Of a stretch of DNA of 64,000 bases, positions 1 through 64,000 are shown piece after piece. The notes under the pieces were generated by a model that saw nothing but the letters and a program-made list of their open reading frames with translations, was not told the DNA's origin and searched no databases. The DNA lies in NCBI RefSeq assembly GCF_030867145.1, contig NC_134429.1, positions 16,156,615-16,220,614 of the forward strand, in the 5' to 3' direction. Position 1 is the first letter of the stretch; the number at the start of each line of letters is the position of its first letter. This DNA comes from Opisthocomus hoazin. Lineage: Eukaryota; Chordata; Aves; Opisthocomiformes; Opisthocomidae. A program made the translations under genes and the position numbers.

Positions 1-3000
1 GCATCGTTCGTTCTCTGGAGCGATTTCTTCTGAAGCTTTTGTAGCTTAGAAGCTTTGGTTTCCCCTGAGAGGCTCTTCCGGGAGGCATCGGTGCTCCTGA
101 CCGACTGCAGCGCTGGTCTCCTGCAGGAACAGCTTTTCTGTGTTGGACATTCGTTTCTTCTGCCTGTGGTTCCTGCTGCAGTGCAAGTTCCAGGAAGCCC
201 CAAGTCCTCTTGAGGCTCAGAGGAGAGGCACGAGGTTTTCCTGAAGCCCATGAGTTGGCACTTAACCTGGCACCCATAATAGAAGTCCAGGCTTTGACTT
301 GAATCCCTAAGCCCTCTCCAGACCTGTCCAACATGAAAACAGTCAGTGTGGGACACTGATGCTCCTTGATCCCAGGAAAGGTCACCAGTTAAGCGTGCTG
401 GTGGCAAAAGATTGCACTTTTGGCTTTTCCCCAAGGGACGGCATCGTGGAGATCTGTCAGCCTGTGTGGTAAACACTGTGGCCCTTCTGGGTGTGGGGGG
501 TCAGGATCTGTGCTGCCTGGGGACATCCCTGCTGAAAATGCCAAATTTGAGAGGACAGTGAGTTTCTCTCATCACCTGCTATCTCCTGCTGCAGCGTCTG
601 CTGTTGAACGGGGCAGGCATGGCTGGACACATCTTTTTGAAGAGCTGTAATGAGCCGATACATCTGGAGAAGCCCTGCTCAGTCTTGTGATCAGATGAGA
701 TCTCTCCAGTCTCTTCCTAACCCATGTCCTGCTTGATTTTGGGCACCCTGATTTTGGGCAAACTGAATCTTTTGCTGTGAATAGGACAAGACCATTCAGA
801 TCATCCTTTGACTTCAGGAGGTTGATAGAAAGTCCTGGTTATTTCTACTCATTTGCATGTGACAGGGAACGTCTGGGAAGCTGCCAACGTAGAGCACCAT
901 GTTCATTATCTGGTTTACCAGAACCATGGCAACGTTAGAGGTCTCCTTGCAACACCTGCAGAGCCATCTCCATCCATGTTTTAAGCAAAGATTAGCTTAT
1001 TGCTGAAGCTTCTCAGCCCTGTGCTGCCTTTGTCAGAGTGGTCTTTAGCCTCGATTTACCGGATGGATTCTCCATCCCTCTGGAGGTCAATCTGTGAGGA
1101 GCGCCTGGACTTAAGGACTGGTTTGTCACTGCTTGCCCCCAGGGAAAATACTGCTTGTAGCATCACTACCAGAGTACGCAATCCCTTATGGACCGGGCAG
1201 CTAAGGAATTTATAGGCAGAGAGAACAGAAGAAGCCAGAAGTTGGTCTTGCTAGATGGGTAGGTGGACGTCTCCCCAAAAAGGCTGGCTGAGGAGGTCTT
1301 TTCCTGTGGCTGAAGCCCTGCTGCCTGGCCAAAAGCTCTTCCTTCCTTGGGGTGAGTTGCCCTCTCCCCTCTGTCTGTGGTTGAGATGCCCTCTGCAGTG
1401 ATCGTGTCCTGGACTGCCAGGCGGCAGGACCAGTCTGTAGTGTCCCCAGAGGACCTTGGACTTCTGAGGTGAGAAGGAAGGGCACACGCAGGTTTTCAGT
1501 CAGGAGTGAGTGGTGTTCGGACATGACTGTATGCTTGCTGTTGTGCTAAAACACGATGGAGGAGATACAGTAGCAGTGTGAAGGCATGTCCCATGTGAAT
1601 GGCCTGCGTGAACCGCATGAAGTTCAACAAGGCCGAGTGCAAGGTCCTGCATGTGGGTCGGGACAATCCCAAACACAAGTACAGGCGGGGCAGAGAGTGG
1701 CTCAAGAGCAGCCCTGAGGAGCAGGACTTGGGGGTACTGGTGGATGAGAAGCTCAATGTGAGCCAGCAATGTGTGCTGGTAGCCCAGAAAGCCAACTGTA
1801 TCCTGGGCTGCATCCAGAGCAGCGTGGCCAGCAGGGCTAGAGAGGGGATTCTGCCCCTTTGCTCTCGTGAGACCGCACCTGGAGTCCTGCATCCAGCTCT
1901 GGAGCCCCCAACATAGGAAGGACCTGGATGTGTTGGAACAGATCCAGACGAGGGCCTCGAAGATGATCCGAGGGCTGGAGCACCTCTCCTACGAGGACAG
2001 GCTGAGGGAGATGGGGCAGTTCAGCCTGGAGAAGAGAAGGCTCCAGGGTGACCTTAGAGCAGCTGCCAGTGCCTGAAGGGGCCGACAGGAAGGATGGAGA
2101 GGGGCTTTTCACAAGAGTATGTAGTGATAGGACAGGGGGGGATGGCTCTAAACTAAAAGAGGGCAGATTTAGATGAGATATGAGGAAGAAATTCTTCACC
2201 ATGTGGGTGGTGAGGCTCTGGCCCAGGTTGCCCAGAGAAGCTGTGGCTGCCCCCTCCCTGGCAGTGTTCAAAGCCAGGCTGGATGGAGCTCTGAGCACCC
2301 TGGTCTGGTGGAAGATGTCCCTGCTCATGTCAGGGGGGTTGGAACAAGATGATCTTCAAGGTCCCTTCCAACCCAAACCATTCTGTGATTCTCTGAATGC
2401 TGAAGTAGCTGCGCATCTCCAAGACGAATTGTTCAAAGGAACAAAAAGATGACTGGCTTGTCGGTAGCCTCTGGCTGTGAGGGAAAAGTCTCTAAATGCA
2501 GTGGAACAGACCGAAGGCGTGTTCAGATATCTGAATGCAGGATGCCAGCAGACATCATGTTGCTAAGCGTGCAGCTGAGGAGCCAAGGGCAGGCTCTCTG
2601 ATGGGATTGGCAGAAGGTCTGTCCACCATGACTGTGCTTTTATTTAACTCGGGGTTTGTTCGGCACACACCAAAGCGTTTCCCTCTTTCTCACTGAAGCA
2701 GAATAAACACAACCCTTCACAAATCAAACAAGATGCGTTTCCAGTTTGGAGAAATCCCTTCTTCTCTCTGAGCATTGTGAAACAGATCCCTGGGAACGCT
2801 ACTCTGGGGGATGCAGGGTGAACGCAGCGGGGAGCACCAAGTAGCCAAGGAGACGCAAGGCGTTTCGGCTGGCAGGAGCTTGGCAGCCCCTGTAGCTGGA
2901 AAAAAGAGCGAGAAACGAGGCATGTAGGGCAGCGGAGGAGAGACGGGCAGACTGCGGGGTGCAAGAGGAGGTGGGCTAGGCCTTGCTTAGGTCCGGCATC

Positions 3001-4361
3001 TGCTCGGATGGAGGGCTGCAGAGCTGCACCCTTCATCTCGCTGGGGCTTTTGGGTGCCTTGGAGGTGATGAGGGGAGGGCTGCACGAAGGCAGAGGCACT
3101 GGAGCCTGGGGAAGGCAGCGCTACTGGGTGTTTGCCAGCCTGCCCTGTGTGAGGACTTGGAAGCCTTTTCTGTCTTGGCACGCCTACAAACATCTTGGCT
3201 GATTAGGCCACTGACTCAGAACGAGGACACCGGCATACAATGTCAGTATTGCTCTGTCGTTGGCACGAGACTGAAGAGCGCAACTCAAATGCTCGAAAGT
3301 TAGTGGCTTGGAGGAAGAATAAGCAAAATGATGGAAATGTGTGGCTGGATATCAACTTCATGACCAAAGGCTGTCTGGGGGGTGAGGGGGGAGGTGCATT
3401 TTGCCTTTGAGATCCTTTCGAGAACTCTGAAGTCTTCTTGAACCCCCAGCTACCTTCTAGTCATGCAGGAGAGGGGGGGTTTATTGCCGTCTAGCTCTTC
3501 TGTAAGAGGCTGGGGTGTTTCACCCCACCGCTTTGCTTTTAACACCTAGGTTGGGTAACGTCATCTGTCTTAAAAACCAGTGTCCCAGCAGCTTTCCTGT
3601 GTGTCAGAGATTGTTCCCTGCTGGAAGCTTCAACAGAGTCGCCTTGTGCCTGAAGCCTGTCAGTGAAAGCAAAGCTCCTGGGCTTTGACACGTTGCTTTG
3701 TGGTTGCTTTAAATGGACTGGGGTTGGAGGAGACTTGGCACTGCTTCGACTCTGCCTTCCCGTTGGAAAGGAGTGAAAAATGATCTCCAAATAAGTGCAA
3801 AGAAAGGAGGGTGAGAAAGGCAAGAGGCATCTTACGCTTCATTATCCACTCATGTGCGGGAGTGGAGCGATGGATGTTGCTCCTACGAGTACGGCGTGTG
3901 CTGTGTACAGATGGAACTGGACTTCATCTGCAGTTGGACGTCATCTGCTTCCCGTATCCCCGCTCGCTCTGCAGCCCCATCCAGTGAAAGCCCAGCTCGG
4001 GCAGGTGGGGAAGCCAGCATGAAGGCTTAGAAATAAGAAAACCAGCACAAACCAGCTGCGAGTGCCAAGACTGGGGCTTTGCAAAAGGAACTGTAACGGG
4101 GAGGAGAAGCTGGGCTGCTCCTGGCTCCTGTAAGCCCTTTAAGACTGCAGGACTAATAATCGTTCCCAAGAGATGCCCCACAAAAGGTAGCTGCCTCGGG
4201 GTGGGGGGATGGATGGTGCAAACGCAGAGCGAGCACTTGTCCAGACAAACTCTTCCCTGCCAGGAGAAGTGCGGAGGTCAGCGTTTTGCTGGCTCAAGCC
4301 CAGAGTCCTCACTAGTTGTGAGTACTGGTTTGGTTTTAACTCGTGTCTTGTCTATGTTTAG
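1..4361 (+). other. Intron of the CCDC30-like gene, copy A
   Basis: Copy B shows that this stretch is the intron between the exon ending in EVEGLHRK (off the window for copy A) and the exon at 4362. It holds a CR1 fragment at about 1605-2396. I see no other gene; open frames on both strands are short, lack recognisable domains and are not flanked by convincing splice sites. Copy B carries about 427 bp more near the 3' end of this intron. Confidence 0.75.
1605..2396 (+). mobile_element. CR1 LINE fragment (3' end of reverse transcriptase ORF)
   Basis: The plus strand encodes broken pieces of the CR1 ORF2 C-terminus: [29 protein letters not shown] and [19 protein letters not shown]. The end has the CR1-like signature CCATTCTGTGATTCTCTGA. 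It is 5'-truncated and frame-broken, so dead. The same insertion is at 35198-35991, so it predates the segmental duplication. Confidence 0.9.
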
Positions 4362-7300
4362 ATCACAAGTTTAGAAATGGAGTTACTTGAAGCGCAGAAG
4401 AACAAAACTGAGAAGAGTGAGGAAGAAGAGGCATCGTCTGGAGCACAAGAGATGGAAGAGGTAAGAGGTTTTCCCTGGGAAACGAATTGTTTTGTTTAGA
4501 AACGTATTAAATGAGCATCTCCTGTGAATGCTCTTTGTCACCGTTTTCTGAGAATTTCTGGCCCCGCGGCTCATGCAAGACCGACGGATGTCTCGGGCGG
4601 AGAGCAGCCAATGTGCCAACGCTATCTCCCCGATAACTCGTCTCCCCGATAACTCATCTCTCCTGTGAGGTTGTCTTGCCTTCAGCCCTGTGGAGCCTGT
4701 TGACTTCCCAGTGAGGGTGAAGGGTTTACACATCAAAAGGGGCTTGACTCTTCTTTGGGGTTTAGTGAAACCTGGGCAGTGCGTCGGTGCGTTTACAAGG
4801 CTGTTTCCCAGGCGGTTTGGGGCAGGCATTGCTGCCCATTGGTCACTTGCCAGCCAGACGATTGGATCTGCCGGTGTGTAAGCCAGGCAGAGCTTATCGC
4901 ATGTGGGAGAGGACCTTCCCAGTGTATCTTGGGTCAGGGGGAGGCCCCAGGCCCGCAGAGATGTCAGGCCAGCCCTGGGTATAATGTGCAGGAATCCTGC
5001 TGGCAGCTTCTGAGAACTGTTTTTCCTATCCTTGTTCTCTAGGAGACACATTTTCTGCAATTTTTTTCTCTTTTGCTAGAGTAAATGATGCTGTAGAAGT
5101 GGCTCTTAAGTTTGCTTGTTGCAGATGCTGGAAAGCTGTCAGGAGACGATAGAAAAGTTAGGAACTCAGCTGGGAGAGCGGAGAGAACGGAGAAAGCAAC
5201 TTGCATCTGAGCTTGAACTGTTAAGAGAAGACCTGAAGGCTGAGAAGAAGGCACTGGGCAGCCAGGTGGGTGTAGCTCCTGCAGTGGGTCTCCCGGCAGG
5301 AGGCAGCTGCCTTTGGATGACTCCATGAAACATCGCCAGCTGCCCTCCAAGTGCATTGCTTGACTCCTCTTGATGCATCTCTCCAGTCCAGCCACTTTCA
5401 AAGCCTCTTTGGCCGATGGTTTTAAATCCATCTGCTTTAACAGAACTGTCTCTAACTCTGTAATATATTTTTCCTTTCAATGAATCTTATTACAAATCAG
5501 TAATTCAAAGTTTGTAGCCAAAGCCCCCTTCTCTAGAGGGCAGAGTGGAAGGTTTCGGACTTGGGTATTTATTGCGGAGTTATTTGTGATCGTAAGGCTC
5601 ATGATCATGAGCCTTCGCCTCTCCATGTCACAACATGGCAGGGCACTTGTAGATTTGAGCCAAGACCTCCCCGCAGAGCAGCACCACGCTTACCCGTTAG
5701 CAGCAACTGCTTTTCTGGGTTCAGTCAACTGGCTAATTCTGAATCCGTTTAACACGGGTCCCCTTTCATATCAGTAGTACTCTTTCTTAAGCAGAACACG
5801 GCCTGACAAGAAGTGAGAACACCTGAGAGTCACAAAAATCTAGATGAACAGCTTGCTGGGATCTCAATGCTGCTTTTTGTTATGTGCCCTGCAGACCTCC
5901 GTACGCTTTGCTTGAGGTAATTTAACTGCTAGGTAGACTTCTGGTGGGTTGATCTCTGCTGGGAGAGTTGCTGTTGCTCTTCCAGTTGGGCCGCAGAGCA
6001 CAGAGAGCGTGTGATGCCAGAAAAATTGCACAAGGGCTGAAAATTTAGGAGAGCTGCGGATCTGTGACCTGGATCAGGCAGACAACAGGGACCCGAGGGA
6101 GACTGGCAAAGGCGGGGTTTACAGCTATTGCAAACCCCATTTTTTAGCGCTCTGAGAGGTCTTAAAGCATATCACTTCCTTGATTGTAAGTAAAGAACAA
6201 TGAAAGTCCTGAACTGTTTGCGCAGCTGCACATACAGGAGAGTCTTACTGGAGGAAGAGTGGCATCTAGAGACAGGACTTCTGCAGTGCCACAAGACAAC
6301 AAATTCACTCCTCGTGCCTGCCTTTCTTGCCTCTTTTATTTTCTTGGCATCTTCTCTTCATGTCTCAGGTTCTGGGTCTGCCATTGCCTGGTTTTAAGGC
6401 AGTAGGTGATGTTGAAAGCGGAGAGCAGCCGTCCGCAGAAAGTTGTGGTGGGTTGCCTTGGATGGAGGATGGTCTCTGTGCAAGACAGCTGAACACACGC
6501 TTTGTACTCTTTCCCAAGAATTGCTAGTTCGGTAAAGAAATGTGGCACGTGTTGTAAAGCCCTGAGCGCTACAGATGGGCAACAGAAGGATGGAATCAAA
6601 TACAGAAATGTGATTTGATGATAGTTTACACACAGCTACTTCCCATGCAGGAAAAAGGACTTGCACATCTCTCTTCAAGGGTGAAGAACTACCATAATTT
6701 AGCTACAGAATCACAAGCTGTGTCTTGATGGAGTCCCCAGATTGCCTTAAACTGCTCAAAAGATTTCTGTGAGACCGAAGAAGATCAAAGTCGTGATGTC
6801 TTCTGACCTTACAGGTCTCTGAACTCCTACAAGAAAGAGAACAGATTCACAAACTTGAGCAGAAACATGAAGGTCTATGTACAGATGAAAAGACGTATGA
6901 AGAACAGATGGCTAAAGTAGTATTTTTGGAAGAACAGATCAAAAACTTGAGGGATGAACAAGAGCTGCTCTGGTAAACCTTAACAAAGTCTGTGGTACTT
7001 TCTGCTCCTTATCTTTGCTGACTAAGTTTTTAGTTGTTTTGGTTTTTTTTTTAAATCCCTGTAGTGCTGCTTCTGGCAAAAATGGGCACAGTATCTTTGC
7101 GTCTTCCTTGGTGTGTAAGCAGTTCTCTGTAGAGATTCTGGTGAATAAGCGTTTCCCTTAGTGACATCCTGATCAGTCAGGTGTAAACCTTTTTTTCCTC
7201 CCACTATTCCAGATTCTGTACGGCATAAGTGAGAGCTGTCCTTAGGGAGGAGGCCGCTTCTCTTGGAGCGAGGCAATATTTGGACTAGCATGGTCCTCAA

Positions 7301-10300
7301 GAGCTCCCGTTGTGGGCTCGGGCTCCTCGGGGCTAACTGCTGCCAGCATCCTGCTGTGGATTTTGGTTGTCCTTGCAGGGCAGGGGTCGGGCTTGTAAAT
7401 AAAGCTCTTACAGGTTCCCTGACTCCCCCTTTTCAGTAGATCAATACAAATTTGGAGTTGGAGCATCCATGCTCAGGCTCTCATTAGTAAGTAAAAGCTT
7501 GGATTAAATCCGGTATAGTTACAGTCAGCTAAATTTACCTAGATAACTAGGTAGTGAGGTAAAGTAAAACCGGGATAAGACAGGTAGGTTAGCTTATAAG
7601 GACACAGAGTTTAGATTGAGGAAAGTTAGACAGCTCGATCGGGAGACCTGGGCCCGTAATTCCACCCAGCGAGGCGCTGTGCGAGCGCTTCTCTGTCGCT
7701 TGTGAGCGCAGAGCAGCTGACGTGGCCCCACGCGAGTGTTTCCTTAGCCAGCAGTTAGCCTGCGCGTGAGTGACTGAGAGCTGACCCTTTGGATGCACAT
7801 GGTTTCGTGGGCCGGTGTCCAGGGGAGACTGACCCTTGCCCAGAACTGCTAGACCTGGGATTCATTTCCCTTTGGAGCCTCCCAAGACACTTGAGCGTTG
7901 CCTTGAGTGTTTCGCTGGACTTTCCTATCCCAAGTTTTTCCCCTTCAGAGGGTGTTTTCCCTTGGATGTGCATCGTTATCTCTCTCCTTTACTATTTCTA
8001 CTTCAAGTTCTGAATTAGTAGAAAGCAACAAGAAGAGGGAGGAGCTAGAAAAGCATCTAAAAGAGAGCAACGAAGAAAAACTGTTGTTACTGGAAGAAAT
8101 TGCCCAGCTAAAACAAGATCTTCTGACTACCCGGGAGCGGGGTGACGGCACGCTTGGAGAGACTTTGAGGACAAACCGAGGCACGGTGCTCAGAGAAAAC
8201 GGGTTACTCGTGTCGCAGAGCTCTGCAGGCAGTTCGGATGGGAGATTTAAACAGGTATGGGCAGCTTTGCCATCTGCACCGTGCTCCTTTTCAGCAGTTT
8301 GGTGGCAAAACCAAAGTAAAATGGACTGGAAGCCAGTTCTGTGCTGTTAGCGTGTAGGGGGGATGTGAGGCTGACTGATTTCCTTGGGGAAAATAATTGG
8401 AAAATACGAGTGTTGTCATTTCCTTCCGTTATGTTTATGGACATAGTGGGAGCTTGGATAAACCGCATGGCCCCCTTGGTGCGCATGAAAGAAAGAAGTT
8501 ACGCAGTCTTTCAATGTTTTAAACCTTTTTGGAGCTCTTTCTCAACTCCTTTTAGCATCGTGAGGCACGGAGCTGGCTCGCTGTTCCCGCAGCGGTCTTG
8601 CTCTTGCTGTAGGCAGAAGGTGTTCCACTTCCCTGCTCCTCCTTGCCATTTTCTGCCCTTATGCTCGGTGTCTGAACTCGTCCCACAACTGCTGCTCCGC
8701 AGCGGCAGCTCGCAAGCAGCTGGGGTTTGCTGTGCCCCATGCCCCTGTCTCAGTTACTGCTCTCCCATTGGTCTACCAGGTGGCAGGCAACACCCGTAGT
8801 TATCACTACGTTTAGCTGTGTTTTAAATGGAATTTGTTCACCTTTCTTACTGTGTGATCTAAAAAAGAAAGGGAAGGGCAGCGAGCCCTGCCAAAAGGGG
8901 AAGGATTGAGGAAGGTACCCAGGATGGGGATTCTGAGGAGGAACAGGGATTCCATGGAAGAGTTTGTAAGAGAAGAGAGGACAGGGTGGCCTGCATAGGC
9001 AGGAGAGTGGAAGGGAGAGGATCAGAGTTGTGCCGATACCAAGGAACAGCAAATCTGTACAGTTACAGAACACCAACGTAAGATACGAGGTACAGAGGGG
9101 CTGCTGAAGAGGATCCCAACAGAAGCAGGTGGGGAAAAGCCCCACAAAACCTAAATGATCTCAAGGACAAATGACATGGCCGGACTGCACAGTGCTGGAT
9201 GAAGGCTTGGCAGCTCGGGAATTTATCTGGGGATTTATCTGAGAAGGGAAGCTTGATCTTCAGTGGATTTCGTCTGGTCCCAAGAACAGAGGGTGAAGAT
9301 GCAAAGCGGGAATGCAGATCGACAGATGGCCAAAAGTGATGCTGGGAAGAAAGGTTTTCATACGCCAGATGTGGGAAGCTCCCGATTTGTAGCTTTGAGC
9401 TGCAGAGATTTTTGGGACTCCACCTCCAGCTGCGTGGAGAGTTCACACGCCTGGATGCAGGGAAAAAGCAACCTGCCTTAAGCAGAGGGGTCTAAAATCT
9501 CTGTGCAGCTCCATCAGATGCAGGGATCGAGATCATACGGAGCTCAGTTATCTTCCGAAAGCCACCATAGGCTGTTGGTGACCCTTTCATGGTGCCCAGG
9601 CTGCGGTCACGTTGTGCCAGAGTGTCTGTCCCCGTAGTGCTGCCAGGACTTGCTTTGCTTATCTGCCTCAGTGAGACTCTGGGCCAAGAGTGAAGAGCAG
9701 CCTGGGTGGTGTGGCTTTTTTTTGACAGGTAAGTTTTAACAGGGATTTGTTCCCTCCTCCAGGTTTTTGCATCTTCTCCCTCAACCGCAAGAGTTGTATC
9801 AGCTTCTCGGAGGGGATGGACAGGGTAGGGAGCAGGACGTAGTATGGGGGCAGAGGAAATGCTTGCCTGGCTTTACCCATCTTCCTACTTAAATGCCCTT
9901 AAATGCCACTGGCATACCTCTGCCTTTCTTAACGGCCAGACTTTATCTTTCCTTGCAGTTGATTTCCAGGTAACCTGTGTCGTTTCGCTGTTCCTGCAGA
10001 GTCTGTCCGACGAGAGATTCCGGCAGCAGAAGGAAAAGATGCAGCAACTGCGGCAGGACTTGCGTCGCGTTCAGAACTTGTGCAGCTCAGCCGAGAGGGA
10101 GCTGAGATACGAAAGGGAGAAGAACGTCGACTTACAAAAGCAAAACCTGTTGCTCCAGCAGGAGTGCACCAAGGTAGGAAGAGAGCAGGGAGAACTGTTT
10201 GAGGAGAGCATCACATCGTTTTACAGGCTGTGGGAGGTCTGAGGTGCCGATCAACAGGCTGGGCTTCGTTTGCATTTGTCCATGCAGTACCTGGGGCTCT

Positions 10301-13300
10301 CAAGCATGCTGTGTCTCAGCTCCACGGAAATTGCACCGCCTCCAAATAAAACGTGCTGCTCCCTGTAGTTCTCTTTTCTTCGCCGCTCAGTAATCCTGTT
10401 GCCCCTTTCCCGATCAAGGTATTTCAGGTGATACATATTAAAGTGCAAATTTAATTTTTTTTTCTTCTTTTGAAACTCAGGTCAAAGCTGAGCTGAAGCA
10501 AGCCCGGGCAAAGCTCTCGGACACAACTGAAACGTGCTCCTCTCTCTCAGCACAGTGGGAAAAAAGCCAGCAGAAGGTCAAAGAACTCGAACAAGAGCTC
10601 CTGAAGTGCTCCCAGGCCGATAAAGTGCAGAGCAGTCTGCAAGAGAAACTTGCACAGGAGAAATCCAAAGCATGCGAAGCACAAGAAAAGGTAACTCGTC
10701 AGTGTGACCTACGCTAATGGGAGGTATGTTTTTCAGCAGTTTTGTGCAGCTGTATTCAGAAAGAAGAAGCACTAGCAGCTCATGAGTCGGTTCCCTGAAG
10801 TCTGTGTTGCTAGTCCTTTTTGAGATCACGTGGCTAAATATTTCAGGAAAAACATCTGTTATTAGTGGGAGTATAATGAGGACAATTAGAAGCCAAATCT
10901 AGTTGCTCAGACTCCTCTCTCTAAAGCTCAGTATCTCTCAACATAGAGGCAGCAGGGCTGGCAGACACCGGGAGCCTGGATCATGTTCTTGCCGAGGAGA
11001 TTTGCTGCTGTTTGCTATCTGGTAAATCGCGAAAGCTTGTGTTTTCCACGGCATCGATTCTGCCACGTTCCTGCTCTGGGCGCTGGATTCGGTTTTGAAG
11101 TGTGCGGGATCAAATTAGGTGTAAAAAGGATTGTTGCTGATTCATGACATAGTATCTGATCCAAAATCTGGTAGCGGTTGGAAATGTTTTACTTTGTATG
11201 TCTTTGTGTCAAAGTCCATTAAGAAGTACTTCTGAGTAGGGGCGAGCAAATCTTTCATTCCCACGACTCAGATACTGAGGGATCAAAGGGAGCTCAATCT
11301 CTTGCATTCAGATACCATCCTGTAAATTCAAAAAGTTTAATCTGTGTCCAATTTTAATCCGAGATTTCAAAACTCCAGCAAAAGCTAAAAGATTCCCAGC
11401 ACCAACTCCTGCTGGTAGAGGCCCGTGTTTCAGACAAGAAGCTCCTGGAAGAGGAATTGAAGGAGGCCTGGGACAATGAAGCTCGTGTGCAGCAAGAACT
11501 TCACGAGGAACAGCTGAAAAGGTACCCAGAGCTGGGTAAGGCCTGTGCTGCGTGCGGAGGGCAGGTGCTGGGCCAGCAAATGGTGCTGGGCCAGCTGTCT
11601 AGGTACATCCTGCAGCTCCATGCCTGGCCTGAAGCAGGCTCACAGTCACTGCACTGCTGGTTTCACCTCCTGTCTCTCCTTTTGACCTGCCAGTGCCCCT
11701 GGCAGAGCTCCACAGGATCCCCTCTTTGAGATTTAAAAGATTTTTGGAGACTTCAGCTGCCTCAGAAAGTGCTGGGCCCCTCCTGCCAACCCAGTGATTT
11801 GGTCTACCCTCTAGACACTGGCAGTCCCCCTTCCTGTGCAGCTGGGTTTGATGATCCCTCTTAGACTCATCACACAGAACCATGGAATCATGAAGGTTGG
11901 AAAAGACCTCTAAGATCATCAAGTCCAACCGCCAACCCAACCCCACCACACCTGCTAAACCATGTCCTGAAGCGCCACGTCCACACGTTTCTTGAACCCC
12001 TCCAGGGATGGGGACTCCACCACTGCCCTGGACAGCCTGGTCCAAGGCCTGACCACTCTCTCAGTAAAGACATTTTTTCCAACATCCAATCTAAACCTCC
12101 CCTGACACAGCTTGAGGCCATTGCCTCTCGTCCTATCGCTGTTTACCTGGGAGAAGAGACCAACCCCCCCTCACTGCACCCTCCTGCCAGGGAGCTGCAG
12201 AGAGCGAGAAGGTCTCCCCTCAGCCTCCTCTTCTCCAGACTGAACAGCCCCAGCTCCCTCAGCCGCTCCTCATCAGACCTGTTCTCCAGACCCCTGCCCA
12301 GCCTCGCTGCCCTTCTCTGGACACGCTCCAGCCCCTCAATGTCCTTCTTGTACTGAGGAGTACCCTTTGACGTGCCACTGGGACATGGGGACAACCAGGA
12401 TGATTTCTTTCTACTCCCAGCGTTGCCCGAGGCAGGTGCAGAGCAGTGCATTGTTTTCTAGATTGCAGCCAGCCTTGAATTCATGGTGGCACGTCACGGG
12501 CTGGCCTCCACGTCGGTGTCTCACTGTCACACCAACGTGCTTTTAGGAAGCTCCTGGAGCAGCAGGTGGAGGAGCTGCGGCAGCAGCTCCGGCACTCGCG
12601 GGAGACGGAGGCATCGCTGGCCAAGATGCACGTGGAGCTGCAGGCTAAGACTCTGCACGTCCCAGAAGACGAGAAGAAAACTGACTTAAGGGAGGTGAGC
12701 TGCAGCATGGGTGGGTCCTCACCACCCATGGGGGTGCTGTGCTGTTGGCTGACTCCAGAGCAGACCACTGAGCTCTAGGGGAAAAATGGGACCATCCCAG
12801 TGTGAAACCTGCACCTGGGAACTGCTGAAACAGGGTCACATCCAGCCAGGTGCTGAACTCTTGCAGATCCCACTGATTTAAAGAGGAGCTGGAGAAAAAG
12901 CACCATCCCGTCTCGTGTAGGCTTCCTGGGAATGCAGCTCTGAGGGCAGACGAGGAAGACTTGGTGGCTTCTTCCCCTTTCCTTGCAGAGCGTGGAGGTT
13001 TTTGCAGGAAAATCTTGGCAGTGGGAGGACACATTGCCTCGCCGTGCCCTGTGGAAGCCCCCCTAGCAGCACAGAAGTCCCCGCTCTCCCTTCTGTAAGG
13101 GGAGGAGGCAGTGGCCTTGGGAGGCAGAATGGGTGGGTGTTATCTGTGGTGGGAACCAGTAGGATTTATGAAGAGAAGCTTTGGAGACCAGACTGACAAG
13201 AGGCAGAGGGACCCCTACAGCTGAGGACACAGGCACACAAATAAAAAATAGATGTTTTTCAGCACCTCCAGTGTCAGAAGGAGAACCAAAAGCTTTCAGA

Positions 13301-16300
13301 GCAACTTTCACTGCTGAAGGATGAAAACAAAGCCCTTTACGAGGAAGGAGTCCGTCTCCTGAACCAGAAGGATCTGTGTGTCAGGTACCGGCTGAAGCGG
13401 CAGGGGATGTGTCGGCACAAAAAAACCCACCCAGGACCCGCCGTTCGGGTGCCTGGCCATGACACTGGATTCGACTGCCCTGTAGCCTTTCTTGTCTCTC
13501 CTGTTCGAGGCATTTAGCACCGGGAGGTCTGCCTTAGCCCGACGCCCCGCGTGCAGTTGTGTTAGGCGTCACGCGTCTGCCGTCGTGTTCTCCTTGGCAG
13601 CTGAAGACAGCGCAGAAAGCGAAGGGGTGCCCAGGGAGGGCTGCGGGCACTGCTGCTCACGGTCTGGCACCGGCGGAGACGCCCTGTGGAGCTGCTCGTT
13701 TCTCCCCAGAGCGCTTTTGATCTAATTTGAAGCACAGTAGCCTTTTTGTCATGAGTTTTGAGCAAACGTGGGCAAATGTCTGTTATGTGGTAGAGATTTT
13801 TCTTTTTTTTTCTTTTTTTGACGTTATTTTCCCTTCTGTCCCAGCTGGATAAAAATAAACAAGAACACTGCCTAAATGGGACACTTTAGAGGGGATGAGC
13901 AATGATCACAAGTCTCAGTAGAGACAGATATTTAACCCCAGTGTCGCAGCTCTAAGAAGTGCCCACTGAAGTAGCTCTTTCTGCAGCCTGTTTGCCTGAC
14001 CCTTGCCGTGTAGGATTCTTCTTTTTCAGTCTTTTTCCCTCATACACGAGTAATTTCCCTTATCCACCCACCTCCCCACCCAGATAAAGAGCTTGCCCTT
14101 TCCCCGTTACTTCCAATTTTAGTGAATTTATAACTCTGTTTGGTATAAAGAGCTGAGAGTGGTGAGCACAAGGATTTGTAAAGCTGGGAGTCAGTTTTGG
14201 GAATGCTTTTGGTCCTTCAGTCAGTTTCCATTTGGGTGACACTTCACAATATAAACTTTTGCAACAACAACAAAAATACCCCGAACTGATCGGTGAAAGA
14301 CGTAGTCCAGAAAGTCAGCGTGCTCATTCTGCCTTTAGCTGTGCAGCCAAAAGGAGCTGCGTAGATGGCTGAGGCTCGCACTCCAGGCTTTGGAGAGCCT
14401 GAAGAAATACAGGACATGTCCTGCCTTGATCGTGACCCAGAACACAAAGGCATTTCACAGCCTGACGCTTTGTCTCTGCCTCCTCAGGAAATATAACGAA
14501 ATGCAGCTCCGCCACAAAGACAAGATCCGCAGAGCCAAGGAGACCTTTATCCACGAGGTGAAACAAAGGGGCAGCAGAATTAAGCAGCTTGAAAATGAGC
14601 TCAGCGAGTCAAAGCTCCAGGTGGAAAAGGTGAGAGAACTCATCGAGGGCGGCTCCTGCGAGGGAAGGCAGGGGAGCAGGCTGTAGGGTCTCTGCGGGAG
14701 CATCCCTGCTTCCAAAAAGAGATGCAGCGTAGGAAATCAAAGAGGTGAGGTTTAGGAACAGCTGGTTTGCAGGCAACGGGATAGCACGGTTAACCGGCCT
14801 GAGGGTCGGAGCACGGCAAGCAATGCCCCATGTGCTGCTCCTGCTCTGTGGGCAGGACTGATGCAGCCCTGGGAAGCGGCTGGCAGTGCCAAGGGCCACT
14901 AGCCCATCCTCGTAGGAACTAGAAGCCAAAAGGAAATTCCTGGCTCAAGTTTGCCCTTGGGGGGAATCCATGTCCTCATATCCCATTCAGAAACTACCTA
15001 AGCTCCGTCGTCTTCCGCCTCAGAGATGTTACTGATGGGAAGTGACTCAGAAGACACTTTTTGGGGCATGTTACATCAAATAGTGTATCGCTTCTAGGAG
15101 CGAACTTGTTTGGTGGTGACCCCTTTGGCAGAGCACCTCAAGGTTTACAGAGGGCAGAGAAGAGAAAAGTGTAACCACTGGTGTTTGTTTCCTTCTGCAA
15201 CAATGCTCAGGGGAAGGTGCTGATTGCACACATCACTGCCAAGAACGAGAAATTACTCCAGGAAAGAAGACGGCTCCTCCAGAAGGTATCTGACCAAGAG
15301 GAGACGCCTTGGAGCAACCGGTCTACGGCTGCCACCCTGCAGAGCAGGTAAACAGTGATGTCTGTGCCTCTTCCCAGCACTTCTCCGGTTTTACGGGCTA
15401 CTCCTCATAAGAAATCCAGAGGAAAGCCTGAAGTGCACCCCAGTTACTAGTGCTGTGGCTTTTAATTGCTGTGGGGTGTAATTAGCCCCTTTCCCCATCA
15501 AAACCCATAGCATACAGGTGGAGGTTGTGAAGATCAAAGGGCCTGAAGTTGAAAAAGAAAGTGTCCCATTGGAAACGTAGCATGGTCAGAAGGAAAATAA
15601 CTTGTGCCTTGTATGTGCGACATGCTCAGAGTGAAGATCCTGGACGAGGAGAATGTGCGGCTGCACGAGAGCAAACTCCATCTCTCCGACCACGTGCCCA
15701 CCTCACAGCAAGTGCTGAGGAGCATCCACGCTCCCACCATGGAGGTGAGTCTCTGAGAGGACTTGGTTTCCGCAGACAGGTTGCAGGAGCTGAGGTCTCC
15801 CACGAGTCAATCAGAGAATCACAGAATACGTCAAGTTTGAAGGAACGCGTAAGGATTATCGAGTTCAACTCCTAAAACTAAACCAAATGAGGAAGAGCGT
15901 CGTCCAGATGCTTCTTGAACTCTTGAGTGAGGGTTGGTGTTCGTAGCTGTAGCTGAGGGTGCTGGAGAAAAGCCAAATCGATCCTCCGGTTGGGATGGAA
16001 AGGAGCACCAAACACATAGGAAATTGCAGCGGCTTTGTCGGTGAGAAGGGACTCTGTGGGGAGTTGAAAGCTCAATACTCTTGGCTGCACCATCCCCATC
16101 TGTGAGCCAAGATCCTTTTTGCAAATACAGAAATGTCTCTTTGGCTTTTGTGCAGATCTAGAGTTGTTACAAGACCTTAGTTTTAAAATTAACTCTAAAA
16201 TGGGGAGAAATAACCCAGAGTGGAGTGGCTGGGAATGCTACTCCTGTAAGGCAAAAAAGCTCAGGGCAAGCTGACCCGTAATCTTGACGATGTTGAAGGG

Positions 16301-17782
16301 AAGGAAGATGTGCCTTCCCTAAAAACTCAGGCTTGGACCGACTAAGTTAGGGAAGAACTTTGCGGGGAGAAATGGAGGAAAATCCAGGAAAGTGAAAGAA
16401 TGTGTTTCAACAACTCTTCAGGTAAAAGAAGTGGATTTGGAAGTTTATTGGTACATTTTGAAATTGGGAGGGAGCTCAGTTTGGTTGGAAATGAGCTGTG
16501 AAGGATGAAAGTGCTGTTTGGGGCCTGGCAGCAAGAGCTGTCTGTGTGTTCCCCTGGGTTTTCTTTCTTTCTGTTTGTTTCACCTGGGCTAGTTAGGGGT
16601 TTTATTTTCAGTTTGAATTCAGACCCAAAGGACAGATCTAGGATTAGTACCTCTGTGGGGCTGGAGTCCTGGGGAGACCTGGCAGTGGAGCTGGGGGCAC
16701 TTTGCAGACCAAGACCGTATGTTGAAATTTGGGGTCTGACACGCACTTTCCCCTCTGAAAGTCTCCGTTCCTCCTTCCAGGACTCGAAGAGTGTTAACTT
16801 CTCCGAACACCAGCCACAGAGTAAGGTGTTGCCATCTCCCCGTACCAGGTACCTTGGGGTAAAAGGAGGCGGCGGGGAATGCCTCTGTGCATGTGGTGAG
16901 GGAGAGGTTGAGCTTTACGGCTGCTCCACCCTGTGCTTTCACCTCCAAGGGTCTTTTTAAAATTTTTTTTTCCTTTGGTCAAATTGAAGGGAGAATGGTA
17001 TTAAAAAGACTCTGAAACTAATGGGATGGAGAATTAAAATTTTCCAAATGTATCAGGGAACACTGAATCTCAGGGATTTAAAAATGAGCTTGGCGCACAG
17101 TGGTTTTGGAGGAGTGTCTTTACACAAGAGGTTACAAGGCTTAGAGGACCACTGCTGGCCAGAGCTGTGTGACCCACATCCCAGGCTATGGGGCAGGAGG
17201 GGAGCTTGAGCTGTTCCTCCACCGGTATAGCCAGGAGAACCATGATGTGTGCCAGAATGGGCAAGGGGAAGGCAAAGAGACTCTATAGCTCTGCTGTCTG
17301 CTTGCTGGAGACCCAGCACAGTGGGCTTGGTTACAGCCTTTGGGTGCTATGGATGGTGACGGGGACTCTGAGTAGGTTCTGGGGTAGATGAGGGCCATCA
17401 GCTGCTTGGCTGGAGGAGGAGTAGCGGAGACTCAGTCCAAGCGAAAGGCATTGACCATCGCCCTGCACTGCCTCGCAGAGACGTTGGGAGGAGTGTTGGG
17501 ACTGTGGCAGGTGATGGAGGGTCAGATGAAGTTTGCAGAATGACTTAAGAGAGGAAATTTGTTTTCAGCTTCCCGTCAAGAGAACCGCCAGACTCTCTCA
17601 GCACCCTGAAGGCCACGTCAGACATGAAGCCTGAAGGAGAAGCTGAAAGCCAAGACTCACCCTTTTCCTTATCCCCCTCTCAACCTTCTGAGATTGGGTA
17701 CTTAAATGTTGCTTTGCCTGGAGACACCACAGCCTCCCAGCTGCAGGAGGAGAGTCAGAGTGTCAGCTCTGAGAACTTCTAA
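4362..17782 (+). CDS. CCDC30-like coiled-coil protein, copy A (5' exons outside window)
   Basis: Fourteen exons with GT-AG borders and matching phases: 4362-4460, 5125-5265, 6815-6972, 8008-8254, 10000-10173, 10481-10690, 11364-11521, 12547-12694, 13263-13384, 14488-14629, 15211-15347, 15630-15744, 16781-16848, 17569-17779, then TAA at 17780-17782. They give 710 open codons. Residues about 216-617 match DUF4686, the CCDC30 hallmark, including [36 protein letters not shown] and [18 protein letters not shown]. The protein is almost all heptad coiled coil, with a Ser/Pro/Glu-rich tail of about 93 residues ending QSVSSENF. The biochemical role of CCDC30 is poorly known. Compared with copy B, the 46-codon exon between 5265 and 6815 has been deleted; the frame is kept. 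The earliest exons lie before the window, so the start is unseen. Confidence 0.88.
11872..12360 (-). mobile_element. CR1 LINE 3' fragment, minus strand
   Basis: On the minus strand it encodes CR1 ORF2 C-terminal remnants: [20 protein letters not shown] and [18 protein letters not shown]. The plus strand begins with the reverse-oriented CR1 3' end (ACAGAACCATGGAATCATGAAGG). It lies in the intron between exons 11364-11521 and 12547-12694. The same insertion is in copy B. Confidence 0.9.
15811..16100 (-). mobile_element. Degraded CR1 fragment, minus strand
   Basis: Starts with GAGAATCACAGAATACGTCAAG and continues with AGGATTATCGAGTTCAACTCC, the reversed form of a CR1 3' end. It is degenerate and non-coding, in the intron after exon 15630-15744. 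The 5' boundary of the element is uncertain. Confidence 0.65.
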
Positions 17783-18131
17783 ACCGGGAGAAATGTTTGT
17801 AAAATATTAGCTGGACTGCAAGGTTTTGGGTTCCTGTTGCCATGGGATGAGAAGGACTGCAGGGGAAGAATTGCCAAATGGACTGACCTGGTGATTTCTG
17901 TGATATATTTCAACTAAATTATTCAACAGCTTTTTTTCAACTTACCCAACGGCAAGTGTGTGTGTGATCCCAGAGCCACGTGGAGGCTGGAATTTGTAGA
18001 CAAACTCAGTCAAATGGAAGAGGGGTGGGGTGAAGCATATCTTCCCCGGAGCCCTAATTACTTGTCCAGTCAACAAATGCAAGCTTCGTAAAGCAGCAGA
18101 AAGCTTAGTAAAGCAACAAGCTGCCAAAAGC

Positions 18132-18395
18132 TGAAAAAGGCCAAGTGCAAGGGGCGGGTGCAATCGCACGCATAAATCCAGGCTGGGGATGAAGGGGTGG
18201 AGAGCAGCCCTGCCGAGAAGGACTTGGGGGTGCTGGGGGATGAAAAGCTGGACACGAGCCGGCGATGTGCGCTCGCAGCCCAGAAGGCAACCGCATCCCG
18301 GGCTGCATCCCCAGCAGCGCGGGCAATAGGGCAAGGGAGGTGACTGTGTCCCTCTGCCCCGCTGTGGTGAGACCCCCCGGGAGTCCTGCGTCCAG
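18132..18395 (+). mobile_element. Old CR1 remnant, plus strand
   Basis: Contains decayed CR1 ORF2 motifs (GAGAAGGACTTGGGGGTGCT; GGGCTGCATCCCCAGCAGC) corresponding to DLGVLVD and GCIQSS of younger copies. Strongly diverged and non-coding. Confidence 0.7.
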
Positions 18396-18399
18396 GGAC

Positions 18400-18950
18400 G
18401 CACCGAGCCCAAGGACGCCCCAAAAGGCACACCGATTGCCCTGGGGCGTAGTGAAAGGCACACCAGGGGAGATGGGGTGCAGCAGAAAGCACACTGCGGG
18501 GCCTGCAGAGGCACCCAAAGGCACGCCAAGGAGCTGGGGGAGCCGAAAATGCACTCCGAGGGGCCTTGGGGTGCTCAGAACGGCATCGTTCGGGGTGCTC
18601 GGCCGGGGGAATGGCACACCCGTTGCCCAGGAGAGCACTGCAATTCACACAACAGGGGCCTGGGGCACCCTGAAAGGCAGAGCCATGGCCTGAGGCAGCA
18701 TCCAAAGCCAGAGAGGCACGTGCAGGGGAAGCCCAGAGGGCTGAACGAGGGTCTCGGAGCACCCCAAACGGCACGCTGAGGGGGACCGGGCAGACCAGCA
18801 AGCAAAAGCGAGGCACAGGGGCATCCCACAGTGGACAGCGGGGGCTTGGGGTGCCCTCCAAGGGACACCCAGGGCTGCAGAGAGGGGTGCCCCGAGGGGT
18901 CCACGGTGCCCCAGAACACACAGCCAGAGCCCAGGAAGCCCAAAATGGCA
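18400..18950. repeat. Degenerate GC-rich minisatellite
   Basis: Imperfect repeats built around GGCACACC, GGGGTGC and CCAAAAGGCAC blocks, spaced roughly 40-50 bp. Copy B has it at about 53672-54224. Repeat structure was judged by eye; unit length varies. Confidence 0.6.
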
Positions 18951-19286
18951 CACGGGGTGTCCAGCCACCGCCTCTCGTGCTTGCAGGGAGCCTTGGCGGC
19001 CAGAGCCTGTCCTGCCGAGCCCATGTGTCTCCCAGGCAGGCAGGCGAGTGCCTCAGAGGGGCTGGGAGAGGAGAGGAGGACGGTGGGTGCCCCGAGCGTG
19101 CAGGGAGCTGGGAGCCGGCAGCCTTGGAGAGGTGGCCTTGGGCAAGCCCGTGGCCCTGGACACCGTGCGTCAGGGGCCGTTTCCTTTGGGCACATGGCCT
19201 GGGTGTGTGCAGAAAGGTGCTGAGCACACGGGCACGTCTGCCCCGCCGGCCTCTGCCCCCAGCACCGCCCAGTTCCCAGCACCTTA

Positions 19287-19314
19287 TGATGTCACTGAGC
19301 CGTTCATGATGTCA
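19287..19314 (+). promoter_or_regulatory. Paired CRE-like sites upstream of the ANKRD26-like gene, copy A
   Basis: TGATGTCA occurs twice, at 19287-19294 and 19307-19314, exactly 20 bp apart and about 360 bp before the ATG at 19670. It differs from the palindromic CRE (TGACGTCA) by one base. The same octamer lies upstream of the TATA box of both protamine-like genes in this window. CREM-type factors drive many spermatid genes through CRE-like sites; binding here is inference. Confidence 0.45.
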
Positions 19315-19371
19315 GCACACGCGTTCGCTAGACCTGGGGCGCTGGCGCAGACCCTGCACACACAGTACCTG

Positions 19372-19516
19372 GCGGTGCTGCTGGTGCTGTGCTGGTGCCG
19401 TGCTGGTGCCAGTGGTGCTGTGCCGGTGGTGCTGTGCTGGTGCTGGTGCTGCTGTACTGGTTCTTCTGGTGCTGTGCCAGTGGTGTTGTGCTGGTGCTGC
19501 CGTTGCTGCTGGTGGT
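19372..19516. repeat. GGTGCTG minisatellite before the ANKRD26-like start
   Basis: Tandem imperfect GGTGCTGTGCTGGTGCC units between the CRE-like pair and the ATG at 19670. Strong G/T bias on the plus strand. The copy B counterpart is at 54629-54776. Confidence 0.8.
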
Positions 19517-19669
19517 GGGCTCAGCCCGGAGGCAGTTGCCCGTGCCCTGCTGCTCCTCAGGGCTCGGCTCCTCTGCTGGCAGCCGGCACCCGGCAGCGCC
19601 CACCCAATCCTGCCTGCCACCGCTCGTCGGTGAGAGGCAAGGCAGTGCGGTGCCCATTCCTGCTGGGCC

Positions 19670-22600
19670 ATGAAGAGCATCTGGCGGTTCCTGTGCAGGA
19701 GGAGGGCACAGAAGCAGCATGTGTCCTTCGGAAGCATCGCTGACAACGAGATCTTGCAGGAGGTCTGGAACAAGCCACACTGCATGTCCACCACCGGGGG
19801 CTTGGCCCCAGCGCCGCTGCCGGTGAAGAAGCAGGCGGCTGTTGGTGACAACAACTGCCGGGAGAAGGACGAGAGGTAACGGGCGCAGGCAGGCGGGAAC
19901 TCTTTGGGAAACTCCTGGGCTGTTCTCCTGCCCTGGGGCTTCGCTTCGTGCCTGGGCGTGTTGGTTCCCAAGGGAGGGAAAGATGGAAAGGGCCGTTGTT
20001 CTTGCGGTGAGTCCAAGAGGTTGTGCTGTCTGTCTTTCCAGGCCCAGACCCAGTGTGTGCCCTGCGGTCCCCAGGGAACAGGAAAACGAGGGAGGAGCTG
20101 CTCCAGGCCATGCAAAAGGGGTGTCAGCACCCAGAGCTCACCGCAGGGCAGCAGCTGCTGGAGCTAGGCGGTGTGCACCCGCTCTGGGGAGAGCAGGTAG
20201 GACTCTCCAGCGCGGAGGAGGCAATGGGGAAAAGGGTTGTCGCCTGCCCTTTTGGTGGGCTGCCAGGGAGACAGGGTGTTTGGAAACGGCGTGGAGGGGT
20301 TCCTTGTCATCCGGGAACAAATGCTCTGCCGGGTGTTGTCCCTGGGAAGCAGAATTCTCGAGACACTGCTTCCTTTTTGGCTCCTTTCTCGTCACTTCGA
20401 GTGATGTCCCTGGCACATGGCACAGGCGCATGCGCTCGAGGAGACGAACTCCCAAGCAGGAGAAGAGATGCATTTTGCATCCGCGTTGTGACAGGTCGCT
20501 CGCTAGGATTTCATGGGTTTGGGACGTGTGTTTGTGCTAAGATTGTCTCGGGAAGCACGATGATTCGGGAAGCGCTCTAGGCACCAAGGAGCTGTATTAG
20601 CTCACTGTGGTTCCAAAAATGTGTGGTTTTAATGTAGATGAGCCTGCCGTATACTGGGAGTCTGCCGGCCGTGAGTCGCCAGCTGATGAAGAAGCCATCG
20701 AGGAGGGCAAAAGCTCTGAGGGGGAGGTATGTAAACCCCAAGGCTTTACATTGGAGACTTCCTTTTAGGCTTCTATCACACCCTAATGCAGAAGAAGACT
20801 TTTCCATGAGTAATGCCAAAGGCAGGGTTCTTGGAAACTCTTTTCTCATCCGACGTCAAGTTAGCGACAGTCCTCTTCTGGGTCTGTGACATGCTGCCGC
20901 TGTCTCCTGTTTTGAGCTGATTTCCTAAGTTCCGTCCATTTTTATTCTTTCCCTTTGAGCAGACAGGAAACATCACAGCCCAAATACCGACCCCAGGGTT
21001 GGATTCGTCCCTTTGCCACTGGAGCCTCAGAAGTCCTGGGACACCAGAAAGTGCCGATGTGCAAGAGATTCTGAGAGCATGTGACGTCCGGCTCACTGTG
21101 CCCGCGCACATCTCTGAGGTGCTGGAAACCAACAAGAGCTTGTGTCAGCAGCTGAACAAAGCCAAAAGAAAAGCTGGCAGGCTGGAGCAGGAAGTGGAGC
21201 AACTGAAAGAAACTCTCCGGGAGAAGACACTGGCTCTAGATAGAGCAGAAAGAGAATTACATCAGGCCCGGAGGCAGGCAAAGGAGCAGCAAGCTCTACC
21301 CCCAAAGAACGCTCAAGAGAGAAAAGATGCCATCAAGCAGGCAGAAGGGCTGCAGGAACAACTGTCCCAGCTCCAGAGTGAAAACATTTTCCTGTGTCAG
21401 CAGCTGGGAGAGGTGCGGAACAAGACCGCCCAAGAACATAAGGTGAGCGATGCCTTTATATGCGTGGCGGACAAAGTAGAAAAAGAGGTGAGATGATCAC
21501 TGAGCAGGAATGACTGAAAGCAGAGCCGTTCCCAAGGCTGTCTGGTGCTCCGGAAAGTCAGCAGGTGTAAGCTACGTGCGTGGGAGTCCACCACTCGAGC
21601 TGGTTCTGGTTTCGTTGGAATTGCGGAAGGTGCCGGCAAGTCTTGAGACGTGCTTATAGACACATACGTAGATACAGTCTCCACATCTTCCCAGCAGAAT
21701 GTGCTGGAAACAGAAATCTTCCTTCAGAGATGGCATTTCTGTAGTTGCCTTCACTTGCCAAGGATGGCTAGAGACCGTCAGCTGTGCAGATGCCGCCTTC
21801 TTCCAGGGGATGAGGCTGCTCTGCTTTGCGATGCACTTAGAGAACCGATCTCGGTATATTATCTAGTAACTGCAAGTCAAAAGACAGATTTTGGCTTCTT
21901 ACCTTTTTCTCTGTCCTCCTGTGACATTGTTTCCCTAGAGAACAGTGGGACGGCTGCAAGAAGAGCTCACTGATGCTTCAAGAAAGCAGTGGATAGCAGA
22001 AACATCACTGAAAGCTTCCACACTCCAACGCGATTACCTGAAGGAGGAAAACTCCCACTTGCAAGAGGACCTGGACAAGGCTAAGGCCAAGGTATGCAAA
22101 GTCTCTAAACCTGTGAGTATGGAGGAAGCTGTTCCGTTGCTTCAAAGAGTGCCAGACAAGAAAATAATTTGGGAACAAATACAGGAGCGACTTCTCTGAG
22201 GACGTTATGAGCTTCCGCATCACTAACAACAGTTGTCCAGGCTCGAGGGTGCTTTTAACTCCTTTCTCCTCGCTGCCTCCTCCCCTCTCACCTTGAAAAA
22301 GTCAGCTGGCTCTTCAGGGAGCTCGTTGCGAAGCTGTGGGAAGGCAGTGAGCTTGGGACAGCACCTGGGTGGGGAAGAACAAGGCGGCCGTGCTCTTTGG
22401 AGACTGGCTTCTGTTCCGACACCGTGCAGAGGTTGTGGCCATGTGATTGAGTTTGGCGGAGATTTGAGAGCCCTTTGCCTAAGACAGATTGTTTATTCCC
22501 TGCATCCAGATGTGTGAACTCTCCACGCAGCTGGAGTTGGAGCGTGAAACATCTCTGCAGCTCGCACCTGCAAACCAGCAGCTGCGAGGGCTGGTGGCTC

Positions 22601-24154
22601 CTCTTGTGCCGCACGGCTTGGCGACTGCTGGCGTGGCTCGTACGGCAGCAGCGCTTTCTGGAGAACAGCGTGAACAGCGAGCACAGGCAGAAACGGGACA
22701 GAAGCAGCATCTCAGGCCACTTTTGCAGGTCAGTTTATGTACCATTTGCATCTGTAGCCCGTGTTGTGTTCATTCGTGGTGGTGGCGATGGCGTTTTAGG
22801 TGTTTGGTCTTGGGCATCCGACACTCCTTGTTGGTGCTGTGGGTTTGCCTTTCCCGTAGGGAAGCTGGGGAGCTGCAAGAGGCTGCGTCAAAGTGCGTCT
22901 GTGAGTGTGGTGGGACCTGTGTGCATGAGAAAGATGCCGCCTTTTCCTTCTCCCTGTCCATGCAGCACTGTAGGCTGTTTAATACTAGCTTTTGTGTACA
23001 AATGGCAGGAAGAGCAGGCTTTTTGAGAGCCGGGGGCGTTGTCTTTTTCTTCCTGTTTCTTGAAGTTGCGCCTTCTGCTTTAGACACAGGCAGCCACTCA
23101 AGCCAGAAGAGAGGAGATCTGCCCCACTGACGCCTCCTGGAGAAAACTGCTGGAGCAGAGACTGAGCGCTCTGGAATCGGAGCTGGAGAGAGCACAGAGC
23201 TTGCAGGAGAAGAGCGCACTGCAACTGGCATGTGCGCAGGCTGAACTAAAAAGTTGGGAGAAATGTTATCTGGTGGACCAGGAAATTAGAAGAAGCTTTA
23301 CAAAGACATTAAAAATGTAAGTCGAAATGTCTTCTGTTTTTCCCCCACGTTATGGGAATATGACCCTCTTCTTCGTGGCTTTTCCACCCCACTTCCCTTT
23401 CTTGGATCTGGTCAGCAGGATGCGTACCCTCAAGACGGCGTACTTCTCAGAAGAGCACGCCTTGAGCTCTCCCATTACGGAGGCCTGTTTGCCTTTCTCT
23501 TTACTGACCCTGAAGTAACACAATGAATCAGGCCTGTCTGCAGGACATTTTGGTTCTTTTTCTTCAAACAGTTTTCTGTAGCCGTCTCTCCTTGCTGCAT
23601 GGTGGTGGAAAAGAGGAGCTTCATTTCTGCTGCTCTTCTGCTCCACCTTAGGATAGACACACTTGGAAAGGCAGAGGGGACACAAGAGGAGCCTGTGAGG
23701 CAACAGGACTTTGTTCAGCTGCCGTTATGGCGGTGCATCGTCGGTTGGAGTTTACAGCAGGGGGAGGGAGGGAGCCTGCAGTCCCTACCACCTTCTAGGA
23801 AAGGTCCTACAAGGGAAGATATAAGACAGGTTGCTCAGAAGAGCCTGAGAAGCAGTACCTTTGGGTGGCTGGGAAGTCTGTGTGCATGAGTCCAACAGTG
23901 TAGCATCACCCTTGGGGAACACCTTTGTGCCACGATGAGTAACAGCCGTTCTTGCATGCTCCTGCCTTTTTCACAGGGCTAATGAGATGTTAGCAGAAGC
24001 TGTTGCTAAGAGCCCTCAGGAGCCGCGGTGCAGATGCTTCAGTGGCAAGGCAGAGAGTCAGGGCCAGACCAGGGCACAGAGCGGAAACCCATCGGGCTCA
24101 GGTAAGCAGCTCCAGATGTGGCTCTTCAGTGGTCAGGTGGGCTTGAAGAATTGA
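19670..24154 (+). CDS. ANKRD26-like coiled-coil protein without ankyrin repeats, copy A
   Basis: Eight exons in phase: 19670-19875, 20042-20196, 20638-20726, 20963-21442, 21939-22091, 22510-22728, 23084-23316 and 23977-24101, about 553 codons. The ATG starts MKSIWRFLCRRR, reminiscent of the ANKRD26 N-terminus. Residues about 150-361 align with the ANKRD26/CCDC144 coiled coil (LKETLREKTLALDRAERELH; QEQLSQLQSENIFLCQQLGE; LQEELTDASRKQWIAETSLK), and about 435-530 with its C-terminal end (LEQRLSALESELERAQ; TKTLKMANEMLAEAV). No ankyrin repeats are encoded between exon 1 and the coiled coil. Exon 2 is Arg/Ala-rich in the phased frame, and its other frame also looks protein-like (EELLQAMQKGCQHPE), so exon 2 is the weakest part. 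The 3' end is uncertain: read-through past the GTAAGC donor gives a TGA at 24152; otherwise a further exon is used. Confidence 0.72.
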
Positions 24155-24499
24155 ACCAATTTCAGGACCCTTGTTCCTCTGGAGTCTTGAGCTCCCAAAG
24201 CGCTGATTTGCTTTTGAGGCTTTGTCTGCATAAGGTGGGTGGGCACAGAAGGTGTTCTGGCAGGACAAATTCTACCTATGTCCACCTGGGAAGGATGGAC
24301 CCGTGCTGTGCTGAGAGAATTCCTTGGCCTGGCTTCGATAGCGGAGCTTTGTCTGCTCAAAGACAGACGATCCTGTGCTTTGGTGGGGAGGAAGGCAGAA
24401 GCTGGTGCAAAACCTTGTGCTCCAGAAAAGCCCTCTGCTGAGCTTCCTGGGAAAACGGGGCACTTGAGGGCAAAGGGGCCTCAGGGCTCTGAAGTGTAA

Positions 24500-24890
24500 G
24501 CAGATGCCATTTGGGTTGGCTGTCCCCTGCCTGCCTCCCCAGCGAGGGCGTCTCCGCGCTGCTGGAGGGGCGACGGTCACCGTCCCGGCCCAGGGGAGGC
24601 TGGCTCGGCCTGCGGGACTCTCCTCAGCGTGGGTGTGGGGGCCGGGGGTCAGGCCGGGGGCCGGCTAGGGGGGTCTGGGGGAGGCCCGGTGCCAGTCCTG
24701 GGCAGGGTGGGCGTCCCCGGGGGCTCTCCCTGGGGCCGGGGCAGCCGAGCCCTGCCTGGAGCTGCTCCCTGCTGCAGGGCCGGGGGCCTGGGGCTCAGGC
24801 AGGGCGGGGGCTCCATGGAGAGCGGCCTGGAAGATGGCCCGGGGCCTGGGCTGGGAGTGGGCGGGGCCCGGGGCCTGGGCAGGGCACGGG
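24500..24890. promoter_or_regulatory. GC-rich, CpG-containing island
   Basis: Very GC-rich with many CpG and GGGGCC/GGCCGGG runs. Together with the adjacent ZNF143-like array it looks like a CpG-island promoter, possibly of the CCDC30-like copy B gene 3.3 kb downstream. No TATA box or start site can be fixed. Open frames across it on both strands are a by-product of base composition. Confidence 0.45.
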
Positions 24891-25190
24891 GGATGCTGGG
24901 AGCTGTAGTCCCCGGCCCAGAGGCACGCTGGAAGCTGCAGTCCCTTTCCCCCACCCCGGGGCATGCTGGGAGCTGCAGTCCCTCTCCCCCCCTGCGGGGC
25001 ATGCTGGGAGCTGCAGTGCCTCTCCCCATGCCCCAGGGCATGCTGGGAGTTGCAGTCCCTCTCCCCATGCCCCAGGGCATGCTGGGAGCTGCAGTGCCTC
25101 TCCCCATGCCCCGGGGCATGCTGGGAGCTGCAGTGCCTCTCCCCATGCCCCGGGGTATGCTGGGAGCTGCAGTCCCTCCCTGGGCACTGA
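24890..25190. repeat. Tandem array of ZNF143/THAP11-like motifs
   Basis: About eight units with a period near 45 bp, each carrying GGCATGCTGGGAGCTGCAGT or a close variant, separated by CCCTCTCCCCATGCCCC. The first unit reads GATGCTGGGAGCTGTAGTCC, whose reverse complement fits the promoter motif ACTACANNTCCCAGNATGC bound by ZNF143 and THAP11. Confidence 0.8.
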
Positions 25191-25299
25191 GCGCCCCGTC
25201 ATGACGCTGGGGGATGGCCCGTCCTCTGTCCCTGCCCGCAGGGACACTGCGCTGGGCTGACCTTGGCTGGACAGAGAGCCTCGACTCGGGGACACTGAT

Positions 25300-26540
25300 T
25301 CAGTGGAGGAAAAGAAGGTTATCAGGAGTAGTCAGCATGGATTCACCAAGGGGAAATCATGCCTGACCAATCTGATAGCTTTTTACGATGGCATGACTGG
25401 CTGGGTAGATGAGGGGAGAGCCGTGGATGTTGTCTACCTAGACTTCAGCAAGACTTTCGACACGGTCTCCCAGAACATCCTCCTAGGGTAGCTCAGGAAG
25501 TGTGGGCTGGATGAATGGTCGGTGAGGTGGACTGGGAACTGGCTGAATGGCAGAACTCAGAGGGTTGTCATCAGCGGTGCTGAGTCTAGTTGGAGGTCAG
25601 TCACTAGTGGTGTGCCCCAGGGGTCAGTACTGGGCCCAGTCTTGTTTAACTTCTTCATCAATGACCTGGATGAAGAGTTAGAGTGTACCCTCGGCAAGTT
25701 TGCTAATGACACCAAACTGGGAGGAGTGATGGATACACCGCCAGGCTGTGCTGCCATTCAGCGTGACCTGGACAGGCTGGAAAGCTGTGCAGAGAGGAAC
25801 CTGATGAGGTTCAACAAAGGCAAATGCAGGGTCCTGCACTTGGGGAGGAACAACCCCAGGCACCAGTACAGGCTTGGGGCTGAGCTGCTGGAGAGCAGCT
25901 CTGTGGAGAGGGACCTGGGTGTCTTGGTGGACAACAGGTTGACCATGAGCCAGCAGTGTGCCCTGGCTGCCAAGAAAGCTAATGGGATCCTGGGATGCAT
26001 TAGGAGGAGGGTAGCCAGTAGGTTGAGGGAGGTTCTCCTTCCCCTCTACACTGCCACTGTGAGGCCCCATCTGCAGTGCTGTGTCCAGTTCAAGAGAGAT
26101 GAGGAGCTACTGGAGAGAGTCCAGTGGAGGGCTACGAGGATGATGAGGGGAGTGGAGCTTCTCTCCTACGAGGAGAGGCTGAGAGAGCTGGGCTTGTTCA
26201 GCCTGAAGAAGAGAAGGCTGCGAGGGGACCTTAGAAATGCTTATAAACATCTCAAGGGTGGGTTTCAGGAGGATGGGGCCAAACTCTTTTCAGTGGTGCC
26301 CAGCGACAGGACAAGGGGCAATGGGCACAAACTGAAGCAGAGGAAGTTCCGTCTGAACATGAGGAAGAACTTCTTCCCTCTGAGGGTGACGGAGCCCTGG
26401 CCCAGGCTGCCCAGGGAGGCTGTGGAGTCTCCTTCTCTGGAGATATTCAAGACCTGCCTGGACGCAGTCCTGTGCAGCCTGGTCTAGCAGACCCTTCTTC
26501 GGCAGGGGGGTTTGACTAGATGATCCACAGAGGTCCCTTC
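25300..26540 (+). mobile_element. CR1 LINE, 5'-truncated, with most of the 3' RT region
   Basis: Encodes CR1 ORF2 RT blocks: [37 protein letters not shown], then after a TAG at 25489 [20 protein letters not shown] and [20 protein letters not shown]. The catalytic FADD motif is FAND here (AAT at 25705-25707), so the enzyme would be dead even without the stop. It runs into a second CR1 in opposite orientation at 26541. Confidence 0.93.
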
Positions 26541-27085
26541 ACAGAATCACAGAATCACAGAATCACAGAATAGTAGGGGTTGGAAGGGACCTCTGTGGGT
26601 CATCTAGTCCAACCCCCCCGCCGAAGCAGGGTCACCTACAGCAGGCTGCACAGGACCTTGTCCAGGCGGGTCTTGAATATCTCCAGAGAAGGAGACTCCA
26701 CAACCTCCCTGGGCAGCCTGTTCCAGTGCTCCGTCACCCTCAGAGAGAAGAAGTTCCTCCTCATGTTCAGACGGAACTTCCTGTGCCTCAGTTTGTGCCC
26801 ATTACCCCTTGTCCTGTCACTGGGCACCACTGAAAAGAGCTTGGCCCCATCCTCCTGACACCCACCCTTCAGATATTTGTAGGCATTTATAAGGTCCCCT
26901 CGCAGCCTTCTCTTCTTCAGGCTGAACAAGCCCAGTTCCCTCAGCCTCTCCTCGTAGTGGAGATGCTCCAGTCCCCTCACCATCCTTGTAGCCCTCCGCT
27001 GGACTCTCTCCAGTAGCTCTTCATCCTTCTTGAACTGGGGAGCCCAGAACTGGACACAGTACTCCAGATGAGGCCTCATCATCTC
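26541..27085 (-). mobile_element. CR1 LINE 3' end, minus strand, tail to tail with the previous CR1
   Basis: Starts on the plus strand with four CACAGAAT repeats (the CR1 3' terminal octamer reversed). On the minus strand it encodes [20 protein letters not shown] and [20 protein letters not shown]. With the plus-strand CR1 it forms an inverted repeat with arms of about 550 bp. Confidence 0.92.
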
Positions 27086-27149
27086 GTCGCATCCCTGCAT
27101 GCTCTCACTACGTTTCAAACCTAAACACAGCAAAACTCTGTTATCATTG

Positions 27150-27224
27150 TAGAACCGGCCCCGTGCTCAGCCCTGCAAGCACCCGAGCGCCGGGAGGAAG
27201 GGGTGAGCGAGCGGAGAGCGAGCG
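27150..27224 (+). other. Possible 5' noncoding exon of the CCDC30-like copy B gene
   Basis: A short GC-rich block (GAGCGAGCGGAGAGCGAGCG) ending at a consensus donor GTAAGT at 27225, about 1 kb before the first coding exon I can place. No ATG is evident. The call rests only on the donor and base composition. Confidence 0.3.
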
Positions 27225-28230
27225 GTAAGTCACGGTGTCAACACGCAGAGAAGATCCAGAATTTTAGCAAGGCTTTCTGCAGCGGCAAACAGTCTCTTCA
27301 GCAAAATGAACGCTTCGGTAGGAGACGTTCCTTGCCTTTTATTTTAAATAACAAAACTGAAAATCCAATATCAAAATCCTTGTTTGAAACAGAGGTTTGG
27401 GGTTGTGTTTTTGTTTTTTCTTGCCAGATTGGGACCAAGAAAGAAGGTATGTTTTTATTTTTGTCTGAATAAAAGTCAAATTTAAGCTGAAATTTCCTGT
27501 GCCCAGCATGAAGCTGAAAAGGGAAAAATCTTTGTTCATCTTTTCAATAAGGAAAAGTGTCTTCTTGCTAGTTCTGCTTAGGATTAGGATACCAGTGTAT
27601 ATGCGGACAAATTTCTGTCAGTCTGCTCCTAATACATCTTTTCCTATTTCTTGCACTCGAAATACGGGATAGTCTGCATTAACTGGTGTGATGGTTGCAG
27701 ATGTTTGTTGATTCAGGCTTGGAGGGTTGGTATACAACCACAATTTTGACTGTACTGGCCATTTCGTAAACATAGGTGCTAGCACAGCACTGATACATGA
27801 ACTGTGACTGTGTTTTGGCTTGCAGCAAATTATGAAATTTGTGATGAAAATAAGAAATATGGCTGTTTGGGCTTTTCAAAACTTACCCTAGCTGTTTGTG
27901 AAACCCGTACCTAAATATCCGAGGTGAGGCATTTTCCATGTTCTAGAGGTAAACTGAGTCTCTGGAATAACTATGGAGGGACCGCTGTAATAAACAGAGC
28001 ACTGCTATTGAGCCTGGATCTCCAGAAACATAAACCTCTACCATTTGAATAAGAGCAGATGTTCCCATACGTCTGGGGAACTCCCCTCTCTGCTGTCACA
28101 CGCGTACAGCTGTGCATAAGGGCAGTGCAATTTTGGAACCCTTATTCCTGTGATAGCCCCCCTTTGAGCTTGATGGAGGTCAAAGTCCAGACCAGGGCTG
28201 GTGACCAGGTGTTTTTCCTGTTCTGTACAG

Positions 28231-31200
28231 ACAAAACTGAGCTACAGAAGGCCATGGAGCACAACAGCAGACTGGACAAGGAAATCCTGGCGCTGCGAGC
28301 ACGGGTCCAAACACTTGACTTGGAAAGGAAAGCGTTCCTTGATTTGGTGAGTACCCATCTCCCGCTGCCGGGTCTCCTGCGGCACCGAGGAGCCTCTGCG
28401 TGGCCGACAGCCCCCGGGCTGGCTCTGGACGTTCCACCCCGCTCCTTCACCTGCCTCGCCGCTCTGATTTCCCCTCTCTTTTTCTGCAGCAAGTCTTTCC
28501 AGAGCTGCGGTTCTGACGTTGTGTGACTCATGGAGTAATAGAGTTTGGGAAATGGGCAGAATAGTTATCCAAAGAGTGCTTTAAGGCAGCTGCTGTTACT
28601 GCAGCCCTGAAAAAAGGCGGCTCTCAGAGCATCCTCCGGTGCAGGAAGGGTTCGATGCCTCGCCAAATGGAGGGGGCTGCGCGGGCTCACACCGCGTATG
28701 TGCTTTAGGGCTTGCAGCAGAGTCCTGAAAGACGCGAGCAGGATCAGCTCGGTGCTTGCTGTTACTGGCCAATGTCTGCACACATTTAAGCGAGCAAACA
28801 GAGTACGCAACATTCCTACCTTTTCCTAGGGACTGTTATTAAAGACAACAAATAAGTTAGTCTAAACCCCAATACCTAGCCATTTTTAAACAATTTTTAA
28901 TTTATGCTTATGTTTTGATACTTCTCTGCCTCTTTGGCTTTTTATTGTGTCTGCGTTGATTTGCTCAGTAGCAGATAAACTTATTCCTTTTCATTTTGTG
29001 TTGGCTTTCTTAAGTGACTGTCATTACCATTAATGTTTGACGTAATGAATTTAGGATTCTCTAAATGCAGTAGTCTTTATCAACAACATAGTTCCTTACC
29101 GAGATTGGCAACAGTGAATGAACACAACAGTCTGTTTCCCATTAAAAAGTGTCATTTGGCACAAATTTGGTGTCTGTTCTTAACTCCAATTCTTTATATC
29201 AGTCCTTCAGCAGCCTGTAATTGGTTGCCGGCAGCCTATAATTACGTATGCTGCCCCAGCACAGATAGCTCAGCAGCTGTCTTGCTGGTCTCTCGGATCA
29301 AAATGAGTATTTTTAAATCAATAGAAGTATCTCTGACAGTACCATGCCCATCTCTTTATGATAATATTGAAAACTTACTTTCTTGAATATAATTTATTCA
29401 CATTTGAGGATTTAAAAATTTGAGTATGTAGTTCTGTTCCTTCCGTTGAAAGAAGTTGCTGGTTCTTCCTTAGCATAGCATCTAAGCGCGTCTGTAATCT
29501 CTAAGCTTGTATTTGCAGGACAGTCTGTTTCTGGGTCTGCAAAAACATTATGTAATTTAGTTCATATTGCTCAGTTTACTTTTTTTTAATTCCAGATAAC
29601 ATTGTATTTGCTTTAGGACACTGCTTCTTTCGGTCGCTATGTATACATACACTTTTGTGTGTATACCTATGTTTTTATTACATATAAAGAGAGAAATATA
29701 TAGACACAACAAATCTGCAGAGAAGTGTAAGATATTGTTTTCTCTGTACAGAAAAAAAATGCAGCCAGACTGAGACTGCTTCCAACCAACCACGTTGTTA
29801 AGCTAAAAGCAAATTACCTTTATTCCTTAGGAATGAGGTTTAACTGTTGGCACAGAAGTTAGAAACCCACCATTTTTAGTATGTAGAAGCTGAAACTGTA
29901 CTTTGTTACGAGCCACAGAAGTTCTGCATCCTGAGGTCTTTTTGCTGCCGGTGAGTTCCGGACAGCAGGGTGAGGAGCAGGCTGGCCAGCTGGCTCTGGC
30001 TTGGTGGTCTGTGGGAGACCGACCCCATCCCTGCCGTGTGCTCCACCAGTTGGTGTACTGAGCCTTAACCCTGCAGGATTCGGCGTCTGCGTGGCGTGAG
30101 CGGGCTCGCCAGGCGCCTGTGGGTGGAGGCATAGCACGAGGCTGAAGAAAGGAAAAATGCGTGCTGAGAAGGTGGCCTGTGAACGCTTTGCGAGGGCTGG
30201 TAGCTTCAGAGACTAGCAGTGCTGCTAAATCTGTGAAAAATGATGAAGTGGGGACGGCAGTGTTCTGCTGAACCCATGCGAGGTCCGTGGCATCGACTGC
30301 GTGAGGCTCAGCTGGCACCCATGGGTGCTGCTGGCCAGGCTTGAAGAGCACGGGATGGTACCTGCATCTGGTGAAGGTGAGCACCCTCTGCGGGGCTTCA
30401 CCAACACCCGGCCAGAAGTCACTGCGGTACGACCCCGTGCTTGTGAGTCGATGGCTGGGGTTTGCTTCCCGGCTGCTGCTCCAACTGGTAGCCAAGAGCG
30501 AGTGTGAGTGAGTGTGTGAGTGAGTGAGTGTGTGACGTGAACAGTTACCTGCTAATAACAGTATTCTATTGATCCCATCAATAACAGCAAAGGCCAAAAG
30601 GCATCCTCAGAAACAGTGATTGTCTACCCCTCTGCACCCAGTCCTGTTCGGTAAAAGGGAATGTACGACATGTGCGTGATCAGTAACTGAAATAAATGGA
30701 GAAAAATCGCTTACCCTTGAACATAGCAGCGTTCCCCCTTTTACTGCTTTTAGCTCTCTGAATAGTCTGAGGCCACCCGGTTGGAGCAGCCGCATGATCT
30801 CAACCGATCCCTCAAGCTGAGTGGTTAATATTAATAAATCTGCGGCGTATCTACAGCGAATTTGAGGGGAATCTTAATTCTCTAAGACAGCAAGATGAAC
30901 CTTCACCAAAAATACAAGCAAATGTTTTCCTTTTGAAGGATGAACAACTCAAAGAGGAGATCTCCGAGTATCAGAAGAGCGAGAAGCAAGGACTCCCGTT
31001 GCCTGCGCCAGCCGAGACCGAAGAAGTCGCAGCGTGCTTGCTGCAGGTATTGCCCAGGGCTTCTTGTTTGCCCCTCTCGAAAGCAGACTGGGCAAACAGG
31101 CCCCCCTCTGCATTTCAGCCCCGTGCCATCAATGAAGACGCACAGCCTGTAGTGCAGAAAAGCTTGTCTTCTCCTTTCTCCGTGCGTGTGAGCGCGTCCT

Positions 31201-32271
31201 GTGCAGGTGGGACGTAGGATTTGTGCTGGCCGTGACAAAGGCATGTGGAGCATGTCTCTTGGCCTTCGCCACTACCCACTAGTGCCTTCATATTATTACA
31301 GGTCTTGGAGGGGGTTTGCTCCTACGGCTGGTGGATTATCTAATGCAGATAGATGTAGCAGAAGTAGCTCGTGTTTTCTAGCTCTCCCATTCATTCATGA
31401 GAGACTCGGGTAGCTTTGGAATCACATTGTGCTAAGATTTCAGTCGTGGTTATGTGCTAACTTTTAATTATCTCTTCAGTCACAGGTCCCGAAGGATGAA
31501 GGGAGGGTTGAAGGAGACCACGCTTCAGGCAAAGCTGGCTCAGACCAAGACGACCAGTACCAGAGCAGTGAAACACTTCGTAAAAGGTGAGAAACCCAGA
31601 AATCCTTCTTCACCTGTCGTATTTTCACGGTGATTTCCTGGTGCTCTGGGTGCTGGTATTCTGTCTCGCAGAGTGCTTTTAAGTTCTTTAGGATACTCTC
31701 GGGTACCAGCTTTGTTCCTCTGCTCCCAAATTGGAAAGTTTGGAGGTAACGCAGTCCTGAGGGAGTCTGTAGCCCTTGGTATCAAGAATGCAGGCTGTTT
31801 TCAGGCACTTTCTCTAGCTGCTTTTGTGAAAGAGTAGGCTTTTGGCTCTTGTGGTTCTCTGCAGACAAAAGTGTTGTTTTCAAAATGGTTTTGTTGCTGG
31901 GAAGATTTCTGTGGATTTGGTTGCTGTCCAGGGGTGTACCAAAACACTTGGCTTTCAGACTTATAAATATGTAAACTGGGATTTTTCAGGGAAGTCAAAG
32001 CTTGGTTCTCCTGTGGCCTGCTCAGGAAGCTGCTGCTGAGCAGGTTCTGGCAGCTTCAAGGTAGAAAGAAGGGTCTCGTCGCATCCCTCTGTCTTCTTTT
32101 CTTTTCTTTTCTTTTCTTTTCTTTTCTTTTCTTTTCTTTTCTTTTCTTTTCTTTTCTTTTCTTTTCTTTTCTTTTCTTTTCTTTTCTTTTCTTTTCTTTT
32201 CTTTTCTTTTCTTTTCTTTTCTTTTCTTTTCTTTTCTTTTCTTTTCTTTTCTTTTCTTTTCTTTTCTTTTC

Positions 32272-32302
<31 letters not shown>

Positions 32303-35300
32303 CTTTTCTTTTCTTTTCTTTTCTTTTCTTTTCTTTTCTTTTCTTTTCTTTTCTTTTCTTTTCTTTTCTTTTCTTTTCTTTTCTTTTCTTTTCTTTTCTT
32401 TTCTTTTCTTTTCTTTTCTTTTCTTTTCCCTTCTTTTCTTTTCTTTTCCCTTCTTTTCTTTTCTTTTCCCTTCTTTTCTTTTCTTTTCCCTTCTTTTCTT
32501 TTCTTTTCCCTTCTTTTCCCTTCTTTTCTTTTCCCTTCTTTTCTTTTCCCTTCTTTTCTTTTGCCTTCTTTTCTTTTGCCTTCTTTTCCCTTCTTTTCTT
32601 TTGCCTTCTTTTCCCTTCTTTTCTTTTGCCTTCTTTTCCCTTCTTTTCTTTTGCCTCGTTTCCCTTCTTTGCTTTTCCCCTTCCAATGCCCAAGCCTGGT
32701 CTTCCACCTCAAGCAGTTGAATTTGCCATTCAAATTGCCAGACCTCCATCGTTGCTTGCGTAGGGCCCCTCCACCAATAATTCCCATGCATTGCCAGGTT
32801 AATAAGAGCAGCCACAGGTCATGCTGGATGCGAGACTCGAGATTAGCAGGGCAGAAATATTCCATAGTGAAAAACACATTGGCTCTTCCTCGCCAGTGGT
32901 AAGCAGTTTGGATGTCTGTCAGTGTGTTTACGTAGCAGTTCTAGCCGTGGCGATGTCGGTCTTTGTGTAGGTGCCAAGAGGTGATTGAAAACATCGAGGG
33001 CAGGAATTCACAGCTCCTTCACAAGCTGCAGAAACTGGCGCAGGAGCACGAGGATTTGGTTGAGCGCAATGAAGAGCTGGAATCCATTCTGGGAGAGACC
33101 CAGATCCAAACCAAGCAGGAGAAGGAACAGTTTGAGAGTGAGGTGGAGGGGCTTCACCGGAAAGTAAGTAAGGAACGGAAGAAATACAGTTTGGTTTTGT
33201 TTAATTCTAGCTGCTTTTCTCTCTGCGTATTGATTAGTAAAATAAAATGATGTTTGACCTAAACCTTTAGTTTGACAAGAAATGCAAATAGCAAGATTTG
33301 CCAGTTTCAGAAATGAGGGGAAAAGAAAGAAAAAATTCCAGCAGTGAGTAAATGACGCTTGCTTGGAGGTGCAGATTCCCCCAGTGTCACAGCAGCACTG
33401 TCTTTTCCAGCTCCTGTGCCCCCTCCTTGGTGCTTGGGCAAGCAGAGTTAACGGACTGATGTTCCACGTGCATCCACAGGAGTGAGACCGGGCGACACTC
33501 CCTTCCCGTACGGCCTCTCTCTACATGTGGGCTGCGCACCCTTCAGTTTCTTGGCTGAGCTGAAGGAAAGCCTTTTTGTTTCAAATTCGAGTTGCATCGT
33601 TCGTTCTCTGGAGCGATTTCTTCTGAAGCTTTTGTAGCTTAGAAGCTTTGGTTTCCCCTGAGAGGCTCTCCCGGGAGGCATCGGTGCTCCTGACCGACTG
33701 CAGCGCTGGTCTCCTGCAGGAACAGCTTTTCTGTGTTGGACATTCGTTTCTTCTGCCTGTGGTTCCTGCTGCAGTGCAAGTTCCAGGAAGCCCCAAGTCC
33801 TCTTGAGGCTCAGAGGAGAGGCACGAGGTTTTCCTGAAGCCCATGAGTTGGCACTTAACCTGGCACCCATAATAGAAGTCCAGGCTTTGACTTGAATCCC
33901 TAAGCCCTCTCCAGACCTGTCCAACATGAAAACAGTCAGTGTGGGACACTGATGCTCCTTGATCCCAGGAAAGGTCACCAGTTAAGCGTGCTGGTGGCAA
34001 AAGATTGCACTTTTGGCTTTTCCCCAAGGGACGGCATCATGGAGATCTGTCAGCCTGTGTGGTAAACACTGTGGCCCTTCTGGGTGTGGGGGGTCAGGAT
34101 CTGTGCTGCCTGGGGACATCCCTGCTGAAAATGCCGAATTTGAGAGGACAGTGAGTTTCTCTCATCACCTGCTATCTCCTGCTGCAGCGTCTGCTGTTGA
34201 ACGGGGCAGGCATGGCTGGACACATCTTTTTGAAGAGCTGTAATGAGCCGATACATCTGGAGAAGCCCTGCTCAGTCTTGTGATCAGATGAGATCTCTCC
34301 AGTCTCTTCCTAACCCATGTCCTGCTTGATTTTGGGCACCCTGATTTTGGGCAAACTGAATCTTTTGCTGTGAATAGGACAAGACCATTCAGATCATCCT
34401 TTGACTTCAGGAGGTTGATAGAAAGTCCTGGTTATTTCTACTCATTTGCATGTGACAGGGAACGTCTGGGAAGCTGCCAACGTAGAGCACCATGTTCATT
34501 ATCTGGTTTACCAGAACCATGGCAACGTTAGAGGTCTCCTTGCAACACCTGCAGAGCCATCTCCATCCATGTTTTAAGCAAAGATTAGCTTATTGCTGAA
34601 GCTTCTCAGCCCAGTGCTGCCTTTGTCAGAGTGGTCTTTAGCCTCAATTTACCGGATGGATTCTCCATCCCTCTGGAGGTCAATCTGTGAGGAGCGCCTG
34701 GACTTAAGGACTGGTTTGTCACTGCTTGCCCCCAGGGAAAATACTGCTTGTAGCATCACTACCAGGGTACGCAATCCCTTATGGACCGGGCAGCTAAGGA
34801 ATTTATAGGCAGAGAGAACAGAAGAAGCCAGAAGTTGGTCTTGCTAGATGGGTAGGTGGACTTCTCCCCAAAAAGGCTGGCTGAGGAGGTCTTTTCCTGT
34901 GGCTGAAGCCCTGCTGCCTGGCCAAAAGCTCTTCCTTCCTTGGGGTGAGTTGCCCTCTCCCCTCTGTCTGTGGTTGAGATGCCCTCTGCAGTGATCGTGT
35001 CCTGGACTGCCAGGCGGCAGGACCAGTCTGTAGTGTCCCCAGAGGACCTTGGACTTCTGAGGTGAGAAGGAAGGGCACACGCAGGTTTTCAGTCAGGAGT
35101 GAGCGGTGTTCGGACATGACTGTATGCTTGCTGTTGTGCTAAAACACGATGGGGGAGATACAGTAGCAGTGTGAAGGCATGTCCCATGTGAATGGCCTGC
35201 GTGAACCGCATGAAGTTCAACAAGGCCGAGTGCAAGGTCCTGCATGTGGGTCGGGACAATCCCAAACACAAGTACAGGCGGGGCAGAGAGTGGCTCAAGA

Positions 35301-38300
35301 GCAGCCCTGAGGAGCAGGACTTGGGGGTACTGGTGGATGAGAAGCTCAATGTGAGCCAGCAATGTGTGCTGGTAGCCCAGAAAGCCAACTGTTTCCTGGG
35401 CTGCATCCAGAGCAGCGTGGCCAGCAGGGCTAGAGAGGGGATTCTGCCCCTTTGCTCTCGTGAGACCGCACCTGGAGTCCTGCATCCAGCTCTGGAGCCC
35501 CCAACATAGGAAGGACCTGGATGTGTTGGAACAGATCCAGACGAGGGCCTCGAAGATGATCCGAGGGCTGGAGCACCTCTCCTACGAGGACAGGCTGAGG
35601 GAGATGGGGCAGTTCAGCCTGGAGAAGAGAAGGCTCCAGGGTGACCTTAGAGCAGCTGCCAGTGCCTGAAGGGGCCGACAGGAAGGATGGAGAGGGGCTT
35701 TTCAGAAGGGTGTGTAGTGATAGGACAGGGGGGGACGGCTCTAAACTAAAAGAGGGCAGATTTAGATGAGATATGAGGAAGAAATTCTTCACCATGTGGG
35801 TGGTGAGGCTCTGGCCCAGGTTGCCCAGAGAAGCTGTGGCTGCCCCCCTCCCTGGCAGTGTTCAAAGCCAGGCTGGATGGAGCTCTGAGCACCCTGGTCT
35901 GGTGGAAGATGTCCCTGCTCATGTCAGGGGGGTTGGAACCAGATGATCTTCAAGGTCCCTTCCAACCCAAACCATTCTGTGATTCTCTGAATGCTGAAGT
36001 AGCTGCGCATCTCCAATTGTTCAAAGGAACAAAAAGATGACTGGCTTGTCGGTAGCCTCTGGCTGTGAGGGAAAAGTCTCTAAATGCAGTGGAACAGACC
36101 GAAGGCGTGTTCAGATATCTGAATGCAGGATGCCAGCAGACATCATGTTGCTAAGCGTGCAGCTGAGGAGCCAAGGGCAGGCTCTCTGATGGGATTGGCA
36201 GAAGGTCTGTCCACCACGACTGTGCTTTTATTTAACTCGGGGTTTGTTCGGCACACACCAAAGCGTTTCCCTCTTTCTCACTGAAGCAGAATAAACACAA
36301 CCCTTCACAAATCAAACAAGATGCGTTTCCAGTTTGGAGAAATCCCTTCTTCTCTCTGAGCATTGTGAAACAGATCCCTGGGAACGCCGCTCTGGGGGAT
36401 GCAGGGTGAATGCAGCGGGGAGCACCAAGTAGCCAAGGAGACGCAAGGCGTTTCGGCTGGCAGGAGCTTGGCAGCCCCTGTAGCTGGAAAAAAGAGCGAG
36501 AAACGAGGCATGTAGGGCAGTGGAGGAGAGACGGGCAGACTGCGGGGTGCAAGAGGAGGTGGGCTAGGCCTTGCTTAGATCCGGCATCTGCTCGGATGGA
36601 GGGCTGCAGAGCTGCACCCTTCATCTCGCCGGGGCTTTTGGGTGCCTTGGAGGTGATGAGGGGAGGGCTGCACGAAGGCAGAGGCACTGGAGCCTGGGGA
36701 AGGCAGCGCTGCTGGGTGTTTGCCAGCCTGCCCTGTGTGAGGACTTGGAAGCCTTTTCTGTCTTGGCACGCCTACAAACATCTTGGCTGATTAGGCCACT
36801 GACTCAGAACGAGGACACCGGCATACAATGTCAGTATTGCTCTGTCGTTGGCACGAGACTGAAGAGCGCAACTCAAATGCTCGAAAGTTAGTGGCTTGGA
36901 GGAAGAATAAGCAAAATGATGGAAATGTGTGGCTGGATATCAACTTCATGACCAAAGGCTGGCTGGGGGGTGAGGGGGGAGGTGCATTTTGCCTTTGAGA
37001 TCCTTTCGAGAACTCTGAAGTCTTCTTGAACCCCCAGCTACCTTCTAGTCATGCAGGAGAGGGGGGTTTGTTGCCCTCTAGCTCTTCTGTAAGAGGCCGG
37101 GGTGTTTCACCCCACCGCTTTGCTTTTAACACCTAGGTTGGGTAACGTCATCTGTCTTAAAAACCAGTGTCCCAGCAGCTTTCCTGTGTGTCAGAGATTG
37201 TTCCCTGCTGGAAGCTTCAACAGAGTCGCCTTGTGCCTGAAGCCTGTCAGTGAAAGCAAAGCTCCTGGGCTTTGACACGCTGCTTTGTGGTTGCTTTAAA
37301 TGGACTGGGGTCGGAGGAGACTTGGCACTGCTTCGACTCTGCCTTCCCGTTGGAAAGGAGTGAAAAATGATCTCCAAATAAGTGCAAAGAAAGGAGGGTG
37401 AGAAAGGCAAGAGGCATCTTACGCTTCACTATCTACTCATGTGCGGGAGTGGAGCGACGGATGTTGCTCCTACGAGTACGGCGTGTGCTGTGTACAGATG
37501 GAACTGGACTTCATCTGCAGTTGGACATCATCTGCTTCCCGTATCCCCGCTCGCTCTGCAGCCCCATCCAGTGAAAGCCCAGCTCGGGCAGGTGGGGAGG
37601 CCAGCGTGAAGGCTTAGAAATAAGAAAACCAGCACAAACCAGCTGCGAGTGCCAAGACTGGGGCTTTGCAAAAGGAACTGTGCGGGGAGGAGAAGCTGGG
37701 CTGCTCCTGGCTCCTGTAAGCCCTTTAAGACTGCAGGACTAATAATCGTTCCCAGGAGATGCCCCACAAAGGTAGCTGCCTCGGGGTTGGGGGATGGATG
37801 GTGCAAACGCAGAGCGAGCACTTGTCCAGACAAACTCTTCCCTGCCAGGAGAAGTGCAGAGGTCAGCGTTTTGCTGGCTCAAGCCCAGAGTCCTGGGAGC
37901 CTTGCAGGAGGGAGTTACAACCTCCTTCGGGCAGACAAGTCCCCATGGACCAGGTCCAACATCTGCTTGGAGGAGATGGGCTGTTGGGAAACGGGCACTG
38001 CAGCAGCATGGGAAAGGAGGATGGCCCACGATGTAAATCAGGGTCTCCGTGCTGGGAGAGCAGCATGTCGAAGGCCCACACGCTGTGGAGGCTTTGCATT
38101 TTCACCGTACATCTAGGTCGCTTCTCTCCTTTTGTGGAGCAGTGTTCTGACTTGCCCTTGGACGGCTCCTTCGCCCTTTGAAGCAGCAGGATGAAGGACG
38201 TGAGCTGGAGCGAGCCCAAGCTGGTGGCTGTCCACCTCCACTCCTGGTCCTTGCTTCCAAACATGGAGCTCATTCTGTAATAGCGGCACGAGGAGCAATC

Positions 38301-41300
38301 TAGTTGTAGTTGGGCGTTTAGTACTAGTTGTGAGTACTGGTTTGGTTTTAACTCGTGGCTTGTCTATGTTTAGATCACTAGTTTAGAAATGGAGTTACTT
38401 GAAGCGCAGAAGAACAAAACTGAGAAGAGTGAGGAAGAAGAGGCATCGTCTGGAGCACAAGAGATGGAAGAGGTAAGAGGTTTTCCCTGGGAAACGAATT
38501 GTTTTGTTTAGAAACGTATTAAATGAGCATCTCCTGTGAATGCTCTTTGTCACCGTCTTCTGAGAATTTCTGGCCCCTCGGCTCATGCAAGACCGACGGA
38601 TGTCTCGGGCGGAGAGCAGCCAATGTGCCAACGCTATCTCCCCGATAACTCATCTCTCCTGTGAGGTTGTCTTGCCTTCAGCCCTGTGGAGCCTGTTGAC
38701 TTCCCAGTGAGGGTGAAGGGTTTACACATCAAAAGGGGCTTGACTCTTCTTTGGGGTTTAGTGAAACCTGGGCAGTGCGTCGGTGCGTTTACAAGGCTGT
38801 TTCCCAGGCGGTTTGGGGCAGGCATTGCTGCCCATTGGTCACTTGCCAGCCAGACGATTGGATCTGCCGGTGTGTAAGCCAGGCAGAGCTTATCGCATGT
38901 GGGAGAGGACCTTCCCAGTGTATCTTGGGTCAGGGGGAGGCCCCAGGCCCGCAGAGATGTCAGGCCAGCCCTGGGTATAATGTGCAGGAATCCTGCTGGC
39001 AGCTTCTGAGAATTGTTTTTCCTATCCTTGTTCTCTAGGAGACACATTTTCTGCAATATTTTTCTCTTTTGCTAGAGTAAATGATGCTGTAGAAGTGGCT
39101 CTTAAGTTTGCTTGTTGCAGATGCTGGAAAGCTGTCAGGAGACGATAGAAAAGTTAGGAACTCAGCTGGGAGAGCGGAGAGAACGGAGAAAGCAACTTGC
39201 ATCTGAGCTTGAACTGTTAAGAGAAGACCTGAAGGCTGAGAAGAAGGCACTGGGCAGCCAGGTGGGTGTAGCTCCTGCAGTGGGTCTCCCGGCAGGAGGC
39301 AGCTGCCTTTGGATGACTCCATGAAACATCGCCAGCTGCCCTCCAAGTGCATTGCTTGACTCCTCTTGATGCATCTCTCCAGTCCAGCCACTTTCAAAGC
39401 CTCTTTGGCCGATGGTTTTAAATCCATCTGCTTTAACAGAACTGTCTCTGACTCTGTAAGATATTTTTCCTTTCAATGAATCTAATTACAAATCAAAATT
39501 AAAATCTAATTACAGTTAGAAAAATTAAAAATCTAAATTACAATTAAAAAATTAAAATCTAATTACAAATCTAATTCAAAGTTTGTAGCCAAAGCCCCCT
39601 TCTCTAGAGGGCAGAGTGGAAGGTTTCGGACTTGGGTATTTATTGCGGAGTTATTTGTGATCGTAAGGCTCATGATCATGAGCCTTCACCTCTCCATGTC
39701 ACAACATGGCAGGGCACTTGTAGATTTGAGCCAAGACCTCCCCGCAGAGCAGCACCACGCTTACCCGTTAGCAGCAACTGCTTTTCTGGGTTCAGTCAAC
39801 TGGCTAATTCTGAATCCATTTAACATGGGTCCCCTTTCATATCAGTAGTACTCTTTCTTAAGCAGAACATGGCCTGACAAGAAGTGAGAACACCTGAGAG
39901 TCACAGAAATCTAGATGAACAGCTTGCTGGGATCTCAATGCTGCTTTTTGTTATGTGCCCTGCAGACCTCCGTACGCTTTGCTTGAGGTAATTTAACTGC
40001 TAGGTAGACTTCTGGTGGGTTGATCTCTGCTGGGAGAGTTGCTGTTGCTCTTCCAGTTGGGCCGCAGAGCACAGAGAGCGTGTGATGCCAGCAAAATTGC
40101 ACAAGGGCTGAAAATTTAGGAGAGCTGCGGATCTGTGACCTGGATCAGGCAGACAACGGGGACCCGAGGGAGACTGGCAAAGGCGGGGTTTACAGCTATT
40201 GCAAACCCCATTTTTTAACACTCTGAGAGGTCTTAAAGCATATCACTTTCTGGATTGTAAGTAAAGAACAATGAAAGTCCTGAACTGTTTGCGCAGCTGC
40301 ACATACAGGAGAGTCTTACTGGAGGAAGAGTGGCATCTAGAGGACAGGACTTCTGCAGTGCCACAAGACAACAAATTCACTTTGTGAAAGCTCAGGATGC
40401 AGACTAAGCCTTACCAAAGAGCAGTTGAAGAAGGAGCTAGGCCAGTCCATGAATACAGATATGAAAAGGAACTGTCTGATTTGGGGGGTGCTGAGGAAAA
40501 CGGGAAGAGTCCCTTTGCCTCCCAGTAGTTCCATCTACTCATGGTCCAAGGACCTTTTAATCAAAGTCATACATCCCTGGAAGTTTGGTTGGAACTCAGC
40601 CACCGGTTGGCTGGTGGTTTTGCCTAAGGAGAGGACTATTTTTCCATCAAAGGGATCATCCAATGACCTTTTTGAGACGGGGTGGCTCTAACGGTCTTTC
40701 AAATAGAGAACTTTGCCTGTGTTTGGTGGGATTCCTGACTTCACAAATGGGTTCATTCCCTTTTGCCGGAGTAGCTGTATTGGGACGAATCATTTACCAA
40801 AGGAGTGCTGGAAGTTAGCCTGGCATAAAATCGTTGGGTTCTCATGGGTGATACCCACCTGTGGTCAAGATTTGAGGTTGTTCAATGTTGTGTTTGTCAG
40901 GAGGTCCAACACATAGAATGGGTGAGTAAATTGGATACTACTTTGTTCTTGTGCTTTTTAATGATGTGCTATGAAGTGATGCTATGCAAACAGTTCTTTG
41001 CATTTGTTTGGAGCTCTCTTCTTGTTTTTAAGAGGTTTATGGACATTTGAGAGGAGAAAGCCTTTTCTGACCTTGTAGTTAGAGGTGTATTACATCCGCT
41101 AACTCCTGTTGTTTCCTCACCAGGGGCTGCCTGACTCAAAATCAGAGTTTACAAGCCATTGTAATGACTTCCCGAGCCTCCAAAGACCATCAGCGAGCAG
41201 GGATCTCATTAATGTATCCCATGAGAAGCTACAAAGAAATAATGCTTTGTTAGATGCAGAGGTGAGAAATGTAGAGAAATCCTGGTTGTTCTAGTGTCTG

Positions 41301-44300
41301 ATGCAGACAGAAGCTGCTAGTGTACGCTGCTCAAACGTAAATAAATTCATCTTGGTGTAGATGAGAAGACCTGGAACTGAACTACTAGTACTAGCATACG
41401 CTCAGGAAGAACTATTGATTAAAAAGCTTTAGGAGTCAAAGTCATTGCTAGCATTAGTGGGTTTAACAGCATTTTTCTTTGAAGGATTTGGGTTCACCAC
41501 TGCTTAGCAGGGGACATTGGACAAGGCAAATTGTGGTTCCAGTCCACTGTGGCATTTCCCGTGTCCTTATGCACTCCTCGTGCCTGCCTTGCCTCTTTTA
41601 TTTTCTTGGCATCTTCTCTTCATGTCTCAGGTTCTGGGTCTGCCATTGCCTGATTTTAAGGCAGGAGGTGATGTTGAAAGCGGAGAGCAGCCGTCCGCAG
41701 AAAGTTGTGGTGGGTTGCCTTGGATGGAGGATGGTCTCTGTGCAAGACAGCTGAACACACGCTTTGTACTCTTTCCCAAGAATTGCTAGTTCGGTAAAGA
41801 AATGTGGCACGTGTTGTAAAGCCCTGAGCGCTACAGATGGGCAACAGAAGGATGGAATCAAATACAGAAATGTGATTTGATGATAGTTTACACACAGCTA
41901 CTTCCCATGCAGGAAAAAGAACTTGAACATCTCTCTTCAAGGGTGAAGAACTACCATAATTTAGCTACAGAATCACAAGCTGTGTCTTGATGGAGTCCCC
42001 AGATTGCCTTAAACTGCTCAAAAGATTTCTGTGAGACCGAAGAAGATCAAAGTCGTGGTGTTTTCTGACCTTACAGGTCTCTGAACTCCTACAAGAAAGA
42101 CAACAGATTCACAAACTTGAGCAGAAACATGAAGGTCTATGTACAGATGAAAAGACGTATGAAGAACAGATGGCTAAAGTAGTATTTTTGGAAGAACAGA
42201 TCAAAAACTTGAGAGATGAACTAGAGCTGCTCTGGTAAACCTTAACAAAGTCTGTGGTACTTTCTGCTCCTTATCTTTGCTGACTAAGTTTTTAGTTGGT
42301 TTTTTTTTTTTTTAAATCCCTGTAGTGCTGCTTCTGGCAAAAATGGACACAGTAGCTTTGCGTCTTCCTTGGTGTGTCAGCAGCTCTCTGTAGAGGTTCT
42401 GGTGAATAAGCGTTTCCCTTAGTGACATCCTGATCAGTCAGGTGTAAACCTTTTTTTCCTCCCACTATTCCAGATTCTGTACGGCATAAGTGAGAGCTGT
42501 CCTTAGGGAGGAGGCCACTTCTCTTGGAGCGAGGCAATATTTGGACTAGCATGGTCCTCAAGAGCTCCCGTTGTGGGCTCGGGCTCCTCGGGGCTAACTG
42601 CTGCCAGCATCCTGCTGTGGATTTTGGTTGTCCTTGCAGGGCAGGGGTCGGGCTTGTAAATAAAGCTCTTACAGGTTCCCTGACTCCCCCTTTTCAGTAG
42701 ATCAATACAAATTTGGAGTTGGAGCATCCATGCTCAGGCTCTCATTAGTAAGTAAAAGCTTGGATTAAATCCGGTATAGTTACAGTCAGCTAAATTTACC
42801 TAGATAACTAGGTAGTGAGGTAAAGTAAAACCGGGATAAGACAGGTAGGTTAGCTTATAAGGACACAGAGTTTAGATTGAGGAAAGTTAGACAGCTCGAT
42901 CGGGAGACCTGGGCCCGTAATTCCACCCAGCGAGGCGCTGTGCGAGCGCTTCTCTGCCGCTTGTGAGCGCAGAGCAGCTGACGTGGCCCCACGCGAGTGT
43001 TTCCTTAGCCAGCAGTTAGCCTGCGCGTGAGTGACTGAGAGCTGACCCTTTGGATGCACGTGGTTTCGTGGGCTGGTGTCCAGGGGAGACTGACCCTTGC
43101 CCAGAACTGCTAGACCTGGGATTCATTTCCCTTTGGAGCCTCCCAAGACACTTGAGCGTTGCCTTGAGTGTTTCGCTGGACTTTCCTATCCCAAGTTTTT
43201 CCCCTTCAGAGGGTGTTTTCCCTTGGATGTGCATCATTGTCTCTCTCCTTTACTATTTCTACTTCAAGTTCTGAATTGGTAGAAAGCAACAAGAAGAGGG
43301 AGGAGTTAGAAAAGCATCTAAAAGAGAGCAACGAAGAAAAACTGTTGTTACTGGAAGAAATTGCCCAGCTAAAACAAGATCTTCTGACTACCCGGGAGTG
43401 GCGTGACGGCACGCTTGGAGAGACTTTGAGGACAAACCGAGGCACGGTGCTCGGAGAAAACGGGTTACTCGTGTCGCAGAGCTCTGCAGGCAGTTCGGAT
43501 GGGAGAGTTAAACAGGTATGGGCAGCTTTGCCATCTGCACCGTGCTCCTTTTCAGCAGTTTGGTGGCAAAACCAAAGTAAAATGGACTGGAAGCCAGTTC
43601 TGTGCTGTTAGCGTGTAGGGGGGATGTGAGGCTGACTGATTTCCTTGGGGAAAATAATTGGAAAATACGAGTGTTGTCATTTCCTTCCGTTATGTTTATG
43701 GACATAGTGGGAGCTTGGATAAACCGCATGGCCCCCTTGGTGCGCATGAAAGAAAGAAGTTACGCAGTCTTTCAATGTTTTAAACCTTTTTGGAGCTCTT
43801 TCTCAACTCCTTTTAGCATCGTGAGGCACGGAGCTGGCTCGCTGTTCCTGCAGCGGTCTTGCTCTTGCTGTAGGCAGAAGATGTTCCACTTCCCTGCTCC
43901 TCCTTGCCATTTTCTGCCCTTATGCTCGGTGTCTGAACTCGTCCCACAACTGCTGCTCCGCAGCGGCAGCTCGCAAGCAGCTGGGGTTTGCTGTGCCCCA
44001 TGCCCCTGTCTCAGTTACTGCTCTCCCATTGGTCTACCAGGTGGCAGGCAACACCCGTAGTTATCACTACGTTTAGCTGTGTTTTAAATGGAATTTGTTT
44101 ACCTTTCTTACTGTGTGATCTAAAAAAGAAAGGGAAGGGCAGCGAGCCCTGCCAAAAGGGGAAGGATTGAAGAAGGTACCCAGGATGGGGATTCTGAGGA
44201 GGAACAGGGATTCCATGGAAGAGTTTGTAAGAGAAGAGAGGACAGGGTGGCCTGCATAGGCAGGAGAGTGGAAGGGAGAGGATCAGAGTTGTGCCGATAC

Positions 44301-47300
44301 CAAGGAACAGCAAATCTGTACAGTTACAGAACACCAAAGTAAGGTACGAGGTACAGAGGGGCTGCTGAAGAGGATCCCAACAGAAGCAGGTGGGGAAAAG
44401 CCCCACAAAACCTAAATGATCTCAAGGACAAATGACATGGCCGGACTGCACAGTGCTGGATGAAGACTTGGCAGCTCGGGAATTTATCTGGGGATTTATC
44501 TGAGAAGGGAAGCTTGGTCTTCAGTGGATTTCGTCTGGTCCCAAGAACAGAGGGTGAAGACGCAAAGCGGGAATGCAGATCGACAGATGGCCAAAAGTGA
44601 TGCTGGGAAGAAAGGTTTTCATACGCCAGATGTGGGAAGCTCCCGATTTGTAGCTTTGAGCTGCAGAGATTTTTGGGACTCCACCTCCAGCTGCGTGGAG
44701 AGTTCACACGCCTGGATGCAGGGAAAAAGCAACCTGCCTTAAGCAGAGGGGTCTAAAATCTCTGTGAAGCTCCATCAGATGCAGGGATCGAGATCATACG
44801 GAGCTCAGTTATCTTCCGAAAGCCACCATAGGCCATTGGTGACCCTTTCATGGTGCCCAGGCTGCGGTCACGTTGTACCAGCGTGTCTGTGCCAGTAGCG
44901 CTGCCAGGACTTGCTTTGCTTATCTGCCTCAGTGAGACTCTGGGCCAAGAGTGAAGAGCAGCCTGGGTGGGGTGGCTTTTTTTTGACAGGTAAGTTTTAA
45001 CAGGGATTTGTTCCCTCCTCCAGGATTTGCATCTTCTCCCTCAACTCCAAGAGCTGTACCAGCTTCTCGGAGGGGATGGACAGGGTAGGGAGCAGGACGT
45101 AGTGTGGGGGCAGAGGAAATGCTTGCCTGGCTTTACCCATCTTCCTACTTAAATGCCCTTAAATGCCACTGGCATACCTCTGCCTTTCTTAACGGCCAGT
45201 CTTTATCTTTCCTTGCAGTTGATTTCCAGGTAACCTGTGTCGTTTCGCTGTTCCTGCAGAGTCTGTCCGACGAGAGATTCCGGCAGCAGAAGGAAAAGAT
45301 GCAGCAACTGTGGCAGGACTTGCGTCGCGTTCAGAACTTGTGCAGCTCAGCCGAGAGGGAGCTGAGATACGAAAGGGAGAAGAACGTCGACTTACAAAAG
45401 CAAAACCTGTTGCTCCAGCAGGAGTGCACCAAGGTAGGAAGAGAGCAGGGAGAACTGTTTGAGGAGAGCATCGCATCATTTTACAGGCTGTGGGAGGTCT
45501 GAGGTGCCGATCAACAGGCTGGGCTTCATTTGCATTTGTCCGTGCAGTACCTGGGGCTCTCAAGCATGCTGTGTCTCAGCTCCACGGAAATTGCACCGCC
45601 TCCAAATAAAACGTGCTGCTCCCTGTAGTTCTCTTTTCTTCGCCGCTCAGTAATCCTGTTGCCCCTTTCCCGATCAAGGTATTTCAGGTGATACATATTA
45701 AAGTGCAAATTTAATTTTTTTTCTTCTTTTGAAACTCAGGTCAAAGCTGAGCTGAAGCAAGCCCAGGCAAAGCTCTCGGACACAACTGAAACGTGCTGCT
45801 CTCTCTCAGCACAGTGGGAAAAAAGCCAGCAGAAGGTCAAAGAACTCGAACAAGAGCTCCTGAAGTGCTCCCAGGCCGAGAAAGTGCAGAGCAGTCTGCA
45901 AGAGAAACTTGCACAGGAGAAATCCAAAGCATGCGAAGCACAAGAAAAGGTAACTCGTCAGTGTGACCTATGCTAATGGGAGGTATGTTTTTCAGCAGTT
46001 TTGTGCAGCTGTATTCAGAAAGAAGAAGCACTAGCAGCTCATGGGTCGGTTCCCTGAAGTCCGTGTTGCTATTACTTTTTGAGATCACGTGGCTAAATAT
46101 TTCAGGAAAAACATCTGTTACTAGTGGGAGTATAATGAAGACAATTAGAAGCCAAATCTAGTGGCTCAGACTCCTCTCTCTAAAGCTCAGTATCTCTCAA
46201 CATAGAGGTAGCAGGGCTGGCAGACACCGGGAGCCTGGATCATGTTCTTGCCGAGGAGATTTGCTGCTGTTTGCTATCTGGTAAATCGCGAAAGCTTGTG
46301 TTTTCCACGGCATCGATTCTGCCACATTCCTGCTCTGGGCGCTGGATTCGGTTTTGAAGTGTGTGGGATCAAATTAGGTGTAAAAAGGATTGTTGCTGAT
46401 TCATGACATAGTATCTGATCCAAAATCTGGTAGCGGTTGGAAATGTTTTACTTTGTATGTCTTTGTGTCAAAGTCCATTAAGAAGTACTTCTGAGTAGGG
46501 GCGAGCAAATCTTTCATTCCCACGACTCAGATACTGAGGGATCAAAGGGAGCTCAATCTCTTGCATTCAGATACCATCCTGTAAATTCAAAAAGTTTAAT
46601 CTGTGTCCAATTTTAATCCAAGATTTCAAAACTCCAGCAAAAGCTAAAAGATTCCCAGCACCAACTCCTGCTGGTAGAGGCCCGTGTTTCAGACAAGAAG
46701 CTCCTGGAAGAGGATTTGAAGGAGGCCTGGGATAATCAAGCTCGTGTGCAGCAAGAACTTCACGAGGAACAGCTGAAAAGGTACCCAGAGCTGGGTAAGG
46801 CCTGTGCTGCGTGCGGAGGGCAGGTGCTGGGCCAGCAAATGGTGCTGGGCCAGCTGTCTAGGTACATCCTGCAGCTCCATGCCTGGCCTGAAGCAGGCTC
46901 ACAGTCACTGCACTGCTGGTTTCACCTCCTGTCTCTCCTTTTGACCTGCCAGTGCCCCTGGCAGAGCTCCACAGGATCCCCTCTTTGAGATTTAAAAGAT
47001 TTTTGGAGACTTCAGCTGCCTCAGAAAGTGCCGGGCCCCTCCTGCCAACCCAGTGATTTGGTCTACCCTCTAGACACTGGCAGTCCCCCTTTCGGTGCAG
47101 CTGGGTTTGATGATCCCTCTTAGAATCATCACACAGAACCATGGAATCATGAAGGTTGGAAAAGACCTCTAAGATCATCAAGTCCAACCGCCAACCCAAC
47201 CCCACCACGCCTGCTAAACCATGTCCTGAAGCGCCACGTCCACACGTTTCTTGAACCCCTCCAGGGATGGGGACTCCACCACTGCCCTGGACAGCCTGGT

Positions 47301-50300
47301 CCAAGGCCTGACCACTCTCTCAGTAAAGACATTTTTTCCAATATCCAATCTAAACCTCCCCTGACACAGCTTGAGGCCATTGCCTCTCGTCCTATTGCTG
47401 TTTACCTGGGAGAAGAGACCAAACCCCCTCACTGCACCCTCCTGTCAGGGAGCTGCAGAGAGCGAGAAGGTCTCCCCTCAGCCTCCTCTTCTCCAGACTG
47501 AACAGCCCCAGCTCCCTCAGCCACTCCTCATCAGACCTGTTCTCCAGACCCCTGCCCAGCCTCGCTGCCCTTCTCTGGACACGCTCCAGCCCCTCAATGT
47601 CCTTCTTGTACTGAGGAGTACCCTTTGACGTGCCACTGGGACATGGGGACAACCAGGATGATTTCTTTCTACTCCCAGCGTTGCCCGAGGCAGGTGCAGA
47701 GCAGTGCATTGTTTTCTAGATTGCAGCCAGCCTTGAATTCATGGTGGCACGTCACGGGCTGGCCTCCACGTCGGTGTCTCACTGTCACACCAACATGCTT
47801 TTAGGAAGCTCCTGGAGCAGCAGGTGGAGGAGCTGCGGCAGCAGCTCCAGCACTCGCGGGAGACGGAGGCATCGCTGGCCAAGATGCACGTGGAGCTGCA
47901 GGCTAAGACTCTGCACGTCCCAGAAGACGAGAAGAAAACTGACTTAAGCGAGGTGAGCTGCAGCATGGGTGGGTCCTCACCACCCATGGGGGTGCTGTGC
48001 TGTTGGCTGACTCCAGAGCAGATCACTGAGCTCTAGGGGAAAAATGGGACCATCCCAGTGTGAAAACTGCACCTGGGAACGGCTGAAACAAGGTCACATC
48101 CAACCAGGTGCTGAACTCTTGATTTAAAGAGGAACTGATTTAAAGAGGAGCTGGAGAAAAAGCACCATCCCGTCTCGTGTAGGCTTCCTGGGAATGCAGC
48201 TCTGAGGGCAGACGAGGATGGCTTGGTGGCTTCTTCCCCTTTCCTTGCAGAGCGTGGAGGTTTTTGCAAGAAAATCTTGGCAGTGGGAGGACACATTTCC
48301 TCGCCGTGCCCTGTGGAAGCCCCCCTAGCAGCACAGAAGTCCCCGCTCTCCCTTCTGTAAGGGGAGGAGGCAGTGGCCTTGGGAGGCAGAATGGGTGGGT
48401 GTTATCTGTGGTGGGAACCAGTAGGATTTATGAAGAGAAGCTTTGGAGACCAGACTGACAAGAGGCAGAGGGACCCCTACAGCTGAGGACACAGGCACAC
48501 AAATAAAAAGTAGATGTTTTCCAGCACCTCCAGTGTCAGAAGGAGAACCAGAAGCTTTCAGAGCAACTTTCACTGCTGAAGGATGAAAACAAAGCCCTTT
48601 ACGAGGAAGGAGTCCGTCTCCTGAACCAGAAGGATCTGTGTGTCAGGTACCGGCTGAAGCGGCAGGGGATGTGTCGGCACAGAAAAACCCACCCAGGACC
48701 CGCCGTTCGGGTGCCTGGCCATGACACTGGATTCGACTGCCCTGTAGCCTTTCTTGTCTCTCCTGTTCGAGGCATTTAGCACCAGGAGGTCTGCCTTAGC
48801 CCGACGCCCCGCGTGCAGTTGTGTTAGGCGTCACGCGTCTGCCGTCGTGTTCTCCTTGGCAGCTGAAGACAGCGCAGAAAGCGAAGGGGTGCCCAGGGAG
48901 GGCTGCGGGCACTGCTGCTCACGGTCTGGCACCGGCGGAGACGCCCTGTGGAGCTGCTCGTTTCTCCCCAGAGCGCTTTTGGTCTAATTTGAAGCACAGT
49001 AGCCTTTTTGTCATGAGTTTTGAGCAAACGTGGGCAAATATCTGTTATGTGGTAGAGATTTTTCTTTTTTTTTCTTTTTTTGACGTTATTTTCCCTTCTG
49101 TCCCAGCTGGATAAAAATAAACAAGAACACTGCCTAAATGGGACACTTTAGAGGGGATGAGCAATGATCACAAGTCTCAGTAGAGACAGATATTTAACCC
49201 CAGTGTCGCAGCTCTAAGAAGTGCCCACTGAAGTAGCTCTTTCTGCAGCCTGTTTGCCTGACCCTTGCCGTGTAGGATTCTTCTTTTTCAGCCTTTTTCC
49301 CTCATACACGAGTAATTTCCCTTATCCACCCACCTCCCCACCCAGATAAAGAGCTTGCCCTTTCCCCGTTACTTCCAATTTTAGTGAATCTATAACTCTG
49401 TTTGGTATAAAGAGCTGAGAGTGGTGAGCACAAGGATTTGTAAAGCTGGGAGTCAGTTTTGGGAATGCTTTTGGTCCTTCAGTCAGTTTCCATTTGGGTG
49501 ACACTTCACGATATAAACTTTTGCAACAACAACAAAAAAACCCCGAACTGATCGGTGAAAGACGTAGTCCAGAAAGTCAGCGTGCTCATTCTGCCTTTAG
49601 CTGTGCAGCCAAAAGGAGCTGCATAGATGGTTGAGGCTCCCACTCTAGGCTTTGGAGAGCCTGAAGAAATACAGGACATGTCCTGCCTTGATCGTGACCC
49701 AGAACACAAAGGCATTTCACAGCCTGACGCTTTGTCTCTGCCTCCTCAGGAAATATAACGAAATGCAGCTCCGCCACAAAGACAAGATCCGCAGAGCCAA
49801 GGAGTCCTTTATCCACGAGGTGAAACAAAGGGGCAGCAGAATTAAGCAGCTTGAAAATGAGCTCAGCGAGTCAAAGCTCCAGGTAGAAAAGGTGAGAGAA
49901 CTCATCGAGGGCGGCTCCTGCGAGGGAAGGCAGGGGAGCAGGCTGTAGGGTCTCTGCGGGAGCATCCCTGCTTCCAAAAAGAGATGCAGCGTAGGAAATC
50001 AAAGAGGTGAGGTTCAGGAACAGCTGGTTTGCAGGCAACGGGATAGCACGGTTAACCGGCCTGAGGGTCGGAGCACGGCGAGCAATGCCCCATGTGCTGC
50101 TCCTGCTCTGTGGGCAGGACTGATGCAGCCCTGGGAAGCGGCTGGCAGTGCCAAGGGCCACTAGCCCATCCTCGTAGGAACTAGAAGCCAAAAGGAAATT
50201 CCTGGCTCAAGTTTGCCCTTGGGGGGAATCCATGTCCTCATATCCCATTCAGAAACTACCTAAGCTCCGTCGTCTTCCGCCTCAGAGATGTTACTGATGG

Positions 50301-53044
50301 GAAGTGACTCAGAAGACACTTTTTGGGGCATGTTACATCAAATAGTGTATCGCTTCTAGGAGCGAACTTGTTTGGTGGTGACCCCTTTGGCAGAGCACCT
50401 CAAGGTTTACAGAGGGCAGAGAAGAGAAAAGTGTAACCACTGGTGTTTGTTTCCTTCTGCAACAATGCTCAGGGGAAGGTGCTGATTGCACACATCACTG
50501 CCAAGAACGAGAAATTACTCCAGGAAAGAAGACGGCTCCTCCAGAAGGTATCTGACCAAGAGGAGACGCCTTGGCGCAACCGGTCTACGGCTGCCACCCT
50601 GCAGAGCAGGTAAACAGTGATGTCTGTGCCTCTTCCCAGCACTTCTCCGGTTTTACGGGCTACTCCTCATAAGAAATCCAGAGGAAAGCCTGAAGTGCAC
50701 CCCAGTTACTAGTGCTGTGGCTTTTAATTGCTGTGGGGTGTAATTAGCCCCTTTCCCCATCAAAACCCACAGCATACAGGTGGAGGTTGTGGAGATCAAA
50801 GGGCCTGAAGTTGAAAAAGAAAATGTCCCATTGGAAACGTAGCATGGTCAGAAGGAAAATAACTTGTGCCTTGTATGTGCGACATGCTCAGAGTGAAGAT
50901 CCTGGACGAGGAGAATGTGCGGCTGCACGAGAGCAGACTCCATCTCTCCGACCACGTGCCCACCTCGCAGCAAGTGCTGAGGAACATCCATGCTCCCACC
51001 ATGGAGGTGAGTCTCTGAGAGGACTTGGTTTCCGCAGACAGGTTGCAGGAGCTGAGGTCTCCCACGAGTCAATCAGAGAATCACAGAATACGTCAAGTTT
51101 GAAGGAACGCGTAAGGATTATCGAGTTCAACTCCTAAAACTAAACCAAATGAGGAAGAGCGTCGTCCAGATGCTTCTTGAACTCTTGAGTGAGGGTTGGT
51201 GTTCGTAGCTGTAGCTGAGGGTGCTGGAGAAAAGCCAAATCGATCCTCCGGTCGGGATGGAAAGGAGCACCAAACACATAGGAAATTGCAGCAGCTTTGT
51301 CGGTGAGAAGGGACTCTGTGGGGAGTTGAAAGCTCAATACTCTTGGCTGCACCATCCCCATCTGTGAGCCGAGATCCTTTTTGCAAGTACAGAAATGTCT
51401 CTTTGGCTTTTGTGCAGATCTAGAGTTGTTACAAGACCTTAGTTTTAAAATTAACTCTAAAATGGGGAGAAATAACCCAGAGTGGAGTGGTTGGGAATGC
51501 TACTCCTGTAAGGCAAAAAACCTTAGGCCAAGCTGACCCGTAATCTTGACGATGTTGAAGGGAAGGAAGATGTGCCTTCCCTAAAAACTCAGGCTTGGAC
51601 CGACTAAGTTAGGGAAGAACTTTGCGGGGAGAAATGGAGGAAAATCCAGGAAAGTGAAAGAATGTGTTTCAACAACTCTTCAGGTAAAAGAGGTGGATTT
51701 GGAAGTTTATTGGTACATTTTGAAATTGGGAGGGAGCCCAGTTTGGCTGGAAATGAGCTGTGAAGGATGAAAGTGCTGTTTGGGGCCTGGCAGCAAGAGC
51801 TGTCTGTGTGTTCTCCTGGGTTTTCTTTCTTTCTGTTTGTTTCACCTGGGCTAGTTAGAGGTTTTTTTTTCAGTTTGAATTCAGACCCAAAGGACAGATC
51901 TAGGACTAGTACCTCTGTGGGGCTGGAGTCCTGGGGAGACCTGGCAGTGGAGCTGGGGGCACTTTGCAGACCAAGACTGTATGTTGAAATTTGGGGTCTG
52001 ACACGCACTTTCCCCTCTGAAAGTCTCCGTTCCTCCTTCCAGGACTCGAAGAGTGTTAACTTCTCCGAACACCAGCCACAGAGTACGGTGTTGCCATCTC
52101 CCCGTACCAGGTACCTTGGGGTAAAAGGAGGAGGCGGGGAATGCCTCTGTGCGTGTGGTGAGGGAGAGGTTGAGCTTTACGGCTGCTCCACCCTGTGCTT
52201 TCACCTCCAAGGGTCTTTTTAAAATTTTTTTTTCCTTTGGTCAAATTGAAGGGAGAATGGTATTAAAAAGACTCTGAAACTAATGGGATGGAGAATTAAA
52301 ATTTTCCAAATGTATCAGGGAACACTGAATCTCAGGGATTTAAAAATGAGCTTGGCGCACAGTGGTTTTGGAGGAGTGTCTTTACACAAGAGGTTACAAG
52401 GCTTAGAGGACCACTGCTGGCCAGAGCTGTGTGACCCACATCCCAGGCTATGGGGCAGGAGGGGAGCTTGAGCTGTTCCTCCACCGGTATAGCCAGGAGA
52501 ACCATGATGTGTGCCAGAATGGGCAAGGGGAAGGCAAAGAGACTCTATAGCTCTGCTGTCTGCTTGCTGGAGACCCAGCACAGTGGTCTTGGTTACAGCC
52601 TTTGGATGCCATAGATGGTGACGGAGACTCTGAGTAGGTTCTGGGGTAGATGAGGGCCATCAGCTGCTTGGCTGGAGGAGGAGTAGCGGAGACTCAGTCC
52701 AAGCGAAAGGCATTGACCATCGCCCTGCACTGCCTCGCAGAGACGTTGGGAGGAGTGTTGGGACTGTGGCAGGTGATGGAGGGTCAGATGAAGTTTGCAG
52801 AATGACTTAAGAGAGGAAATTTGTTTTCAGATTCCCGTCAAGAGAACCGCCAGACTCTCTCAGCACCCTGAAGGCCACGTCAGACATGAAGCCTGAAGGA
52901 GAAGCTGAAAGCCAAGACTCACCCTTTTCCTTATCCCCCTCTCAACCTTCTGAGATTGGGTACTTAAATGTTGCTTTGCCTGGAGACACCACAGCCTCCC
53001 AGCTGCAGGAGGAGAGTCAGAGTGTCAGCTCTGAGAACTTCTAA
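28231..53044 (+). CDS. CCDC30-like coiled-coil protein, copy B (near complete)
   Basis: Nineteen coding exons, all open and in phase: 28231-28346, 30939-31046, 31480-31586, 32971-33163, 38374-38472, 39121-39261, 41124-41261, 42077-42234, 43269-43515, 45260-45433, 45740-45949, 46623-46780, 47805-47952, 48525-48646, 49750-49891, 50473-50609, 50892-51006, 52043-52110, 52831-53041, with TAA at 53042-53044. This is about 930 codons. The first four exons encode acidic coiled coil ([36 protein letters not shown]); the DUF4686 region follows from 45260 to 51006. The exon at 28231 begins in phase 2, so at least a few upstream codons are missing from my model; an in-frame ATG at 28173 read through the acceptor is an alternative start. 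A GC-rich block with a GTAAGT donor at 27225 could be the 5' noncoding exon. Confidence 0.85.
28347..30938 (+). other. Intron of the CCDC30-like copy B gene
   Basis: No gene seen. 28850-29830 is AT-rich; a short GAGT/GTGA simple repeat lies at about 30499-30540. Open frames are short or antisense with no recognisable domain. Confidence 0.65.
32092..32660. repeat. (CTTTT)n microsatellite, about 560 bp
   Basis: Nearly perfect CTTTT pentanucleotides from about 32092 to 32425, with one phase slip near 32280. It then grades into CCCTTCTTTT and GCCTTCTTTT variants to about 32660. It lies in the CCDC30-like copy B intron between exons 31480-31586 and 32971-33163. The minus strand is pure purine and gives meaningless Lys/Arg/Glu open frames. 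Confidence 0.98.
33164..38373 (+). other. Long intron of the CCDC30-like copy B gene, spanning the duplication boundary
   Basis: The 5' junction of the segmental duplicate as seen here (33594) lies in this intron. Contents match 1-4361: a CR1 at 35198-35991 and otherwise no recognisable gene. 37895-38322 is present only in this copy. Confidence 0.75.
35198..35991 (+). mobile_element. CR1 LINE fragment (copy B counterpart)
   Basis: Same CR1 fragment as at 1605-2396, at the equivalent site in copy B, with only scattered substitutions. Frame-broken and 5'-truncated. Confidence 0.9.
39480..39575. repeat. AT-rich simple repeat gained in copy B
   Basis: About 70 bp of imperfect AATTAAAATCTAATTACA units inserted where copy A has only CTTATTACAAATCAGTAATTC (5487-5507). 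It lies in the intron after exon 39121-39261. Confidence 0.75.
41124..41261 (+). other. Copy-B-only coding exon of the CCDC30-like gene
   Basis: A 138-bp exon (46 codons, phase 0 at both ends) with a CAG acceptor at 41121-41123 and a GTGAGA donor at 41262. It encodes [18 protein letters not shown] and then a coiled-coil stretch, ending NNALLDAE. It sits in 1.19 kb absent from copy A. Its phases let it be lost without shifting the frame. Confidence 0.82.
47133..47621 (-). mobile_element. CR1 LINE 3' fragment, minus strand (copy B)
   Basis: Counterpart of the CR1 at 11872-12360, in the equivalent intron of copy B, with a few substitutions. Confidence 0.9.
51073..51365 (-). mobile_element. Degraded CR1 fragment, minus strand (copy B)
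   Basis: Counterpart of 15811-16100 at the same place in copy B. Confidence 0.65.
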
Positions 53045-53405
53045 ACCGGGAGAAATGTTTGTAAAATATTAGCTGGACTGCAAGGTTTTGGGTTCCTGTT
53101 GCCATGGGATGAGAAGGACTGCAGGGGAAGAATTGCCAAATGGACTGACCTGGTGATTTCTGTGATATATTTCACCTAAATTATTCAACAGCTTTTTTTC
53201 AACTTACCCAACGGCAAGTGTGTGTGTGTATGTGTGTGTGATCCCAGAGCCACGTGGAGGCTGGAATTTGTAGACAAACTCAGTCAAATGGAAGAGGGGT
53301 GGGGTGAAGCATATCTTCCCCGGAGCCCTAATTACTTGTCCAGTCAACAAATGCAAGCTTCGTAAAGCAGCAAAAAGCTTAGTAAAGCAACAAGCTGCCA
53401 AAAGT

Positions 53406-53669
53406 TGAAAAAGGCCAAGTGCAAGGGGCGGGTGCAATCGCACGCATAAATCCAGGCTGGGGATGAAGGGGTGGAGAGCAGCCCTGCCGAGAAGGACTTG
53501 GAGGTGCTGGGGGATGAAAAGCTGGACACGAGCCGGCGATGTGCGCTCGCAGCCCAGAAGGCAACCGCATCCCGGGCTGCATCCCCAGCAGCGTGGGCAG
53601 CAGGGCAAGGGAGGTGACTGTGTCCCTCTGCCCCGCTGTGGTGAGACCCCCCGGGAGTCCTGCGTCCAG
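53406..53669 (+). mobile_element. Old CR1 remnant, plus strand (copy B)
   Basis: Counterpart of 18132-18395 in copy B with a few substitutions. Confidence 0.7.
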
Positions 53670-53671
53670 GG

Positions 53672-54224
53672 ACGCACCGAGCCCGGGGACGCCCCAAAAG
53701 GCACACCGATTGCCCTGGGGCGTAGTGAAAGGCACACCAGGGGAGATGGGGTGCAGCAGAAAGCACACTGCGGGGCCTGCAGAGGCACCCAAAGGCACGC
53801 CAAGGAGCTGGGGGAGCCGAAAATGCACTCCGAGGGGCCTTGGGGTGCTCAGAACGGCATCGTTCGGGGTGCTTGGCCAGGGGAATGGCACACCCGTTGC
53901 CCAGGAGAGCACTGCAATTCACACAACAGGGGCCTGGGGCACCCTGAAAGGCAGAGCCATGGCCTGAGGCAGCATCCAAAGCCAGAGAGGCACGTGCAGG
54001 GGAAGCCCAGAGGGCTGAACGAGGGTCTCGGAGCACCCCAAACGGCACGCTGAGGGGGACCGGGCAGACCAGCAAGCAAAAGCGAGGCACAGGGGCATCC
54101 CACAGTGGACAGCGGGGGCTTGGGGTGCCCTCCAAGGGACACCCAGGGCTGCAGAGAGGGGTGCCCCGAGGGGTCCACGGTGCCCCAGAACACACAGCCA
54201 GAGCCCAGGAAGCCCAAAATGGCA
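53672..54224. repeat. Degenerate GC-rich minisatellite (copy B)
   Basis: Counterpart of 18400-18950 in copy B, with the same GGCACACC and GGGGTGC blocks. Confidence 0.6.
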
Positions 54225-54543
54225 CACGGGGTGTCCAGCCACCGCCTCTCATGCTTGCAGGGAGCCTTGGCGGCCAGAGCCTGCCCTGCCGAGCCCATGT
54301 GTCTCCCAGGCAGGTAGGCGAGTGCCTCAGAGGGGCTGGGAGAGGAGAGGAGGACGGTGGGTGCCCCGAGCGTGCAGGGAGCTGGGAGCCTTGGAGAGGT
54401 GGCCTTGGGCAAGCCCGTGGCCCTGGACACCGTGCGTCAGGGGCCGTTTCCTTTGGGCACATGGCCTGGGTGTGTGCAGAAAGGTGCTGAGCACACGGGC
54501 ACGTCTGCCCCGCCGGCCTCAGCCCCCAGTTCCCAGCACCTTA

Positions 54544-54571
54544 TGATGTCACTGAGCCGTTCATGATGTCA
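54544..54571 (+). promoter_or_regulatory. Paired CRE-like sites, copy B
   Basis: The two TGATGTCA octamers are kept unchanged at 54544-54551 and 54564-54571, about 360 bp before the ATG of the ANKRD26-like pseudogene. Confidence 0.45.
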
Positions 54572-54628
54572 GCACACGCGTTCGCTAGACCTGGGGCGCT
54601 GGCGCAGACCCTGCACACACAGTACCTG

Positions 54629-54776
54629 GCGGTGCTGCTGGTGCTGTGCTGGTGCCGTGCTGGTGCCAGTGGTGCTGTGCCGGTGGTGCTGTGCTGGTGC
54701 TGGTGCTGCTGTACTGGTTCTTCTGGTGCTGTGCCAGTGGTGTTGTGCTGGTGCTGCCGTTGCTGCTGGTGGTGGG
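54629..54776. repeat. GGTGCTG minisatellite (copy B)
   Basis: Same imperfect GGTGCTG tandem repeat as at 19372-19516. Confidence 0.8.
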
Positions 54777-54926
54777 CTCAGCCCGGAGGCAGTTGCCCGT
54801 GCCCTGCTGCTCCTCAGGGCTCGGCTCCTCTGCTGGCAGCCGGCACCCGGCAGCGCCCACCCAATCCTGCCTGCCACCGCTCGTCGGTGAGAGGCAAGGC
54901 AGTGCGGTGCCCATTCCTGCTGGGCC

Positions 54927-57900
54927 ATGAAGAGCATCTGGCGGTTCCTGTGCAGGAGGAGGGCACAGAAGCAGCATGTGTCCTTCAGAAGCATCGCTGA
55001 CAAGGAGATCTTGCAGGAGGTCTGGAACAAGCCACACTGCATGTCCACCACCGGGGGCTTGGCCCCAGCGCCGCTGCCGGTGAAGAAGCAGGCGGCTGTT
55101 GGTGACAACAACTGCCGGGAGAAGGATGAGAGGTAACGGGCGCAGGCAGGCGGGAACTCTTTGGGAAACTCCTGGGCTGTTCTCCTGCCCTGGGGCTTCG
55201 CTTCGTGCCTGGGCGTGTTGGTTCCCAAGGGAGGGAAAGATGGAAAGGGCGTGTAATAAGGGGCCGTTTTTCTTGCGAAAAGCAGTGAGTCCAAGAGGTT
55301 GTGCTGTCTGTCTTTCCAGGCCCAGACCCAGTGTGTGCCCTGCGGTCCCCAGGGAACAGGAAAACGAGGGAGGAGCTGCTCCAGGCCATGCAAAATGGGT
55401 GTCAGCACCCAGCACTCGCCGCAGGGCAGCAGCTGCTGGAGCTAGGCGGCGTGCACGCGCTCTGGGGAGAGCAGGTAGGACTTTCCAGCGCGGAGGAGGT
55501 GATGGGGAAAAGGGCTGTCACCTGCCCTTTTGGTGGGCTGCCAGGGAGACAGGGTGTTTGGAAACGGCGTGGAGGGGTTGCTTGTGATCCGGGAACAAAT
55601 GCTCTGCCAGGTGTTGTCCCTGGGAAGCAGAATTCTCGAGACACTGCTTCCTTTTTGGCTCCTTTCTCGTCACTTCGAGTGATGTCCCTGGCACATGGCG
55701 CAGGCGTGTGTGCTTGAGGAAACGAACTCCCAAGCAGGAGAAGAGATGCATTTTGCATCCGCGTTGTGACAGGTCTCTCGCTAGGATTTCTTGGGTTTGG
55801 GACGTGTGTTTGTGCTAAGATTGTCTCGGGAAGCACGATGATTCGGGAAGCGCTCTAGGCACCAAGGAGCTGTATTAGCTCACTGTGGTTCCAAAAATGT
55901 GTGGTTTTAATGTAGATGAGCCTGCCGTATATTGGGAGTCTGCCGGCCGTGAGTCGCCAGCTGATGAAGAAGCCATCGAGGAGGGCAAAAGCTCTGAGGG
56001 GGAGGTATGTAAACCCCAAGGCTTTACATTGGAGACATCCTTTTAGGCTTCTATCACACCCTAATGCAGAAGAAGACTTTTCCATGAGTAATGCCAAAGG
56101 CAGGGTTCTTGGAAACTCTTTTCTCATCCGACGTCAAGTTGGTGACAGTCCTCTACTGGGTCTGTGACATGCTGCCGCTGTCTCCTGTTTTGAGCTGATT
56201 TCCTAAGTTCTGTCCATTTTTATTCTTTCCCTTTGAGCAGACAGGAAACATCACAGCCCAAATACCGACCCCAGGGTTGGATTCGTCCCTTTGCCACCAC
56301 AGCCTTGGAAGTCCTGGGACACCAGAAAGTGCCGATGTGTAAGAGATTCTGAGAGCATGTGACCTCTGGCTCACTGTGCACGCGTACATCTTGGCGGTGC
56401 TGGAAACCAACAAGAGCTTGTATCAGCAGCTGAACAAAGCCAAAAGAAAAGCTGGCAGGCTGGAGCAGGAAGTGGAGCAACTGAAAGAAACTCTCCAGGA
56501 GAAGACACTGGCTTTAGATAGAGCAGAAAGAGAATTACATCAGGCCCGGAGGCAGGCAAAGGAGCAGCATGCTCTACCCCCGAAGAACGCTCAAGAGAGA
56601 AAAGATGCCATCAAGCAGGCAGAAGGGCTGCAGGAACAACTGTCCCAGCTCCAGAGTGAAAACATTTTCCTGTGTCAGCAGCTGGGAGAGGTGTGGAACA
56701 AGACCACCCAAGAACATAAGGTGAGCGATGCCTTTACATGCGAGGCGGACAAAGTAGAAAAAGAGGTGAGATGATCACTGAGCAGGAATGACTGAAAGCA
56801 GAGCAGTTCCCAAGGCTGTCTGGTGCTCCGGAAAGTCAGCAGGTGTAAGCTACGTGCGTGGGAGTCCACCACTCGAGCTGGTTCTGGTTTCGTTGGAATT
56901 GCGGAAGGTGCCGGCAAGCCTTGAGACGTGCTTATAGACACATACGTAGATACAGTCTCCACATCTTCCCAGCAGAATGTGCTGGAAACAGAAATCTTCC
57001 TTCAGAGATGGCATTTCTGTAGTTGCCTTCACTTGCCAAGGATGGCTAGAGACCGTCAGCTATGCAGATGCCGCCTTCTTCCAGGGGATGAGGCTGCTCT
57101 GCTTTGCGATGCACTTAGAGAACCGATTTCGGTATATTATCTAGTAACTGCAAGTCAAAAGACAGATTTTGGCTTCTTACCTTTTTCTCTGTCCTCCCGT
57201 GACATTGTTTCCCTAGAGAACAGTGGGAGGGCTGCAAGAAGAGCTCACTGATGCTTCAAGAAAGCAGTGGACAGCAGAAACATCACTGAAAGCTGCCACA
57301 CTCCAACGTGATTACCTGAAGGAGGAAAACTCCCACTTGCAAGAGGACTTGGACAAGGCTAAGGCCAAGGTATGCAAAGTCTGTAAACCTGTGAGTATGG
57401 AGGAAGCTGTTCCGTTGCTTCAAAGAGTGCCAGACAAGAAAATAGTTTGGGAACAAATACAGGAGAGGCTTCTCTGAGGACGTTATGAGCTTCCGCATCA
57501 CTAACAACAGTTGGCCAGACTCGAGGGTGCTTTTAGCTCCTTTCTCCTCGCTGCCTCCTCCCCTCTCACCTTGAAAAAGTCAGCTGGCTCTTCAGGGAGC
57601 TCGTTGCGAGGCTGTGGGAAGGCAGTGAGCTTGGGACAGCACCTGGGTGGGGAAGAACGAGGCGGCCGTGCTCTTTGGAGACTGGCTTCTCTTCCGACAC
57701 CGTGCAGAGGTTGTGGCCATGTGATTGAGTTTAGCGGAGATTTGAGACCCCTCTGCCTAAGACATGGATCTGTTGGAGGGGGTCCAAAGGAGGGCTACAA
57801 AAATGATAGAGGGCTGGAGCACCGCTTCTACGAGGACAGGCTGAGCGAGTTGGGCTTGTTCAGGCTGGAGACGAGAAGGTTGCAGGGAGACCTGACTGCA

Positions 57901-58304
57901 GCATTTCAATACTTAAAAGGAGTCTATAGGAAAGATGGGGACAAACTTTTTAGTAGAGACAACAGTGATAGGATGAGGGGTAATGGTTTAAAACTAAAAC
58001 AGGGTAGGTTTAGGCTAGATATAAGGAAGAAATTCTTTACAATGAGGGTTGTGAAACACTGGAATGGGTTGCCAAGAGAGGTAGTGGAGTCCCCATACCA
58101 GGAAACCTTCAAGACCAGAATGGAAAGGGCTCTGAGAACCTGATGTACTTAGCGGTGTCCCTGCTCGCTGCAGGGGGTTTGGACTAGATGACATCTAGGG
58201 GTCCCTCCCGACCCAATACTCTCTATGATTCTATGATTCTAAGAAAGATTGTTTCTTCCCTGCATAGAGATGTGTGAACTCTCCACGAAGTTGGAGTTGG
58301 AGCG
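54927..58304 (+). pseudogene. ANKRD26-like gene, copy B, broken
   Basis: Exons 1-5 align with copy A at 54927-55132, 55320-55474, 55916-56004, 56241-56720 and 57217-57369. In exon 4 the CAA codon of copy A is TAA at 56340-56342, ending the reading frame before the main coiled coil. A CR1 is inserted in intron 5 (57764-58240). Exon 6 begins at 58270 but is cut after about 12 codons at 58304, where protamine-locus DNA begins; exons 7 and 8 are missing. Around the stop, copies A and B differ at about 14 of 137 bases, far more than elsewhere. Splice sites of exons 1-5 are intact, so transcripts may still be made. Confidence 0.85.
57764..58240 (+). mobile_element. CR1 LINE 3' fragment inserted in copy B only
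   Basis: Plus strand encodes the CR1 C-terminus ([39 protein letters not shown]) and ends with TCTATGATTCTATGATTCT. Copy A has uninterrupted sequence at 22480-22500, so insertion postdates the duplication. TAAGA flanks both ends (57758-57762 and 58240-58244), a possible short target duplication. Confidence 0.93.
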
Positions 58305-58427
58305 AAATGCAGATGGAGATCTGCTACCTCATGGACCTCCATGTCGGCAGGGACAGTCTGCCTCACCAAGATCTGCTGCATGGCTGCAGGCACAGCGTCG
58401 ACACAGGGCGTCACCACGGGGACATTG

Positions 58428-58500
58428 TGATGTCACTGGTGAGGTTGGCCCTGCGACATGCGCGTCTCACAAAGGGCCTGGCCCCACCACCGCTATAAAA
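58428..58500 (+). promoter_or_regulatory. Promoter of protamine-like gene 1 (CRE-like site and TATA box)
   Basis: TGATGTCA at 58428-58435 and TATAAAA at 58494-58500, about 70 bp before the start-codon position. Between the CRE-like site and the start, this promoter differs from that of gene 2 at only 2 of 142 bases. Confidence 0.65.
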
Positions 58501-58569
58501 GCGGGGCAGGGGGCACTGAGCCCTGAGTCCTGGTGGGACAGGGTGGCCGTCCATACCACTCAGCCCAGC

Positions 58570-58740
58570 ATCTCCCAGTACTGGCGCAGCACCACCCGCA
58601 GCAGGAGCCAGCGCCGCCGCCGCCCGGGCCGCTACCAGAGCCCCCCTCGCCGCCAGAAGAGGAGAAGCCGGCGCCGGGCTGTGTCGCGCCGCCACCAGTA
58701 TAAAAAGAGCTGCCAGTGGCAGGGGACAAGCAGACGATGA
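58570..58740 (+). pseudogene. Protamine-like gene 1, start codon lost
   Basis: Aligned without gaps to the intact gene at 61195-61371. The ATG is ATC here (58570-58572), and CGA has become TGA at 58738-58740, removing the last two residues. The body is still open and arginine-rich: SQYWRSTTRSRSQRRRRPGR, then RRQKRRSRRR and SRRHQYKKSCQWQG. Only one cysteine remains. About 28 of 177 bases differ from gene 2, while flanks differ by 1-2%. The frame upstream is open back to the ATG of the truncated ANKRD26-like exon 6 at 58270, so a fusion ORF of 157 codons exists. A non-ATG start or fusion translation cannot be excluded, but pseudogene is the simplest call. Confidence 0.7.
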
Positions 58741-58838
58741 TGCTGAGCCCACCTCAGCAATAGGTGTCTGTGGAGCCAGCGTCCCACACGGCCACCACCA
58801 CCTCCATGCCGCCGCACCACCACGGTCCTTGCTCCTTC

Positions 58839-58844
58839 AATAAA
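58839..58844 (+). terminator. Polyadenylation signal of protamine-like gene 1
   Basis: AATAAA about 100 bp after the stop, in the context CTTCAATAAAGCTGC, identical around the gene 2 signal. Confidence 0.75.
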
Positions 58845-58984
58845 GCTGCAAAGACCTAACAACGGGTCTGTGTGTCCCTGACGTCCCTGTGCGCTGGCTG
58901 CATGTCCCCTCTTGTGTCGCATGGGTGGGTGTCCTGTCTGTGTCTGCCGGAGGGCGTGTGTCCCATGGGTGTGCATGTCCTGGC

Positions 58985-59390
58985 TCCCTGTCCATGCCCA
59001 TTTCCTAGTCCCAGCCCACCTCCACGTCCCCAGACGATCTTTATGTCCAGTCCGTCTCCACAACCCCAGTCTATGTCCACGTCCGTGCCCACCTCCAAGT
59101 CCTAGCCCATCTCCACATCCCAGACCATCACTGTGTCAAGCCCATGTCCAAGTCCCAGCCCACCTCCACGTCGCCAAACCATCTGTCCCAGCCCATCTCC
59201 ACATCCTCGTGTACCAGCTCATCTCCACGTTCCCAGACCATCTCCATGTCCCAGACCATCTCCACATCCATGCCTATCTCCACATCCGCAGATCGTCTCT
59301 AGGTCCACAGACCATCTCCTCCAAGTCCCCAGCCCATCTCCACATCCCCAGACCATTTCCATCTGCCAGACCACCTCCAGGCCTCCCGCT
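58985..59390. repeat. CATCTCCA minisatellite, unit 1
   Basis: Imperfect tandem units such as CCCATCTCCACATCCCAGAC and CATCTCCACGTTCCCAGACC, with periods of about 24-30 bp. Strong C-richness of the plus strand. The unit 2 counterpart at 61610-62015 is nearly identical. Confidence 0.85.
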
Positions 59391-59683
59391 TCTGCCGCGC
59401 TCCCTCAGGAAGCAGTGGGTGGCCCTGTGGCATGCCCAGGGATTTGGGGACATGATGGCACCTATGCATGGCCCAGAGGAGGCGGGTAGGTGCCACTGGC
59501 CAGCAATGCCCCGACCAGTCGGGACAAGGAGCCTGACCCTTCCCGTGGTCCTGGGGCAGCCGCCCGCCGCAGAGCCCCAGGAGGGAGCGGCTGCAGCTTT
59601 TCTTCACTCTTGCTCGCTTTTATTGACTTTTAAGGGAGGGCTTTGGAGGAGCCAGGTTGGACTCAGGAGCTCCCTGCTCCTCC
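59391..59683. other. GC-rich spacer, unit 1
   Basis: Non-repetitive GC-rich DNA between the minisatellite and the CR1. No gene recognised. Repeated in unit 2. Confidence 0.6.
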
Positions 59684-60442
59684 TGATGAGCTTCAACAAG
59701 GGCAAATGCAGGGTCCAGGCACCAGTACAGGCTTGGGGCTGACCTGCTGGAGAGCAGCTCTGTGGAGAGGGACCTGGGTGTCCTGCTGGACAACAGGTTG
59801 ACCATGAGCCAGCAGTGTGCCCTGGCTGCCAAGAAAGCTAATGGGATCCTGGGATGCATTAGGAGGAGTGTGGCCAGTAGGTCGAGGGAGGTTCTCCTTC
59901 CCCTCTACACTGCCCCAGTGAGGCCCCATCTCGAGTACTGTGTTCAGTTCTGGGCTCCCCAGTTCAAGAGAGATGAGGAGCTACTGGAGAGAGCCCAGCG
60001 CAGGGCTACGAGGATGGTGAGGGGACTGGAGCATCTCTCCTGCGAGGAGAGGCTGAGGGAGCTGGGCTTGTTCAGCCTGAAGAAGAGAAGGCTGCCAGGG
60101 GACCTCAGAAATCTTTATAAACATCTCAAGGGTGGGTTTCAGGAGGATGGGGCCAAACTCTTTTCAGTGGTGCCCAGCGACAGGACAAGGGGCAATGGGC
60201 GCAAACTGAAGCAGAGGAAGTTCCGTCTGAACATGAGGAAGAACTTCTTCACTCTGAGGGTGACGGAGCCCTGGCCCAGGCTGCCCAGGGAGGCTGTGGA
60301 GTCTCCTTCTCTGGACATATTCAAGAGCACCCTGGACAAGGTCCTGTGCAGCCTGGTCTAGGTGAACCTTCTTCGGCAGGGGGGTTGGACTAGATGACCC
60401 ACAGAGGTCCCATCGAACCCCGAACATTCTGTGATTCTCTAA
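59684..60442 (+). mobile_element. CR1 LINE 3' fragment, unit 1
   Basis: Encodes [40 protein letters not shown] and [20 protein letters not shown], ending CATTCTGTGATTCTCTAATT. A short internal deletion precedes the ATG at 59762, and it is 5'-truncated. Confidence 0.93.
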
Positions 60443-60930
60443 TTCTCTGATTTATTGCCAGGTAGCTGTGCCGTGGAGCAACAAGAGGGAGGGACAAATG
60501 TCAAACTGCCCAGACCCCATGCTCGGCTTCTTCGTGGTCTCTGCTCCCCTCCGCAATTCTCCACGCCACCCACCCAAGCGGCGCAGGAGGGTGGGAATGG
60601 AGCCTGCAGTCGGTCCCTCACGCCTTGTCTCTGCTGCTCCATCCACCTCGGCCTCTGTCCCTGCTCCAGGGTTGGGTCCACCCTGGGAGACAGTCCTCCA
60701 CCAGCTGCCCCAGCGATGGTCCTTCCCACAGGGTGCTGACCCTCAGCAACAGGCTCCTCCAGCCTGGGGGGTACCCCACGGTCTCCAAAGCCCTGCCAGC
60801 AAACGGCTCTGGCATGGGCTCCTCTCTCCACGCTGCCACAGCTCCTGCCAGGACCCTGATCCTGCACGCACTCTCCACGGCCTTACAGCCTCCTTTGGTC
60901 CCCCCTGCTCCAGCGTGGGCTCCTCCACGG
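60443..60930. other. Spacer upstream of protamine-like gene 2
   Basis: Unique GC-rich DNA. A frame from 60468 contains PPKRRRRVG, but the region shows no homology I recognise, no splice sites and frames open on both strands, so no gene is called. The distal promoter of gene 2 may lie here. Confidence 0.5.
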
Positions 60931-61052
60931 GCTGCAGGTGGAGATCTGCTCTCCCGTGGACCTCCATGGCGGCAGGGACAGTCTGCCTCACCACGGTCTG
61001 CTGCATGGCTGCAGGCACAGCGTCGACACAGGGCATCACCACGGGGACATTG

Positions 61053-61125
61053 TGATGTCACTGGTGAGGTTGGCCCTGCGACATGCGCGTCTCACAAAGG
61101 GCCTGGCCCCACCACCGCTATAAAA
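61053..61125 (+). promoter_or_regulatory. Promoter of protamine-like gene 2 (CRE-like site and TATA box)
   Basis: TGATGTCA at 61053-61060 lies 59 bp upstream of a consensus TATAAAA at 61119-61125. The start codon is 70 bp after the TATA box, leaving a 5' leader of about 40-45 nt. Protamine genes are classically transcribed in round spermatids through CRE-like elements close to a TATA box; CREM use here is inference. Confidence 0.7.
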
Positions 61126-61194
61126 GCGGGGCAGGGGGCACTGAACCCTGAGTCCTGGTGGGACAGGGTGGCCGTCCACACCACTCAGCCCAGC

Positions 61195-61371
61195 ATGGCC
61201 CAGTACCGGTGCAGCACCACCCGCAGCAGGAGCCAGCGCCGCCGACGCCCGGGCCGCTACCAGAGCCCCCCTTGCCGCCAGCAGAAGGGAAGCCGCTGTC
61301 AGGCTGAGTCGCGCCGCCGGCGGTATAAAAGGGTCCGCCAACAGCGGGGGACAAGAAGACAACGATGCTGA
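61195..61371 (+). CDS. Protamine-like sperm chromatin protein (gene 2, intact)
   Basis: Intronless 58-codon ORF from ATG 61195 to TGA 61369-61371. The N-terminus MAQYRCSTTRSRSQRRRRPG fits the protamine start pattern M-A-x-Y-R-x-S-x-T-R-S-R-S of chicken protamine (galline). The rest contains SRRRRYKRV and ends RRQRC. It has 20 Arg, 2 Lys, 4 Cys (6, 27, 35, 58) and one Glu. Protamines replace histones in condensing spermatid nuclei, binding DNA through arginine clusters. Arg content (about 34%) is low for a bird protamine, and cysteines are unexpected, since galline lacks them; mammalian P1 uses cysteines for disulfide bridging. A TATA box and AATAAA are placed as for a compact working gene. 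The frame stays open upstream to 60625, but the TATA box position supports the ATG at 61195. The function could be that of an accessory protamine rather than the main one. Confidence 0.78.
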   Translation: MAQYRCSTTRSRSQRRRRPGRYQSPPCRQQKGSRCQAESRRRRYKRVRQQRGTRRQRC

Positions 61372-61463
61372 GCCCACCGCAGCAATAGGCGTCTGCGGAG
61401 CCAGCGTCCCACACGGCCACCACCACCTCCATGCCGCCGCACCACCACGGCCCTGACTCCTTC

Positions 61464-61469
61464 AATAAA
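61464..61469 (+). terminator. Polyadenylation signal of protamine-like gene 2
   Basis: AATAAA 92 bp after the stop, in context CTTCAATAAAGCTGC, giving a compact mRNA of about 350 nt with the TATA box at 61119. Confidence 0.8.
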
Positions 61470-61609
61470 GCTGCAAAGACCTAACAAGGTGTCTGTGTGT
61501 CCCTGACATCCCTGTGCGCTGGCTGCATGTCCCCTCTTGTGTCGCATGGGTGGGTGTCTTGTCTGTGTCTGCCGGGGGGCGTGTGTCCCATGGGTGTGCA
61601 TGTCCTGGC

Positions 61610-62015
61610 TCCCTGTCCATGCCCATTTCCTAGTCCCAGCCCACCTCCACGTCCCCAGACGATCTTTATGTCCAGTCCGTCTCCACAACCCCAGTCTATG
61701 TCCACGTCCGTGCCCACCTCCAAGTCCTAGCCCATCTCCACATCCCAGACCATCACTGTGTCAAGCCCATGTCCAAGTCCCAGCCCACCTCCACGTCGCC
61801 AAACCATCTGTCCCAGCCCATCTCCACATCCTCGTGTAGCAGCTCATCTCCACGTTCCCAGACCATCTCCATGTCCCAGACCATCTCCACATCCATGCCC
61901 ATCTCCACATCCGCAGATCGTCTCTAGGTCCACAGACCATCTCCTCCAAGTCCCCAGCCCATCTCCACATCCCCAGACCATTTCCACCTCCCAGACCACC
62001 TCCAGGCCTCCCGCT
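61610..62015. repeat. CATCTCCA minisatellite, unit 2
   Basis: Counterpart of 58985-59390 with only a handful of substitutions, downstream of the intact protamine-like gene. Confidence 0.85.
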
Positions 62016-62308
62016 TCTGCCGCGCTCCCTCAGGAAGCAGTGGGTGGCCCTGTGGCATGCCCAGGGATTTGGGGACATGATGGCACCTATGCATGGCCCA
62101 GAGGAGGCGGGTAGGTGCCACTGGCCAGCGATGCCCCGACCAGTCGGGACAAGGAGCCTGGCCCTTCCCGTGGTCCTGGGGCAGCCGCCCGCCACAGAGC
62201 CCCAGGAGGGAGCGGCTGCAGCTTTTCTTCACTCTTGCTCGCTTTTATTGACTTTTAAGGGAGGGCTTTGGAGGAGCCAGTTTGGACTCAGGAGCTCCCT
62301 GCTCCTCC

Positions 62309-62760
62309 TGATGAGCTTCAACAAGGGCAAATGCAGGGTCCAGGCACCAGTACAGGCTTGGGGCTGACCTGCTGGAGAGCAGCTCTGTGGAGAGGGACCT
62401 GGGTGTCCTGCTGGACAACAGGTTGACCATGAGCCAGCAGTGTGCCCTGGCTGCCAAGAAAGCTAATGGGATCCTGGGATGCATTAGGAGGAGTGTGGCC
62501 AGTAGGTCGAGGGAGGTTCTCCTTCCCCTCTACACTGCCCCAGTGAGGCCCCATCTCGAGTACTGTGTTCAGTTCTGGGCTCCCCAGTTCAAGAGAGATG
62601 AGGAGCTACTGGAGAGAGCCCAGCGCAGGGCTACGAGGATGGTGAGGGGACTGGAGCATCTCTCCTGCGAGGAGAGGCTGAGGGAGCTGGGCTTGTTCAG
62701 CCTGAAGAAGAGAAGGCTGCCAGGGGACCTTAGAAATCTTTATAAACATCTCAAGGTGGG
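62309..62760 (+). mobile_element. CR1 LINE fragment, unit 2, cut by provirus
   Basis: Same CR1 as 59684-60442. The frame runs to CATCTCAAGGTGGG and is then replaced at 62761 by LTR sequence. The 3' part of the CR1 should lie beyond the provirus, outside the window. Confidence 0.93.
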
Positions 62761-63132
62761 TGTTCGGAATTAGCTAAAGGAAAGGGGCCACGACTCCATT
62801 GAACCTTTGTACGAGCAGAGCCTAGAGAGCTTAGCATGACTAGGCTCTTGCGGGTGCCCAGCAAGGACACAGTGTCCTTGCCGCATCTGGAAATCCCTGG
62901 CAGCACGTAAACAGGATGTTAGAAGGGGAAGCTAGCTGTAGCTGTAACCGTAAGATAACTGCAAGTAGGAGGACTATGTAAATGTAACCCTTAGAGCTAT
63001 ATCTAATCACTGCTTGACTAGTAGGCATAATTAATATTAACAGCATAAAAGGAGAGCTATCTGGACAATAAACAAATTCAGTGCCTTATCACTCATATTG
63101 AGTCGTCTGCCTGTTTTCCTTTGTCGCTCGCA
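62761..63132 (+). repeat. 5' LTR of the provirus
   Basis: 372 bp beginning TG and ending CA. TATA-like CATAAAAG at 63043-63050 and polyadenylation signal AATAAA at 63067-63072 suggest a very short R region. U5 runs to GTCGCTCGCA at 63132. Confidence 0.85.
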
Positions 63133-63134
63133 AG

Positions 63135-63152
63135 TGGCGCCCGAACAGGGAC
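63135..63152 (+). other. Primer binding site for lysine tRNA
   Basis: TGGCGCCCGAACAGGGAC, two bases after the LTR, is complementary to the 3' end of tRNA-Lys and is the same primer class used by betaretroviruses and lentiviruses. Confidence 0.95.
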
Positions 63153-63346
63153 CTGAAATGGAGCATTGAAAAGAAGCGACGGATGCGGAGAAGCACCGAC
63201 TGCAGCTGTTGGGGGGCTGAGGTCGCCTAAGGCATAGCTGGACTATCGCCGCGATCACTTGGAGGAGTGCCTGGACTGTCCAAAAGGGGTCCGCCGTCTG
63301 CAGGGCTGCTGGAAGCGCTGCAAGAATGAAAGATTGAGAAAGCGCT
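63153..63346 (+). other. Proviral leader
   Basis: Non-coding leader between primer site and gag, expected to hold the packaging signal and the splice donor. A tiny upstream ORF (ATG 63325, three codons and TGA) precedes the gag ATG. Confidence 0.6.
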
Positions 63347-63958
63347 ATGGAAATTGAGGTAGCCCTAGATTTATTACAGCGCTTTTTAGAAAAGCGAAAT
63401 GTAGACTGTATTAAACAGTTGTCTAGATTAGTAACGTTTAGGAGAGCACATGGATTTTTTAGGAATCCAGACTTGTTATTTACTTTGGAGAAGTGGAAGA
63501 GGTTTGGAGAAAAGTTGTGGGATTTGGTAATAGAGGAAGATAAAACAGCAAAGAAACTTACGAAACCATGGAGGGAGGTGACAAATGAGATTAAAAGGTA
63601 TCAGGTGGAGAAAAGGATGGCGGCAGTAGCTACAAAAAAGCTGGGCGGGGGCACCCCTATTCCTGGGTCGCTGTCTTACGGTGCGGGCTACAGTCATCGG
63701 ACTCATACTGGAGGGCCAGTGGCAGTTAAACGGCCAGCAGCAGAACAGTCGGATACTGTGCCTCCCGCCGATGAGACCGACCACAGTGAACCATCAGCTC
63801 CCCCTTTTGAAAGTAAGGGCTCTGGAGACAAGACTCCAGCACCCTGTTCAACCCCTCCTCGGCTCCCGCGACCAGTACGAGTTAACTGGGGGGAAATCAT
63901 GAGGCATGCAGTGGAGGCCAAGGATTACAGTACGGCAGAAAGTGTATCGGGTCAGTGA
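63347..63958 (+). CDS. Retroviral gag, N-terminal part (matrix region)
   Basis: Open frame of 203 codons beginning MEIEVALDLLQRF, with a helical, Lys/Arg-rich first 105 residues consistent with matrix (MA) and a Pro/Ser/Thr-rich stretch after it. There is no glycine at position 2, so no N-myristoylation signal. PSAP at residues 149-152 (63791-63802) resembles a TSG101-binding late domain. The frame ends at TGA 63956-63958, much shorter than a complete gag, and no capsid or zinc-knuckle region is reached. Whether the stop reflects an inactivating change cannot be judged, because the window ends 42 bases later. Confidence 0.8.
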   Translation: MEIEVALDLLQRFLEKRNVDCIKQLSRLVTFRRAHGFFRNPDLLFTLEKWKRFGEKLWDLVIEEDKTAKKLTKPWREVTNEIKRYQVEKRMAAVATKKLGGGTPIPGSLSYGAGYSHRTHTGGPVAVKRPAAEQSDTVPPADETDHSEPSAPPFESKGSGDKTPAPCSTPPRLPRPVRVNWGEIMRHAVEAKDYSTAESVSGQ

Positions 63959-64000
63959 TAACAGCCCCTCCCTCTCCATTCTATATGTCCCTTAAACAGG

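Follow-up and report, generated by a model that had tools for sequence, protein, structure and literature searches.

Short arginine-rich ORFs with cysteine codons in the genome of the hoazin (Opisthocomus hoazin) raise the question whether a bird possesses cysteine-bearing protamines, and whether such cysteines correspond to those of mammalian protamine P1. The reference protein is galline, the chicken protamine, in which 36 of 62 residues (58%) are arginine and the last residue is tyrosine. We know of no cysteine in galline; this is not a proven rule for the avian protamine family. Hereafter "the window" designates the whole 64-kb stretch of DNA that was analysed, and the cassettes are designated c1 to c16.

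Array organisation

The window exhibits two intronless units, each with a CRE-like site, a TATAAAA box, an arginine-rich ORF and an AATAAA signal, just as the original prediction had described. The three control elements of c1 are located at 58428..58435 (TGATGTCA), 58494..58500 and 58839..58844, and those of c2 at 61053..61060 (TGATGTCA), 61119..61125 and 61464..61469, all on the + strand; the AATAAA of c2 is followed by a GT-rich stretch. The tandem period from c1 to c2 is 2625 bp, and positions 58308-60137 match positions 60933-62761 at 96.7%. Unit 1 (58308..60932, + strand) is one period long and corresponds to the genome match at C16:16215019. A CR1 fragment is present downstream within this unit. 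Unit 2 (60933..62762, + strand) is interrupted and ended by an LTR-retrovirus-like insertion, and the distance to the next cassette is 5984 bp.

The genome holding the window (1.48 Gb) is that of a bird to judge by its globin exons, and a cassette search of the whole of it returned 17 matches, all on the + strand at C16:16215019-16261855. These are 16 cassettes and one truncated cassette, spanning 47 kb of contig C16, with c1 and c2 at the left (5') edge. The tandem arrangement claimed earlier thus stands, while the "pair" does not. The CRE-like site, TATA box and AATAAA signal are kept in all 16 cassettes, with the same CRE spacing throughout. A short single-exon gene with a CRE/TATA promoter and a close poly(A) signal is predicted in c4-c16 (13 of the 16) and in c2. 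Judging from the sequence, we consider it quite probable that c1 and c2 are left-edge members of a 16-copy tandem array of intronless galline-family genes, of which the inner copies are intact and the edges are decaying. Such a high tandem copy number is new for bird protamine.

Relationship to galline

Provisional sequences of galline and human P1 were used for comparison, and alignments were scored against 5000 residue shuffles. Against galline, none of the 5000 shuffles equalled the c5 protein, and 13 did so when only the part after residue 13 was considered; the claim that this bird genome carries galline-like protamine genes is borne out. The c2 and c1 proteins were equalled by 1 and 2 shuffles, respectively, and after residue 13 by 230 and 53. 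Against human P1 there was no similarity beyond composition, 2850 (c5), 1706 (c2) and 1699 (c1) of the 5000 shuffles scoring as well. The likeness to galline comprises a short intronless gene, identity at 11 (c5) or 10 (c2) of the first 13 residues, and ordered arginine blocks with GR..SP and RRRRY. In contrast to galline, the array proteins end in cysteine instead of tyrosine, and their arginine content is 47-50% in c4-c16 and 34.5% in c2, against 58%. As the terminal cysteine is found in 13/13 inner copies, the array encodes a variant and not galline itself.

Instead of a protamine, the arginine-rich frame might represent the tail of some longer coding sequence of unrelated nature, since the c2 frame is open over 301 codons with an in-frame ATG at 60814. 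We regard this as extremely unlikely. The two arginine-richest of 26,640 stop-free 58-codon windows (six frames, 64 kb) are c2 (20 arginines) and c1 (19), the similarity to galline is ordered, and the longer frame exhibits a stop in one of 14 copies (c2 and c4-c16). As a coding candidate, the upstream open frame was rejected: its variable sites are distributed 17/13/22 over codon positions 1/2/3, with no coding bias.

Database searches were less telling. Pfam gave no match for c2 or c1, Protamine_P1 included; as a control, this family was matched by human P1 and not by galline. No c2 homologue was found in the sequence database, and galline had none there either (E-value≤1, 170 candidates), so that the empty c2 answer says little. 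The database does contain bird-like DNA: a neighbouring coiled-coil exon retrieved 5 relatives among 87 candidates, 4 of them at 87-95% identity. Viral contig scans and the prokaryote contig scan revealed no relatives, and the PDB search yielded one match only (E-value = 8.8).

The inner copies

Start, frame and stop are all kept in 13 of the 16 ORFs, namely c4-c16. The encoded proteins are nearly uniform, being 58 aa long with 27-29 arginines (47-50%), and in all 13 the only cysteine is the last residue. This C-terminal cysteine is new for bird protamine. Some observations on them count against our best explanation: the pN/pS ratio among c4-c16 is 0.82, which lends no support to purifying selection here, and eight random changes stay harmless in 62% of the runs of a small simulation.

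The same pN/pS ratio, together with the dead or diverged state of three of the 16 copies, would fit a relic, in which amplified protamine-like pseudogenes are kept alike by conversion while another protein packs the sperm DNA. Galline gave no match in the hoazin genome and missed even the array, so its empty result is uninformative and leaves room for another gene. Against a relic, all 13 inner copies are open with intact control elements, and the least diverse segment among c4-c16 is the promoter/5'UTR (0.7% versus 1.5-2.2% elsewhere). A genome search with the c5 protein found the array and one further match at E-value = 2.7, and thus no better protamine candidate at E-value≤10. The relic reading therefore appears very unlikely to us.

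The edge copies and the extra cysteines of c2

The three leftmost copies differ from this pattern. In c1 the ORF (58570..58746, + strand) is dead, with ATG changed to ATC and a TGA at codon 57; the shared ancestral TGC TGA end is seen at 58741-58746. Copy c3 is dead through a 1-nt deletion. The ORF of c2 (61195..61371, + strand) is open and encodes 58 aa, including 20 arginines (34.5%), four cysteines (positions 6, 27, 35 and 58), two lysines and one acidic residue. The original prediction of an intact gene with four cysteines and about 34% arginine is accordingly right for c2, but fails as a description of a gene type: it fits one edge copy only, the 13 inner copies having one cysteine each at their higher arginine content. 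Cys6, Cys27 and Cys35 are encoded by TGC/TGT codons private to c2, where 13/13 inner copies have CGC. The dead c1 exhibits the same kind of arginine loss, including one CGC to TGC change.

We propose that the inner copies are kept alike by unequal crossing-over and gene conversion, and that the edge copies would escape homogenisation and then decay. In c1 and c2, CGN arginine codons would have been lost largely by CpG transitions that turned them into stops or into codons for Cys, Trp, His and Gln, the three extra cysteines of c2 being a probable by-product. In neutral simulations, the array consensus received random substitutions with CpG sites weighted 2.3-fold, as in the flanks. The ORFs that remained open contained on average 2.98 cysteines and 20.3 arginines, versus 4 and 20 in c2, and at least four cysteines occurred in 34% of them (10.5% without the CpG effect). 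When 21 changes were introduced, no more than 28% of the simulated copies kept an open frame, so that decay alone makes the intact frame of c2 somewhat unexpected.

The divergence of c2 also admits a functional reading, namely a neofunctionalised cysteine protamine in which Arg to Cys changes were favoured for disulfide or zinc bridging, convergent with eutherian P1. The open ORF, its strong start context and the intact promoter and poly(A) elements agree with this, and Cys6 coincides with a cysteine in human P1. Between c1 and c2 the ORF is far more diverged (28/174) than the flanks (23/1586), a 13-fold difference in odds. Non-CpG changes in c2 are in excess in the ORF (14/129 versus 29/749 in the flanks, p = 0.003), a difference that simple neutral decay leaves unaccounted for; c1 has no such excess (5/129 versus 27/749, p = 0.80). 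However, we consider a functional c2 of this kind unlikely. The pN/pS ratio of c2 against the consensus is 0.86, the c1-c2 NG86 ratio of 1.52 falls inside the range of neutral simulations with CpG effects, four or more cysteines arise in 34% of the open neutral simulations with 2.3-fold CpG weighting (although in 10.5% without it), and the dead c1 has lost arginines in like manner.

Positive selection on c2, considered for the 13-fold odds, was rejected. Synonymous sites are raised too (about 4/39 between c1 and c2, versus 23/1586 in the flanks, p = 0.003), and the N:S ratio can be put down to CpG effects. Derived sites shared by c1 and c2 number 14 outside the ORF, and those shared by c2 and c3 number three inside the ORF and none outside; this affinity of the c2 ORF to c3, and of the c2 flanks to c1, is a further ground for the rejection. 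From these patterns, c2 looks like erosion at the array edge, patched by gene conversion. Since CpG-biased loss of CGN arginine codons predicts the extra cysteines, c2 is neither a retained nor clearly a convergent parallel to P1, as had been proposed. The cysteine signal remaining in the sequence is the single C-terminal residue of the 13 intact inner copies.

Comparison with known systems

Eutherian P1 (PRM1) resembles the array proteins in being short and arginine-rich, in starting with MA.YR, and in having SR motifs and cysteine. It differs in giving no alignment above shuffles and in having several cysteines, which serve intra- and intermolecular bridges; the intact inner copies have one cysteine each, and four are found in c2 only. 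The mammalian P1 locus adjoins CLEC16A and SOCS1. The FPL domain PF09758, which we take to be CLEC16A, is located on contig C15, so the array on C16 is not beside it, and SOCS1 was not found in the 200 kb to the right of the array.

Literature titles and abstract openings, mostly outside subscription journals, revealed no bird protamine containing cysteine or encoded by an array; a passage in PMC7126135 describes birds with two identical protamine genes. According to the same source, the P1 cysteines of Planigale (Retief 1995, also among the references of PMC11607694) were gained by Tyr to Cys changes. The array resembles this case as a cysteine gain in a protamine lineage otherwise devoid of cysteine, and its terminal cysteine may likewise be a Tyr to Cys change. 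Planigale P1 differs in being a marsupial P1 with several cysteines and, to our knowledge, not a tandem array.

Multicopy protamine-like genes are also known as Mst77Y of Drosophila, Y-linked and called dominant-negative in PMC10120018. Diverged hoazin copies, if expressed, could similarly interfere with compaction; unlike these Y-linked copies of an insect gene, the hoazin array consists mostly of intact copies. As all bird sperm carry Z (PMC8812575), conflict between X- and Y-bearing sperm, as for the fly protamine copies, presumably could not drive amplification in the same way.

CRE/TATA-driven transcription would take place in spermatids, translation of many copies would supply protamine in bulk, and the arginine clusters would replace histones on sperm DNA. 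A protein that has a single cysteine can form a disulfide bond only by pairing with a second molecule. We tentatively suggest, with considerable doubt, that hoazin sperm DNA is packed by a protamine which 13 or more almost identical genes in tandem encode, and whose only cysteine, at the C terminus, perhaps derived from tyrosine and gained independently of mammals, links molecules in pairs by disulfide bonds, eroding edge copies adding low-dose variants. An array-edge copy can be a misleading guide to the composition of a protamine. If our proposal is true, the array with its terminal cysteine would be a natural test of the effects of dose and of one disulfide per molecule on sperm DNA packing.

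Protamine-like cassettes in the window

Two units of the window, 58308-60137 and 60933-62761, are 96.7% identical at a period of 2625 bp. Each exhibits, as read in the sequence on the + strand, a CRE-like site TGATGTCA (58428 in the first cassette, c1; 61053 in the second, c2), a TATAAAA (58494; 61119) and an AATAAA (58839; 61464), bearing out the original prediction of two cassettes. The predicted ORF with four cysteines was also recovered: the c2 ORF (61195-61371) translates to MAQYRCSTTRSRSQRRRRPGRYQSPPCRQQKGSRCQAESRRRRYKRVRQQRGTRRQRC, with 20 Arg, 4 Cys, 2 Lys and one acidic residue. In c1, the ATG is replaced by ATC and a TGA occurs at codon 57. Among all stop-free windows of 58 codons in the 64 kb (26,640), the c1 and c2 ORFs rank top in Arg.

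A sixteen-copy array

In the genome from which it comes (1.482 Gb, 415 contigs), the window occupies 16156615-16220614 of contig C16. A search of that genome with the cassette DNA returned 17 matches, all on one strand of C16 (16215019-16261855), the ORF region being present in sixteen cassettes (c1 to c16, rightward). The predicted tandem pair thus exists, but as two members of a much larger array. The 17th cassette (C16:16261684-16261855, locus L012, array strand) keeps the promoter, 5'UTR and ATGGCCC, and is joined at the start codon to sequence of the neighbouring segmental duplication, possibly a promoter capture. Start-to-start distances are 2520-2643 bp in 14 of 16 cases. The c2-c3 distance is 5984 bp, a retrovirus-like insertion starting there at about window 62763; the c4-c5 distance is 4063 bp, part of the unit being present twice. 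By eye, the insertion (62763-64000, in unit 2) shows a gag-like frame as well as a primer site of the tRNA-Lys type, and none of its Pfam matches rose above the cut-off (Gag_p6, E-value = 0.05).

The CRE-like site, TATA and AATAAA are present in all sixteen cassettes, and the start context CCCAGCATGGC in fifteen. Over about 1 kb, the inner copies (c4-c16) are mutually 96.4-99.4% alike, and c1-c3 are 93.3-95.9% alike to the remaining copies. An intact 58-codon ORF was identified in 13 of 16 cassettes (c4-c16), encoding proteins with 27-29 Arg and a single Cys, the last residue; MAQYRRSTTRSRSRRRRRPGRYQSPPRRQKRRSRRRAVSRRRRYKRRRQRRGTSRRRC, the product of c5, c6, c11 and c12, is an example. The c3 ORF is broken by a 1-nt deletion, c1 is dead and c2 is open.

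Origin of the four cysteines of c2

Compared with the c4-c16 consensus, the c2 ORF differs at 21 of 177 bases, c1 at 13, and c3 at 16 plus a gap. All 13 inner copies read CGC at the codons that specify Cys6, Cys27 and Cys35 in c2, where c2 itself has TGC, TGC and TGT, respectively; its remaining Cys, at codon 58, is common to other array copies. In c1, TGC replaces CGC at codon 48, and TGG, CAC, CAG and TGA stand at other former CGN codons. In the flanks of c1-c3, change was 2.3-fold more frequent at CpG sites than elsewhere (13/174 versus 74/2248; a hand estimate). In a neutral simulation, the consensus ORF was mutated randomly 21 times with this CpG factor, without a CpG effect, or with a factor of 5. 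At 2.3, the ORF was still open in 28% of runs; open ORFs had a mean Cys count of 2.98 and a mean Arg count of 20.3, with at least four Cys in 34% of them (10.5% without CpG effect, 61% at 5). Since simulated open ORFs resemble c2, its composition fits erosion as an ordinary outcome, one among other possible outcomes. The ancestor inferred from c1 and c2 alone, with CpG loss assumed and four codons set by hand, has 26 Arg and one terminal Cys, and differs from the c5 protein at 3 of 58 residues.

Between c1 and c2, 28 of 174 ORF sites differ versus 23 of 1586 flank sites (Fisher p = 2.5e-16), the flank count excluding the 64-bp left edge (58308-58371), whose 8 differences all lie on the c1 side when set against the consensus. 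The NG86 estimates are dN 0.189 and dS 0.124; synonymous changes were as few or fewer in 12% (no CpG effect), 59% (factor 5) and 87% (factor 12) of neutral simulations. Non-CpG changes in c2 are in excess in the ORF (14/129 versus 29/749 in the flanks, p = 0.003), which counts against plain decay; c1 exhibits no excess (5/129 versus 27/749, p = 0.80), and 8 of its 13 ORF changes are at CpG sites. Outside the ORF, 14 derived sites unite c1 with c2 and none unites c2 with c3; inside, a single one is common to c1 and c2, as against three (61297, 61301 and 61307) for c2 and c3. As c2 has ORF sites in common with c3 and flank sites in common with c1, it appears to be a patchwork, most simply read as conversion or a retained older patch. 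Against the consensus, pN/pS is 0.86 for c2 and 3.64 for c1 (11 nonsynonymous, 1 synonymous). Among the inner copies it is 0.82, so that purifying selection on them is not demonstrated.

Similarity to galline

Alignment scores against chicken protamine (galline) and human protamine P1, both entered by hand, were compared with 5000 residue shuffles. The c5 protein scored 146 against galline (shuffle mean 94; 0/5000 as good) and 107 beyond residue 13 (mean 81; 13/5000). For c2 the score was 101 (mean 66; 1/5000 shuffles reaching it) and for c1 100 (2/5000); beyond residue 13, 230/5000 and 53/5000 shuffles reached the respective scores. Against P1, neither c5 (2850/5000 as good) nor c2 and c1 (1706/5000 and 1699/5000) rose above shuffles. 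Pfam Protamine_P1 matched neither c2 nor c1, which means little because the hand-entered galline is equally unmatched. With the c5 protein, the genome (E-value ≤ 10) gave 18 matches, 17 within the array (c3 as two pieces) and one on contig C2 (E-value = 2.7). The hand-entered galline gave none, missing even the array, so there may be a further galline gene.

Chromosomal surroundings

The mammalian protamine neighbourhood is the CLEC16A locus. PF09758, the domain of CLEC16A, matched on contig C15, which also carries alpha-type globin exons; the array, being on C16, is therefore not beside that neighbourhood. About 146 kb right of the array are exons of a WNT gene (~C16:16407500-16409400; best PDB matches Wnt-5a, Wnt-3 and Wnt-7a), which we read as WNT4-like.

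A segmental duplication of ~22-24 kb (1-22486 and 33594-57764, 97.7-98.9% identical) carries coiled-coil gene exons with DUF4686 and CCDC144C matches. To the right of the array (L016:3536-8658; C16:16276735-16281857), window 19393-24516 recurs in inverted orientation (97%), which places the array between oppositely oriented copies of this duplicated region. Beyond its right end, an inverted piece (C16:16268164-16268659, locus L013) is 94% like window 60451-60946, a segment just upstream of unit 2. For the coiled-coil exon at 21041-21493, related sequences, 87-95% identical, occur on four short contigs from a metagenome source, which suggests bird DNA in metagenomes. A tandem purine-rich repeat occupies 32088-32679, its minus-strand frames reading as KRKE-type low-complexity protein. 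Beta-globin exon 2 of the genome agrees with chains 3eok_B and 3a59_B at 72 of 74 residues; the twelve best matches are recognisable as bird haemoglobins, and the one after them as tortoise. Together with CR1-like repeats, recognised by eye, and the size of the genome, this marks the source as a bird.

Proposed working of the array

Promoter-like elements, intact ORFs, a galline-type protein and one terminal Cys form the sequence-level basis of the array. By analogy with established protamine biology, CREM would drive transcription of its genes in spermatids, SR motifs would be phosphorylated and arginine clusters would neutralise DNA. Because each molecule has one Cys, any disulfides would have to be intermolecular. 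The high copy number would increase protamine dose, and unequal crossing-over with conversion may homogenise the middle of the array while its edges decay.

Two identical protamine genes are described for birds (PMC7126135). Cysteine is described as sporadic among sperm nuclear basic proteins (PMC11607694), multicopy fly Mst77Y as dominant-negative (PMC10120018), and galline in mouse sperm as disturbing chromatin (PMC10944935). Among the titles and abstract openings listed in literature searches, none reports a bird protamine array or bird protamine cysteine.
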